Source of the DNA: Ischnura elegans
Taxonomy: Eukaryota > Arthropoda > Insecta > Odonata > Coenagrionidae
Assembly: GCF_921293095.1 (NCBI RefSeq)
Contig: NC_060253.1
Location: forward strand, 95,621,073-95,685,072
DNA: 64,000 bases
Direction: 5' to 3'
This document shows positions 1-64,000 of this stretch, in pieces. Both the position numbers and the translations under genes were made by a program. The notes beneath the pieces are model-generated. The model saw only the letters and a list, made by a program, of their open reading frames with translations, did no database searches and was not told where the DNA came from. The first letter of the stretch is position 1, and each line of letters starts with the position of its first letter.

Positions 1-486
1 CCAAGCAGGGTGGAGAAACTTGAAAAAAGTATTAAGGGTGTTGTTTGATCACAGGATTGGGAGTAGGATCAGGGGAAAAGGATATAATACCGTTGTGTGG
101 CCATCACTGGCAAATGGATGTGAAACCTGGCCGGCTAAAAAAGCCCACAAAAAGAAAATGTGGTTTGAGATGAGAATGCTGAGATGGATGATGGGAAAAA
201 CAAGAAAAGATAAGATTAAGAATAAGACGATAAGGGAGATGGCAGGTGTTGTTGAGACATCAAGAAAGGTGAAAGAGGGAATGATGCAATGATTCAGACA
301 TTTTTAGAAGGGATGAGGAGTATGTGGAGAACAGAGTTCAAAATTTGCTAGTGGAAGGAAAGAGAACAAGGGAAAGACCATTGAAGAGAAGATGGAGGGA
401 CCGTGTCGAGAATGATTTGAGGGAGAAGGGTTTGACTGAAACGGATGCGCAGGATGGAGTGAGGATCCCTAGCATATCAAGTCGAT
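1..486 (+). mobile_element. LINE fragment: C-terminal end of a non-LTR retrotransposon reverse transcriptase
   Basis: A stretch from about base 20 reads GCETWPAKKAHKKK and then EMRMLRWMMGKTRKDKIKN. This is the typical post-RT region of jockey/RTE-like non-LTR retrotransposons (GCETW, then EMRMLRW, then a T-RKD-I-N block). The reading frame changes near base 290, and the next frame continues with RRDEEYVENRVQNLL and GKRTRERPLKRRWRDRV, the usual arginine-rich tail, ending at a stop near 486. The catalytic part of the reverse transcriptase would lie left of the window. The shifted frame says it is a dead copy. The clade within LINEs cannot be set from this short tail. Confidence 0.75.
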
Positions 487-752
487 GACAAATTCATATA
501 AATATCTGATGAGTGACTATTATTGACATTATTCAGAAATTGAAAAAGATTTTGAATGTTTTCTAAGATAAGTTAAGCAAGTTCACAAATTGTTTTGGAG
601 TATGATCCGGCAATATATAGCCTACTCTTTCTTTGTCGGCATTGGTGAAGGTGGAATTACAAATAATAATGATGCCTAATGTATCGTATTGAAGAATCGA
701 ACTATTGGTAGGTATATTTCATTTTAGCTTCCATGCTGTAGTTGAATGTTTC

Positions 753-1000
753 CAGTGGCGCCGACTCCATGGGGCCAGAGCCCCCTCAAAAATTGGTTTT
801 GGGTGAGACAAAAAAATGTGTCAGGCTTGTCGATTTTCCCCTGAGTGTCCAGATATCGAGATTCGAGTTATCAGTGTTCTAATAGTGATCATATAACTCT
901 TCTAAAATGCTTAAAAAACTCTCTAATTATAAAATTTCCTGGGGCAAGATCCCCGGTTTGGGCCCCCCCCCCCGATATTTTTTGTAAGTCGGCACCCCTG
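753..1000. mobile_element. hAT-like MITE, CAGTGGCGCCGAC ends, 8-bp target duplication
   Basis: The left end CAGTGGCGCCGAC matches the reverse complement of the right end (CAGGGGTGCCGAC). Both flanks carry the same 8 bases, aatgtttc (745-752 and 1001-1008), a perfect target-site duplication of the length hAT transposases make. A C-run sits just inside the right end. There is no coding capacity. A second copy, in reverse orientation, lies at 15563-15816. Confidence 0.85.
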
Positions 1001-1918
1001 AATGTTTCAAAGAACGTTACAGAATCTCTTGTCAAGAATGCACTGGAATGCTGAAGAATGGGAAAATACAACACCTAAAATGTGTGCATGTAGGGATGCA
1101 AAAGAAAAAAGTCTGCGGATCAGAAGTGAATGCATCCATATCATTTCAATATATATTACTAAGCGAAACCTGGGTTGAATTAATTTAATAGAAATTGACT
1201 CCACCGAACATATTACGCGGCTTCATGTAGACGGCTACATGCCTCCACGTAGGCTACTGCACGGGTACATGTTGTGAGCTACATGGTTCCATTTAGGAAA
1301 ATGGCATTCGTATAGGCTAAATGAAATTATCATTTGGGTAAGGAGAGATATAATTACTGCATATGGACAGGCCTTATGTGTTTATTTTCCCACTCAAAGG
1401 AGAATCATCTGAGAAAGGGGCGATGTCACACTTACCTTCGTCTGAGCATGCGATTATTGTACTACATCTACCAAAGCTTCATTTGCTATACTGTGTAACC
1501 GTGTGACATCACCTGTCCACGGCATCGAATCAGAGAACAAAGTTTAATATTAGTTTTCCTTCCATCATTCACTCTTGAGGCAGTCAATAATGATGCATAA
1601 GAAGTAACGATGCAGGGAAACGCTAAGTCATTACCGCCCTTCGCGCAAGCAGTCCATTCCTTTCGTACCAACGGACAACGAAAAGTGGTAACTTTATATT
1701 TTTGAATGATAAAAGGTAATTAATGTTTCCTAATGAAATAATCAATGTACTAAGAGTATTTTAAAGATACTCCTAAAACCGTTCGGAGATGATGAGCATT
1801 TCTAAGCGAATGTAGAACATGGTAACATCAAATTATACAACATTTGTACCGCCATTTTCAGTAATCCTTGTTACCCCTAGGTGACGCTATTTTCTAAATT
1901 TTCAAGTTCAAGTCAGAA
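1001..1918. other. Unassigned intergenic DNA
   Basis: No gene or recognised repeat. A short patch near 1210-1290 repeats the word ctacatg several times, too loosely to call a satellite. Confidence 0.5.
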
Positions 1919-2028
1919 GTCACGTGACCCACGCTAACCGCCATCTTCCCTAGAGTTACAAACACAAGTCGCCGGGAGTCGGGTCAGGAGCGCGGTTCTC
2001 CTTGTTCTCTGTGCACGTATTACGCAAA
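1919..2028 (+). promoter_or_regulatory. Probable promoter and 5' UTR of the AT-hook gene
   Basis: The palindrome gtcacgtgac (1919-1928) holds an E-box/CLEAR-type CACGTG. At 1938-1947 lies ccgccatctt, the reverse complement of the YY1 core AAGATGGCGG common in housekeeping promoters. The DNA becomes GC-rich from here to the ATG at 2029. The transcription start itself is not visible. Confidence 0.5.
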
Positions 2029-5000
2029 ATGTCGGAAAATAAGGTCGAAACGAAGAAGGATGTCACCATGGAGGTGACGCCTAAGGTAAGAGTAAAGTTT
2101 TTTCCGTATATTTAGTGTAAATTGCTACCATGCTTGGTCAACGTGATACGTGCGAATTAAGAGATACGCACCCATTTGTTGACAATAGTTTCCGTTGAAG
2201 TGAAGTGTTTTTGAATCTGTTGTTCATTGTGAACGGTCCATCTGTAACATTAGAATACGATGAGTTATTAATTAATGCTCAGTTTATGGAGTTGTATCTA
2301 TGATTATTGTTTGAAAAGTGAGGCTTTTGCCCTCAATGGCGTTCTGGGACCGTTTGGTACATCGATAACCACCTAGCGGGGGTGTGTGCAACTACAGAAG
2401 ACGCGCCAAGTTGAAGAAATGCATTTTTTCGATTTTGTTTTCATTTTATTGCTCATCCGTGGTGCTGTGCTGTGCTGAATTGTTACATTGTACCATTTTT
2501 GTGGTATTCATTACAAACCTGTGATTTTCAGGAACCGGCCGAGACGGTAAATAACCAAGAATCCAAAACTCCAGTAAAGGGAGACACCGTTAACCAGGTA
2601 TTTATGAGAATATATTTCTTATTATCGCATCTTAATATATGTTATCTTGAACTAATGTTTCATGTGTCTCGTAGGAAGAAGAAAAACCAGAAGATGGAAA
2701 GAGGAATCGTAGAGCGTCGTCGAAAAGAGCAGCAGCCATACTCAGAATCCAAGAAAGCGAAGGAATTTTGAAGGTTCGTTACCACTGAGCATTTCTCTAG
2801 GCGTAGTTGATAACTGCAATATAATAGTTATTTAAGGCTTTTAGATAATGATTAATGATGTTATGTCTATTTTCATTGGTTTTACTGTTTTGGTCGACCT
2901 AATATTGGTTTGTGTTACTCGTTTTCAGGATGATGGAGAAATGGAAGGTAGAAGAAGAACACGATCATCGACTAGAGGAGTTCCGCCTACGCCTCCACCG
3001 GTGAAGAGAGAACGTAGGTCTACCGCTAGCAGTGGAACACCAGGAACAGGTGGCCGAGGTTAGTATTTGTGTGAATGAATTTCTAATGAAGTTATTCCTA
3101 GAATTCTGTTTCTGGTAATGATATGTGGTGAAGTGTCTATTGCTCAGTTCGTTGTCTCCTGAGGTATTGGCTAGCTTGGGCAGTACCTTCTATTATCTTT
3201 TTTTTTTTAATTTTATAGTATTTTTTTCACTGAGTTGTATTTTGTGTGATGCTCTATTGCGGCATGGGGCATTCCTCGATAATGTTACTTAGCCCATATT
3301 TTAAAAAGATAAGTGGTTATCGGGTATTAAAATTTCCCAGTATCATACAACTGCTTTTTACATCTGCCCACTCTGTGTTCACCTCAATATTCACGTTAGG
3401 GTCCCAGTCCTTAACCTGGAGGGTAATTTCTACTGCATCCTGCATCTGCCCACTCTGTATACCACCTTAATACTCACGTTAGGGCACTGGTGGGTAATTT
3501 GGAGGGTAGTATCTATATCAGAAATTGAGTTGCTTGTTTAGTGATTTCAGTAGAGCATATTTTACTGAATATAATGTTAACCCTGAGTTGTGAAGTGTTT
3601 TTCAATGAAAAAAAATGAAGTGTTTTTCAATCTTGTCAGGTCTTAAGGAGCTGTTTGTTTACTTAGTATTGTTTGATATGGGTTTAATGTGGTTCGGTTT
3701 CAAAATGTACCACTTTTGTCTGTTTTCATTTTTTCCAAGTGTCAGTGTTGCGTATGTAATTTATTTAGAAACTTATTTGAAAGAATGAAAATATAGTTCT
3801 TGTAAAGGTTTCTTGCCAGAGCCGAGTGCTTCTCTGTCCCATATTAGATATTAGAAACTTGGAGGGAATGTTTATTCTGTGCAGTGTTTTTGTTTGGCCC
3901 TTGCATGCTGTCATTTGTATAAAATGGTATTGGATCTGTTTAGGAGGTTCAAGGAGAGGACGCCCGAAGAAGGACACTGCCAAGAATGATGAAGGGGCTG
4001 GGGAAGACGGGATCAACGAAAATAAGGAAAGTGGTGGGGGCACTGAGGAAGAAGAGGGAGCTGAAGATGAAGTGCCCAAGAAGGAGGAGAAGAAAGAAGA
4101 GGAGAAGATGGATGTAGATAAGGTGGCAGAGTCTGCTGAGGCGTCCGAACCCAAGGAATCGAGCGATCACAAAGTAGAAGAGAAGAAACCTGAGGACAAT
4201 TCTTTGGAGGTAGTTTAAGTTCTTTGTAGTGGCAAATTTTGTGTAACAATTTAAATGTTGACATTCACTGGGAAATCATTCATTCATTAAGTATGCATGT
4301 TGGAATTTCCATGGGGCAAAGACTAGTATCACAAAGTGATGCAGTACCATTTCAAATGTGATTCTCAGTTGCATTTCTTGGTGTACTGGGTGTATAAGTC
4401 TTGTATATATTATTGGTTGGGAATTATTATTAAGGGAATTTGTTAACATCACATTTGGTGGTTCTCCAAAAAGATCAAGAAGTTGAGAAATCTCGCCTAA
4501 AACCATTAAGTGATGGTATATGTGGTAAGATTTTGTTGTTAGTGAAATTAGGATTGTCAATGTGAGAGGGAACAGGGGAAAGTTTTCAAATTGTGTTCAA
4601 ATTAATTAAACTAAGCCTGAAGTGAATTCAAAACCATCAGAAGCTAGGTGTAAGTTAGTACATATAAGTTGCCTTTCAAAGTGTTTGCTGTATTGACGTC
4701 ATTCACGGTTCTTAGTATGATTCTGTCTCCCAAATATACTTTAAACATTTTTGATAATTTGTTTAAAAATTTGGGAAACACCCTAATTTCTTGGAAAACT
4801 CTAGTGCACCAAAGCTAATACAGGCTTGACTTTTTCGTGATAACTAATCAAATTATTGCAAAGTGGTCAATCTATCAGGTGGGATACAGCTGGAATTGTA
4901 GCCTCATGCACCTGTGAAAACCTCAGTACAGTTTCACTTTTTTTGTAAACATTATATTTCACCCAGCGTCCTATTGAAAATTTTGTTACATTTATACATT

Positions 5001-5776
5001 TACCATAAATTTATTTATTTTTAGCATTATGCACTTCCTTGGAGGGTATATCAGTCAGTGGTTATTTTTTCTGTGCTATGTCAACATTTGTCATGGGTCA
5101 GTACCCTTGAATTCTCTAATGGGTACAATTTGGAATTGTTGATTTTTTTAATTAAGTCACCTTAGGGGGTTTTCCAGCTGTTGATTAATTTGATTTATGT
5201 CAACAAGTATTGCTTATTTACTATATAAGGTTTTAAATGAAGAGAATAAAAGACAATGCCTATCAATCAGTGTTACATGTTTTTAGTATACTTTTTCCAT
5301 ACATTTTAAGAGGTGATTTCAATCTTTGTGGATCTGCTAAGGTGAAGCTTGGCTTGCAATTGATCCTTGCTGAAGTTAGGTCAGTTTTTGGAGGTGATAT
5401 ACTCTATGTATATATTGTTGTTTTCTCTTCTCAGAAACCAAAATCGGATGTGAAAGAGGAGAAGACCCCAGAAGCTCAACCTGTTGCAAATGAAACCTCA
5501 CCAAAGAAGGAGGAGGTGGTGAGCAAGGAGAAAGAAGATGGAATTGAGGATGAAAAGGTTTCTGATGTTAAAAAGGCAGAAGAACCATCCCATCCACCTG
5601 CACCTAAGGTTGATGAGCCAGTTGCCAAGTCTGCTGCGACAGACATTGTTTCCAAGCCTCTGGCCCCTACAGCAATAGCAGTCACTGAAAACGCGAAGGA
5701 CGGAGTGACAACAGCTGCAGCAGACAAGGTAGCAACTGTTGTGGCTGATGGAGACGGCGAGAAGAAGTCTGAGTAA
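2029..5776 (+). CDS. AT-hook, lysine/glutamate-rich acidic protein (probably nuclear), six exons
   Basis: Exons are 2029-2085, 2532-2597, 2675-2773, 2929-3058, 3944-4209 and 5435-5776. All introns are GT-AG and frame is kept throughout, giving 319 residues (my count). The start MSENKVETKK is the first ATG after the GC-rich promoter. Residues about 50-117 are basic (KRNRRASSKRAAAILRIQ, then RRRTRSSTRG and a PPTPPP stretch). Exon 5 opens with GSRRGRPKKD, an AT-hook with its GRP core at about residues 123-125, so minor-groove DNA binding is likely. After that the protein is low-complexity E/K/D, then an Ala/Val/Lys-rich tail ending EKKSE. There is no signal peptide, membrane segment or folded domain. 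I do not recognise the family; HMGA-like or other chromatin-associated disordered proteins are possible by composition only. If intron 5 is retained, the frame runs from exon 5 to a stop at 4216-4218, a short isoform ending LEVV. Confidence 0.8.
3361..3522. repeat. Two-copy tandem duplication (about 82 bp) inside intron 4
   Basis: Both units begin catctgcccactctgt (3361 and 3443) and continue with matching words (cacgttaggg, gggtaattt). The two differ by substitutions and small indels. It lies inside the fourth intron of the AT-hook gene and does not touch a splice site. Confidence 0.75.
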
Positions 5777-8160
5777 ACAGCACTTGCGAGTCCTCGCGTA
5801 CCTGATTTTTTATATAGTAAGGTTGTCATTACTATTATCACATTGTGCATGGTGTAACTCGGTTGAAATCTTGAACTGAATGTGTGGTTAATCTTGGCAC
5901 TCGGAAGTTAATTGTCCAAAGTGATGTGCAAATGTTCTATAAGTGCTACATGCTTCAGTTCTTCTGAAATAATTACCATGTGCTATAAACAACATGTTTA
6001 TAATGTTTCATATTCTTGTGTGAGCCATGACTGTCACTTGAGTAAAAAGACTTCATTTTTTAAAACACGAAGGTCATAAATGTACATTAATGATAGAAAT
6101 TTGGCTCTTGATGGATGATTGCAGGAGTAGTAGTGTTCACATGTAGCTTTAGTTGGAGATTTATAATTTTAATTAGCATTGAAGGTGACTCATCTTGTTA
6201 TAAGCTGAGAAGAATAATGTAAAATGCTGCTGGCTGCTTGATGACTGAAAAAGAAACTGCCTGAAAATTAAGTTTCATATAGGATTGATTATCTCGAAAG
6301 TTTTGCATAATTGCGATCATCTGGTGGCTCAAGATTTTAGCAAAAGCTACAATTGTAGAGTAAATGTCATAAATTTCATGATTTTAAGATGCTTTTTTTA
6401 TCAACAGATCCTCGACGACCAAGTCATCAATCCCTTGAGAGCTGTACAGTAAGGGAATGAGAGGAAAAAAGAGATTTTTGAATCAAGTTTGGGTAGGTGT
6501 TTCAATTACAAGAGACGCACAGAGGGGACTGATATTTCATAGGTAGAGGCATGATGTATCTTTTATGCAAGTTTATTCTTTTGTTTCCTGAATTTTGCTG
6601 TGAATTTTAGGAAAATGTTAGTGTACTTATTCTTTTAAGAGTATGAGGCACTCAAGTTAACTTTTCATTCCATTTAGGGAATATATAGATGTTAACACAT
6701 TTTATTTGTGTCCTGTTGTCAAGTTTTGTACTTTTTATTAGACCGCCTGTATCCAAGATGACTTACTTCCCCTTTTTAACTTTTAAATTCATTTTTATTT
6801 GCATCAATTGCACTTTTGGTATAGCAGCTTATCACTCAAGTACTAGGCATTTTGAGTAGTCGAATCAGTTTGTAAAGCTTTGGATTCCTAGAAACTTGCA
6901 GTTATAGACTGCCAACTCATTCCTTGAAATCTCTTCTCCAAGTCAAGTTTGTTTCCACTGCTCACTTGTAGACCTGTGCCTCTCCCCTCTCTTTTTCCAT
7001 CGCATTTACCGCCCAGTACAGTCGAGTGGTTCCTCATCAGGGGAATCAGTGGAAGTGATTGGTGACTGACGTGATCTCAACACAACTTTGAAGATCTAAT
7101 AGTGAGGTGGGGACCTTGCTCCCCATCAGCCATGTGGAAGGAGTCAAGTGTGCAGGAGTGCATGTATGAGAGTGGGAAATGGGGTCGTTGGGGGTTTCAA
7201 TAACCAACATTTTTTGTCACTTCAAAGCACTGTGTTGTGATTCGTCCAGGTATGTGTGCAAAGTGTGTTTGTTTTTCTCATCTCAGTAGAAAGGGGGAGA
7301 TAATGGATGGTGATGTCGCGGGATATGTTTTTAGGTGTGTGTCTGTATTGCTGGAGTGGACAGGAGGTTATTGAAGAGCAAAAATGTGTATCATTAGGCC
7401 TGTTTGTTGGCTGTAATGAGTAATAGAAAGTACATCTTCTAAAAGAGAGTAGAACATGTTAAGCCTGTCTCACCATTTGAAATGCATTTTCAAATCACTC
7501 GGAAGTGAACAAGTAATTATATAAAAAAGCAAAATTATAAATACATATATTAAATATATATTAAAAGTACAAGATTTTTATCAATTCATCAACTTTTGTC
7601 ACCTGTAATTAGCTACATAGTGTTAAAATTTGTAAATCTGTATTTTTTTTTTAACCTTCAAGGTTTGACGAACTTATATTTGTGAACTCATAATGCATTC
7701 CTTGTTATGATCAGCCTACTCTTTTCAACATCTTTCATTTCCATCTATAAGATTAGATTGGATTACTTGCTAAAATTGTTAGTTCTAATGTAAATCCACA
7801 AAATGTGGTTTTATGATGGTAGCAATTAAAACCCAAGAAGTAACAGTTAAAAAGATGTGTACTACTGTCTTCGATTTAATTGTATATTATTTTGCATAAT
7901 TCTATGGAATGTGGATGTGATTGGTTATTGTGCTTGTTTCTTTATGTTTCGAGCCTTATGCCCACTCTTTTCGGATTGGTTGGTTAGATGCCCCTTTGAA
8001 TAATGCTTTTTTTTATAATTTATGCTCGATACAATACGACGGAGAAATTTCATATTTTTGATAAAACAAGTGAAATTCACTTAGTCGACAAGCACAGATC
8101 CAACTGCTACCCCATTGAAATATGTGTATTTGTGGTGTTTTAAATAAAAATTACTCCTAT
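5777..8160 (+). other. Probable long 3' UTR of the AT-hook gene
   Basis: This AT-rich DNA follows the stop codon at 5774-5776 and has no coding signal or recognised repeat. The first canonical AATAAA I find lies at 8143-8148. ATTAAA variants occur earlier (for example near 7548 and 7826) and could end shorter forms. That the whole stretch is transcribed is inference. Confidence 0.4.
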
Positions 8161-11100
8161 GACATAACAGTCAGTACTTTGAGCATTTCCTGTCAGTCTT
8201 GAATGAATAGAAGAGAGATTGTCAATTCCTCCCAGTGCTCTCCTACGAGTGTTTTGGATAGAAGCAGCTTATGCATCTTCACCTTGGTTGGCCATAAAGT
8301 GGATTACAAGACTCAATTAAATCATGTTACCATTAGAAGGGAGCTATAGGGTGGAGGTAGGGCATGCCCTTGAGTGTATTGAGTGGTACATTGTAAAAGA
8401 GGGAAGATTTGAATTAGGGTTGTGAGCCAATTTTTACTATGGTGTGTGTGCAATTTATTTAAATGATAACCATGATTTACATGCCAAGGTATGTGTAACA
8501 TGTGCATTCACTTCTGTATTGAATGACATCCTTATTTTCAATATCCCCTTGCTGCTGGTTAATTAGAGAAGGCATTTTTCTGTATGGACATAGCAAACAT
8601 TGGCTGTGTTGGCTCAGTTTAATGTCGACCTCAAGGCATTTTAATCTCGAAGACGTCAAATCTCAGAATTTTGATTTTTAAAAGGCGTTTATACATAAAT
8701 CATTTGATTTTATCACATTTGGTATTAAAGTTTGTAATTGTTAATAATTACTGATTCATGGAAATGCTATAATTTTCTATAGGTCATATGAGTCATTCTA
8801 AATGGCATAAGTTCATGCTCATAATTAGCTGTAGGCAACATATGTTGTTGGTAGTAAAACCTGTTGTGAGTAGTATTGCGTCATTGTCATGTTTGGAAAT
8901 GCAGTGGGTCTTTGAACCTTCCATTTACTTATGGCTGATTATGTGGCATATGTTCTTGTACATTGTAAAACAATAGTCATGATTATTGAGAAGGGAAGGG
9001 GATGTGACTACTGCCTCACTAACACAGTAAATAAAATTGTTATCAGTAATTAACTATTTTTTTAAGTACACAGCCATGCTTTTTTGTTCACATATTACTT
9101 TCAAGAAAGACCAACAAGTGGCACAAATAAGGTTAATTGTGTCTTGCTTTAAAGTGGAGACTGGCAGCAGTGAATAGATTTATGGCACTATCTAATAATG
9201 TTAATTTGTGATGCATGGAGAGTACATTTGTTTGATGGATAACATCTCACTGTAACCCTGCTCACCTGAAAAAAACGTACAAGGATGCTTTACACCCTGG
9301 CAAAGGTGCCAGATGTGTCATTTTTAGATTTTTTTTTTGGCTTACCATTTAATAGGGCTTTAATTAAATTTAGTAATTGGACACCGACTAAATACCTCAA
9401 ATTTCTGATAATTATGTAATTATGATATAATGTTTGCACTCAGTTGCCTCTTGGTACCTGAAAGTACTTCGATGTGCTTCCAGTTTGTGAGTCAGTTCCT
9501 TGCTTTTTTACAATATTTGTACTTTATATATTCATGCAATATACCATACATTTTGGCAGTGTGCATAATCAGGATGATGTGTGATAATTTCCTTTTAAGC
9601 ATAATTTGGTGATAACTTTCTCAAATTTTTTAATGCTATCAAATTTTGAATGTGTGTTTTGCATCATATATTCAAGTCCGATGCTGTTGTTGAATAAGGA
9701 ATACCCTAAACGTAATAGGAATTTAGGGAATTGCTTTTTAGTTGTAAATTTTTCCTGATCAATGCAACTCCCATGCTTAACTTGGAAGTATGTTTTGACT
9801 AAGGGAATGATCTGAATAAGTTTGCAATCCTCAGGGTTTACTTTTTAAGGTGACACTTGTTGGTGTAGGTATGGATGAGCAATGAAGGTTGTCTCTTCAG
9901 TGTGGGATGCCTGAAACCCTGAGTACACATTGCCTAACATGTAAATTGATTGCTGAAGTAGTTCACCTGTTTTATCGAAATTAGGGTACTTGTGCAGGGG
10001 AATTAAGTGGGGTTATTAGTCCCCATTTCACTTAGGAATGATGAAGAATGGTTGGGACGTTCAGAGAAAACACCCATAAGTATATTCTACTTGCATTTCA
10101 ATGCTGGAAGCAGTTAGCATTATTTTTTTTGAGCCTGAAATTAATTATGGGGATTTCGCCTGCAATTTTTTTAAAGGGTAATGGTCTGTTCATTGAAGTG
10201 CATGTTGAGACGTGTGCTGATAATATTTTACTAAGCCCACAATATTCAACATCATTATAGAGATATTGAGTAGGTTTGGGGTAGGCATGAATGGTATGTG
10301 AATTGAAAATATTTGTGGTGCAGTCAATAGTGAAACTTTTTTTAAGCTCTCTTTATCTGACCTAGCTTTCGTTGGTGAATATGGGTTTGAGTGAATGTGT
10401 GTGCTACAACATGAAATTTGGACTGTAACGAATTATTTGTGAAGTGTGTGTGAGCAACAACTAGTTTTAGAAGTCCTGAAAATAAGGGTGCCTAGCAGAA
10501 TAATTTTGAATAAAGAGCTACGATTGTTACTTGGATGCTTGCATCTTCACATAACTTATCCGAGTGGCTGATATCAAGGTTAACTTTTATTGTCTTGAAT
10601 CTCAAGACTTGTTAGGTAATTGTATGTTTTCAAGCATTATAGTTGTTTTTCAATATTGTCGTGTGGAATTAATGTATTAGCTGCCAATACCTTGAACATT
10701 TGTATGGACATTAAAATTACAAGTTTTAGTAATGAAATTACACCTTTGGAGTTACATTTCCAAGTCCCTAGGTACCAGGGTGAGGGAGTTCTCTTGGGCT
10801 TTCTCTATGTCCAAGTTCCTCGGCCTAATTATGTTGCTCTATGCTAGCAAAGCAAACGCACCACCTGTTCATTTTTCGAAGAACATCAATTTTCCAGGAA
10901 ATATCTAAGATGATGTGGAGTATCATAGAAATCGTATTCGAGGAGCAGAATGTAAAGGAGAGGAAGTTGGGAATTTTAAGACTGATCCCTCGAGAGGGAC
11001 TACGTGCAGGTGTGGATTAAGTTCAGTTGTTTTGGGATTTTTGGTACTTATCGAGGTGCCTTAGTGTTATGCAATACCTCTCGGTGATTATGGTTACGAG

Positions 11101-11174
11101 ATCTGTTGTCTGGGGTAATTGGGACCCCTCGGCTGGGGCTCGTGATAGTGCCCTCCTTCCTGGATAATTCGGGG
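8161..11174. other. Unassigned AT-rich DNA
   Basis: No gene, RNA gene or transposon end recognised. Further AATAAA hexamers occur near 9030 and 10509, so read-through transcription from upstream cannot be excluded. Confidence 0.4.
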
Positions 11175-11426
11175 CTGTGGCGTAGCCAGGAATTTCGTTG
11201 GGGGGGGGGGGTAAAGCCAGCAGTGAAATTTTTTGAAAAACGGGAACTAGAGGGTTTTTAAACTAATTTTAACCCTTTAATGATCGAAATAACTTCATAT
11301 GCTATAGAAATCTATTGTAAATGCATGATTTTTCAATATTTTGTTTTCTTTTACGAAGGAAAGTAATGGAGTGTTCATACTTCGGGGGGTGGTGGGGGAT
11401 CCGAACCCCCGCTGACTCCGCCACTG
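11175..11426. mobile_element. hAT-like MITE, CTGTGGCGTAGCCAGG end, perfect 8-bp target duplication
   Basis: The left end reads CTGTGGCGTAGCCAGG and the right end reads CTCCGCCACTG. The octamer attcgggg occurs directly on both sides (11167-11174 and 11427-11434). G-runs lie inside both ends (gggggggggg near the left, ggggggtggtggggg near the right). There is no open reading frame. A related copy is at 52446-52654: both share the core words aaatccatgatttttnaatatttt and ttttaggaag in diverged form. Confidence 0.9.
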
Positions 11427-14400
11427 ATTCGGGGGTTCCTCCCCGGAAAATTTTAGGAAATTGCATGCCCGGAAATTGACTTTGACGCTATTCCGGCTCT
11501 TTAAAACTACGTAAAATTAACTAACATTAGCAATTTTGTAAGAATAAAAATACTATGAAATTTGATAATTTTACAGCAAATGAAATTCAAAGTGTACAAT
11601 GGTACTTAAACCTATTCAGTAAATTCGTGCCTTGAAACTACTGAAATCTGTAAAAACCTCGAAAATATCCGCTTCGAATAACTTTTGGAAAAAGTATCAG
11701 GTTCTCTCTTATGTTCTGACACTTTCATTTATATTAGTTTTTATGTAATCTGTTTACACTGGGTATGTTGTAAATAAAGCAAATAATGAAAAACATGAAT
11801 TTAATAATTGCTAAAACTAAATTTCGGGTAATCTGAGTTTCTACCTTTCATATACGCTTCACCATAGACGCGAGCTTTGTGGAGGCCCTCGGCGATCGCC
11901 GTCTTGGCGATACCGCCCCTTTCTGTTGTGTGCGGAAAACTGGCTTTCAGATATTCGTCTAATATTTTGAAACTTTGTGTGCTAATCCGATGATGTCAAA
12001 CCTCGTTGAAGGGTCGCCTTAATGACCATATCTTAACTAATTTTCCAGAAATGACGGGGAGGGGGGAGGCGGCCGCACCTCCACCTATCAATCTGGCTAC
12101 GAAATTCGGACCCATCGAACGTGGCACTTATTCAGAGAAGGCACTCGATATTTGCATCATGCGGACTCAGTGCTGATTTCGAATGATTCTCGAGACAGGT
12201 TATGCCACTTCAATTCAGGGAGGAAGGCGGAGTTCGACCCCTGACTCTCACCTATCATAGGCCCTTGGAAATACATTCTCCACTTACGAGAGGAAGTTAT
12301 GCTTAGGACCCGCAAGAATGTTCGCAGGTATTCCCGGCGTGTAAAATCGTGGAAATCCCGAGTTACCTTCCACGCTTCGGACCCATGGTAAATATCCATG
12401 GTCCGCTTTGATTGAGATTTTCACGAGCCAGTTTTTTCAGGTGCACTTAAATTAGTACATTTGCAGTTCAGTTTTCCCGGCGAATAATTAAAATCTGAGA
12501 CCAGAAAGAAGCCAATACGCATTCCCATGGTTTTTTTCCCGCGTCACAATGAAGTTTACTGTTCCTCGAGTCGTGGATCAATGTGCACTGCAATACGTCG
12601 TGTAAATCAGCGTTCGTGCATAAATATCTCTCGAAGTTTGGGCATTGGTTATTCATTATAGCTTTTTTTAGGTATCCGCGTAAGTCTTTATCGCTTAATG
12701 TAGGCGCGTAGGTTCAACTTTTACTACCCAAGTTACGCTTGCTAATTGTTTATTAAACGTGGGGTAGCTATACTGGTCTCCGCGTTTTCTCGGACCTTCA
12801 AGCACCATAAGTGTTAATGGTGACATTAATTCTTTCAAATATGACATCGATTTACCGATGAGGTTATTTTCACGATCAAATACCAGCCGTGGAGTGTCAT
12901 AGCTTTGGGTGTCTGCCGTTCACTGAATTTTATCCTGAAAATGATGAAAATGACGTTTATATTCATTGTCCTTAGAATATTGTCTGCCGAACTAACAATG
13001 CGCTCATGTTTTCAAGCGCTCTCTTAGCTATTCCTGAACACTTTCAGGTAAGCCAGCAACATCGGAGCGCATGTGCGTAGAAACGGTTGCGAGGTCATAT
13101 TATTGCCTCAGCGGTTGAGATAAGTGCTAATCTGCTTGCGAAAATCTGTATACTAGCGTTCGAGGGCATGCTTTCTAATAGAGATCCGTTAGAATACTCG
13201 GCCGAAAATAGGTTTTACTTAAACAAGACAGCGTCTATGACGGACTGGCAAGTAGCTCATACCTAATTACGTAAATTGAGGGGAATGCTTCGAAGTAGTA
13301 ACGGGAAATGTTGTGAATGATGCTGGAATGGAGATCATTTAGGAATCTATCGGCGTCCTACTGGCACTTTTTTTGTGTGCCGGGGGGAATTCAGGGGCGT
13401 ACATACGGGAGTTATGCCTTCTCCGAAATATTTTAATATTAAATATCATGGGGTATACCTACTTGTTTTAAATAAGTAAACTAACCTCATAGTGATATTC
13501 CCTCCCCAGTTCTATTATTGTCTCACCATCTTAAGTTAATAGGCGCTATTAGCCAGGGTGCGCCCTAGGAATAGAGAGGCAATCCGAAAGGGCCAAAATC
13601 GCCCAACTGAATTGACGAAAATTCCCATACTATCCTGACAGGCGCGATCACCTCATGTAAACGAAATTATGCTCTGCATTGAGGCCAAGATAATTTTCGC
13701 AGTTTTTGTGGTGGTCTCCTCAGGGGCGAAAATGAGGCAGGGGACCCGGATTCCACCCCCCTCCGAAATGATACGCCAATGGAGGGAATTATTCTTTCTA
13801 CGTTCTCCTTATTTTTGTCTGTTCGGAATAATCTCAAGACACCGTTGGAACCCGCGTCCACTCCTCTTTTCTCCTATGCATATAATATCAGTTTAACTTG
13901 TATTGCCGTCGCTTTCCATTTTCTCGCTGCCCTAATAGCAGAAATATGTTTCGGATGCATCTAAAATATCACACGTGATGTCTCAGAGATATTCTTAAGA
14001 CCAGCGGGGAGACTTCCCCAAGTTGTCACTATTAAAAAAATGATCTCGGATATACCACAAGAGATATCTCAGGAGAGTCTGAGGTGTATCATGAGACATC
14101 TCGAGAACGTCTCTAAGAGGTCTTAGTTCATGGCCTCATTATATAGCTATAGCGGCGGTGTCCGCCCTCCTTTTCTTGAACTTTATTACTCTAAAATTGT
14201 GATGAATAATGGTCTTTTGAAAATAAGAATTCCGTATAAAATATCGCGATTTATATCACGACAAAGTCAGAATTTCTCCAAAATTTAGGTACGGAAGGGG
14301 CTGACAGCGTTTAAATATGAAAAGAATTACTTTCTGAACGTTTCTTGATTACCTCGTCTCTGTGACATTCGCGATGTTCGAGATATATGAGACTATAGTG

Positions 14401-14563
14401 AGACGTGTCCAAGACATTCATTGCTATGTGGGTGACACCTTGTATATACGTAGGTACCATTTTAGGCCTTAGGGTCGTCCGCAGGGTTAATGTATGAGCC
14501 AGGTTGCTCTATTGAAAAACTTGTGGGAATAAATACTTGGGAGAGGGGGATTTACACTTTGAC
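11427..14563. other. Unassigned DNA with a coding-like minus-strand patch
   Basis: No gene is recognised. On the minus strand, about 11855-11930, one frame reads GGIAKTAIAEGLHKARVYGE with codon-like wobble. It has no confident splice borders (see findings). Around 13979-14120 the words gagatatctc, gagacatctc and gtctcagaga cluster. Short isolated words such as caggggcg at 13393 and 13721 resemble MITE ends but have no partner end. Confidence 0.35.
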
Positions 14564-14773
14564 CAGGGGCGGATCCAGGATTTCTTTCTGGGAGGGGCAC
14601 AAGCAAGGCCGTATCCAGGATTTTGTTCATGGGGGGGGGGGGGGGCACAAGGATACCTTGTTATACAAAACGAACGAAATTATAATGGGACCGTATTAAA
14701 AATCTATCATATTTTTAAGGGTCTGGGGGGGGAGGGGGGCACGTGCCCCCCCCCCCCCCTGGATCCGCCTATG
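14564..14773. mobile_element. hAT-like MITE, CAGGGGCGGATCCAGG end, 8-bp target duplication
   Basis: The left end CAGGGGCGGATCCAGG is mirrored by CTGGATCCGCCTATG at the right. The flanks are actttgac (14556-14563) and cctttgac (14774-14781), seven of eight alike. Inside lie long G-runs and a C-run. The words cgtatccaggattttg near 14611 repeat the left end in tandem, so the left terminus is partly duplicated. Confidence 0.85.
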
Positions 14774-15562
14774 CCTTTGACTACAAATTTTTGGCATTGG
14801 TTTTTATCAAAGCTCATTGGTATTCATAATCGCTTGTGCAGCACGTATTCCCCAGAGGTAGTCCATGTGCAACTCTATATACGACGGGTCGAGGGGTGAT
14901 TTTCATGGAGAATGAGCCATCAGCATTTGGGGGCGTCCCAGAAGTTTTCTTTGTGGAGACCCGTCGACAATGCCTGGCGGAAGCACGGGAGATGGGATAT
15001 ACCTCCCAAGTGTAAGAGAGATGTTACTTTTCTGAGACCATTATAAAATTTAAAATTGTATACTGTTCATTTGGCGGATTTCTACGTTTTAAAGACTTTT
15101 GGAAAAAAGGAGAAAGTTTTTGCTCCAGATTTCTATCCATTTACCGGATCATTTTGTTAGACGCGTAGCTGCGATCTTCATATATTTTCCATCCTAAAAA
15201 TGCATGCCAGGATCCACATGGATATTCAGGGACAGTCTGACCCCACTGAATTACTCTGAGAGTTATTTAGTAATGTCCGTACTTCTGCAAGTTGACGCAA
15301 GGCAGGAATGCATACCTATGATCTCTATAATTACTGCGCTGTATAGTATGAACTACCACATCCCTGAAAATGTATTAAAGGAGGCCTAAGAGGTAGGAAA
15401 TAAATAATATCTTTTCCCACGAGTTTCTATGGTCGCCCGTGGCTATTTGATCTAGTAAATCAAAAATATTGGCATAGCATGGTATTCATTTTCACCACCA
15501 ATTACGCCTCGACAGCAAAATGGCATCATTTCAAAGTGGATCAAAAGTGCAGGTGTCGAACT
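14774..15562. other. Unassigned intergenic DNA
   Basis: No gene or repeat recognised. Confidence 0.4.
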
Positions 15563-15816
15563 CAGGGATGCCGACCTACAAACAATATTAGGGGGGGTCC
15601 AAACCGGGGATATTGCCTCGGGAAATTTTTTAAGTAGTGAGTTTTAAGTTTTTTAAGCATTTTAAAAGAGTCATATGATCAACTTTAGAACACTGATATC
15701 TCGATATCAGGACACTCCGGGGAGAATCGACAAGCCTGACATATTTTTTCCTCACACCTATAACGAATTTTTGAGAGGGCTCGGGCCTCCTCAGGCCCCA
15801 TGGAGTCGGCCTAACC
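15563..15816. mobile_element. Diverged hAT-like MITE, reverse-orientation copy of the 753-1000 family
   Basis: It starts cagggatgccgacc and carries, in reverse-complement order, the words of the 753-1000 element: G-run with aaaccgggg, cgatatcaggacac, gacaagcctgacat, then gccccatggagtcggc. The right terminus is eroded, so no target duplication can be shown and the end is approximate. Confidence 0.7.
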
Positions 15817-16080
15817 TAATGACGCCCATGATATGGGATTGTAAGAGTAGTGAGGCGACTTATTTATGTTGAACGATAATCGTGTCATTACTATTTATTG
15901 ATAATTGGTCATTAAAATAAGAAATTTTCTATTGTAAATATGTATAAGAATTATTTGGATTTTTCATATAATACAAAAATTGTATAATTCGGCTCTTCCC
16001 TTTGGTTTCTCCAGAAAAGACTTTTAAAATTTGCGCCTCGTGGTTGCGCCAAAATAATCGACTGTCGCCCGATCGTGACC

Positions 16081-16221
16081 GATCGATATTGGATTTCGAT
16101 AGTCAAGTCGCCAACTTAGCTCGTGTTGGTGGTGTTGACTGATGTTGACGGCGGACCTCTTGACAGAATATTGATGTTGTTAGTAAAAGTTTGATAATTA
16201 CACCATTTAGGATGATCTGTG
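16081..16221 (+). promoter_or_regulatory. Probable POP7 promoter/5' leader
   Basis: A GC-richer stretch precedes the POP7 ATG. It includes gatcgata at 16081-16088, seven of eight bases of the insect DRE element TATCGATA found in housekeeping promoters. The start of transcription is not visible. The stretch 15817-16080 to its left shows nothing else. Confidence 0.35.
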
Positions 16222-18991
16222 ATGGCCGATGATTCTAACGAATCGCATGAGGTGATTACCACCAGAGGAAACGGTGCACCAAATTATGCTTTGAAAAAGC
16301 GATTACCTCCTCGTCTGCCTCGTAAGAAGAACGAGATATATGCAACAAAGAAAACGCCATTTAAGGTAATCTACATAAAATTTATGTAAAAATTTGGGAG
16401 CATTTCTTGACTAGAGGTAGAATTATAGAAGGGAAGTACCCTTTTTATCTTTGAGAAACTCTCCGTTGTAATTGCCAGAGTGTACAAAATCACCTATTTA
16501 TCCTGGCTGCGTGTTGTTGTCTTGTTTACATAGTGATTTAGTTCACCTTCATATTGCTTGCATCAGTATGTTTAACGCGTGATACAAGTATCATGTTAAT
16601 ATGAATTGGCTAAAATACGAACCTCGTACTTATTTTCATGTAGGCGCAGTTGGCTCGTTGTGAAAAGCTGTTGCAAGAGGGAGAGTCAGAAATCATAATT
16701 CATGGTCTGGGAGCGGCAGTGGTTGTGGCTGTGAATTTAGCACTCCAGCTGCGTGACGTCTTTCATCAGACTTTGGATTTAGATGTTCGTACTGACACGG
16801 TTGATATAATTGGTGAGTAATTAATTGTTCGTTCAGAATTTTCTTCTCTCAAAAGATATTCTTCAACGCATATTTCCAGCCACAGCCATTTACATGTATT
16901 CTCTTCTCGTGAAAATGATGAACAAAGATTAAGTGACAATCACTATTTTTGGTCACGTCAAATCTCTTGAGTCCTATGAGGCAAGAAGTTGGTTTGGATG
17001 TATGAGGGTAGAGCTCACCCTAACCTAATTCACAGCGTGCTTCTAACTGTTAGGTATTGGGTGTTAAGTCTTTTCACTGGGTCACATGTGATAATGAGAT
17101 GTCCTGAGGTATCATTCCAGATTTGATGGCAGGACCCTCATGTTTCTATTAATCAGGGCCCGATGGTCCCTAATTGGCTGCATTAGTGATGCGAAATTGT
17201 GTTTTGGTATCAATTTATCTGATACTTTGTTACTTATAAATCTGAGGTTTTCCTTAATTTCTTTTATCGGACGAAATTTTTATTGCATTGTTTCCTCTCC
17301 CTTTCTCGTTGGGCAATGTTATTGAATATACAAAGATGAGGCTGTTACTAGTGCAAAGGGTGGACAAAAGCCCCTCATCCTCCCAAAAAATTTACGTTAT
17401 TAATACAGTTAATAGCCCTCAATTTAACACCCTTTCAGGGCTGACTTTAAAAACACCCAGAATCTGCATCACCATGCAGAAATCCCCATTCGCCTGGACA
17501 ATCGTAAATTATTCCCCACCATGAGGCCCCACACCATTAGTTGAGCCTTGGGGCCTACAGCTTGTAATTCCACCTCTAGGGCAGTTGTTTTTTTGTTAAC
17601 TGTTGCTCTCTAATTTACTTGTACGTCCATTACATAGTCATCACCATCCATCATGATGCGTGGCTTTAATATCTCTGAGACTTAGAAAAACCTTCCTTTA
17701 TGATTAAGGTTCAGTTGAGAAACTTTCCACCAAAATAGGCACTAAAAGCTTTTTCATTGAATCTTAAAAGTAATATTTGAATGAGCTTAAGAAACATACT
17801 CACTTCGAAGGTAAGACATCATTTGGAGACAGTTCATACCTCTGCAACGTATGTGTTTAGACCACGTCTTTAATAAAGAGCACGGCATCTGAGTTTGAGG
17901 AGCTCTATCATTCCAACAATGCAATCAATTTCAACGCAACAAATAGCATAATAAAAATAATGTAGGTACTGTAGTTCATTGAGGTTTAATATCAGCTGAA
18001 TATATAAATGTGGCTGTTATCTATACTTATTTTGATCAGTTGCTATTGATATTTCTCGGTCAAGCAAGGAGACCAAAATAAAGAGTTTCTTGGGATTGTG
18101 CACACATACCACAATGTGCATGGTAATGCACGGAACAATGCGAATCATGAAATGGTAACTTCTAGTGAAATACTTGTAACTACATGGGTCTTTTCCTATT
18201 TCTGTCTCACAGAAAGCTGTTGTAATCTTTGCAGAACATGCAGTTATTTAACAATTATATTGGCCAATTTAAGCACAAATATTTAATCTAAGATTTCAAA
18301 GTTCTTAGATGAGTAATTTATATTCCTTTGCATACAAGTCCTCAATTTTCAATTGAGTGGAAGATGCCTTTGCTGCAATCTTGATTGGAGTTGACAATTT
18401 ATTTATTCATAGAGTTGTTTGTGAACTGTCATCCATTTGAATTGTAATCTACCAGAATTCAACATACATTGGTTGTGAATACTGTTTGATTTGTCTTAAC
18501 ATTCATTTTTTTATATCCAAGGTTGTATATTATTTGAGTTTATGTTTATAATCTGGGCCATGGTATTTACCAATTTTTACATCACATTTATCTTTAACGA
18601 GTCCTTCCATTTAAAGCAGCCATTTGGCACTTGATTGTTTAATTTGGCCTCTTCTATATTAGTGCCATTGCAATTAACAACTGATAATCATAAAAACTCA
18701 TGCCCTTCGTCAGGACAACCTACCCTGTTGGGACTTAAACCCATGACCTTCTGCTTGGCAGGCGTGGACTTAACTACTCCGTCACCTAGGCCTGCAAATT
18801 TATATTTCTGAATTTAACGTTGATAATATTTTTGCTTGAATTTTACTGGATTAATCACTTTTTTCTTGTGCAATGCTCTAGATGATCTGGAGCCACAGGA
18901 TGATGAAACTGAACCTGCTACAAGCACAAGACAGAATTCTGCTGTCCACATCAGAGTTTTCCGCATTGCACTGGAAAAGCTCTATGTTTGA
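16222..18991 (+). CDS. POP7: POP7 / RPP20, Alba-domain subunit of RNase P and RNase MRP
   Basis: Three exons, 16222-16365, 16644-16812 and 18882-18991, with GT-AG introns in phases 0 and 1, give 140 residues, which is the length I recall for human RPP20. The family is a nuclear/nucleolar protein that pairs with the RPP25 subunit and binds the RNA of RNase P (tRNA 5' maturation) and RNase MRP (rRNA processing). Diagnostic parts are the basic LPPRLPRKKNEIY (about 28-40), KAQLARCEKLL (48-58), the Alba-fold core EIIIHGLGAAVVVAVNLAL (63-81), and the closing strand NSAVHIRVFRI near the C-terminus. The linker DDLEPQDDETEP before that strand also matches the family. Intron 2 (16813-18881) is long and holds a SINE. 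TMEM203 follows on the same strand. The call is firm from motif order and length; no alignment was run. Confidence 0.95.
18701..18792 (-). mobile_element. tRNA-derived SINE head in POP7 intron 2
   Basis: Read on the minus strand, ggcctaggtgacggagtag is a polymerase III box A region. It is followed by gggtttaagtccc (box B) and gggtaggttgtcctgac. The same order (ggcctcggtggcggcggagt, gggttcgaatccc, gggtaggtcgcccc) occurs in the SINE at 45721, so the two are one family. Only the head is clear here. Confidence 0.65.
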
Positions 18992-19377
18992 AAAGCCATT
19001 CCAGATCGAACTATGACAAAGAACTGACCGAGAAGAGGATCTTGTAAAATTTGGCAACCTATGTACAGTTTAAATGTGGACTCCTTCTATGAGACTGCTG
19101 TGTTAAGTGTTCGCAACCATTTTTGTCTACTTGTGTTTGTGAAATAAGCATTATGGTGAGATGCTGATTTGTTGTTGGTGAGGACATAGTTGTGAACGTA
19201 TCTTCGTAATTTATAAGTAATCTAGTCTTTTGGTACAAGAGTAGGACCATACCGCGAGAGCGGTGGTCCATTGCTAGCACGATATCTTCACGCGAGAGGT
19301 GTACTGGAGGTGGGCAGGCCCCTCCCCGCCCCTCTGGCTGCCAGCCTCGACCCTCACGTCCCCGTCGCCATACTGCA
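18992..19377 (+). promoter_or_regulatory. POP7-TMEM203 spacer: GC-rich, no poly(A) hexamer
   Basis: There are 386 bases between the POP7 stop and the TMEM203 ATG. I read through all of it and found neither AATAAA nor ATTAAA. The last 140 bases (19240-19377) become GC-rich (cccctccccgcccctctggc) and could be a TMEM203 promoter. Several ATGs in the spacer would hinder reinitiation if both genes shared one mRNA. Confidence 0.45.
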
Positions 19378-19839
19378 ATGTTCTTTTCCCTTGACGAGTT
19401 GGTGCAATGGCTAGGCCTCACGGTTTTTGAAATGTGGGTGTTTCTAGCATCCCTCTCACTTTTCACCATCCTGGTGGCCCTGGGGGCGGAGGGTGCATTG
19501 CCTCCTGCCGATCCTCCCATCCCACAGGTTTCAGGCTCACAAACTTCCATGCACAGAGCACCTTCACCATGGCTCATCTTCTCTCCGCTCTTTGTCGCAG
19601 ATGCCCTTAACACGTACTTCTGTGCGATTGTCTTTGTCCGGATGTATCTTGAGGGAGCATACAAGGCTGCCCTGTTGCGTGCTTCTTGGTCCCTCTCCAT
19701 GCTAGCGCTTCTGTTTGTCTTCAAGTTTTTGCTCTGCGAGAAACTTTCAGGCCGTAGCACTCTTGAGTACTCGGAAGTTCTCGCACCTATCTTCATACTT
19801 CTGCAGTTGGTGGCGGTGAGGGCTTGCCACCTCCACTGA
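19378..19839 (+). CDS. TMEM203: TMEM203, four-pass ER/endolysosomal membrane protein
   Basis: A single exon encodes 153 residues. The start MFFSLDELVQWLGLTVFEMW matches the TMEM203 family opening (human begins with a closely similar FSL-ELVQWLG). Other family blocks are FVADALNTYF (about 73-82), KFLLCEKL (about 112-119) and the closing PIFILLQLVAVRAC. Four hydrophobic segments are visible at about 15-37, 64-88, 95-118 and 132-149. TMEM203 is reported to affect ER calcium stores and to associate with STING; that is knowledge of the mammalian family and is not shown here. The loop after helix 1 (PPADPPIPQVSGSQTS) appears to account for the extra length over the roughly 136-residue human protein. 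The long minus-strand frame over the same bases is a shadow. Confidence 0.93.
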   Translation: MFFSLDELVQWLGLTVFEMWVFLASLSLFTILVALGAEGALPPADPPIPQVSGSQTSMHRAPSPWLIFSPLFVADALNTYFCAIVFVRMYLEGAYKAALLRASWSLSMLALLFVFKFLLCEKLSGRSTLEYSEVLAPIFILLQLVAVRACHLH

Positions 19840-21728
19840 CATCCTCTGGGTGGGGATGTGGGGCCCATTGTTATGCTGCCATCTCTCACCCGATCAGACA
19901 CTCTCCCCTAGCATGTGTAGAACAATTTCTTCCGTTTCTCTGAGAAATTGTCAAATTTTTGATTTTGTTTTGTACATATTACCAAGAGTAATTATAAATG
20001 CATGTGTGAAAAGGGTTGAGAATTTTTCATGAATTTTTTAATTGTTTCTTTCTCTGTGGTAGCCATTGAACATGCCACCACTGATAAGTTACAAAGGATA
20101 CCCAAGGCCACAGCCATGTGGAGCAGTCAGTTTAGCAGAGCAGGACTTTTTTTTCACATTGTCTCAAGTACTCTTATGGGTATTTTCCATGATAATAGTG
20201 ATTTAGGCAATTCTTGTATCTTGAGAATTGAACTGGTCTGTCTTGAGCATGAACATGCTCATTAATGATAAGGTGCCCCATGAGTGGTAACTAACTTGTG
20301 GCCTATTATGATACTGCAGGAAATTGCAAAATGTGCAATTGTGGTAGTGGAACTATATTTCAAAATAATTGGTAGCATATTTTTCACTTATCTCATGTAA
20401 TATATCAGATAGATAATCTTATTCTGAATGTGCTCTTTGTTATTTGGCTATTGTGCAGTATGAATGCAATTCTTGTTTGACTAAATACCATCATTTTTGA
20501 CTTTTTTCATGGCTTATGGTGATCTGAATAAGAAAAAGTAAAGGAAGTAATTTTCGTAGTGGTAATTTTTTTCTTTTTGTTTCAAAGGTTTAACCCTCCC
20601 ATTTTTCAGTTATTTTTTCAAGCCATGAATGTCTCATAAGTATGGTGGTAGCTTATGTTCATATATTCCAATATAAAATACAATATTTTTTTTAATTCAT
20701 ACCATTCAATTTTCAATGTTCACACTTACGGATTCATATGAAATTTGTATTGTGCCTTTACTGATCAGTGTTAATGATGTATAAACTTAAATGTGCGCTT
20801 ATTGAGTCTATGAATGCTCACATTCCTTTGCAATGGGATGAGCATGTATGACTGTAAAGAATATTGAAGAAATGAAGTTATACTTGTTATATTTTTCATT
20901 ATAACCTTTCAAGCACATATAAGTAAATAACTATTTAAAATTCTCTTTCATGTTTTATTTTTAACTCCTAGTCTATAAAGTAAGGAGTTATGTGTTAATT
21001 GGCTATAGTAGCCATCAGCACCAGATCCAGAATAGGGATCTATCCGACTAAGCAAAGTGGGGAGCTTGGGGGGGTAACCTCCCAGCAGTGGTGGTGGAAT
21101 TCCGAACAAAATCGCCATTTTATCTAGTGTAATTGCATACCCATATATAATAGCCCATCTCTGAAACTGCCACTATTACCGCATAGCCAGATGACAAGTT
21201 GGAGAGGTTTAGGAATAGCAAACCATTGGAGTATCAAGCATTGTAGTTAGACTGATGTGAGATTTGACATGATAGCTTTCTCATTATCAAACTGGCAACT
21301 GAATTGAAAGATGTTGGAATTTCGTGATAAATATAAATGAGAAGGCTCAGGCAGGCAGCATAGTTACTGTTGTAAATATTTACTCTGAGGTTGGGACACC
21401 TTTCCGTCTTATGTTGCCATTTAGTGATCAGTCGCCTTCACAACTCATTTCTCAGTCTGGATAAATAAGCTGTCATTTAAATTATTGTTTCTATTAGTTT
21501 AATTTCAATGGTACATACTTCTCGCTGGGAGATTTGTTATGATGCCTGTGGCATATGTTTCAAATATCTGTGAACTAGTTACTGGCATATCCTATATCGA
21601 CCCTAATCTTAACAAATTTAAATATCGTGTATTAATTTAATGCCGAATCTTTTCAGTGGGAGAAATGTAATCCGTTGTTACTTCTTGATGTTTGACTGGA
21701 TGTATTCTCATTAAATTTTTTGTATGTA
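19840..21728 (+). other. Probable TMEM203 3' UTR, then unassigned DNA
   Basis: AT-rich and non-coding. I find no clear AATAAA close to the stop. At about 21016-21110 cagcaccagatccagaat followed by a G-run looks like a badly decayed end of the CAGGGGCGGATCC MITE type, without a convincing partner. Confidence 0.35.
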
Positions 21729-22329
21729 CAGTAGATTCTGTTTAATGGGTCCACCGGTTACTTGGGGCAGCCGCTTATTTGGGCCTAATCTTGAAGAACA
21801 GAACCCAATAGAGGAATATCCCAGAGTATTCTCCGCCTAATTGGGACAGCATGCCGCTTTAGCCATGAGTCGGCGAAATAGACTCTATACTCGCGACGAA
21901 ATTAAAAATTTTAGTCTTCAGAATACATTTTTTTATATTTTCCTCCTTTCAGTTACTCTTATTTTTCACTTGCCCCATTTTGAAAGCTCTTGTTGTTATA
22001 CTATCCGCAAGAGGATAAGACTTTTCTTTAAAGGACTTACAATTAGTAAAAGACATTCATTTGGCGTCGCCCGAGGCTGTGAAAAATATTTTTAACTATT
22101 TTGTTATTATACTTAAAAATCATAATAGATTATTTAAACTCGCTGATTTAATAATCAAATTAATATTTTAATAAACTTATGTTGCATTATAAACTTACAT
22201 TAGTATTCTTTCTGTCATTTCAACGTTTGTTTATGCCCATATACAGGATAGTTCGCCTAATTGGGGCAGCCGCTTAATTGGGGCAAAGTGCACAAGTCCT
22301 GATATGTCCCAATCAACCGGAATCTACTG
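21729..22329. mobile_element. Non-autonomous pogo/Tigger-like DNA transposon, TA target duplication
   Basis: The left end CAGTAGATTCTGTTTAATGG and the right end ccaatcaaccggaatctactg are near inverse complements. TA flanks both ends (21727-21728, 22330-22331), as in Tc1/mariner elements. The subterminal words ggggcagccgctta occur near both ends (21775 and 22265), a feature of Tigger-type termini. The 600-base interior is AT-rich and has no transposase. Confidence 0.85.
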
Positions 22330-24163
22330 TATTTAGTAGATATGTATTGCGGACTATATTAGTGATTATTTTTTCAATTGTCTCAATTTTTGCACTACTA
22401 ACAGAGAGCACGAGGTTAATCTTGTCTTTTTTGTTGTCGTCGGCTGGCTTAATTTCAGACTGCCGCATGTTATACTACAGCAAATCTACGTTTTAATGCA
22501 GTTGCGGTGTGATTAAGGGACACTCGATGAGAGTTACTAGCTTCTGAAATAGATTTTTTTTTGCATTTAAGTCCTTAATATAATAATCATAGTATTCTAA
22601 TAGGGCTTTCAATGTGAATCGGTATAGCGAATATATTGTCTCCGTGTGTCTCAACTTGTTTTGGGCTGTTATGCAGTCAACTTGGACATTTACAATAAAG
22701 ATCAATTTTATTTGCATAATTTTTCTGTTGTTCAAGAGTAACAGGCTAAGTTTTAAATTCCTATCTTATTCGCAGTTTATTATAAGCATATATGTCTCAC
22801 CTGAATTTTAGGAATAGGATGAATTGGTTGTCAAGTGGGCTCTTGGAAACAGTTGCCGTCTTGGGATATGAGGTGCCTAGGCACATAAATAAGGTATGTA
22901 AGTATTCAAAATGGTTGATAGTTATTTCTGTTGGTGCATAATTATGGGCAAGAGGTTCTATTTCAAGGTTCATCCCCATTCATATCTTTGATGGGGTCTA
23001 GCCATTATTTGCTATTCGACTCACCTGTTCCATATTTGTAAAGGCATTAGGTTCATTTTGAGTAAGGAGCCTGTCAGGGTCACATTCAGCATCAAATTTG
23101 GGGGTTTCAGTTTATGACCTGGGTTCGGGGAGTATGGAATACTTCCCGGGGGAGAGGGGCATTCTCCTGTGTTTAAAAAAAAAATACGATACTCACTATG
23201 ATAAATACGACTCAAACTTCTCTCACGTTTGGGACTTGCAGTCATGCATTTGCATATACATTTCCTTCAAGGATACAAAAACTATTAGGTAGACCAGTAA
23301 AAATGGAAAATTTTTGATAAAGCGAAAAAAAATGTTGATAAAATTTTTCATTCCCCACTAAATCAACCCTGAGGACTGGAGAGGTTTCCTAATTTTGAGA
23401 TTGGGTTTTGGTGCCACAACTCAATTTATGAGATCCCCACGTATGCAGAGGGTTGCTGTTGGTGAATTTGGCATACCGTCATTGGTTCTAATGTATCCTG
23501 CGTTTTTTGTATTTAGAGAGATCATTTCTTTGGAGCAGAATATTTTAGAGAGCTGCCCTCCTTTACATGCATTACTGCAGGGGACCATGAAATTTTTGAG
23601 CATTAAAACATCGGCCTGAGCTACAGGATGCATTTTTGGTCATTAGTTTAAAAAAGAATCCAACAGATGGTTTTGTGTGCTAATTCTTGCTTTTCTGAAT
23701 TTCTTACGGAGTGGTACCGTGCTTCTTTCAGTGGATAACTTGCATGAGAAGTAAAATTTGTTTGGTTAATCTTGAAAAGCTCCCCTGTCAAAGGATTGTC
23801 AAGTGATGGACGGCATTGAGTTCATCTTTTGACTCTTTAGTGGAAGAAAAGACGAATCTTGCGCTGAAATTATGCATATTTCCTCTGCTTTAGTCACATA
23901 GCCAGTGCTTTTGGGGGGATTTGGTGGTGTGAGGATTGCTTATGTCTCTATTTTTATTTTCTTATGCTTATATGTCAATTGTTATGTATCAGAAAAACAT
24001 TAACTTAATTTTATAAGCTTTAAAGTTCGTTTACACAATAATGAAATTTATAGATGTAATCATTTTTACCGAAACGGCCATTGATATTATGGCTTGTTCT
24101 CCTTAGGCAATCGTTTCAGAAGTCCGCCTGACTTTAAGAATAATTTTAAATTGTGGCTCTTAC
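22330..24163. other. Unassigned AT-rich DNA
   Basis: No gene or bounded repeat recognised. Confidence 0.4.
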
Positions 24164-24440
24164 CAGTGGTGCAGGAGGGGGGGAAAATCCCCCCAGTGAG
24201 AATTTTTTGATAAAAATATCTTAATGTAACAAATTTTGTGACTAATTATAGGAAGATGGATGACTCACAAACAAAACATCAAACAATTCACATAGCCGTA
24301 AAACTCAATATTTTGAACAATTTATGTTAAAAACTTTCTGGGGGGCCCCTGCACCTCCCGCTTAACTTGGCAGGTACTCCATACCCCCATTATCAGTTGT
24401 GCCAAAAAACCCCTAGCCTTAATTACTAGCTGTGCCCATG
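24164..24440. mobile_element. hAT-like MITE (family shared with 32148-32448)
   Basis: It begins CAGTGGTGCAGG and ends tagctgtgcccatg. The flanks are gctcttac and gctctggc, six of eight alike. The interior words ggggggcccctgcacctccc, gcttaacttggcaggtactc and aactagctgtgcc are the reverse complement of parts of the element at 32148. A G-run and a C-run lie next to the left end. Confidence 0.75.
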
Positions 24441-25949
24441 GCTCTGGCGGCAGTTGCTAATATTATCTGATTTTGAGTTAATTTAGGATTTGGGACCCTT
24501 ATAATAGTCCACAACTTTAAAAAATTGAGGGCAGTCAGAGGATAAGTGCTCCGGGCTAAGACGAATAGGGTGGTTTCCTATTATTTTTTTATTGCCTAAA
24601 TCGAAAGATGATTACTCCTGGAGTACATATTTCACGCTTTTAGATTTTTAAATGACGATATCTATTTTTCGCGATTAAACGAAAAGTGAAAATTTTCAAG
24701 CGCGCGAAAACGCGACGCGCAAGTAGGAATGATGGGAAAAGTCCGTGCGACGCATTTCTGGTTACCTTATCAAACGAAGAAAACTTTCCGACCTTAGTCA
24801 GTTTTAATAGGTGATTTTTAAGACATGTTTCCCTGAGCTCTGTGCCTCATGCATGCATTGGTAACCTCAGACGATGTATAACTCCTTTCCTCTCGTGTAG
24901 AAACTAGGTCCCTGTTACGTCACGTGGAGTGGAATCGCATGGGCGCCAATGTGGCCCTTTTCAAATGAGGATAAAAATGGACCATTGCCATTCGTCTAAC
25001 CCAGTATTTCTAAAACAAAATAATTTGTATATTATGAATACACTAATGGTGGGTAACGAATCGCAATCAATGCCTTTCGTTTTCTTTGATGAAGGAAACT
25101 ACCCTATTGAAGCGGGCAGTCACCACAAGGAGAAAATTTCTGCAGAAGTGAAGCCTCCAAAACCCCTCTCTATCTCTGGCAACGTGCTTGTCTCGGTAAC
25201 CAAATTTTCCTTATCTTTGCAGAGTTTTCCTACAATTTTCATCCTAATTTGTCTTTCTTCCAATATTATAGCTTTTTTTAACCTTTGTTAACGGTTGAAT
25301 TCAGTCACTCATCCAAATATTGCGAATCAACTCCCTCTCCTCCTAAGATAGAGAAACATATTTCCTCCAATAATAGCAATTTCTTTTCTCATCCTTTCCA
25401 CTATGATACTTAGGTCTATAAAATAAGGTAGAGTCATTATGATGACAGTGGTATCACGACTGTTAATTGATTAAAATGCTGCATAATGGGTTGTACCAAA
25501 TTTTTCCGGCACGAATCGACCTGGTTAGTGTAGATCAAGTAACTATGGTGAAATCTGATGGAAAGAGGGATTTTTCACTGTCGATAAAATGAAACATAGG
25601 TACATACTGTAAAAGGAGTGCTTTCACGATCCATTTCCCCACGCAGTTAGTTGCGTAAATATATTCACGATCACGATGGCGCCGTGTTAATACACAAAAT
25701 TGCGAATGTATGTCCAAGAAATGTTCCCTTTCTAATGTCTAACATTAGTCCGAGCATTTGTCCAGTCATGTACTTGCACGAGTAAATGCATCGTGAATAC
25801 ATGGCTTAAAGGGTATGCAACCCGACTGACGTATGAAGTATTGTATTCACATGCTGTTTTTAAGGCATTCCACGAGGGATAGGGTCTTCTCTGAGTCGAC
25901 CAGATTTGAACCTAGACCCTCCTATAGGCTAGCTAGCGCTTATTCAAAC
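24441..25949. other. Unassigned DNA with a tRNA-like SINE trace at its right edge
   Basis: No gene recognised. At 25880-25949 the minus strand reads gggtctaggttcaaatctgg, a box B-like tRNA arm of the kind seen in SINE heads. A similar trace (gggtcttaggttcaaatcc, minus) is near 48520-48545. The open frame 24929-25291 has no recognisable family. Confidence 0.35.
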
Positions 25950-26586
25950 CAGTGGCGTAACTACGGGGAGGGGGGGGGGGGATGAGGGTATATATCCCCC
26001 CCAAAGCCTCGTTGAAATAGAAAAGTAATTATAACTCAAACTTTATACTTCACGACCCCTCATTATATATATATATTTTTTTTATATCACGAGATGTGGG
26101 TCAAATGTAAATATTATTTATTTTTTCAAACTTTGCCTACGTTTCGGACATTATATTTGTCCATCCTCAGGGCTTTAAGTCTGATGTTGTTTTTATTTAT
26201 TTACAATTACATAAATAAATATATAAATTATAAATAATAATAAAATTAAATAATATTAATTGTAAATAAATAAAAACAACATCAGACTTAAAGCCCTGAG
26301 GATGGACAAATATAATGTCCGAAACGTAGGCAAAGTTTGAAAAAATAAATAATATTTACATTTGACCCACATCTCGTGATATAAAAAAAAATATATATAT
26401 ATATATAAGTAATTATAACTATTATCTTGTTTTGACGTACAATAACTGCATCTGCTTAAAGTCAAATCTTTAGTGCCAAAATGATGTAAAATGTATATCT
26501 AGGCATGTCATTTTCCAAAAATTTTCGGGTGGGGGGTTGCCAGGCCATCCCATCCCTCCCAAATCATATTCCTAGTTACCCCACTG
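25950..26586. mobile_element. hAT-like MITE, CAGTGGCGTAACTACGG end, containing a large palindrome
   Basis: The left end CAGTGGCGTAACTACGGGG is mirrored by cctagttaccccactg at the right. The flanks attcaaac (25942-25949) and attcgcac (26587-26594) agree at six of eight. A G-run and ccccccc lie inside the left end and gggtgggggg inside the right. The 134-bp inverted repeat at 26076-26390 sits within it, and the word agtaattataact flanks that palindrome region on both sides (26024 and 26408), suggesting later insertion or local duplication. Confidence 0.8.
26076..26390. repeat. Perfect 134-bp inverted repeat with hammerhead-like motif in each arm
   Basis: Arms 26076-26209 and 26257-26390 are exact reverse complements by my reading, with a 47-base AT-only-rich spacer. 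The match decays in (AT)n tracts outside. On the + strand the right arm has CTGAGGA (26296-26302), GGAC/GTCC (26304-26307, 26317-26320) and GAAAC (26321-26325). The left arm has the same on the minus strand. This order matches the CUGANGA-stem II-GAAA half of the hammerhead ribozyme core. Perfect identity implies recent origin or gene conversion between arms. Confidence 0.9.
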
Positions 26587-27905
26587 ATTCGCACTATCTC
26601 CTATGTTATTGATAGGTGATGACAGGACTATTATTGGTCCGATTGTGGTCATGAAGAATACTACTTAAAAATATTTCCCAGCTATTTTGGCAGGTATGGA
26701 CGCCCATTTTTCTTGTACTGTAGCCGTTCCCAATCGGACGGGCTTCAAAATTCACCCGAATGTGGGGCGAAATAAGCATCGTGTGTGAATCAGCCGCGGA
26801 CTTAGGTTTGAATCAGGTGTATGAATGCTCTCACAACCATTTACTTTATTTCCTCCATCCCTTGTATCCCCTCGACTGTTTAGACGAGTGCTCTACCTCC
26901 CGTCTCACCGCGGTGAGACAATTTATATGTATTATGGGCCGTATTTATATGTATAGTGGGTGCCTTCTAGCGACAGAATCCTTCCACAAGTCTTCCAAGT
27001 ACGAATACGGTATTTATAGGGCCGTATTTATAGTCGTTTCCACGGTAGACTTCCACAAGTCTTCCATCCAGAAGGCTTCTAGACGACTTCTTTAACCCAT
27101 GAACTTAGTAAAATACAAATGAATGCTGCAAGATTCGCCAAAAACTGCTACGGACGATCAAAATCAAACCTTCACTGAGCTTTCTTCGATTGAGACTAAG
27201 AAAAAAAATGGAGACAGTTTTTTAAACCTTGTTAAGTGCAGTTAACGTAAATATTTTGAAATATTGAATGGAGAAGTGAAAAAATGGCTAGCTCTGCGTT
27301 TATGTACGTAGGCATTTTTTTAATAAACGGTGGGAAAAAGTTAAGACATTTGAATAGCCAAGCATCGCGAAATTTCGTGTGCATGGGCTCTCTCTCCAAA
27401 GCTTCCACTGTGCGGATTCAATGAGTGCCGCTGCGACCATTTGCGATGTCCAGTTTTGCATTAGTTTTATCGTCACGGCTCGTGTCCTGTCCAACCCACA
27501 GGTAACGGAGAGCCCCCTCATAACTTCTAGAAAAATTAGAAAGATGGTGGTCTTAAAGGTGGCTCTGCTATGAAAGGTTTTATTTCTTTAGCAGGGGGAA
27601 AAATGTTTAACAACTATGGATGAATGTCTAAAAGCCATTTGTCAACGCAGATCCCACCTCAGACGAATTATCGACGATAGGTATTGAATTCTGTCAAGAC
27701 GCTGAGGAAAGTAATGAACCCCCCAAAACTACGGCTTAAATCCGCCCCTCACGGGTTGTCGCGGCAAGTATACGAATTGGATTGCAGCCGCATGTACTCC
27801 TAGGTATGAATTTTTGCGGTACATACTTGAAAATAACCAGTAGTATTTTGAGTAGGTTGATAACTGAGAAAATAATCTATTTTATGTGTCGGGTCGAGGT
27901 ACAGG
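26587..27905. other. Unassigned DNA with a small tandem duplication
   Basis: No gene recognised. At 26936-27072 the words gggccgtatttata (26936, 27019) and cttccacaagtcttcca (26981, 27050) occur twice in the same order, an imperfect two-unit duplication of about 70-83 bases. Confidence 0.5.
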
Positions 27906-28162
27906 CAGTAACGGATACAGAAAAAACTCAATGGAGGGCGCAAAAGATACCTTGAGTTACCTTTACTATTATCGTAATTAAAAATAATCAAGTCACATGC
28001 AAAGTTTAAGAAGGTTTTAATTACATTATGTAAAAATACAAGACAATGCCATCCTATGATATAAAAAAGTAAAAATTGTGGTTCCGCAATGTTGGGCAAT
28101 ATGGGCGGCCCCACAAGGGGGGGGGGGGGAGGGGCCTGCGCCCCCATCTGTATCCGCCACTG
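27906..28162. mobile_element. hAT-like MITE, CAGTAACGGATACAG end, 8-bp target duplication
   Basis: The ends CAGTAACGGATACAG and CTGTATCCGCCACTG are inverse repeats. The flanks ggtacagg (27898-27905) and ggtccagg (28163-28170) agree at seven of eight. A long G-run adjoins the right end (28119-28131). There is no coding capacity. Confidence 0.88.
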
Positions 28163-28291
28163 GGTCCAGGCGTTCATGCGGTCAGCCGCCCTCCTCCTGT
28201 TAGAGATAGCTTTACGCTTCCTATCAAGCTATTCGCACATACCCTTAATTATTTGATATCGAATGTATTTCAACTGTGAAATGTCACGGCG

Positions 28292-31200
28292 CACAGTGGT
28301 CCCAAATCGAAAAAAGCTGGCCAAAATTAATCACGTCGTAATTTTAGCTAAAACAGCAACGAAAGAGGATATCTCCCACTGATTTTGATCGTCTGAATCT
28401 GATTTTGGTATTATTTTTACGATGTCTCTTCATTTTATCATTATTTGAGCTGTTTTTATTTAAACAATTTTTAGAAAATCTCAATATAGATGTCATTGCG
28501 ATTGGTGATAACTTGCGGTGTTCATGGAGAATTTAAATTAGTATAATTTTAAGGTAAAAGATGTATAAATTGTTCTTAAAACCCATTATAGAATTTACGA
28601 CATGAAATTGGTGAGATTCGAAACCGCGACCATCAGCATAGTTGGTGAGATACCAAAATCGGAAAAAAGTGCTCACACTCACTCATTATTGGCTTCCATA
28701 TATTTCATAAGTCACATAAGATGAAATAAAATGACTGGTATTAAGAACATTGAGGAAAATAATGTTCGAATTGCAATAAAATGGCTTTCATGTATCACAA
28801 AGAACAAATTTAAAAATAATCGTCTCCCGATGTCACACCATCGGACTCATTGTCGTTCTGCGAATCACTTAAAATTAGCAAATTTTCACCTCACCTGATA
28901 GGCTGACCTCGTTTTTTTGTAACTCCTGATGTAATTAAAATGTATGATTCAAATATTTGCAGGAGTCTTCGAAAGATATCTTCATAATTTAACATTCTTG
29001 GGTATTTTCTTGTACAATGCTATCGGAATTTCCTCATGTCTATGTTCCTGGCCTCCAATGCTTCCTCCGTTAAAACTTCAATTGTAAGAAAGGATTCTTT
29101 GGAAATTGCTGTTCCATTTATCAGCACTTTATTTACGATGAGCAGAATATAATACCAAGCATAATAATCGATGCACAGCTCAGCTATTTCAATGCAATAC
29201 TGGCTGAAGGCTTCATTATTTATCTCATAGCCGCAGGACAGAGATTTTAATATCACTGAAAGTCTATGAATAAGTCTTTCATCGATACCCGTCGTGAATA
29301 TTACAAATCACATTAATAATTACATTTCATACACATAAAGAATTTATTCGTAGATTTTTCAAAATTATAGAAACGGGTCCAATATTTCTTACTTATTGAT
29401 TATAATTTTATATTTACACGTAATTTCATCTAGTCTGAAATGAAATCCTGAATCAAAACTTCACTTTTAAAAATATGATGATTGAGATTAATAAGTGATT
29501 ATTTTTATACACTGCATATATTCACCGACTGTGCATACACGGAAATCATTTGCACTCACTAGATGCGAGAAGGAGATATTGATATGCTTCTGGAGGGAAT
29601 TTCATTTCCTTCTGCAATCAGCTTTTAACATCTCTTTGCAATGCTCATCTGTCCTTGAGCTTTGATTCCACTTTCTCATGTAGGTATTTCGAGAAAACAT
29701 TCTTCGCACAAAACGCGTCAGAATATTTTTTGCATGCTTGATTTCATTCAGTCGAAATCTTGTTTTCAAATATTCCACGACATATTCCTTCTTCTTCGCT
29801 TATGACTATCCTTTCCTCTCTGTATTTTTATTGTACACCGCAAGGTACGAAAAAATTTGCGGCACCCATAATTCAAATTTAACAGGAGTATTTACGGCTG
29901 AAACGATGAATGTGATTTCTATAAGTTGTCTATTTTTAACCAATAATAAACCGGAAATTATGATTTGACATTGAATAAAAGATATAAAGCTTATATAGAC
30001 TTGCCTCTTTGAGTTTCCGGCGTATCCTGAAATTTGAATGCCAAATATTGGCAAACCAAGTGCTTTAATTATCTGGACAGGAGAAGTTTCTCGAGTTAGC
30101 CGTGTTAACACAGTTCGGAGCACAGCACTTGTTCACATAGAAAATCATTTAGTAAAACTGAGTGGGAAATGTTCACCACATCCATGCAATGGCTATGATG
30201 AGGGAGGCCGTCATCCTCATTCCATTATTATTAAAAAATGCACGAGCAAGATTCACGCTCCATTGGTGGGTTTAGACGAATTTTTCCCTCCAATCCAGTC
30301 CTATCTACGTCTATGGGCTGTTGAAATGATTCTGTGAATTATTCTTGGCATTAGGGAGCATTTATTTCTCTTAGCGCCAATACCTTATTTCGGAATAACG
30401 TGCTGACAACGCTGTACAGCATGCAAGGGATACCTTCTCTATAAAAATCTGAGGAAAGTTTTGCAGAGAAAAGCATCTTGTGGTTACTGTAAGGTTCTCG
30501 CATGAGGACTTGAGTAGTCACTTTTGATCACTCATAATGTTTCTCATTAAGAGCATGAAAACCGGCCCTCATTGGTTTCATGAATATTTGAAGGTGAGAG
30601 CACAAACGAGAAGTGTACATACGATAGGCGTGAAGCACTTGATTTATGTAATCGTACAGGATGTAGAATTATGCTAAGTATACACCATGCAAGTTTGACT
30701 ACCGATACAGGAATATTTGAGCGATAATGCCACTGTCTCCCGCCGGCCGCCGGCCAGCCGCCCTCAGCGGAGCGGTGCACCGCTCAACTTAAAACCCTCT
30801 AGATGTCGGATAGGCAAGTATAGGCAAGATTTTTTTTCTCCATCTTGTTGTACATACTCTTCCTAAGGATTAAGCATAGGAATCTTTGAGGGGCACGGAG
30901 GGGCACGAAACTATATTGACACATTTGACTAAAAATAGGCCCAAAAATAGCTAACATTATAAATAATTAAATATAGTTATAATAAATTCTGAAACGAACA
31001 AAAAATACTATAATATTGTGAAAAAATATGCAAACTTACCTTATTAAAATTGACAGATGAATCCCATGAAATTAAAATAGTCATTTATTAAGTTGAATTA
31101 CCCTAAAATCGACTATTTCTACGCCTCGGGCGTTTTAGGCTGAACATGCCCATGTTTGACGGGTTACACAGGTCAACATAATAATCACACAGACCTATCA

Positions 31201-31317
31201 GGTACAAAATATTATAGGCCATATCCTGCAGAATCCGAATACATAATTCAAGACTTCCTCGTAAAAAGTCGAAAAAAATGACTTTTGGCCAGCTTTTTTC
31301 GATTTGGGACCACTGTG
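28292..31317 (-). mobile_element. 3.0-kb DNA transposon, CACAGTGGTCC ends, unnamed superfamily
   Basis: The left end CACAGTGGTCCCAAATCG continues for 35 bases that are identical, inverted, at the right end. The pentamer cggcg flanks both sides (28287-28291, 31318-31322), a possible 5-bp target duplication, although cg may belong to the end itself. Inside, on the minus strand, is a decayed protein segment (29020-29285) of the same kind as in the element at 36590. A GC-rich patch at 30740-30785 contains the 16-base palindrome gagcggtgcaccgctc. The remainder is AT-rich and not recognisable. Identical ends suggest fairly recent activity, whereas the coding part is largely lost. Confidence 0.82.
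29020..29285 (-). pseudogene. Remnant of the transposon's protein (C-terminal region)
   Basis: The minus strand reads GYEINNEAFSQYCIEIAEL, then YYAWYY, NKVLINGTAI and VLTEEALEARNIDMRKFR. The same order (IDPIKFKKYC, YGWFY, HKVLIHGA, DMSEEAQESRNKNIRKY) is found in the copy at 37807-38493. I have seen this type of sequence in many unnamed arthropod transposon proteins, but I know no assigned domain name. No start codon or N-terminal part remains. Confidence 0.7.
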
Positions 31318-31901
31318 CGGCGTGTCCTTATTCGAATTATTTGACATAATCTTACATTGGTATTTTTTCCAGCAAAGAAATTATCAATATACACTAATGG
31401 GGCTAGAAGTAGTAAATGCTCTTTTTTTACAGATATTTCTCTTTTTATCAACTCGACCACTGATTTTCATGAATACCCATGTTTACTCCTTTTAATGAAT
31501 GCCTTAAAACTGAGATATCAAACATAACATTTAGGATTGTTATCTCCTTGTGGGTACGATTGTATTCATACCCATGATCAGTGGCGTGATTTCAGTTTTG
31601 AAATTGTGGTTGCAAGGAACCTTCTGCTCTGTAATAATGCAATTCCTTCAAATCAATCTTAAATTTTTAAATCATGGTAAAAAAGATTGTAATTGTAGTT
31701 TTCAAAGGCAGGTAGGATACATTTTTCGCCATAAAAATGCTAGTATTTTCTCTTTACCCCAGAGAATTCACTTTTAATCACTTGATTACAAATTTTGGTG
31801 GTGGAAATATCAAAGTAAATTTTGGTATGATGAGCCACCTTCTTACGCGCTATGCCTTTTTAGGTCAGAGTGGTGACAGATTATGTGACTGATACCAGTT
31901 A
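31318..31901. other. Unassigned DNA
   Basis: No gene or repeat recognised. Confidence 0.4.
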
Positions 31902-32480
31902 CAAGGGCGAACCTGGGATCAAAACTAGAGGGGGGCTAGCCGTGGTCGTTCAAGTTGTAAAACATAAAACTTTAAGAAAACCAAAATTTCAAGAAAATTA
32001 ATAGAGCGCTTTTATAGTATTTTAAATTGTTTGCTCGGTAATTAAACATTTTATATTCAATTTCATGTTATATACTTATATCACTTTTCTTGGCTTTAAA
32101 GAGAATTTGAACTAAATTACTTTTGCTTCTAGGGGGGGGGGGGCAGACAGGGGCGCAGCTAGGAATTAAGGCTAGGGGGGGTTTCAGGCGCAACTAATAC
32201 TGGGGGGTCTGAGGGTATGGAATACCAGCCAGGGTAAGCGGGAGGTGCGAGGGCCCTCCGCCAGAAAAAAAAATTATGATAAATGGTTCGAAAAGGTGAG
32301 TTTTACGGCAATCTGAGGGCTATTTTATTAACCATTACACTATTCTATAAGTAATATTAACCCAATTAAATAAAATAGATTAAACTTAAAAAATAATCTT
32401 AGCTCTGTGAGGGGGTTTCCCCCAAAACCCCACCTCGCTGCGCCACTGGGGACAGCTGCCCCCCGCTGGGTACGCCCATG
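31902..32480. mobile_element. Outer hAT-like MITE, split by a nested MITE
   Basis: The left end CAAGGGCGAACCTGG pairs with cgctgggtacgcccatg at the right. The flanks accagtta and atcagttt agree at six of eight. A G-run ends its left half at 32131-32143, and a C-run opens its right half. The element at 32148-32448 lies inside it, so this one is the older insertion. Confidence 0.7.
32148..32448. mobile_element. Nested hAT-like MITE (family of 24164-24440)
   Basis: It runs from CAGGGGCGCAGCTAGGAATT to ctcgctgcgccactg. The flanks ggggcaga and gggacagc agree at six of eight. It shares, in opposite orientation, the words of the 24164 element (gtatggaataccagccaggg, gcgggaggtgc). G-runs lie inside both ends. 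Confidence 0.78.
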
Positions 32481-34115
32481 ATCAGTTTGTGGATAAAAGT
32501 GCGCGTATGCCACCTGTGATTTGACTTTAGGAAAGGAAATGTTTTAAATCTTAGGAAATATTTTCTTTTTGAGGAAGTAGCGGAGTAAATATCAAAAAGC
32601 GTGCTTGGTGATGGATGTTGGCTCATGTGAAGCTTTCTGCGAATAACACGAATCATATGGAGCTGTGTTCAATGAGGATATGCAATATTCTATGCAACAA
32701 CATTCGCTGTGATTAGGGATTTTTCAAACATGACGTTTCTGCAGACACATTTGAAAGAGAAAAATTGCGACTGATGACCGATATGGTTTTTTTAAACACT
32801 TTTTTTCTTTGGCGCTTTCTGGAGAAGTTTGGCGCACGACTCGACGGAGGAACTCATTTCAGGCTGCGAGGCATGCTTAATGATGCCTCGAAATTTTCAG
32901 TCTTCATTTCCCGCCGCACAGTCATTGTTTTTGCTTTTCATTCGCCCTCAGTCTCGTTAACTCAATAACTCAACCAGAAGGTGGCATTGAAATCGACGCG
33001 CGACCGTATTCCACAGCATCCCCGTTTCCAAGCACTTTTTCTTCCCGCCAGATTTACGCTGAAATCCTTTTCGTATCCACTTGGATCCTTGCCATAATAA
33101 TTCAGCTCGCTGCTTCGCGTAGCGTTCGTCCGTTTCATCACATCCTCATTCGCTTTCCAAAGGGTTAGGAAGGCTTTTTGAATGGAAAAAGTGACTAAAA
33201 TACGAACTTCGTGCTCTAAACCCACATGGAATACCTGTCAAGTGAGAATGGAATGCAGGTCAAGTGAGGTAAAAATGATATAATTTGAATACAGTCACCG
33301 AGAAGGTTTTTTGAAATTATTTTAGTGGACTAGAAGGGATTCGCAAAACTAATGACCGTCATGCACACACTTTTACGATCATGTTGTGATTTTTGCTAAA
33401 ACGCTTCTAAGTTCATTGGATAGCGTCTCTTTATTTGCAAGTAGTGTCAAAATGGCACGAGGCATCAAGTTATTACAAAGCTAAATATTATGTAACTTAA
33501 AACATAGCACTTCATTTTGTGAGCGTCGTCCCTTTCCTTGGAAAACTTAAACGCCCTTCCCAGCCTCACAATTATTCATTGAATAGTGTTCTCAGTATAG
33601 CTTGGTACTAAAGGATTCGGGGCACAATTTCAAAATCATTTCTAATAAACACTTGCATATTTTGTTTACTGTATAAATATATACTTGTATAAATAAACAT
33701 ATCAGCTTCTTATTTGTCATAGTATATCATTTATCAATGGGATTAAATCCTAATTAACTCCCAAGATAGAATTATTGAAGTTGACTCATTCATTTTATTT
33801 AGATGTCACATTTACTTAATCATTGGAATATTTGAAGCAAGGATTTGGCAAAAATATTTTCAGGAGAGGTAGGGTTCATAAGAACGGGGGGGGGGGGCTT
33901 TTATGGCGGTGCTCATTTGATGGTGGTTAACAATTGATACTAATTAATCCCTAAAAATTTCGTAGTAGGAGTGAATCCTTTGACCCTCTCCCTTTGGCAA
34001 TAGCCTTGATTTGGATTTAATCCACGAACCGAATAGTAGCGATCCATAGCTGAATAGGCTTACATTTACTGTGAGATGAAGCTGAACTCAATTTTCTATC
34101 GAATTCGATCTCTTA
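32481..34115. other. Unassigned DNA
   Basis: No gene recognised. An isolated G-run near 33886-33898 resembles the MITE G-runs but has no terminal sequences around it. Confidence 0.4.
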
Positions 34116-34350
34116 AGGCCGTTTTACGCGGGGCACGTAATTGCACAATCTTACATGTGTACGAAGGCGCAGTCAAAATTGCGTCGTGTATGTCGCGATG
34201 AATTGCTAAGAGGCGTGCGAGAATGCATGGAGGTGTGATGACAAAATAACCCGTTATAATTTCGTTCCTGCATTCGCGCAATTGCACGCCATAATGAGAA
34301 TTTAGTACAGTTCTAGCCTGCGAAATTACGTGCCCCGTGTAAAACGGCCT
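34116..34350. mobile_element. Harbinger-like MITE, AGGCCGTTTTACGCGG ends
   Basis: The ends AGGCCGTTTTACGCGGGG and ccccgtgtaaaacggcct are inverse repeats, and the flanking triplets are tta and ttg. The 234-base copy at 50641 is clearly homologous over its whole length (tacgaaggcgca, aaaattgcgtcgtgta, gcgagaatgc, cattcgcgcaatt). 3-bp TWA duplications point to PIF/Harbinger; no transposase is present. Confidence 0.8.
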
Positions 34351-35420
34351 TTGGTCGTCAAAAGTGAATACCTGTACGTGAAACCGCAGTACAAGGCCGA
34401 AACCTCCCCCAAAAGGTTTGAGAGATGCGGTCATAAGAGGGCGCATCACTCCATATCGTCCGGTCGTATTTTTTCACGACGAACTGTTTATTTGAAAATT
34501 TACGCAACCACAATGGAAATATTCAGGGGAAAAAGGGTGGAGCTTTGTCACATTTTGCCTGTATCTCAAATTTTACGCTTAAATCTGAGAAATTGCTTAT
34601 ATGAGATTGTCAAATTTGAGGTGAAGTTAAATATTTGAACGTTTAAAAAAATAAATGCATTACTGGTCCATTTATAATTTGTTTGTAAATGAGTCAGTCG
34701 GCAACCCTAACGCGTGGTGAGAGTTCAAAGGGTGTCTAATTCCTATTTCAAATTTATGCAACATCAAGTATCATTTGAATCGTGAGGAAAAAATTATTAT
34801 TAATATAATTATTTTTTGAAAGGGATCTTATTTATGCCATGGGAATTTCCAGTTGATAGCATAAGTTTTAAACGAGTCATTCGTCACGAAAAAAGGCGGG
34901 TGTGATGTGTACTATTCTCAGGATATCTTTTTACCCTTTCTAACCCAGAGCTGTTTCTAAGGGAAATCAAATGTCAAGATTTTTCATTTTGAAAACTTTT
35001 AAATTCTGCGTTCATAAATAATTATCGTGGCAGCTATATATTCAGTCTTAACAATTTACACCATAAAGTAATGCAAAGTTCACATATTTCCTCAATAGAA
35101 CAGATAATTAATACATTTTTGATGTTGCTTGGAAGCAACGTTGGGTTAAAATGGGCTCGTTTACCATTTTTTAATATTTCGATAGATTGTGATGGAGTTT
35201 GAAAAATAAAGAGATCATACGATTTCGTTTTTAGGTACGTCGGCTCGCCCATTTCTCAAGATATTCGCGGCAAAAATCGACGGCCTCAACCATTTCACAG
35301 ATTATTAGATGACGTCACCGACTCCTGCCGAGCTCCTTCGAGCCGAGCCGAGCTAGCGCATCCACCTAATTTCATTTGCTGCTGTTTATTCGCTTGTGAG
35401 CTTTTCCTTCCTTCATTAAT
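34351..35420. other. Unassigned DNA
   Basis: No gene recognised. The run ccgagctccttcgagccgag near 35325-35350 is GC-rich but unexplained. Confidence 0.4.
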
Positions 35421-35812
35421 GGGTTCCCCCTTAACGGATTGTTGATCTGAAACTCTATTTACGTCACCAGCTCACGAATGGTAGGCGGCAACTTTCGCGT
35501 TTTCTAATTTAAAAATTTTGATAGAATGGATAATAATTAAAGAAGATATTTTTTTGTTACCTATCTTTTCATGCAATCTATCGGTTTACTAAGATGAATC
35601 GCTATTTCGGATCTGAGGGGTTCTCCCTTAACGAGTAATCGAGCTGAATATCTAATGACGTCAACAACTCACGAATAGTGGGAGGCAACGTTAGCGTTTT
35701 ATTTCTTAAAAATTGTGATAGAATGGATTATTAAGGAAGGTATTTTTTCGTTACCATTCCCTTTCATGCACCGGTTTCTTAGATGAAACGCTATCTCGGA
35801 TCTGATTGAGGG
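35421..35812. repeat. Two-unit tandem duplication, period about 197 bp
   Basis: Units start at gggttcccccttaacg (35421) and gggttctcccttaacg (35618). Matching words follow in order: acgtca-c--ctcacgaat, ggcaac-tt-gcgttt, gatagaatggat, tttcatgca, cggatctga. The units have diverged by many substitutions and small indels, so the duplication is old. Confidence 0.85.
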
Positions 35813-36589
35813 ACCTCAATGAATCCTTCCGTGTTCGTGACCCGATGGACTAATCCCCGTCACACAAAATAAGTACAAATGAATACAAATAAATAAGGGG
35901 AACAGCTTTAAATCGTAGCACCATTCCAATAATAAATAAAATTGCTGTAAATGAATTGTAACAAAATAAATGGGAATGACGTAACATGCACATTGCACAT
36001 TATAAATTCCATTTCCATGGAGACTGGCTTGGATTACCACCCATTGCCCGTAGTTGTTACTCCGCTTGACCTCTCCGTGTCAAGTGACGAGGCCTACTTA
36101 TTTGGCCTTCTCTCTGTTATGCTAAAAAGGGTTTCAACTTGCCCTAAGAGCGACACCTTACGGCTGTCACGCTGTGACAAAGGTGCGGCGAAATGCCAAG
36201 TCACGGGGGAGGGGAATTTGATTCAAACAAAATGTCGTCCCGTCATGACGTAAACACTCAGAAATGTATCCCATCTACAAACGAACTCGCTGAAAAATTT
36301 TCCTTCACAAAATTTCACAGCAGAGCTCCACAAGTCCAGACTAATGTGGCCTGAATGTTTTTCGGGTATGTGAAATTTCAGGGCTATCAGGAAAGGAGTA
36401 CAACTATGCCAAATTACGATTTTTGGACAGTATTACAATAATTAGCATTTATTTATTGCATGGAATGAAAAAAAAACTATCACTTAAGGATCAACTGCAA
36501 AAAAACTAACTAAAAAAACTTTAATGCGCTTTTTTCAGGGAAGTAAAGCTAAATACAAAAATACGACAGCTGTAGTAGATGTCGCGTCG
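35813..36589. other. Unassigned DNA
   Basis: No gene recognised. The 20-mer beginning caaacaaaatgtcgtc at 36224-36243 recurs at 37022-37041 inside the neighbouring transposon. Confidence 0.4.
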
Positions 36590-38986
36590 CATAGTGGTCC
36601 GGATCCGGAAAAAGATGGAAAAAATCATTTTTTTGATTTTCTTGAAAAAACCTTACACTATATAAGTTATGTAGTAATATGTCTGGGATATCACCTTTCA
36701 TGCTTACTTTTTTATAAAAAAATATTTGTTTAGATATATTGCGTCGAAGTAGCGCTATTTCTAATCGAAACTTGCTTTTTTCGTTTTTTTCAAAAATTAC
36801 GTATTTCATATTTATTTTTGGCTTTACGACGCCAATTATATTTATAAATTAACTTCATATAATAGTAATAAAGACATTACACTGTAATAAAATATAGATT
36901 TCAACCTTTTATAGACGTTAGATCATTAGATTGGTGTAGGATTAATTGAAGAGGAGTAATTTTTTTCGGAAAAATTCGCATAAATGTTGACGTCTATTGG
37001 CGCGGATATAGATATTGGTGACAAACAAAATGTCGTCCCGTACATTTTGTTGTCCCATTACATAAAGTAAAGTATTTTAAAGATTATAGTAAAGAAATCA
37101 GCTGCAAGATTCTGCAAGTAAGCGAGTAACAATGATTTATGTGCCTAGCCGTGGTAGACGTGGGCGTCGACACGCTAGCATCAGCGCAGTGTGGGCACAT
37201 GGTAAAATGTGTCTCCCAATGTTCCATGGGCTAAAAAAAAACAAGTTTAGCTTTTGAAATATTATTTTCTACTTTGTTATCGGCCAACTTAATCTATGTG
37301 TGGAGCAGTAGAATAATTTCGGTCTTCGAGGTTAAGCGCAGTTCTGACGCTGGGAGAGGAGGCAACATATTTCCTTCGTTCGCTTCTTAATACGACTTTA
37401 ATCGTGTTTTGGTAATCGCTTGAAGTAAATACGACAGGCTACATGTACTGCTACTGGGAAAACCCACCACTGGCTTCCCTTTCTTTCAAGCCGAAGTGGC
37501 AAGAGACCCGTTACCCAAACACGTGCTGGACCTTAGGGAAGTGGGAAGGGGTTGTTAGTGGGGACATTTTGCTATCTCAACTTGGCGTACCACCCAACTT
37601 GAGTTTATTGCTTTCCTAGGGGCGGTCTGACCTGCAAATGACGATGCACGTGTTAATAGATTAGGATGAAAAATATTTGATAAAAGATTGATAATTAATC
37701 CTGCCCCATTGTTAATTTTCGTATTGTATTTTGAGGTATGTAATAAAAGATGACAAGATAATTGTAGCGGAAAGAAAAAAATATTCAAAACGAATTTAAA
37801 AAGAGAATGGGTCTTTTAGTCGATGTGCCAAAGCAATGTGGTACATCCAATGATGGCAAAACAGCCAGGCGCTTCTTCAAAAATTCCCGCCTATCAGCTG
37901 AAATTACTGGTGAGGGTCACTATCTTTTAATGCTTTCTTTTTCTTAAAAACTTTTCACGTAAAATAACATAGTCAATTAATGTTCAGGAGAAGAAGAAGA
38001 GCTAATCTCTAAATTCTCAACAATTTTGAGATCTTGTCATGCGGATTTTTGATTGACCCAATCAAATTTAAAAAGTACTGTATGAATGCAGCTGAACATT
38101 TTGTTAAAAAGTTATGGATGGTTCTACAAGCCACCCATGGAGCATAAAGTATTAATACATGGTGCAGGTGGAATAGAATCGGCTCTTCTCCTAATTGGAG
38201 ACATGTCGGAGGAGGCCCAGGAATCACGGAATAAAAATATTAGAAAATATCGCGAGGATCACGCGAGACAAATATCTCGAATTCATACGATCGAGGATAT
38301 TTTCCGAAGACTAATCCTAAAATCTGATCCTTATATTAACACATTAGGGACTGAATTGAACAAATGCCGGGGCCTTAAAGATCTTCCGCAGGAGGTTAGT
38401 GATCTCTTGATCTTGCTAGAGTCGCAAAATTCTGCGAGAGAATGCGAAGAAGAGGAGGATGGGTGGCATTCAGAAGAACTCGAGGCTGAATAATTATAAT
38501 ACGCAATTTTAAAGTTATGAGGCATTAACCATGATTATATAAGAAGAAAAGAGTCACTTAAATACTATTTTGATACTTATTTAATAATTGCTTTTTACAT
38601 ACAGGAGTACCTCAGGAAGTCTGTGGAAATCGCACCTCATCAACGTAAATCAACGCACCCAACAACCCTACTTTTGGTCGTTTTTTTGTTTATTTACTAA
38701 TTTCAAAGATCATAATTCATACCTTGTAACTAATTATCATTTATTGTAACTAATTATCATTTATTTTCGTATTTAATCATATTTACCGTTTGTCTATGCA
38801 GTCAGCGTTATTATTAGCCAGTTGATAAGTTATAATTCCACAATATTTTCTAAAATAATAGTTTTTCGTAAAAATAAATGCAGAAATGAAATTAGCAAGC
38901 CATAAAATATTTAAGGGGCAATTTTCAAAGAAATATGACGAAAATCTGAAAATTTTCCTCACTTTTTCGCGATCTGGACCACTGTG
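36590..38986 (+). mobile_element. 2.4-kb DNA transposon, CA(T/C)AGTGGTCC ends, related to 28292-31317
   Basis: The left end CATAGTGGTCCGGATCCGG and the right end, inverted CACAGTGGTCCAGATCGCG, match each other imperfectly and match the ends of the 28292 element. Inside, on the + strand, is a decayed two-exon protein piece (37807-38493). No clean target duplication is visible (cgtcg against cgggg). Poorer end identity makes this copy look older than the other one. Confidence 0.8.
37807..38493 (+). pseudogene. Transposon protein fragment, two exons, frameshifted
   Basis: Exon 37807-37909 reads LLVDVPKQCGTSNDG and TARRFFKNSRLSAEITG and ends in a gtgagg donor. The next exon begins after ttcag at 37988 with EEELISKFSTILRS. 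The frame breaks near 38049 and again near 38107, and then continues to a stop at 38491-38493 through YGWFYKPPMEHKVLIHGA, DMSEEAQESRNKNIRKYRED and DIFRRLILKSDPYINTLG, ending in an acidic tail. The order matches the remnant at 29020-29285. No known domain name can be given. As a dead transposon gene it has no host role I can infer. Confidence 0.75.
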
Positions 38987-39084
38987 CGGGGATATACCGC
39001 TCTGCTTGGGTTTCCAGGTTATCAGGATTCCGTATGGTATGGCATTTAGAGGAAGTGAACGACAGTCAAGGCCATTTTTGCCGA

Positions 39085-39556
39085 AAAGGAAGTGTAGGGG
39101 AAGACGGGTGGAGAGAAACCTGTCGTCGGCATTACCATGCTCTTTACGAAAGACGGCAAGGGGACCGGGGCTTAACGTCCCATCGGACGGACGGAGTGCT
39201 GGGCATGAAGTGCACGCATTAAGCATTCAAGCAAGGATCAGGCAGACTTTGAAAAGTCTCCACGACCTCTGGGATTAGAAACCGGGCCCTCAGGATGGGA
39301 AGCCAGCACTATAGCCGCCACACCAACCCGAACCTGCCGGATTTCCGGGCTATCGGTTTCCCGAGTTTGCGGGACCACTACTGTACAGAGCACTGCATGA
39401 AACAAATGAGTTTGTACACAGTGAAGCGCACGAGCGCAAATATACAACAAGGTGAAGCTCGCCATGCAAAAATATTTTGCTTTGCTGGAATTCGAACCCG
39501 GATATCCTGATTGTCGGTTAGGCGTGCTAGCCAATTACACCACCAAGCCATCTTCT
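39085..39556 (-). mobile_element. Tandem tRNA-derived SINE remains
   Basis: On the minus strand, ggtggtgtaattggctagca (box A) and ccgggttcgaattcc (box B) lie at about 39480-39556. A second head follows, tggtgtggcggctatagtgc and ccggtttctaatccc, at about 39265-39340. The body then contains acgtcccatcggacgg-type words read on the + strand near 39175, and ggtggagagaaacctg at 39108. The last two words also occur in the repeat near 54340-54600. These are overlapping or adjacent SINE copies with approximate borders. Confidence 0.65.
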
Positions 39557-39560
39557 CAGA

Positions 39561-41749
39561 GGGAGTTTTTTTATGGCGAACTTCACCTTGGTGTATACCC
39601 TACTGTAAAGTTTTACCTTCTATGGAAGAATTGAAAGATTTTCCTTCTCCATAGTAGAATCTGCCCCTTCCGAAGATACATAAAATCATGGTTCCGCTAG
39701 TAGTGGCCCACGTCACTCTGATGAAGGCGTGGGATTTCCCTATCCCCTCTCTTCCATACCTATCCTGGAGTCCCCGGAGGCGTCGGCGGTCTCCCTATCG
39801 CGGCGGCGCTTCCTCCCTTTTGTTCCATCCTCTCCACACCACTCCCCAGGATGACTATGCGTATATGTTAAGGTACTTGGTTCGTGTCGTTTGTGCGTTG
39901 TATCCTTCTAAAAATCCATCCTAGGTCTTCATCCGGTGTAGGCCTGCCTTGCTACTCTACTGCCTTAAGGTTACCCCGGCGTTAAACGTTATAATTTGCA
40001 GATGAGGGATACTTTCCAAATTTTGATCTAATCCTATCCCAAATCGAAATCACGTAAATATTTTGGTGCTCCTTAAAAATTTGGAATTGAAAAAAGTGGA
40101 AGAGAAATTGTGAGGGATTTAAGGTAGATTTTAATTCATAAAAAAACGTGGCTCAATTTAAATGTATTCCTCAGTTAATTATTTGCAACATAATGGAAAG
40201 TTGCCCACGAGCGAATAACACCATAGACCGTTATGAATAGTTTTTGCAAGATACCACAAATTGGTTTGACTAAAATTTTCCGCCTGACTGCAGTAAATAT
40301 GGGATTTCCGCATAGCATTGCAGTAAATTCTAAGGATGAACGTGCTCCAAAATGGTACGAGTTTGCCTCTGTTTGTGCATTTCAAATTAATGAAAAGGGT
40401 TAAAGTTTTTTATAGCTCTTTAATAAATTTAAATGTAGTACTTTCATGCAGTAAACGAAAGGTATAAGACTTAAACTTAAAGACATGCCCTTAGGGTTAC
40501 TTTCAAATTCCCATATCAATAAATGGCTGAAATAAAATGTGAACATCCATAATAGAGGATATGTGAACCTCTCAGGTAAGTAGAACTTTTAAGTATTACA
40601 TGTAAAAAGTGGCTTTGTACTCAGTCATGCACACAGGTGCAGTGTTGGTTGCTCCAAGGGCGAAATTTGCCATATTCGCCATAAAAAATCAAATGGATTA
40701 GCAAAATGACTTTTCCATGGCGAGTTGGTGTAAATTACTTAGTATTTCCGTAACTATGGCCCTTACTTAATTCCATACTGTGCTATTCTCCAAATACGAG
40801 AGATCGCAAACCACCTTTCTGTGTAGGGGATCGTGGCGGCCCAGTGGATAGAGCGTTGGGATATTAAGTATGTATCCCGAGCTAAAATGCTGGGTTACGC
40901 CTTCAGACAGCCTCAAACAAAATTCCTTCAAGTGGCCCAGGGAAAACGTGAGGTGAGCAATGTGGGTTGCATAACCAACAGGATGATAATAATGACTAGT
41001 GAAATATCATACACCTGGGTAGAGTACAGATCCTAAGGGAGTGTATTGAGATTCTGTTTCGAAAATAAATTTTCATCTTATAATTTTAATACGGATTCGG
41101 TAACGCTATTATTAATTTGAGATCTTTACCATAATTACGACGATTCTTCACATTTATCCTGTTCAACGGGCTGTAATACCTGTGCTGATGTTGCTAGTGT
41201 GGTGAGTTTTATATTAAAAAAGAATTCTAAATTCAGGAGCCGTAAATCCACAGGGAAATCAATAATCTCTTTGTCTCCGTACAGGCATTCGTCTCTTAGT
41301 GGACAATAGATCTTACTCTGAGAGATTTAAAACATATTTCTCTCTTAAATGGAAGAATATTCAAATTTTTGTCAAAGTATCGTCAATGCAACAAAATATA
41401 ATCGGTAAAAATTTTAAAATTACAATCGTTAAGGCATTAAAATTTTTATATTTCAGCTGCGTATTATTTTAACTATCAATTACTAAATACCTTTCCCATG
41501 CTGTGACATTTGTCTTTACTCACATGGTAGCGACTGCTCTTTTTCTTTTGTTCCATTTATTTTTCCACGCCGACTGTAGAAGGCTGAACCTTCGTGTGAT
41601 TGATAGGGGGTAGTTGACGAGCTGGAGGGGGCGAAGAGGCAGTCAGTCGGGGCAAGGCCAAGGGAATGCCTTCTGGTCAGCTCATTCTTCGGTTGGGTGG
41701 AAAATATCCGATTTTGGGTTTTTGGGTTATTTTTTTGTGTTTCTGAACC
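39561..41749. other. Unassigned DNA
   Basis: No gene recognised. At 40826-40860 gtggcggcccagtggatagag resembles a tRNA-type box A without a clear box B, possibly a decayed SINE head. Confidence 0.4.
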
Positions 41750-42374
41750 AGGGTTCCCACTCAACCGTGAAAACCTTGAAGCCATGAATAAACCGTGAAT
41801 TCCGTCTACCGTGAAAAAACCTGGAAATAGCCGTGAAATTCGTCGTAATACCTTAAAAATATCTCAAAATTGATTTTAGACCTACGATTGACGGATCAAA
41901 AGAAATATCGATGCTTCGATCATATTTCGAAGTCAGTCACTCGCAGATACCGTCCACGCATTTACCTCCACACGTTTATTCGAAGCGCAATTATTGTGCC
42001 CGTGTGCCATGACGACACATTGACCTCAAACGTGTGATTGGAAGACCGGTAAACTAAGTGTTCCTTAACTCTGACGAAAAATCAGACACTTCTTCACTTC
42101 CCTGTCACCCTCCATTTTCCCACTCACAACCTTTAGCCGACCCTAAATTTTGCCAACGATAAGCGACGTCATCAGAGCACTTTCATTGCTGCGTTTGTAT
42201 TCCCGGCGTTTATCACGTTTGCTATGTTTTTAGTTAACGTGCGGCATGTGATTGTTATTTGATCAATATTTCTTCCTAAAATGGCTTATCAACACATCTT
42301 GAATTCGACGCAATTTAGGCCGTGAAAACCTGGAAAAAACAGTGAATTTTATAATTTAGTTAGAGTGGGAACCC
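41750..42374. mobile_element. hAT-like MITE, (C)AGGGTTCCCAC ends
   Basis: AGGGTTCCCACTC at the left is mirrored by gagtgggaaccc at the right. Octamers tctgaacc and tttgaacc (seven of eight alike) flank it. Subterminal words ccgtgaaaacct occur near both ends in inverse sense of use (41768 and 42321). There is no transposase. Confidence 0.78.
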
Positions 42375-45300
42375 TTTGAACCTGCCTTTTCCTCCTTATT
42401 CTTCCCAATGATGAGAATAGCCGTCGTGAGATCGTGAGTTCGATCCCAGGGCAAACTGAGGGAACTCCTAACTTTCTCAATGGATTGATTACCAGAAAAG
42501 AAACCACATTTCCCTCCTTTCTGAGCACGGACGGAAACCTGTCTCTTTCACCTGTGCTGGCGCCAAATCAATTCTCATTCTCGTTCGACTCCGACTTCAC
42601 TCCGTTGAGCACAGAGACGGCAGTATTAGAATGCGCCAGTGGAAATTTCATCTTTTTTATTTCATTAACAGATTTATCAAAGAATTTTACGTAAAAATTA
42701 ATCCTTAATGTAATGTACAAATGAGTCCTTTGATTTCGAGTCCGCGAACAACTGCCCTTTTGAAAGCACTCGTTGGCCCTTCAGCTGTTTTTTTCGAGTT
42801 TTGAAAAACTCTTATGGTAGTTTTTTTATTTGAGAAGGCAAACCAGACAAATCTGTACCAATTTTCATCCAAATCTGAGAGGTCATGTCCAGTTCGAGTT
42901 GACGTGTAATGGCTCATATATACTTTGAAAAATATGTCATAAATATACTTTACCATTGACTTTAGGTCTGAATTTTCCTTCCATTAGGCATCCGTATTGT
43001 ATTTAACGTTTCGAATGTTATTAATGGGTCCGGATGATTGGCCAATTCTGTTTGAAACCGGAATCTGAAAATTCTATTTATAGCATTGGAGGTACACTTT
43101 TTGTAACTACTAAACCAGTTATCAGCTTCGTATGAAAAAGTTCATTTTCGTATTCAGGGTCTACAATATGATCTCTGTACTTTAGTGAATTTCATATCAT
43201 CATTTAATTTGCAATATTTGTTGCCAAAATAAAGTAGTTTTGCTTATTACTGTTTTCATTGAAAAGATAATATATATTTTCTTCAACTTCTCGCCGGTAT
43301 TTTAAAATTAGATCGGGATGAGGGAACGAGGTGTTAACTATAAAGTTATCGGCGCAAATGTTGGTATAATGGTTTAGAGGGCCTATCGAACATCTCTGAT
43401 TATTTTTTATGCTCCTTCAGCAATGACGTTGACTGTATTACATTTTGACATGTACTATCATAATTAAATCATAAATAGGATTAATAAAAGTGAATAAGGT
43501 TGGCTTAAAGTGTGAATTTTTCTCACTGCATGGTGTTAAGTCCTTGTTAATATCTCCGTATTTGGACTTTTGATACTCTTGCGTTAATTTTGAGTGTACC
43601 TTGCTAGCAGTGGCATGACTTTCTGCAAAAATTTCAACATTTTCCTTAAGAGGTGCTACTATCCTCCGCTCCCTATCTGTGATTATGTTATGTTGATCTG
43701 ACATTATAATCGACTAAAAGGTTATATTTGAGTAGAGTACCGTAGTAGAGTTATATGAGTGAAATTGTTGAACGTGAACTGAACGTGAATTTAATCTTTT
43801 GGTATGCAAAAAACCGGAATGTCAGCCTTCAATAATTTTAAAGGAACAATGGACAGTGAAAATCTTATAGATTAATTTATGGCATTTATTTATCCTGAGT
43901 TATTGAAGGCTTAGAAAGAGATTTTCATAAATAGACTAAAATCGTTCACCAGAATTATTTGCAGCATTATAAAATAATTCGGCTGAAGTCGTGGAGGAAT
44001 GGCAAATTTATCAAGACAGATTACTAATTTGTTCGCACTCTAAACTAAATTAATTTATTAAAATATTATTTATCAACGAGTTGAAAATAATTGGAATAAA
44101 AATTGCAATGAGTCAATTTAATAATTATTTAGATCGATCTATTTCACGAAAAACTAGTTCAAACTGTCGACCATCCACAGAAGTCAAGTTTAAAAAGTAC
44201 TAAACGTGATTATTATATGAAATTTTATGTTTAATAATCGAAAACACTCTTACATTGTAAACATCATTTCACTTGTTTATAATAAATGACTTCTCACGGT
44301 ACACTGATTCATCGAGACAGGAGAGGGTGATATTGATGGATGGAGGTAGCGAAGTAAACACGTATCTCATCGTAAAACGTGACTGCTGCGAGAGAAGGCA
44401 ACAGTACGGCCCTTTACGAACATTATTTTTTTGTGGTGGCGTATGCATTTTAGCTGATGCATCTCTATGCCCATTCCTCTATTTTTCTCTCGCTTTGAAG
44501 TGCTGCATATTTTTTTTGCCAGCAGGGCATAAATGTGAGAGCGAATCTCAAGGTCTTAATTTCGTCCTCCGAAGGTAGTACGTATCTCGTCTGTGTTTGC
44601 ATTCATCTTTTACCCCTCCCGCATGCTCCCAGCCCCCCTCTTCTCTCTTTCCCTTCGCATCTCTCTATTCTTTTGTTTCTTACCGAGCTCCACCGCCGCG
44701 TCACGCCGTAATCCCACCCTCCTCCACTCTTTTCAAACTATTTTAAAACTCCCCCCCGCCTCCACTCACTCGCTTCTCCATGGCCTGGCTCCGTCGCAAA
44801 AACCCTGGCCTCAACACTTCCTTCTTCACTGCGGCGAAAAAAAGAATTACACTCGTCGCCTTTGACTGATATACCCTCTAAGTGTTCCCCGTCCTGATAC
44901 CCTACTTAGAAACTACTCCACCGGAATGTACTGTGATTATTTTAAAACTGGTTACATTGTTATTTAATTAGGTTTGTATTTTGTAAATAGTTTCGGTTTA
45001 TGACGTTTTAATTCTCCCGATTGCCAATCTCCATGACTCCTCTTCCTTCCAAAGTTCTTCACCAAATCCTCTTTCAGCCATTTACTTCTGTAACGCATGT
45101 ATCCAGCTTTACAATGGCCTGTCTCTCTTTGGTCTTACCTCGGGTTTCCACACCAACATAACTTTCAGAAGTATTCAATTACGTTTACAATTGGTAATTA
45201 ATAATTTTATTTAGTGATTATTGACGCAGGGCTACTTAAGTTCGTCTCATCGTAGTATTTGGTGGCACTCCGTTGGGCAAGGTTTCAAGGTGTCTGCCAT

Positions 45301-45720
45301 GTAAGAAACTGAAGAGCGAGATAGATGAAATTTGCAGGAATCAGAAATTTTAATTCTTTCTCTTTCTCCTTATTTGTCGCGCCGCGTTCGAAAGTTGTTA
45401 CTGTAAACAGCCAGTTGACAGTACAATAATTTTTGATGCGCATTTATCCGTGTTGAGTGAGTAGTGTGTTTTTTGTATTAGACGAAGCTTAAACATTGAA
45501 AATACGATTCGAAGCATTTTTTAGCAATTGAATGCAAATTGTTATTTACAGGGTAGATCATTTTTTAAATGTCCTATTGTCTCATCTTTTTTATTAATTA
45601 TTGTTATTTTTTACAGTTCGAACGGCACTGCAATTAAAATACCCCGTCATTCATATGGAAATCCGGAGAATATCTTTAAGAGCAGGCTAACTCTAGCATT
45701 CATTGCGTTCCCTCAATTTG
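42375..45720. other. Unassigned DNA
   Basis: No recognised gene. At 42430-42460 gtgagttcgatcccagg is a box B-like word. A minus-strand open frame at 43438-43704 (88 residues, starting MSDQHNIITDRERRIVAPLK) has a charged composition that could be coding, but I recognise no family and no splice partner. C-rich DNA lies at 44590-44850. Confidence 0.35.
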
Positions 45721-45925
45721 CCGGCCTCGGTGGCGGCGGAGTAACATCCTCGCCTCCCAAAAAAGAGGTCGCGGGTTCGAATCCCGCCTGGGTAGGTCGC
45801 CCCTATAACAGGACATGGCTGTTCGTGAAAGTGTAGTCGTTGAAATGTTTAAAGAACCTCGATGTAAATATGTGCTGCTTTAGGCGGCATGGAAATAAAT
45901 AAATAAGTAAATAGGTAAAGTGAAT
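45721..45925 (+). mobile_element. tRNA-derived SINE with AAATA-rich tail
   Basis: Box A region ggcctcggtggcggcgga, box B ggttcgaatcc (45774-45784), then gggtaggtcgcccc, a body ending ggcggcatgg, and a tail of aaataaataaataagtaaat. The left flank cctcaatttg and the right flank cctcaaatttcg look like a target duplication. The minus-strand copy at 18701 is the same family. Confidence 0.85.
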
Positions 45926-47422
45926 GTCCTCAAATTTCGGTCTTTTCCTCCAATTACCAAGCCATGAAGTTCTCGGGTGTGTTACTATATATATTATATT
46001 ATTTACCTATAGATGTACGGCGCACTTGATGAATGTGAACTTGGTATTTGGGAGAGTACTGGGCTACTGAATGGGAGGGTCAAGGGTTTTTATCTTTTGA
46101 ACACATTATAAATTGATTCGTGAGGTACTCTCTCCTGATATTGAGAAATAGCTGTTGTTTCCGGAAGGTGAGTTGTCTCCTTATCCTGGTTATATGAAAT
46201 AAACACGCGAATGGCTGGTTTCAGGGTGAGCTCTACATGAATTCAAACATGAATGTGGTTGCAGCTCTAACAGAGTGCAGTGTTATTGGTAAGAGAATTT
46301 CGTCATTGTTGGATTGCGTCAACGCTTTGGCAAACTTTCATCAAGAATATTTTCACGTGTGAAGTGAGTTTCGATATTTTTCAATGGCTAATGCATCTCT
46401 GTGGATCGCTATAATAAATCGCTGAGTCGAATCGAATGAATACATCGAATTGCTATGATGTCGTAACAACCAGAGAACGCGTCAGGGGATGCAAACCCTC
46501 CAGAAATTTGTACGATATATGGTCTTAAGTGTACCCCTTTCAAATTCTCCCCCAAAAGAGTGACTATCTAAAAAAACGGTTTTTTTTCTCTCCATTGCGC
46601 TGATCTACTGGTATGCTTGATACTACCTACTGGTATAGTAGCTTTTTTTTGGAAGATCTTGGCGTCAGCATGTAATACATGATAAGGAGCTTGAAAGTAA
46701 TGGCCCATGGTATTTATGCGGCCTTCTCCGTTATTCTTTCGGTTATTTACCTCTCTCCGAACTTCACTCTCGATTCACCATTACTGGCTATAATCGCGCC
46801 GCAAAGATTTACCGAGCTCATATCTCCTACCTATCTCATGGCGTTCAAAATGCACGTCCTTCTTCTCCCTCATCCTAGCATTCTTCTTTCGGCCGTAGGC
46901 AACCCATTCTTATTTTATTACTCGCTCCATTCTTATTTCTTGCCTCCTCTTTTTACGAGATGGGGTCCTATCACATTCTATGCATGAACTCGCGTCTGCT
47001 TCTGCGTCGAAAGCAAGGAGACTACGTAGGGGAGGAACGAGTCCGTCCCGAAGAAGCTTGATTTTGTTTGCCACATTGGGCGTTTTAGATTCGAATTTCA
47101 AAACTGGCTGCAGCGCGGAGATGACTTGCAAAGCGATTCATTTATTCTAAATATTTGCGATTGAGTATTTGCAAGCGCGAGGATTAGCATTGAAATGTTA
47201 TATATTTGGCAGACTGAATCGTTGCGAATATAAATTTTTGGTGTATAACCCTAGTTAAGACCTATTTATTAGGATAGCTCTGCCCATCAGCGACGCTAAT
47301 GCCGGATTTTAATTAGGCACTGTGATAACTTTACGGAGTTGCCCACAATGCACAAATTGTGCGAAGATTCCACAGAGAAAAAATAATTCCCTTTGCCCGG
47401 GATTTCCACAGAAAGAAATGAC
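45926..47422. other. Unassigned DNA
   Basis: No gene or bounded repeat recognised. Confidence 0.4.
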
Positions 47423-47494
47423 GCCTCGGTAGCTTAACTGGCTAAAGCACTCGACCGTAAATCGGGGGATCCGGGTTCGTATCCCGGCCGACTC
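47423..47494 (+). pseudogene. tRNA-like cloverleaf, GTA anticodon position (SINE head or tRNA pseudogene)
   Basis: The 72 bases fold as acceptor gcctcgg/ccgactc (five of seven pairs), D-arm gctt/aagc, anticodon stem ctcga/tcggg with loop ccgtaaa, and T-arm ccggg/cccgg with loop ttcgtat. The anticodon would be GTA (Tyr), but position 33 is C rather than the universal T, and the acceptor has mismatches. The usual tRNA-Tyr intron is absent. Box B is intact. A tRNA-derived SINE head is the likelier reading. Confidence 0.6.
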
Positions 47495-47711
47495 TATTGT
47501 AATATTAGTGGGCGAAATGCTGAAATGCGTTTGTTTTCCGTTGTTTTTCCTATCGCAGTTCATATTTCAATTAGACCGTGCGCCGCCACGTCACGACGGC
47601 GGCGCCGAGTCTGCCGAACATAAAATCTTAGGTTTCCCAGAATATACTTTATACTTGGATGCATGCTTAATTTTTAGTCTCTTTATTCATTATTATCACT
47701 GGTCAAAAATC

Positions 47712-47942
47712 CTAAGATTGGTTTGTTGCAGCTCTCCACTCAGTTCTCCTATCAGCTAATCTTTTCACTCCTATGTATTTCTTCTCTTTCACATCCTTCT
47801 TTCCCTGTTCCACGTATTTCATTCGAGATCTTCCTTTTCCGTTCATGCCATCCAATTGTCCCTCGACGATTGTCTTCATCAGGCTATTATGTCTCAAAAT
47901 GTGACCAATAATGTTGTTCATTCTTCTTATTAAGGTTTTCAT
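47712..47942 (-). mobile_element. LINE fragment: C-terminal tail of a non-LTR reverse transcriptase
   Basis: The minus strand reads RRMNNIIGHILRHNSLMKTI, then VEGQLDGMNGKGRSR, and LADRRTEWRAATNQS before a stop. This is the I-GH-LRHN, EG--GK-GRGR and DR--WR pattern that ends many non-LTR retrotransposon proteins. It is a different sequence type from the fragment at 1-486. Only this tail remains. Confidence 0.75.
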
Positions 47943-47990
47943 GTATTTTTTTCAGGTCTCTTTGTTGCGTGTCTTAATTATTAGAAATCA

Positions 47991-50051
47991 AATTTAGCGG
48001 CTAATTAGCGGTGTGCGTAATCGCACGTAACAAAAAATGGGCACCGGATGCATCCGCCATAGATTTCTGCTGTCGGCGAACTGGGCCAATCTTCAGTGAC
48101 GTCATTGCAAAATTAGCAAGGCCGGAAAGCACTTTCCTTAACGTTTTTTAGAAATGAGATATTACTCTGAGTCTTTTTTTTCTTATTAGTTATTTAAAAA
48201 ATATATTGTTTTGGTTACGAATGTATCTGTTAGAAATTTTGTGGCAACAAAATTGATTAAAATGTTATTTGACTGTTATGTCTTTTGTTAACCAGTGCCT
48301 AAACGGCATTCCGGCGTGTTCCGGCACCATGACACCACTGCTAATCTTCAAATTATATTTATTTTCTCTCTCTCTATGCTAGTATATAGTGGTTGATGCC
48401 AGATCATCAATGCTCTTAATCCTCAAATTACAGGCTGGGAGCCCAGGTACTCTTTCCAGTCCGGTAGTATGACAGCAGGCATAACCACTATAGTAATTGG
48501 TGGACATCTTTCCGGAATTCACCTGGATTTGAACCTAAGACCCATTAGGCAGAATCGAGTCGTCCTTTGGAAGACCAGTTTCAAGGTCAAGGAGGCTGGT
48601 CTGTGAAAGGAATTATATGTCATTTTCACAATTGTTTTAAAATATCTCTAAATATATCTTGGAATCGTTCTTTAATAACTGGTTGCCACAAAATTTTCGT
48701 AAATATACCCTCTGAAAAACTGCGATTTTATAGAGGTTGCTATGGACGGGGAAAGTGTTGATTTATGCTGGAATATATATGCATGTATTTTGGACACACA
48801 ATAATACGATTTTAGTTATCGCTAAGAATTATTATACAAAGTAGAAAGCTCGTTACTGGACTAATTTTTGAGTTACTAGTAATTGAACGCAGTAATTGAA
48901 GTCAAATCACATTGGTCACATGAAAATGGCGCCACGTCCATAAGAGAATGTCTTCAATAGTTGAAAAAAGTGAACCAAAACAATGTAAGAATTGATTGTT
49001 AATATTAAGAAATTATGCATATCATCTGTACCTTTATTTTGCTGTTTAATCACGATGGACGTCGTCGATCATGGCAACATGTTTTTCCAATAGCACATTT
49101 GGAAAGTGTTTGTTTTGAATCTCACAATGTAGAAATTACCTATTCAACAGGAATGAATTGAGATGTACTCCCTATCATTATCATTAGCGGAGAACACACC
49201 TTCATTTCTTCATTTTCATTCCACCTTTTACTGTCAACTTCTGGTAATCCATGTAATCCTACTGGTAATTTCTTCTCTCTGCAATATAAAACATTTTCTT
49301 CGTGTTTGTTTCCACTTTTTCCTCAATCCATTTTTCTAATCTTTCAATTAATAATCGCCATTAATCAAGCGACGTTCGGCATGAAATGTATAAATGATTA
49401 CAGGCAAGCGTGATATTAGGAAATCATTTATATGATGGCAAAGTGTAGTTAAATGTATCATCACAAAATTCATAATCTAATAATTCACAATAATGATTCA
49501 CTTCATCGTGAATGTTGCCACAGGAAAATAGGATTAAATGAACGCTTTCGAAGGACGTAATTACTGGACTTCACGACTTACTATTCTGTTACTTGATCTT
49601 GTCCGTAGTGCACTTAAAGTTTTCTGCATTATCGAAGGATAAGATAAATATTTGCCCTTATTACGAGGCAATGCTCATTTTAGCTTTGACATGAGGAAAA
49701 ATTAACTAAACGTTTTTCCTCATTTTTCCAGCCTTAATTGGCGCAGTTTCGACCCCGGAAATGACGGTATCACGTACCTAATGACCGAAAATATCGGCTT
49801 ATTGAAAATGCTTGAGGATATTTTGTGTTTTTTCACTGATGCCTGCACGGCGTTATCGAAATAAAACTCAAAACATAAGTCTGTAACTTCTCTATTGCGT
49901 GCTTCTATTAAATTCAGTAATGCATGGACTGTCCTTATAAAAATAGCGAACCAAATGCCACTGTTACTATTCGAGCTTTACTCCTTCCGTAGAGGTTGAG
50001 AGGAATACACCACCGATCAGGGTAGGTTAGCACAGCAAATATTTCAACTTC
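47991..50051. other. Unassigned DNA
   Basis: No gene recognised. A minus-strand box B-like word (gggtcttaggttcaaatcc) near 48520-48545 hints at a SINE remnant. Confidence 0.4.
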
Positions 50052-50283
50052 GCAAACTTCCACTCAATAAATTAATACTTTATACTCAACATGTTTCATT
50101 GCATAGCAGTATCATAAGAACTGAATAGATAGTTACCTTAGTTAGAAGGGTTTGCTTAGGTTTATCCGAGGGTGGTTAACCAAAAACAATCACTCCTAAC
50201 AACAATGAGTACTGATGAAGCTTCAGCGCAGTGAAACATGTTGACTAGAATAAATTATTAATATATTGAAAGGAAGTTTGCAT
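50052..50283. repeat. Diverged inverted repeat with a hammerhead-like motif
   Basis: The left arm (about 50052-50116: gcaaacttcc, tcaata, tcaacatgtttcattgc) pairs with the right arm (about 50211-50283), whose reverse complement has gcaaacttcc, tcaata, tcaacatgtttcactgc. The right arm holds CTGATGA (50212-50218) and GAAAC (50233-50237) with a weak stem between. The spacer is about 95 bases. The layout is like that at 26076-26390 but much older. Confidence 0.65.
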
Positions 50284-50640
50284 AGTTTTACCCATTTCCA
50301 CCCAGAAAAATGTCCGCTTGCGATTTTGCGGCTATTTAAGAGCTTCGCTCCTATGATCGTCATAAGTTATCCTTATAAAAAATTCCGATGATGCATTTGT
50401 CAAAGTTTTCTCAGAAATACCTGTGGCTACATGGCTACACCAGGCGTTAACGTGTCCAAATCTCATGGGATCCATTTTCTACCAGCGTAAAAAAGGATTA
50501 AATCTTCAGAGAAAGCATAGTTTTGATGAAGGAAAGTTGAAATTATCTTTTCGATGTCCTTCTACTTTTACTTCAATTGCGTCGTATTCACGGACAAAAG
50601 TCGTCCATATTGAAATCCCAATTTGCACCCGTCTCTCTAA

Positions 50641-50874
50641 AGGCCGTTTTACACGGTTCACGGAATTGCGCAATCTGACGTACGTGCGAAGGCGCAATCA
50701 AAATTGCGTCGTGTAAAGCGGTGAATTGCTAGAACACATGCGAGAATGCGTGAATGCGAGACGGCAAAATAGCCCCTCTTCTAATTTCGTTCATGCATTC
50801 GCGCAATTCTACGCCATTTTAGAAATTAATGCAGCTCTAACCTGCGCAATTCCGTGCCCCGTGTAAAACGGCCT
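50641..50874. mobile_element. Harbinger-like MITE, AGGCCGTTTTACACGG ends, TAA duplication
   Basis: Perfect inverted ends (AGGCCGTTTTACACGG and ccgtgtaaaacggcct) are flanked on both sides by TAA (50638-50640, 50875-50877), the 3-bp duplication of PIF/Harbinger elements. It is homologous to the copy at 34116-34350. It is non-coding. The 355 bases to its left (50286-50640) hold nothing recognisable. Confidence 0.88.
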
Positions 50875-51528
50875 TAAGGAAGTGAGTATTATTTATACCA
50901 CCTTTAAAATTAAACTAATAAACAGATTAGGTTAAAAAATATTATGGAACACATTTGAAACAATTTGAAAACAGAAAAATGTGTAGTTTTTCATCAAGAG
51001 CCTCAAATGCTTCGAGTGGTAGAATATAGCCATATGGCTGCGGTTGGCGGAAATGAATTAATTTCTTTTCCGTGATATTGAGTTACACAAACTATCGGCC
51101 GCTACAATCACTTTATCAAGCTAGGCTAGCGTTCATCGCGAGAATCCACGCCATGCGGCAGTTGGGGATCGCATCAAGGATAAATTGCATTCACCCTGAC
51201 CATGCGATCGAGTACGAAGCGCGGGAATCCAGCACCCAATCCCTTTCGCGGTTTCCCGGCGTTCACTTCCTCCTGCTCTCCCTGCCGAAAAAAACACACA
51301 CCCTTCACAGTAATTCCTACCCCTCTTCCACCCCACGTACCCTGGCCGCACACTGGCTCCATTGCTCTTTGTCCCCTGTTGCGTGTGCCGAGAGGGAGGG
51401 GTTGGAGGAGGCATTTTACAGTTTGCCGACTCGCCACTCGCCTCCCCGTGGCGTCGTCATCGCGTTATCGCGCGCGCGCTGGAGGAAAAAGGTGGAGCGG
51501 TTGTGGGTGTGAGGTGGAGCTGTGTCGC
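50875..51528. other. Unassigned DNA, GC-rich from 51130
   Basis: The block 51130-51528 is clearly GC-richer than its surroundings and holds open frames on both strands, none with a recognised family. It could be a promoter-type island for the gene beginning at 53132, or an unidentified repeat. Confidence 0.35.
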
Positions 51529-52802
51529 TCATTGAGTGAATCGTTCAATTTGAACGGTTCATTGGAATGTCCCGTATAAATCGAATCACAGTGTACGTTT
51601 TAAATGGGCCATAATGAAACAGGTGGCTCATGCAGTTCATGTCGATCATGTGGTTCATGAAGAATTATCACATGAAGGGGAATGAATAATACGGAAAAGT
51701 AGTTAGCCCACCCCACACTAAGGATTCTGGGCCTAAGGCGATGGTTAAAAAAATAATGATAATGTAATCCTGACATTTGGAGAGTTTCAAGGATCGTGAG
51801 ACAGAAAGAAGGGTGAAAAAATGATATTTCAGGCAAAATTAGGTATAAGTAAGTGAAACATAAAAAATTTGAGCAATTGTGTTAGGAAATTTTTTACATT
51901 TTTTCTCTCAGAAATGCTTTTTTAAAATTTCGAGAAAAATTCTGCCATATTTCTGACAATGTGGTGTAACACCAGCAACATAACCTACAGCATTACGAAG
52001 CTTAATCCTCGATGGATTTAATTCTCGTCATATTAATTTATATCGTGTTATCATTTGGTGCGGAGCGCTCATTGTTATTGTTCATTAACTTCACAAGATT
52101 CATTGAGGTCATTTGGTTCGCGTGGTTTTTATATACAGAGCGGACCTACCGGAGGAATTTTCACGAGGCGCACCGAAACTGCTTGAACCCCCAAAACCCC
52201 AAAAAATAACGAAATTTTTTTTTCTGTGAATGTAAAGTATCAACTCTACTGCTCCCGCAGGAATAAAGTTCGGTAGGGTTTTAACATCAGTTAAACACGT
52301 GGAGAACTTGAGTTTTTTTTCCATTTTCTGCCGGCTTCACGTACTGTCCCTGGGCGACAAAATCTGGGTACTAGCCGACATTCGCCTCGTTTATTTGTAT
52401 TTACCTTCTGGTTCATCATGATTATTTGGTTCAGATGGTTCATTGTGTGGAGTAGCCAGGAATTTTGTCCAGGGTGGATCCTAAACCAGGGGGGGGAAAT
52501 TTTTGAAAAATCACAAAAAAATCTTTTGTAAATCCATGATTTTTTAATATTTTTTTTCTTTTAGGAAGCTAAGAAATTGTGTTTTAATATTTTGGGAGGG
52601 GTGTGGGTGTAATATTTCGAACGCCCAGAAAGTCCCCGCATCCGCTACGCCACTGTTCATTGCATTCATTTGGGTCGCGCGTTTCATTGTGTCCATTTGG
52701 TTAATTTTGAACGATTCGAAAGAACGACTCGAAAGCACGATTCATTTTAATGAACCGAATCAAATGACTCGAATCATCGGAATGAATCGAAGTGCCCACC
52801 TC
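51529..52802. repeat. Degenerate ggttcatt / catttggttc repeat array
   Basis: Words such as cggttcattgg (51555), gtggttcatg (51650), attcattgaggtcatttggttcg (about 52098), ggttcattgtg and cattcatttgggtcg (52666) recur. The right edge holds inverse words (gaatcaaatgac, cggaatgaatcgaag). The left edge has gagtgaatcgttcaatttg. It looks like an old simple-sequence-derived repeat, interrupted by the MITE at 52446-52654. Confidence 0.55.
52446..52654. mobile_element. hAT-like MITE (family of 11175-11426)
   Basis: It runs from tgtggagtagccaggaattt to gctacgccact. The octamer gttcattg lies on both sides (52438-52445 and 52655-52662) if the terminal base is shared, though the surrounding array is itself rich in that word. 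G-runs sit inside both ends. Core words match the 11175 copy. Confidence 0.78.
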
Positions 52803-52868
52803 CAGTGTGAGGAGTTGTGTATGTGGGTGGGAGAAGGCGGGGGGGTGAGGGGTGGGGACTTTTCCCCT

Positions 52869-52890
52869 AGAGAGAGAGAGAGAGAGAGAG
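52869..52890. repeat. (GA)n microsatellite
   Basis: About ten to eleven uninterrupted AG units, followed by a G-run, lie in the presumed leader region of the 53132 exon. Confidence 0.95.
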
Positions 52891-53131
52891 GGGGGTTCTT
52901 CCCCTTGCAGGAAGGGGGCCGTACGGGGGCGCTTTCGAGGCGGCGGCCCCCAGTGCCCCTCGGGGTCGAGCCCCGGGATGACGACTGCCTCGACGGATCG
53001 GAGCGTCCTTCTCACGTAGCCGCGGAATTTTTGTAAATTTCTTCCCATCCATCTCTGTCTTCTACAAAGGAAATATAGCTTGTGTAACCGTGGTGGCGGC
53101 TGTGCCGGGCCTCTTCCTACTGACGTCGGCC

Positions 53132-53318
53132 ATGTCCATAGTGTCCGTCGTGTCCTCCTCCCCTCTCCAACCCCCGGCGTCGACGCCTCCGCCCCCGTAC
53201 CACCACCTGCCGCTCGCATCGGCGTCGGTCGCCGCCGCGACGCCCCACCCGGCCGCCGCCTTGCTGCTGGCCGCCGCGGCCGCCAACGCCCCCAACGCAT
53301 CCCTCGACGCGGACTACG
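53132..53318 (+). CDS. Candidate first coding exon, Ala/Pro-rich N-terminus of an unidentified protein
   Basis: From an ATG with G at -3, the frame reads MSIVSVVSSSPLQPPASTPP, then PPPYHHLPLASASVAAATPH, PAAALLLAAAAANA and NASLDADY, ending at a consensus donor ACG|gtaagg (intron from 53319). The stretch is strongly GC-rich at third positions, unlike the AT-rich surroundings, which argues for coding. Such low-complexity Ala/Pro/His starts are common in insect transcription factors and RNA-binding proteins, but I do not recognise this one. No matching downstream exon is seen before 64000, so the gene would need a long first intron. A long minus-strand frame over 52701-53360 is an alternative but is repetitive and covers the GA microsatellite. 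Confidence 0.45.
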
Positions 53319-53639
53319 GTAAGGAGGGGTTGGCTTCAAGCTCTGCAAGTGCTTCTCCACAGATTTCTATGCCTCTCACCGCACAGTGATGGTTGTCTTC
53401 GTTGTTGGCCACTTCTTGTCGCCTTGCCATGCCAGCTGGGCATTCAAAGGCAGGTTGTGCTCAGCTCGGTATCTATTGTTGAGTCTATAATTGAAAACTA
53501 CGGCTAACTGCTGCTGCTCCTGAGGTAGCCGCGGTACTTTTTCCGCGGAAAGTCCTCCGCAGTATCCAAGCTAGCGATGAGGAGTTCGTAGCTAGCGGTA
53601 CAAAGGCATAACGTGGATCTTGTCGAGGTTGATCGCTGG

Positions 53640-54600
53640 ATACTCTAATCCTCACTCGTGCAGACCGTGTTTATGTAGTACCTTGTGGTATCCCGGGCTC
53701 AGCCAGGACTACAGTAAGCAGATCTGACCCATAAGGGGTAGCTGAACGCGTATGAGCGATGCAAGTGTTAGCTACTCCATACTTACATTAATCAGGCAGA
53801 CAGCGTTTCCATTACCACGGTCAAGTTACCTCTCTCTTCGTTGAGTGTTGTAAGTGGTTTTCCTTACTGTTAGATGTCTATTCTTACTCATGCAAAATAT
53901 GTTTACGCAGTGCCGTTTTTTTATCAGGCCTCGAGCAGGAATGCACCTATTTAGGGATAGCTCAATCCATGTGAGCGCTGAAAGTGTTTTCAACTCCACA
54001 CGTTGTTGGATGTGCAGACCTTGTGGTTCCAAGGCTGAGCTAGGTCACTTCATGAGTGGTGCAAATCGTTCTTCACTTATCTTCGACACCTGTCCTCTCT
54101 CGTGTACACCAATTCTATGTAATACTTTTCAATATTCAGCGCTGGACCAGCTACGATAAGCGGGGCGCGGCCGTTGGGAGATAGGCCACTCAGCGTGAGT
54201 GCTGTTGGTGGTCCTCTCCTCTGGTCGCTGCTTCTCTTCCCTCGCGTATTCCGCGCCTTCATGGTACCGTGTGAACTGCCGGATTAAATGGTGTGTAGGT
54301 GAGCGACGGCTAAGGTCATTGGCGAGAAATGAGGGTGGAGATGAGGGTGGAGAGAAACCTGGCGTCTGAGTCGGTCTGCTCTTAGTGCTTGAGGAAACAG
54401 GAAGCTAATGCTTGTGGACGCTACTCATGGTTTTCCTCACAGGCGGAAGCCACCTTCGCTTGTGAGCACAGGTTTGAATGGCACCGTGTGAACCGCCGAA
54501 TATTGAGGTATGATATTTGTAAGAGACGAACACAAATAAGGTCTCTTGTGCAAAGGGAAGGGAACGAAATTAGAGCAGAGAGAAACCTGGCGTCAGCGAA
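53640..54600. repeat. Old tandem repeat, units of about 215-235 bp
   Basis: Three units align by tcactcgtgcagacc (53651), ttactcatgcaaaat (53884) and tctctcgtgtacacc (54099), each followed at a constant distance by tttatgtagtacc, tttacgcagtgcc or tctatgtaatact, then an agggg/gggat-gct-a word and g-gtatgagcg or gtgagcg. Farther right, atggtaccgtgtgaactgcc (54261) and atggcaccgtgtgaaccgcc (54478) are 217 bases apart and both are followed by gagagaaacctggcgtc, which continues the same period. The bases 53319-53639 hold nothing else recognisable. Confidence 0.6.
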
Positions 54601-54707
54601 GGCCCTCTTGACCCCGTTTAACTTCCAGTCCAACGGAGTATTCTGTTAGAAGTTGCCCACGACACAGCGTCCAAGCAGGAATATGACTTTCTCTTAGAGA
54701 TATCTCC

Positions 54708-54785
54708 CTTTCCCCCGGGATTCGAACCCAAACTGACGGAATGGGGAGCAAGAATTATAGCCATCACTTCATACCCATCCCCACC
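54708..54785 (-). mobile_element. tRNA-derived SINE head
   Basis: The minus strand reads tgatggctataattcttgc (box A-like) and gggttcgaatcccg (box B). The layout matches the second head in 39085-39556. Confidence 0.6.
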
Positions 54786-57035
54786 GGAATATTATCGTCG
54801 CATATGTTTTTCGTGGTTTGATATAGCGGCGGGGTATTATCAAAGGGGCCGTGCAATTGTTTATTCTCTTTTGATGTTTATTTGAATCCATTTCCTCTCT
54901 AGAATAATGTGTCGATCAAGTCCCCAGATGGGCCTGTGCCACGAGGCACCTTGGAGACGAGAGAATCGGCAGGGGCTTGAAGAATAATTACCTTTATTTA
55001 CAGCTCTTGAATGAGGAAAATTCCTTCCGCCTCTTGCACGAGGAGAAAGCACCTAAATCTGCGCGCCACCCTTCATAGACAGCTGCGAGGGCGTATTGGA
55101 ATGTGCGTGCCAGAACACTGGGACGTGAGGAGATTATATGGGAAGTGGTTTAAATTCCTGAATTTCCCTTTCTTGTCGAGGAAACATCGGCTCTGTATAA
55201 AAAATTGAGATTCAATAAAGGTTTCAGAGGGTTTCAGGATATGGAGATAGTTAATGCTGAGAGTTGAGAATTTCCCTTCTGATTTTTCTTTCGTTTCCTC
55301 TATTGAAATCAGCAGGCGGTGTGCATCCATAGATACCTAGTTCACTCTAGCCCGCCACAAGGGCACGTGCCTATTTTATTCAGGGCAGCAATGATTGAGG
55401 ATTCGCTCACGTTTTCTCTTTCATTTTCAAATCTTTCTTCGACCATTTGTTGCCTAAGTACTCATTTACAAGATAGCACGAGTGTAGTTTGACATCTGGA
55501 CTTCTAAAACGAGTTTTTATGTAGCTGGATGAAATGCATTAATTCATAATTTGTTTACATTTTTCGCTATTCATTGATACCTATTCCATCTATATCTATC
55601 AAACCAACATTACGCGTTGCGCGGCATTTTATGTATATCGAGTGGAAGGAATGCCAAAGAAAAACTTACAAAATGGTGTAGGAGAGGTGAAGGAATGAGT
55701 GTTGTCTTGTTGTCTGTTCTGTGCTTTCAAGTACTTAATGTAAAACTGTATGTATAAATTAAACTATATTATTAGCTGACTAATTGCCGAAAGGGGACAT
55801 CTTAATAATTTTAAAAAACTCAGAAACGAAGAGGTTATGCTTAATGTATTTTTTTAAATCTTGTCCCTCTCAATTAACGTTGTGATAATAATACGCACGC
55901 GACAGATACCTTTATCGATGGTGTGAGCTTAGCTTCCACTTTATGGTGGAATAAAATTGTTCCCAGGCGGTCACGTCTGGTATATTCGCTTACATTAAAT
56001 GTAAGTGGTTAGAGCCGTTGCATTTCAATTTCTATAATAGGGATAAAGAACAGTGCACGTGTGGTATAGGTATTCATGCTCCTATATGTTTTCGTTTCAT
56101 TCATGAATGGCGTGTCGAATCGTAATTTCTTAATTTCCCGCACCCCTGTCACTACTGTTGTGGAATACAAGTGTATTTTCCTAAAGCAGGAAACACGTGC
56201 CAAAAGACTATTCAAGCGAGAGTCTAGAGATGATAGGGTGTAGGACTTGGGAATGTTGATACTTTACATGTAATATTATTGTCGGTGGATTACTTTCATT
56301 CAATGCGCAATACCAACCGTTTTATCAGCATATGACTTATAATCGGTAGCTTTTATCTAGTGGAGTGACTAATTGTACGGTGCTGAGAAGAAATAACACC
56401 CTCTGTGTAAATCGGAAACTAGTGTGGCCAGGAATTCTTATAGTAATCTATGCCTCGCGTGTATTACCCGTGTCCATAGAGATTGCAAGTCACATTAACT
56501 CTAGTTATTCGCAGAGTTTTCTTCCCATTTTCCATAGTGTGATGTAGTTTTCTTATTTCTCCGGCATGAAAGACACGAATGGTGATGTTCCGATCACAAT
56601 TCTTTCCGTTCCGTGACCTTCGTGACTCCCTGAGCTCACTCCGGGATAATATCCGGGACCTGATGATTCAGGGCCGCCCGCGCATTGAACGGCGATTTGA
56701 GACCGCGTTTCAAGTCTTTTCCCTTGGATGCGGTGTGACGATGGCGCTCCATGTCTTTTCTTGGACAGAGAGGGATTTGTCATTTTGTACATCTCGATTC
56801 GCTCGGAGAATTTTCTCCCCTTGTTGGATGAGTAATCATCAAAGCTCGCTTGGGTACTTCTCCGTGGGATGGGGAGGAGGATTTCTAGCCACGGGTTTCC
56901 GTTTTTTGCATTTTCGCAGTGGTCATTCACTCTTTTATATTTCCATGTGATATCAGTGCGTGCGCGAGGTAATGTTTTCCGGAGTTTCCGTCGTCTTCCT
57001 GCACATTCTTCTTCTTTGTAGTTTATCTGCAGCCA
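54786..57035. other. Unassigned DNA (possible intron of the 53132 gene)
   Basis: No exon or bounded repeat recognised. Open frames on both strands near 56553-57077 overlap one another and have no recognisable family. Confidence 0.35.
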
Positions 57036-58022
57036 GGTTTCCCTCCCGCCGGAAACATTTGCCATCCGTGATTGCATAATGTTGAATTTTCATCGTGCCT
57101 CATTGATTTTATATGATTTAAATCCTTCCTTGTGTTTCCGTGTGTTCAATTTCTTCGAGTTTCTATCCCCTTCCTGTACGATGGATGTTAGTAGCTGGAT
57201 TTTCCGTCTCTCAGACATAATATTTGTTCTATATTGAATGGCATTACATATTCGTCGTTCTACCATCGACCTTTCTTGTTAAAACTAGCTGTAATTTCTC
57301 CAACGGGCTTCGTATTTTCCCGATATTCCATACCATATTCCATCCATCATAAGAGTACTCATGAGCAAATAAACTACCTTCCTGTGTGAAGCGTCTCCGA
57401 TGCAGTAGCCTGGTTTCCCTCCCGCAAGACGTCATCCTTGTCCTTCATCCCTTCCTGTTCTCTCTTCCGGCCAAAACGTCCCAAATCGACATCACAACTG
57501 TCGACGCGTCGCACGAGGGGAAACGGTTCCCTTTCTAGTGTCCCCTCCCCCTCCCCTTTCGTCTTCCTTCCCCTCCGTCCCCTGGTAGTGATCTCTCAGA
57601 CGAACAAAGCCACTTCTGCTCTCTGTCTCTTCTTATGGAGTCCGCTCTCCACGCCCGGAAATTTTTTCATTAACTACGATCATTTTCAGAAAGCCACGAC
57701 TAAATGTTATCTCGTGGTCTTCCGTGGCGTTCTTGATTCGTGGATCTATCCATGTTCCGGGTTTTTGCCGCGTTGTTTGTCAGAGGTTGACTGCAGTTTC
57801 GCCGGGATTCCACCAGGCGTAGAAGTTGGGTTTCCATCCCACAAGACGTCATCTTTGTCCAACATTCAAAAGATGTCTTCAGTCTATGAGGTCAATCACA
57901 AATTCATGCCTTATTAACTTCGGCCTGAAGGCAGCAGATGGAATCCCACGGAAACTGTCGTCAACCTCTGACAAAATAAGCGGCGAAAACCTGGAAGATT
58001 GAGAGATCCACGATGCTACGAA
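57036..58022. repeat. Repeat-rich block: three gacgtcat-type words and an inverted pair
   Basis: ggtttccctcccgc occurs at 57036 and 57412, and gggtttccatccc at 57828. The last two are followed by aagacgtcatc-ttgtcc. An inverted pair joins about 57737-57813 (cgtggatct, ccgggtttttgccgc, tttgtcagaggttgac, gggattcca) with 57936-58013 (its inverse). On the + strand the right arm has ctgacaaaataag and cggcgaaaacc, a weak echo of the CTGANGA...GAAA motif seen elsewhere in the window. Confidence 0.55.
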
Positions 58023-59510
58023 AAAATATTTCTCTTACAATCTTGGATTTAAAAGCAGCAATAATATTTTTTCACAGGGATAGAGCCATGAATTACCGGT
58101 TAAATTCACACTACGCTATTAATTTAAGCGGATGCCGTTAGTTTACTAGACCCATACGGATACTGCATATTACTTTGACATTAAAAATCATGCTTTTATC
58201 TTAAGGCAGTAAATTTCTCTTCCTTCTCTCCCTTTGTATGGATTGGAACACCATTATCATTTATTAAAAGATAGTCCCAAAGGCTTACTTTTTCGTAAAC
58301 ATTTTGTTTTTAAGGGATCTGTGTGACCTGAATCATATTATTTTCGTGAAATTCATGTACTAAGGAGAGGGAAAAAATGTTACAACATGTTAAATAATGT
58401 TACGTCTGTATGTATTGCGGCCAACCTTCGTCGTTTGTTCTTGGAGATGGATAAAAATCAGTTAAGTACGCCGAAATACTTAAAACACAGAAAAGGGAGA
58501 TTTTAGCATGATTTTATGTTAACATGTGCTTTGCCTTTTGTGGTCAAATTTTTTTCTCCACTTCACGATAAGGACATAAGTTATTGTTGATAAGTATGGC
58601 AGTTGAAAATGCGTGGAAAGTGGATAATATCGTCATCAGTATGTTGCAAGCTGGATAAATGAGATCTAAAAAATGTATTTGAAGAGTTTGAGTGGAGTTA
58701 GCACTGGTATACAGATTAATGGAGAATAAAATATCTGGAAATATAGGTATTCATGATACTAACATGCTATAAGGAAATTCCTGGGAGAAATAAGGCGACA
58801 CATTTAATTGAGTTGAGCAAGGATCATATAACACAGCGGTTATTCCATTGTCGTTGCCGGTTAGTTTTACCTGACTTGATGATATTTAATTAGGGGTTGA
58901 CGTGATGACCTTCGCATCGCACTCAAGTTCGTGTATCAAGTTAATTAATGCTGTCCTTGACCCTCCTATCTTAACCTTGTGTGTGATGGCACCTGGCTGC
59001 AGGAAATACCTTGGGTCGTACTTGTGCCTTCCCTTATCAGCCTTCTAAGATGGTAATATACCTCTCCCTTTAGGAAAGGCTCAAGGGGCTGATCTTCCGA
59101 TAATGAAATCGATAATCGAAGTAATCACACGAGGATGTACTCGTATAAGACGGGTAGCGTGGTTGGTCTGACAGTTTACCTGAGAATCGGTTTTCCTTTT
59201 GACCTTGAGAAAAATTACGCTCTAAGAACAACTATTTCTATTTTCCTGACAAAGCCGACTCCCTCCGTGGGTGTTGCACCAATTTCATTGGCATCAATAC
59301 TGGACCTGGTTAGGGAAGATAATGACTGTGGCTTATAAATTCAAATATTTGGCAAGAAAATAATATTTGGTCACGTGTGTTAATAATGAGTCCAAATGAG
59401 CGTCAAAAATTTGAAGTTAGCTAAATGAATTTCGTGCAAAAACCGTATACAATAAAGTGAAAGATGGACGTTAACTTAAGTTATCGGGGTCGTTATTTTT
59501 ACATTCGTTA
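58023..59510. other. Unassigned AT-rich DNA
   Basis: No gene or bounded repeat recognised. Confidence 0.4.
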
Positions 59511-59732
59511 AGGCCGGGTTACACTATACATTAACATGAACGAGTTCATGCTTAAATGAATGAACAATTTTGGTTTTCCAGGGCGGAATATGTGCGAATG
59601 CTTGGTCCAAATTGGATCGAGGTATATTTTCTGTTAATCCATTCGTGCAATTTGGGTGGTTACGCGGTGTATTTTGGGGTTCATTCTAGCGTGCATTCAT
59701 TTAAACAGTAGCTCGTTCGTGTACCCAAGCCT
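59511..59732. mobile_element. Harbinger-like MITE, AGGCCGGGTTACACTA ends
   Basis: AGGCCGGGTTACAC at the left is mirrored by gtgtacccaagcct at the right. The flanking triplets are tta and tca. The interior matches the 62059 element in reverse orientation (aatgaacaattttggtt, gaatgctt, ccaaattg, attcgtgcaa, gggtggttac). Confidence 0.72.
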
Positions 59733-60321
59733 TCACGAATGTTGCCTGTAAATCAAGAAGAAATCGTTCAAATGAGAATCACTACCGGAATTGAACAAAT
59801 AGAGATAAAGATCTGTTAAGGGGTCCAGTTGAGAATAAGTGAGAGACTTTACGAGTTATTTTATAATTTAGAGAAGGTTTTATACTTTAGGTTCAAGGTA
59901 CTAAAAAATATGTTGTACGTACTTTGAGCCATTATGCAACTAATATTTTACATTCAGAAAACTTAGCTATTTCCTAGTGATTGTGAAAGGCACTCGAAGA
60001 TAGGTATTGGCATGCTTTGCTCTCGCGCGCCAGGTGTATAATAGTGTTTTGTAGTCGGTGTTAAATTGTTATTAAGTAAAATACTACTTACTGAAATTTA
60101 TTGAATTTCGTATTATTCCACTATGGTACTATTGCAATTTCTCTACGATTTTTCATTTTAATATTATTTTTTTGTATTGATGCTTTCATTGAGACATTAA
60201 ATCGCTTTGATTTGAAATGAAAATAGGTATAATGATGGCATATCTGTGCGGATATTAACTCATCTTTGATGATATTGAGTTTATTATTCATTCTTCGTTA
60301 AAACTTTGGCGGGTGCTCGTC
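59733..60321. other. Unassigned DNA
   Basis: No gene or repeat recognised. Confidence 0.4.
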
Positions 60322-61260
60322 ATTATGAATAAAAACTTTTGGGCTATGTTGCCGCGTCCATTTTTGGGTGGCCGCAACGTATATGTAACCCAGCACAAAT
60401 AAATCGAGTGGTCAACACCTTGATTCACCGCTCCTACGCGACAAGTGACCAGAACAACTTTGCCGCAGAGAGGCGGAAGCTAGAGGCCATTCTACGGGGA
60501 AATGGATTGGACGTCAGAGTTATATATCGCACATTTAATAAAGTCATTAAAAAGAACGAGATCAAAAACAACACCGCAGAAGCCGCGAACTCTTCCACAA
60601 ATTATCTCAGCTACCAGGAGAAGCCTTCCTGCCATACATTAAGGGAACGACTGATGTAATAGGAAATATCCCACGCAAGTTCCAGATAAGGACAATCTTC
60701 TCATCTCACATACAGATAAAACATCTCCTAAACACCGTCATGGATAGAATTCCTGTACAAGTGGAATGGGTCTACCAAATTCCTTGCCAGACCTGCGGGA
60801 AGAACTACATCGGCGAAACAGGCAGATCAGTCAAAACACGCCTAGAGGAGCACGAGAGAGCGATTCGACTGGGGCAGTCAACAAAGTCCGAAACACGCAG
60901 CGCTTGGCCACACAATCGACCTCAAGGAAGCCAAAATCCTTGCCAAAGTTAAAGGTTTTAAACAGAGACTCGTCAGAGAAGCCATTGAATATCCAAAGAA
61001 GATAAGAATAATTTCAACAGAGACACCGGCATTAAAATTAGCCGTACTTGGCAACCAGTAATACGAAAAAACATTCATCAACCCACTCCTCCAACCTCCC
61101 GCTTCCCTCCCCCCACCACCTGACACAGTACCTATATATAAGAATTTAAATTCCCAACTCTTCATAATCCCTTGAAAAAGCGACCAGCATCGGTCGGGAA
61201 ACGTTGGGGCCACCCAAGAATTGACGCGGCGACATAGCCCAAAAGTTTGTATTCATAATT
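60322..61260 (+). mobile_element. Broken Penelope-like element with inverted terminal arms
   Basis: The + strand shows the C-terminal region of a Penelope-like retroelement protein: a segment with RKLEAILRGNGLDVRVIYRT and, after it, YQIPCQTCGKNYIGETGR, the GIY-YIG endonuclease signature that follows the reverse transcriptase in this class. The reverse transcriptase core itself is missing, so the copy is truncated and broken in at least two places. Inverted arms of about 59 bases close it: 60322-60380 (aacttttgggctatgttgcc) and 61201-61260 (the inverse). Just before the right arm a hairpin cgacc/ggtcg is followed by GAAAC (61198-61202), and the bases ahead of it read cttgaaaaa. Inverted terminal parts are a known arrangement in this class. 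Divergence between arms suggests an old copy. Confidence 0.85.
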
Positions 61261-62058
61261 TATTATTCATATCGGGAGAGTAAAAAAATACGTTTTCTGT
61301 CGAACCTTAGGTCGAAGAATTTTGCTCACTGAATATGTTTAAAATTTGTCGTGAGGAGGTAGAATTTACGGCTCGACGTGTACCAAATGTGGTGCAAGAC
61401 GTTGGAGACAAGGTGGTACGCAACGAGATTGAAGGGAAGGAGAATTGCCTGAGGTGCAATAAGGGATTGCGACGGGGAACTTAAATTGCTAATGGTGGGT
61501 GTTAGGACTTTCACCATTTTGACTCAGGTGAAAGAAAAATTTGTGTTATGACTGTTGAGAATCATTTTTTCTCAACTTATGTCTGCCTATTACGATGTAT
61601 GTCAGGGTGTAAATCTGGCACTCATTAGCTTTTATTTTCTTTTTCCTATATTGCCTTTCTCCCCATAACTTGGTAACTTTAATAAGTAGGAAATTTCATG
61701 TAACCCTATCCTTTGCTGTTAACTTAAATTCTACCGTGTAATTTCATTTAAGCTCCAGTTGATTCAAAGTTAGTTCTTCCGTGACTTTCCTCTACTTCTT
61801 TGCTCTTCACATAATATTGACCGTTTTGAAACCCATATTTCGGCATTTAGGTAATATTTTTCTATCTTTCGTTAAATTATAATAATTTTAATTTAATTTT
61901 CTCCTAAAATTCAAGTGTTAAATGTCAATACGTAACCTCCAAATTGCGATCAAACTTCTTGTGTGAACTCAATATAGATCATAGAGTAGAAAAGTAAATC
62001 TCTTTTCAAACCCTAAGTAATCTATTCCATTGATATAAATGTGCAAAAAAAGTTCTTA
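61261..62058. other. Unassigned AT-rich DNA
   Basis: No gene or repeat recognised. Confidence 0.4.
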
Positions 62059-62274
62059 AGGCTTAGTTACACGATGCGGTAACACGTTGGTACGAGTCAA
62101 TTAATCGCGTGACATAAGTGTACCATGTAACCACCCAGCTCGTGCGAATGAATTAAAAGGAAATGGAACCTGTTCTAATTTGGTTAAAGCATTCATGCAT
62201 GCTCCGATCAACCAAAATTGTTCATGAATTTACCCTAACTCCTACGGTTTAATGAATCGTGTAACCATTTAACC
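62059..62274. mobile_element. Harbinger-like MITE, AGGCTTAGTTACACG end
   Basis: It begins AGGCTTAGTTACACGATGC after tta. The right terminus (aatcgtgtaacc) is partly eroded and its end is approximate. Its interior is the reverse complement, with divergence, of the 59511 element (gtaaccaccca, aaccaaaattgttcatg). Confidence 0.65.
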
Positions 62275-64000
62275 ACCGTGCTTTAGAATTGAATTGCAGC
62301 CAATGGCAGTAATTTCTACATCTCTGCGGTCGCCTTGATGTTTTGCAACTCCATTGATAATGATTTTACGAAAGGTGATGTTCTACTGTTGTATAAATTT
62401 ACTTTTTTAATTACTGTGTAAATAAATGAATAAATGCGTAAAAATTTACAGTTCATACAGTTATATCCTGTAACAAAACATCATAAATTATTATAAAATC
62501 CTTTTAAATTTTAATTAAACCATATTATTTTCTTTAGCCAAAAAAACTTCGCAGGAGAAAAGGTTTTTAGTTTTGAAAAGTTTAAGCGGTTAAACACCTG
62601 GCGCAAATTCGGGAGATGAGAGTTTGTATCCCAATCAAGGCAAATTATATTTCCTCCGTGGAAATTTTTCACTTAACGTGCACGTACGGGTGACTTCATG
62701 AGGGTCTCTATGACGCTGAATAATTCATGGTTTAATCCTCTAATAATACTAGTAATTCTGTCCACTCAATCGTGAATAAGAAGAAATAATGACATGTGTT
62801 CAAGAAACATTGATTCTACCGGATCGATATATTGGTTTGGTAATGCAATTAAAGAAATAAGTTAGTTACCCAAATGTTTTTGATCGCTTAGAATAATATT
62901 CGCATTGGCAGTGGGAAGAATTCTCGGGTTTCCCTAGGGGTGCGAGGGTTGATTTCTTCCGAATTTTCTAAGGTTTTCATCAGAATTTGAGCTTTAAATT
63001 GTGGATTGAATAGGATATTCTGTAAAGAGATGTTCTATCACTTTAACAACCCTGTTCTTCTTAATCTGGTAAGTTTTATTCGCTATATGTGATAATAGTT
63101 TATTATTGAATTTATAAGAAATCATAATATTTCTTAGTGTCATATGATAGGTTAAAAATGTTTTTACTGTAAAGCATATATTCTGTTGTCTGCCATTGTG
63201 TTCAATGTGAACTGAAGGTCCTGAAGTGATCAGAGCTAACTATGACTATCCGACCTCAATAGGCAGACTTCTGCCAACGAATCAAAGTCAATCTAATCTT
63301 GGACCCAGTGGGAAACCCTAGTATTATCCCTATTTACAGTTAGCCGGGAAAGCTTGACATCGGTCGTAATATTTCTATAGTACCTATATATTCAGAATAA
63401 AACGAGGGTGCGCAGTTGGCCAGGAGGTCTTCAGGAATAAGGCAGCTGTGGGGCATGACTTGGTGGTGGCAAAGACACGGCCACGAATATTACAGAAGAG
63501 GATCCTCTCTAAGGGCCTCTGAATATGTTGTCACCCACTGCGCATTTACATGAGTCCACAAAAGACGCCACTCGCGTCGCTAATAGACGAAGTGATCCGA
63601 TTTTTACGGGGAATAAGGTATAATTAGGGGTGTTAACCGAAATTTATATACATGCTGATGTGACCTGTCAAATTCATGAATTTTCAATGCTATTCCTTGC
63701 AATCACAAACATTATACTGCAAAATATTGGATAAAAAAGGATCGCATTTCTCCATCAGCCTTCTAAGCGATGGAATTTGGCCTCCTCTATGCAGTACTCT
63801 TGTCAAGCCAAGCCAAGCGGAGTTTTCTGTTATAGGTGTCTTCCATGCCCCCAGACAATGGGCTGTCTTCTCGGCGAATCAGGAAGGTTTCATAGGCTAT
63901 GGTGAGCTGATGGAGTGAAGATTTCGGCCAAGGCATTGCAGGGATTAGGAAGGGAAATAAATATGGGATGGGTTGTGGGCGCATATAGGGGTTCTATGGG
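62275..64000. other. Unassigned DNA
   Basis: No gene recognised. At 62590-62640 gcggttaaacacctgg and gagtttgtatccc could be a decayed tRNA-type head. The open frames near 63676-63984 have no recognisable family. Confidence 0.35.

Follow-up and report, generated by a model that had tools for sequence, protein, structure and literature searches.

Introduction

Canonical Penelope-like elements (PLEs), in the descriptions cited here, combine a reverse transcriptase (RT) and a GIY-YIG domain with pLTRs, a tail, a hammerhead and AT-rich targets (PMC11167929, PMC3846280), and PLE hammerheads, inverted pLTRs, tails and intron retention are already known. The sections of PMC7761336 that concern PLE hammerheads describe them as having no helix III and possibly acting as dimers. 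A 2013 study of rotifer Penelope elements describes the tail as an optional feature of one of the inverted pLTRs, and it prefers antisense self-priming without dismissing copying from unspliced sense RNA (PMC3846280). For Poseidon, a PLE of the green anole, in vitro work published in 2024 found that both strands are extended by the lizard protein, which initiates at two neighbouring sites delimiting the tail and shows no strand difference in start site, and that the hammerhead cleaves only with protein and is dispensable for insertion in vitro as far as its cleavage is concerned; later insertion steps were left unvalidated (PMC11167929).

Here we describe an insertion in the window, a 64,000-nucleotide stretch of Ischnura elegans DNA, together with its relatives in the same genome. 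Like the GIY-YIG PLEs in the parts of PMC3846280 and PMC11167929 cited, its family has an RT with a C-terminal GIY-YIG domain in coding relatives, pLTRs with a hammerhead, inverted pLTRs, a one-sided tail (optional in those elements), AT-rich targets, target duplications and retained introns. Unlike them, the window copy has no ORF and is a dimer of spliced leaders, the tail is near-obligatory with one per insertion, and the intron abuts the hammerhead core. The family resembles Poseidon in having a hammerhead at the leader/ORF boundary and, on the model proposed below, in the two adjacent start sites around the tail, with both target strands extended in vitro in the lizard system; the Poseidon ORF, however, begins in stem II and contains the start sites, whereas here the hammerhead and the start sites come before the annotated ORF start (PMC11167929). 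Animal retrozymes (PMC7229834) are likewise short repeats with a hammerhead motif and a dependence on other elements, but they are tandem, with type I hammerheads and circular RNA, whilst the window copy is a single inverted dimer without tandem hammerhead repeats. As a works-like comparison only, in the part of PMC4509934 that describes the SOLE of oskar mRNA splicing also assembles an RNA stem from two exons, although the SOLE is a localisation signal and not a ribozyme.

Results

The window contains a perfect inverted repeat with two arms of 134 nt that are 100% complementary (re-checked for equality) and lie 47 nt apart (Table 1), which is beyond chance. The original prediction gave its coordinates as 26076..26390, which was right for the arms and too narrow for the element, since the insertion runs from 26037 to 26406 between 14-bp exact direct repeats. 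CTGAGGA, GGAC/GTCC and GAAAC were found in both arms as previously described, and the core pattern CTGANGAN{8,26}GAAAC matched at 26296-26325 (+) and 26141-26170 (-), with one unrelated match at 50212, giving three matches in the window against 0.73 expected (0/100 shuffles reach three). The repeat is a recent inverted dimer, as predicted, but the unit read as a tail is, rather than a 3' end, the 5' leader of a PLE transcript in spliced form, each arm comprising the end of the upstream ORF, the exon junction, the hammerhead and the 5' UTR up to the start of reverse transcription. Folding into one long hairpin, which the arms would do as RNA, is a property of any inverted repeat and not special here. 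An Rfam scan of the long palindrome gave mainly microRNA precursor models below their gathering scores, which we read as an effect of long inverted repeats. Elsewhere in the window there is a tRNA-Tyr gene at 47423-47495 (Rfam and ARAGORN) and a second, weaker tRNA match at 39477-39549 (Rfam only).

Table 1. Features of the insertion and of its host element, in window coordinates.
Feature	Position	Strand	Basis
Host element, MITE-like and older than the insertion that splits it; ends CAGTGGCGTAACTA / TAGTTACCCCACTG	25950..26590	.	39 other places span the joined site
Target site duplication, left copy (AAGTAATTATAACT)	26023..26036	.	14-bp exact direct repeat
PLE tail, reading out of the left arm; at this end only	26037..26065	-	tail on one end in 40/43 family loci
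TA tract, left arm to tail	26066..26075	.	sequence; present there in relatives too
Left arm, spliced PLE leader, outward-reading	26076..26209	-	
Left-arm hammerhead motif with stem I; predicted cut 26138/26137	26127..26183	-	core 26141-26170; fold
AT-rich 47-nt spacer, meeting point of the two 5' ends	26210..26256	.	relatives vary in length and sequence
Right arm, spliced PLE leader, outward-reading	26257..26390	+	
Right-arm hammerhead motif; predicted cut 26328/26329	26283..26339	+	core 26296-26325; fold
Exon-exon junction, site of the 99-bp intron in longer copies	26293..26294	+	L028, L029
TA tract beyond the right arm; tailless outer end	26391..26406	.	
Target site duplication, right copy	26407..26420	.	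14-bp exact direct repeat

The insertion had been placed inside an older MITE, and this was confirmed: the joined flanks with one copy of the duplication matched 39 other places at 77-84% identity, 39/39 across the insertion point, when the best 40 of 3017 candidates were scored. With 3017 first-look candidates the host MITE-like element is itself high-copy. The right flank of locus L061 starts with letters also present in the host MITE, and a second MITE copy may therefore carry a PLE insertion.

The arm sequence is repeated in the genome (1.72 Gb, 110 contigs), with the window-family core pattern at 405 places and none for the reversed control. A short ORF adjoining one of the arms led, through a protein search, to L028, a pLTR-ORF-pLTR element in direct order, whose annotated ORF starts downstream of both hammerhead and start sites, and to L029, two near-full-length copies head to head with the target duplication ACATTCCTTAAT, one tail and an ORF of 843 aa. 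Pieces of the L029 ORF and of its relatives matched RVT_1 (5e-10 and 2.2e-8) and GIY-YIG (1.8e-6 and 5.4e-6), all passing the Pfam cut-offs, in agreement with the proposed Penelope-like origin; the whole L029 protein matched no Pfam family at 0.01 (one weak unrelated match at 10) and gave no convincing match among solved structures. RT and GIY-YIG are thus found in one ORF in the relatives and not in the window copy, whilst the short target duplication and 30-40-bp tail of PLEs are represented in the window itself (14 bp; tail 26037-26065). Many loci besides L029 have the pLTRs inverted.

In L041 and at C12:21342443-21350811 a PLE ORF start fused to a hammerhead is repeated with a period of ~440 bp (19 matches in the protein search; 436 nt between two cores of L041), resembling a retrozyme-like tandem array and lying nearer the retrozyme form than the window copy does. 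L020 (C8:115653500-115663400) is nested, with several spliced leader arms by PLE ORF starts in direct and inverted order.

The two arms contain CUGAGGA, GAAAC and the triplet GUA, and so the CUGANGA...GAAA core and NUH triplet of a hammerhead. In the plus arm GGAC pairs with GUCC as stem II, with CUGAGGA and GAAAC in position, and stem I can form between CAGACUU (26283-26289) and AAGUUUG (26333-26339), plus GCC with GGC; in its spliced form stem I is better than 99.5% of shuffles in the window family. No clear stem III or cleavage triplet had been recognised before: the triplet can now be placed, at a predicted cleavage site GUA/GGC, along with stem I, whilst stem III consists only of a self-complementary ACGU after GAAA, there is no intramolecular stem III of several base pairs, and a longer one would require two molecules.

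Rfam hammerhead models gave no match, either at gathering or at E<=10, to the window, the region or one arm, and among six related loci Hammerhead_3 matched the motif in one, weakly (17.5 bits, E 7.3; gathering 48.5). According to the original prediction the hammerhead was to be given up if such a hit was missing and the core was also free to vary; the hit is missing, but stem II covaries and the core is kept in most loci fetched independently of it, so the core is not free to vary. Since the pattern searches fix the core, their counts (5994 and 1304 genome places for two wider patterns, 0 reversed) are silent on core constraint, and its sole measure is a set of 14 loci fetched by ORF homology: nine of the 14 keep the whole core, and five (L030, L031, L037, L038 and L039) are without it in the ~1 kb fetched. 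For stem II we used 55 distinct 40-nt relatives, picked from the wider-pattern matches listed, in which stem II was 85.5% paired and 44 double-change cells were counted against 14.1 in shuffles, with a covariation score of 0.567 against 0.245 (0/500 shuffles) and at most 0.142 when slid. In the same 55 relatives, pairs with a double change (5 vs 4.4) and further pair types (15 vs 13.4) did not exceed the shuffles. As judged from sequence, the hammerhead is real in form, its stem II covaries and its cleavage is predicted only. Two independent insertions, L005 and L006, have a common difference between arms at the predicted cleavage site, GTT in the arm with the tail and GTA in the other; this is suggestive only and may reflect the joint use of two RNA variants.

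A GT..AG intron lies between CAGACTTAAAG and CCCTGAGGATGG in L028 and L029 and ends two bases before the core; its length in the fetched loci was 99 bp in 23/25 complete cases and 98 bp in 2/25. The window arms are without the 99-bp intron, which is exactly removed, so that spliced sense RNA was copied; the spliced arms must derive from sense RNA. Exact patterns counted genome-wide gave 64 spliced junctions against 295 unspliced (intron ends) and none reversed. Some spliced subtypes have an unspliced counterpart that is identical over the compared stretch of exon 2 (e.g. L014/L060 and L007/L045), and intron loss has therefore recurred. Family B has the donor CACAG/GTATG and acceptor TTAAG/AGCC in L086, its short copies L075-L077 reading CACAGAGCCCTGAGG, and a comparable junction was seen on comparing L036 and L084 with L072. 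Where both arms of a dimer could be typed, with three errors tolerated, 16 pairs were spliced/spliced, 17 unspliced/unspliced and none mixed (33 pairs). L048, considered as a mixed dimer, was rejected as such since the 3' end of the intron is present in the arm concerned, which is unspliced with an internal deletion.

In order to compare spliced and unspliced leaders we folded them with the core held in hammerhead form and compared each with 400 single-letter shuffles of the upstream sequence. In the window family the spliced leader folded 7.2 kcal/mol better than the unspliced, equalled by 0.5% of shuffled upstreams, and in a second subtype of this family the gain was 5.9 kcal/mol (0.7% of shuffles). 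Values were 6.2 kcal/mol (5.8%) in family C, 3.4 kcal/mol (28.5%, not significant) in family B, and 16.5% of shuffles in family D, which has a common exon 1 with family C and was folded in the spliced form only. Constrained folds of the unspliced leaders were no better than shuffles. Splicing is therefore predicted to add an outer stem I, clearly in the window family and suggestively in families C and D, whilst in B this was not demonstrable; an inner stem I would be possible in both RNAs, as ...AG of either intron or exon plus CC would give GCC.

The tail was present on exactly one end in 40 of the 43 family loci, on neither in three (L018, L021, L048) and on both in none (binomial p 3e-9 against one half). 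These 43 comprise the window, L028, L029, 20 regions chosen from among the best matches, and 20 inverted pairs out of the 28 that occur among the first 100 of the 405 places. In L012 and L017 a bare tail forms the tail end, for L046 we placed the left arm end manually, the two copies of one dimer in L008 were counted once, and L020 is the nested locus. Amongst 18 inverted dimers of other families, taken from the matches listed, 17 had one tail and L072 was ambiguous, one arm having diverged; in 12 of the 18 a single tail is confirmed by the target duplications, which place one end at -7 to +2 and the opposite one 26-40 nt beyond it. Neighbouring cores up to 5 kb apart were oriented (-,+) in 50 cases, (-,-) in five, (+,+) in two and (+,-) in none among the matches listed (three partial listings of 100, 100 and 81 places). 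A clear target duplication of 12-14 bp was seen in 30 of the 37 rows (rows omitted from the tally: L008, L010, L020, L049, L055, L058 and L062), and when these 30 sites are oriented so that the tail is on the right, the tail end tends towards AA(C)/ATTA.

Arm ends, counted from the core C, fell at -124 to -139 in 30/30 arms of the 15 spliced dimers, whereas the 36 ends of 18 unspliced dimers scattered from -5 to -2942, with one in this zone, and the unspliced arms within one dimer stop at different points. Six spliced loci have a single core: L016, L018, L023 and L017 end in the zone, L015 at -145 and L012 at about -157, and in all six the opposite end is a partner arm or a bare tail. This zone of exon 1 is probably the RNA 5' end, or cap site. 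In the 15 spliced dimers the inner ends differed by a mean of 2.0 nt, against 5.2 nt when re-paired (p = 5e-5), which is soft evidence because spacerless palindromes agree by construction. In 25 of 34 arm pairs there was no difference in the compared stretch, with a mean of 0.56 differences within and 3.73 between dimers; in a comparison looking for two source RNAs, the differences found were mostly private to one arm. L019 and L056 have no spacer between the arms, and some dimer centres are close to perfect palindromes. No scored arm end stopped exactly at the ribozyme cut site, as would be expected if cut RNA were the template. In L022, a spliced dimer, the arms are ~400 nt apart and the spacer is unlike the PLE reference used, possibly being captured sequence.

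Discussion

The reading that we favour, and consider probable, is that the window contains a young, non-autonomous PLE insertion of two spliced 5' leaders head to head, and that reverse transcription was primed from each of the two target strands, at a different RNA site for each. The dimer most likely formed during integration. The endonuclease would make a staggered cut of 12-14 bp in the target, in an order of cutting that is presumed; the 3' end of one target strand would prime reverse transcription at the far end of the tail, and that of the other strand ~35 nt nearer the RNA 5' end, within the (UA)n tract. Both cDNAs would extend toward the RNA 5' end, those on spliced RNA usually stopping in the narrow exon 1 zone and those on unspliced RNA at scattered points, and the two cDNA ends would then be joined with or without filler. 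One end with a tail and one with (TA)n fit two initiations, one per target strand, and we also count in favour of dual priming the RVT_1 and GIY-YIG domains of the relatives, the outward-reading arms, the 12-14-bp duplications, the exact removal of the intron and the unequal ends of unspliced arms within a dimer, as well as the extension of both strands, from two adjacent starts, by the lizard protein (PMC11167929). Against it we count the mostly private arm differences, which fall short of showing two separate RNAs, the 3/43 loci without a tail, the 7/37 rows without a clean duplication and the in vitro finding that start sites did not differ between strands (PMC11167929); a separate start site for each end is a further step beyond the lizard PLE data.

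The common splice state and near-identity of the two arms indicate that their templates came from one locus or one molecule. Dual priming might use a single RNA molecule, each target strand starting at one of its two start sites, and one tail per insertion would then be automatic; the shared splice state (16 + 17 pairs, 0 mixed among 33) and the agreement of inner ends in the spliced dimers fit as well. The cDNA begun at the tail should, however, be the shorter, yet in the 18 unspliced dimers it was shorter in 10, longer in seven and equal in one, and sister RNAs from one locus would have a common splice state too, so that we regard the single-molecule version as rather unlikely. Self-priming, in which the end of a cDNA or antisense transcript would fold back and be extended along its own strand to give an inverted dimer, would account for the near-identical arms and almost perfectly palindromic centres, but fold-back predicts equal outer ends and is already hard to square with a tail on one end only in 40/43 loci; splicing of the arms implies a sense template, no spacer is available for a loop in L019 and L056, and we judge this route improbable. 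The inverted ends and target duplications would also suit a DNA transposon or MITE whose terminal inverted repeats resemble hammerheads, were it not that the tail makes the two ends unequal, so that the repeats are not symmetric, and that the inner ends of unspliced arms scatter; exact intron loss, together with relatives coding for RT and GIY-YIG and not transposase, excludes it for practical purposes. We attach just as negligible a probability to a fold-back join made in assembly, since perfect palindromes can arise from library or assembly errors but the same architecture recurs here at many loci with differing target duplications and centres. Taken together, the single tail per insertion, the spliced leaders and the unequal lengths of unspliced arms favour templates of sense RNA, with both target strands acting as primers at two start sites.

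A second, much more tentative proposal is that the PLE hammerhead is gated by splicing, its outer stem I forming only once exon 1 joins the core. If the predicted cleavage takes place, it would fall between cap and ORF and strip spliced mRNA of its leader, whilst unspliced RNA would stay whole and serve as the full-length template. We think this unlikely as it stands, and arms with a whole core, having been copied from RNA uncut at the ribozyme site, argue against strict gating. The openly licensed literature that we searched contained no statement of splicing completing a PLE hammerhead or of an intron abutting a hammerhead core, and no count of one tail per insertion.

The window family bears on the insertion route of PLEs and on the reason for their kept introns, and the thousands of hammerhead-core copies in the genome are a record of the insertion reaction. 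If splicing does complete the ribozyme, intron retention in PLEs would gain a concrete, testable cause.
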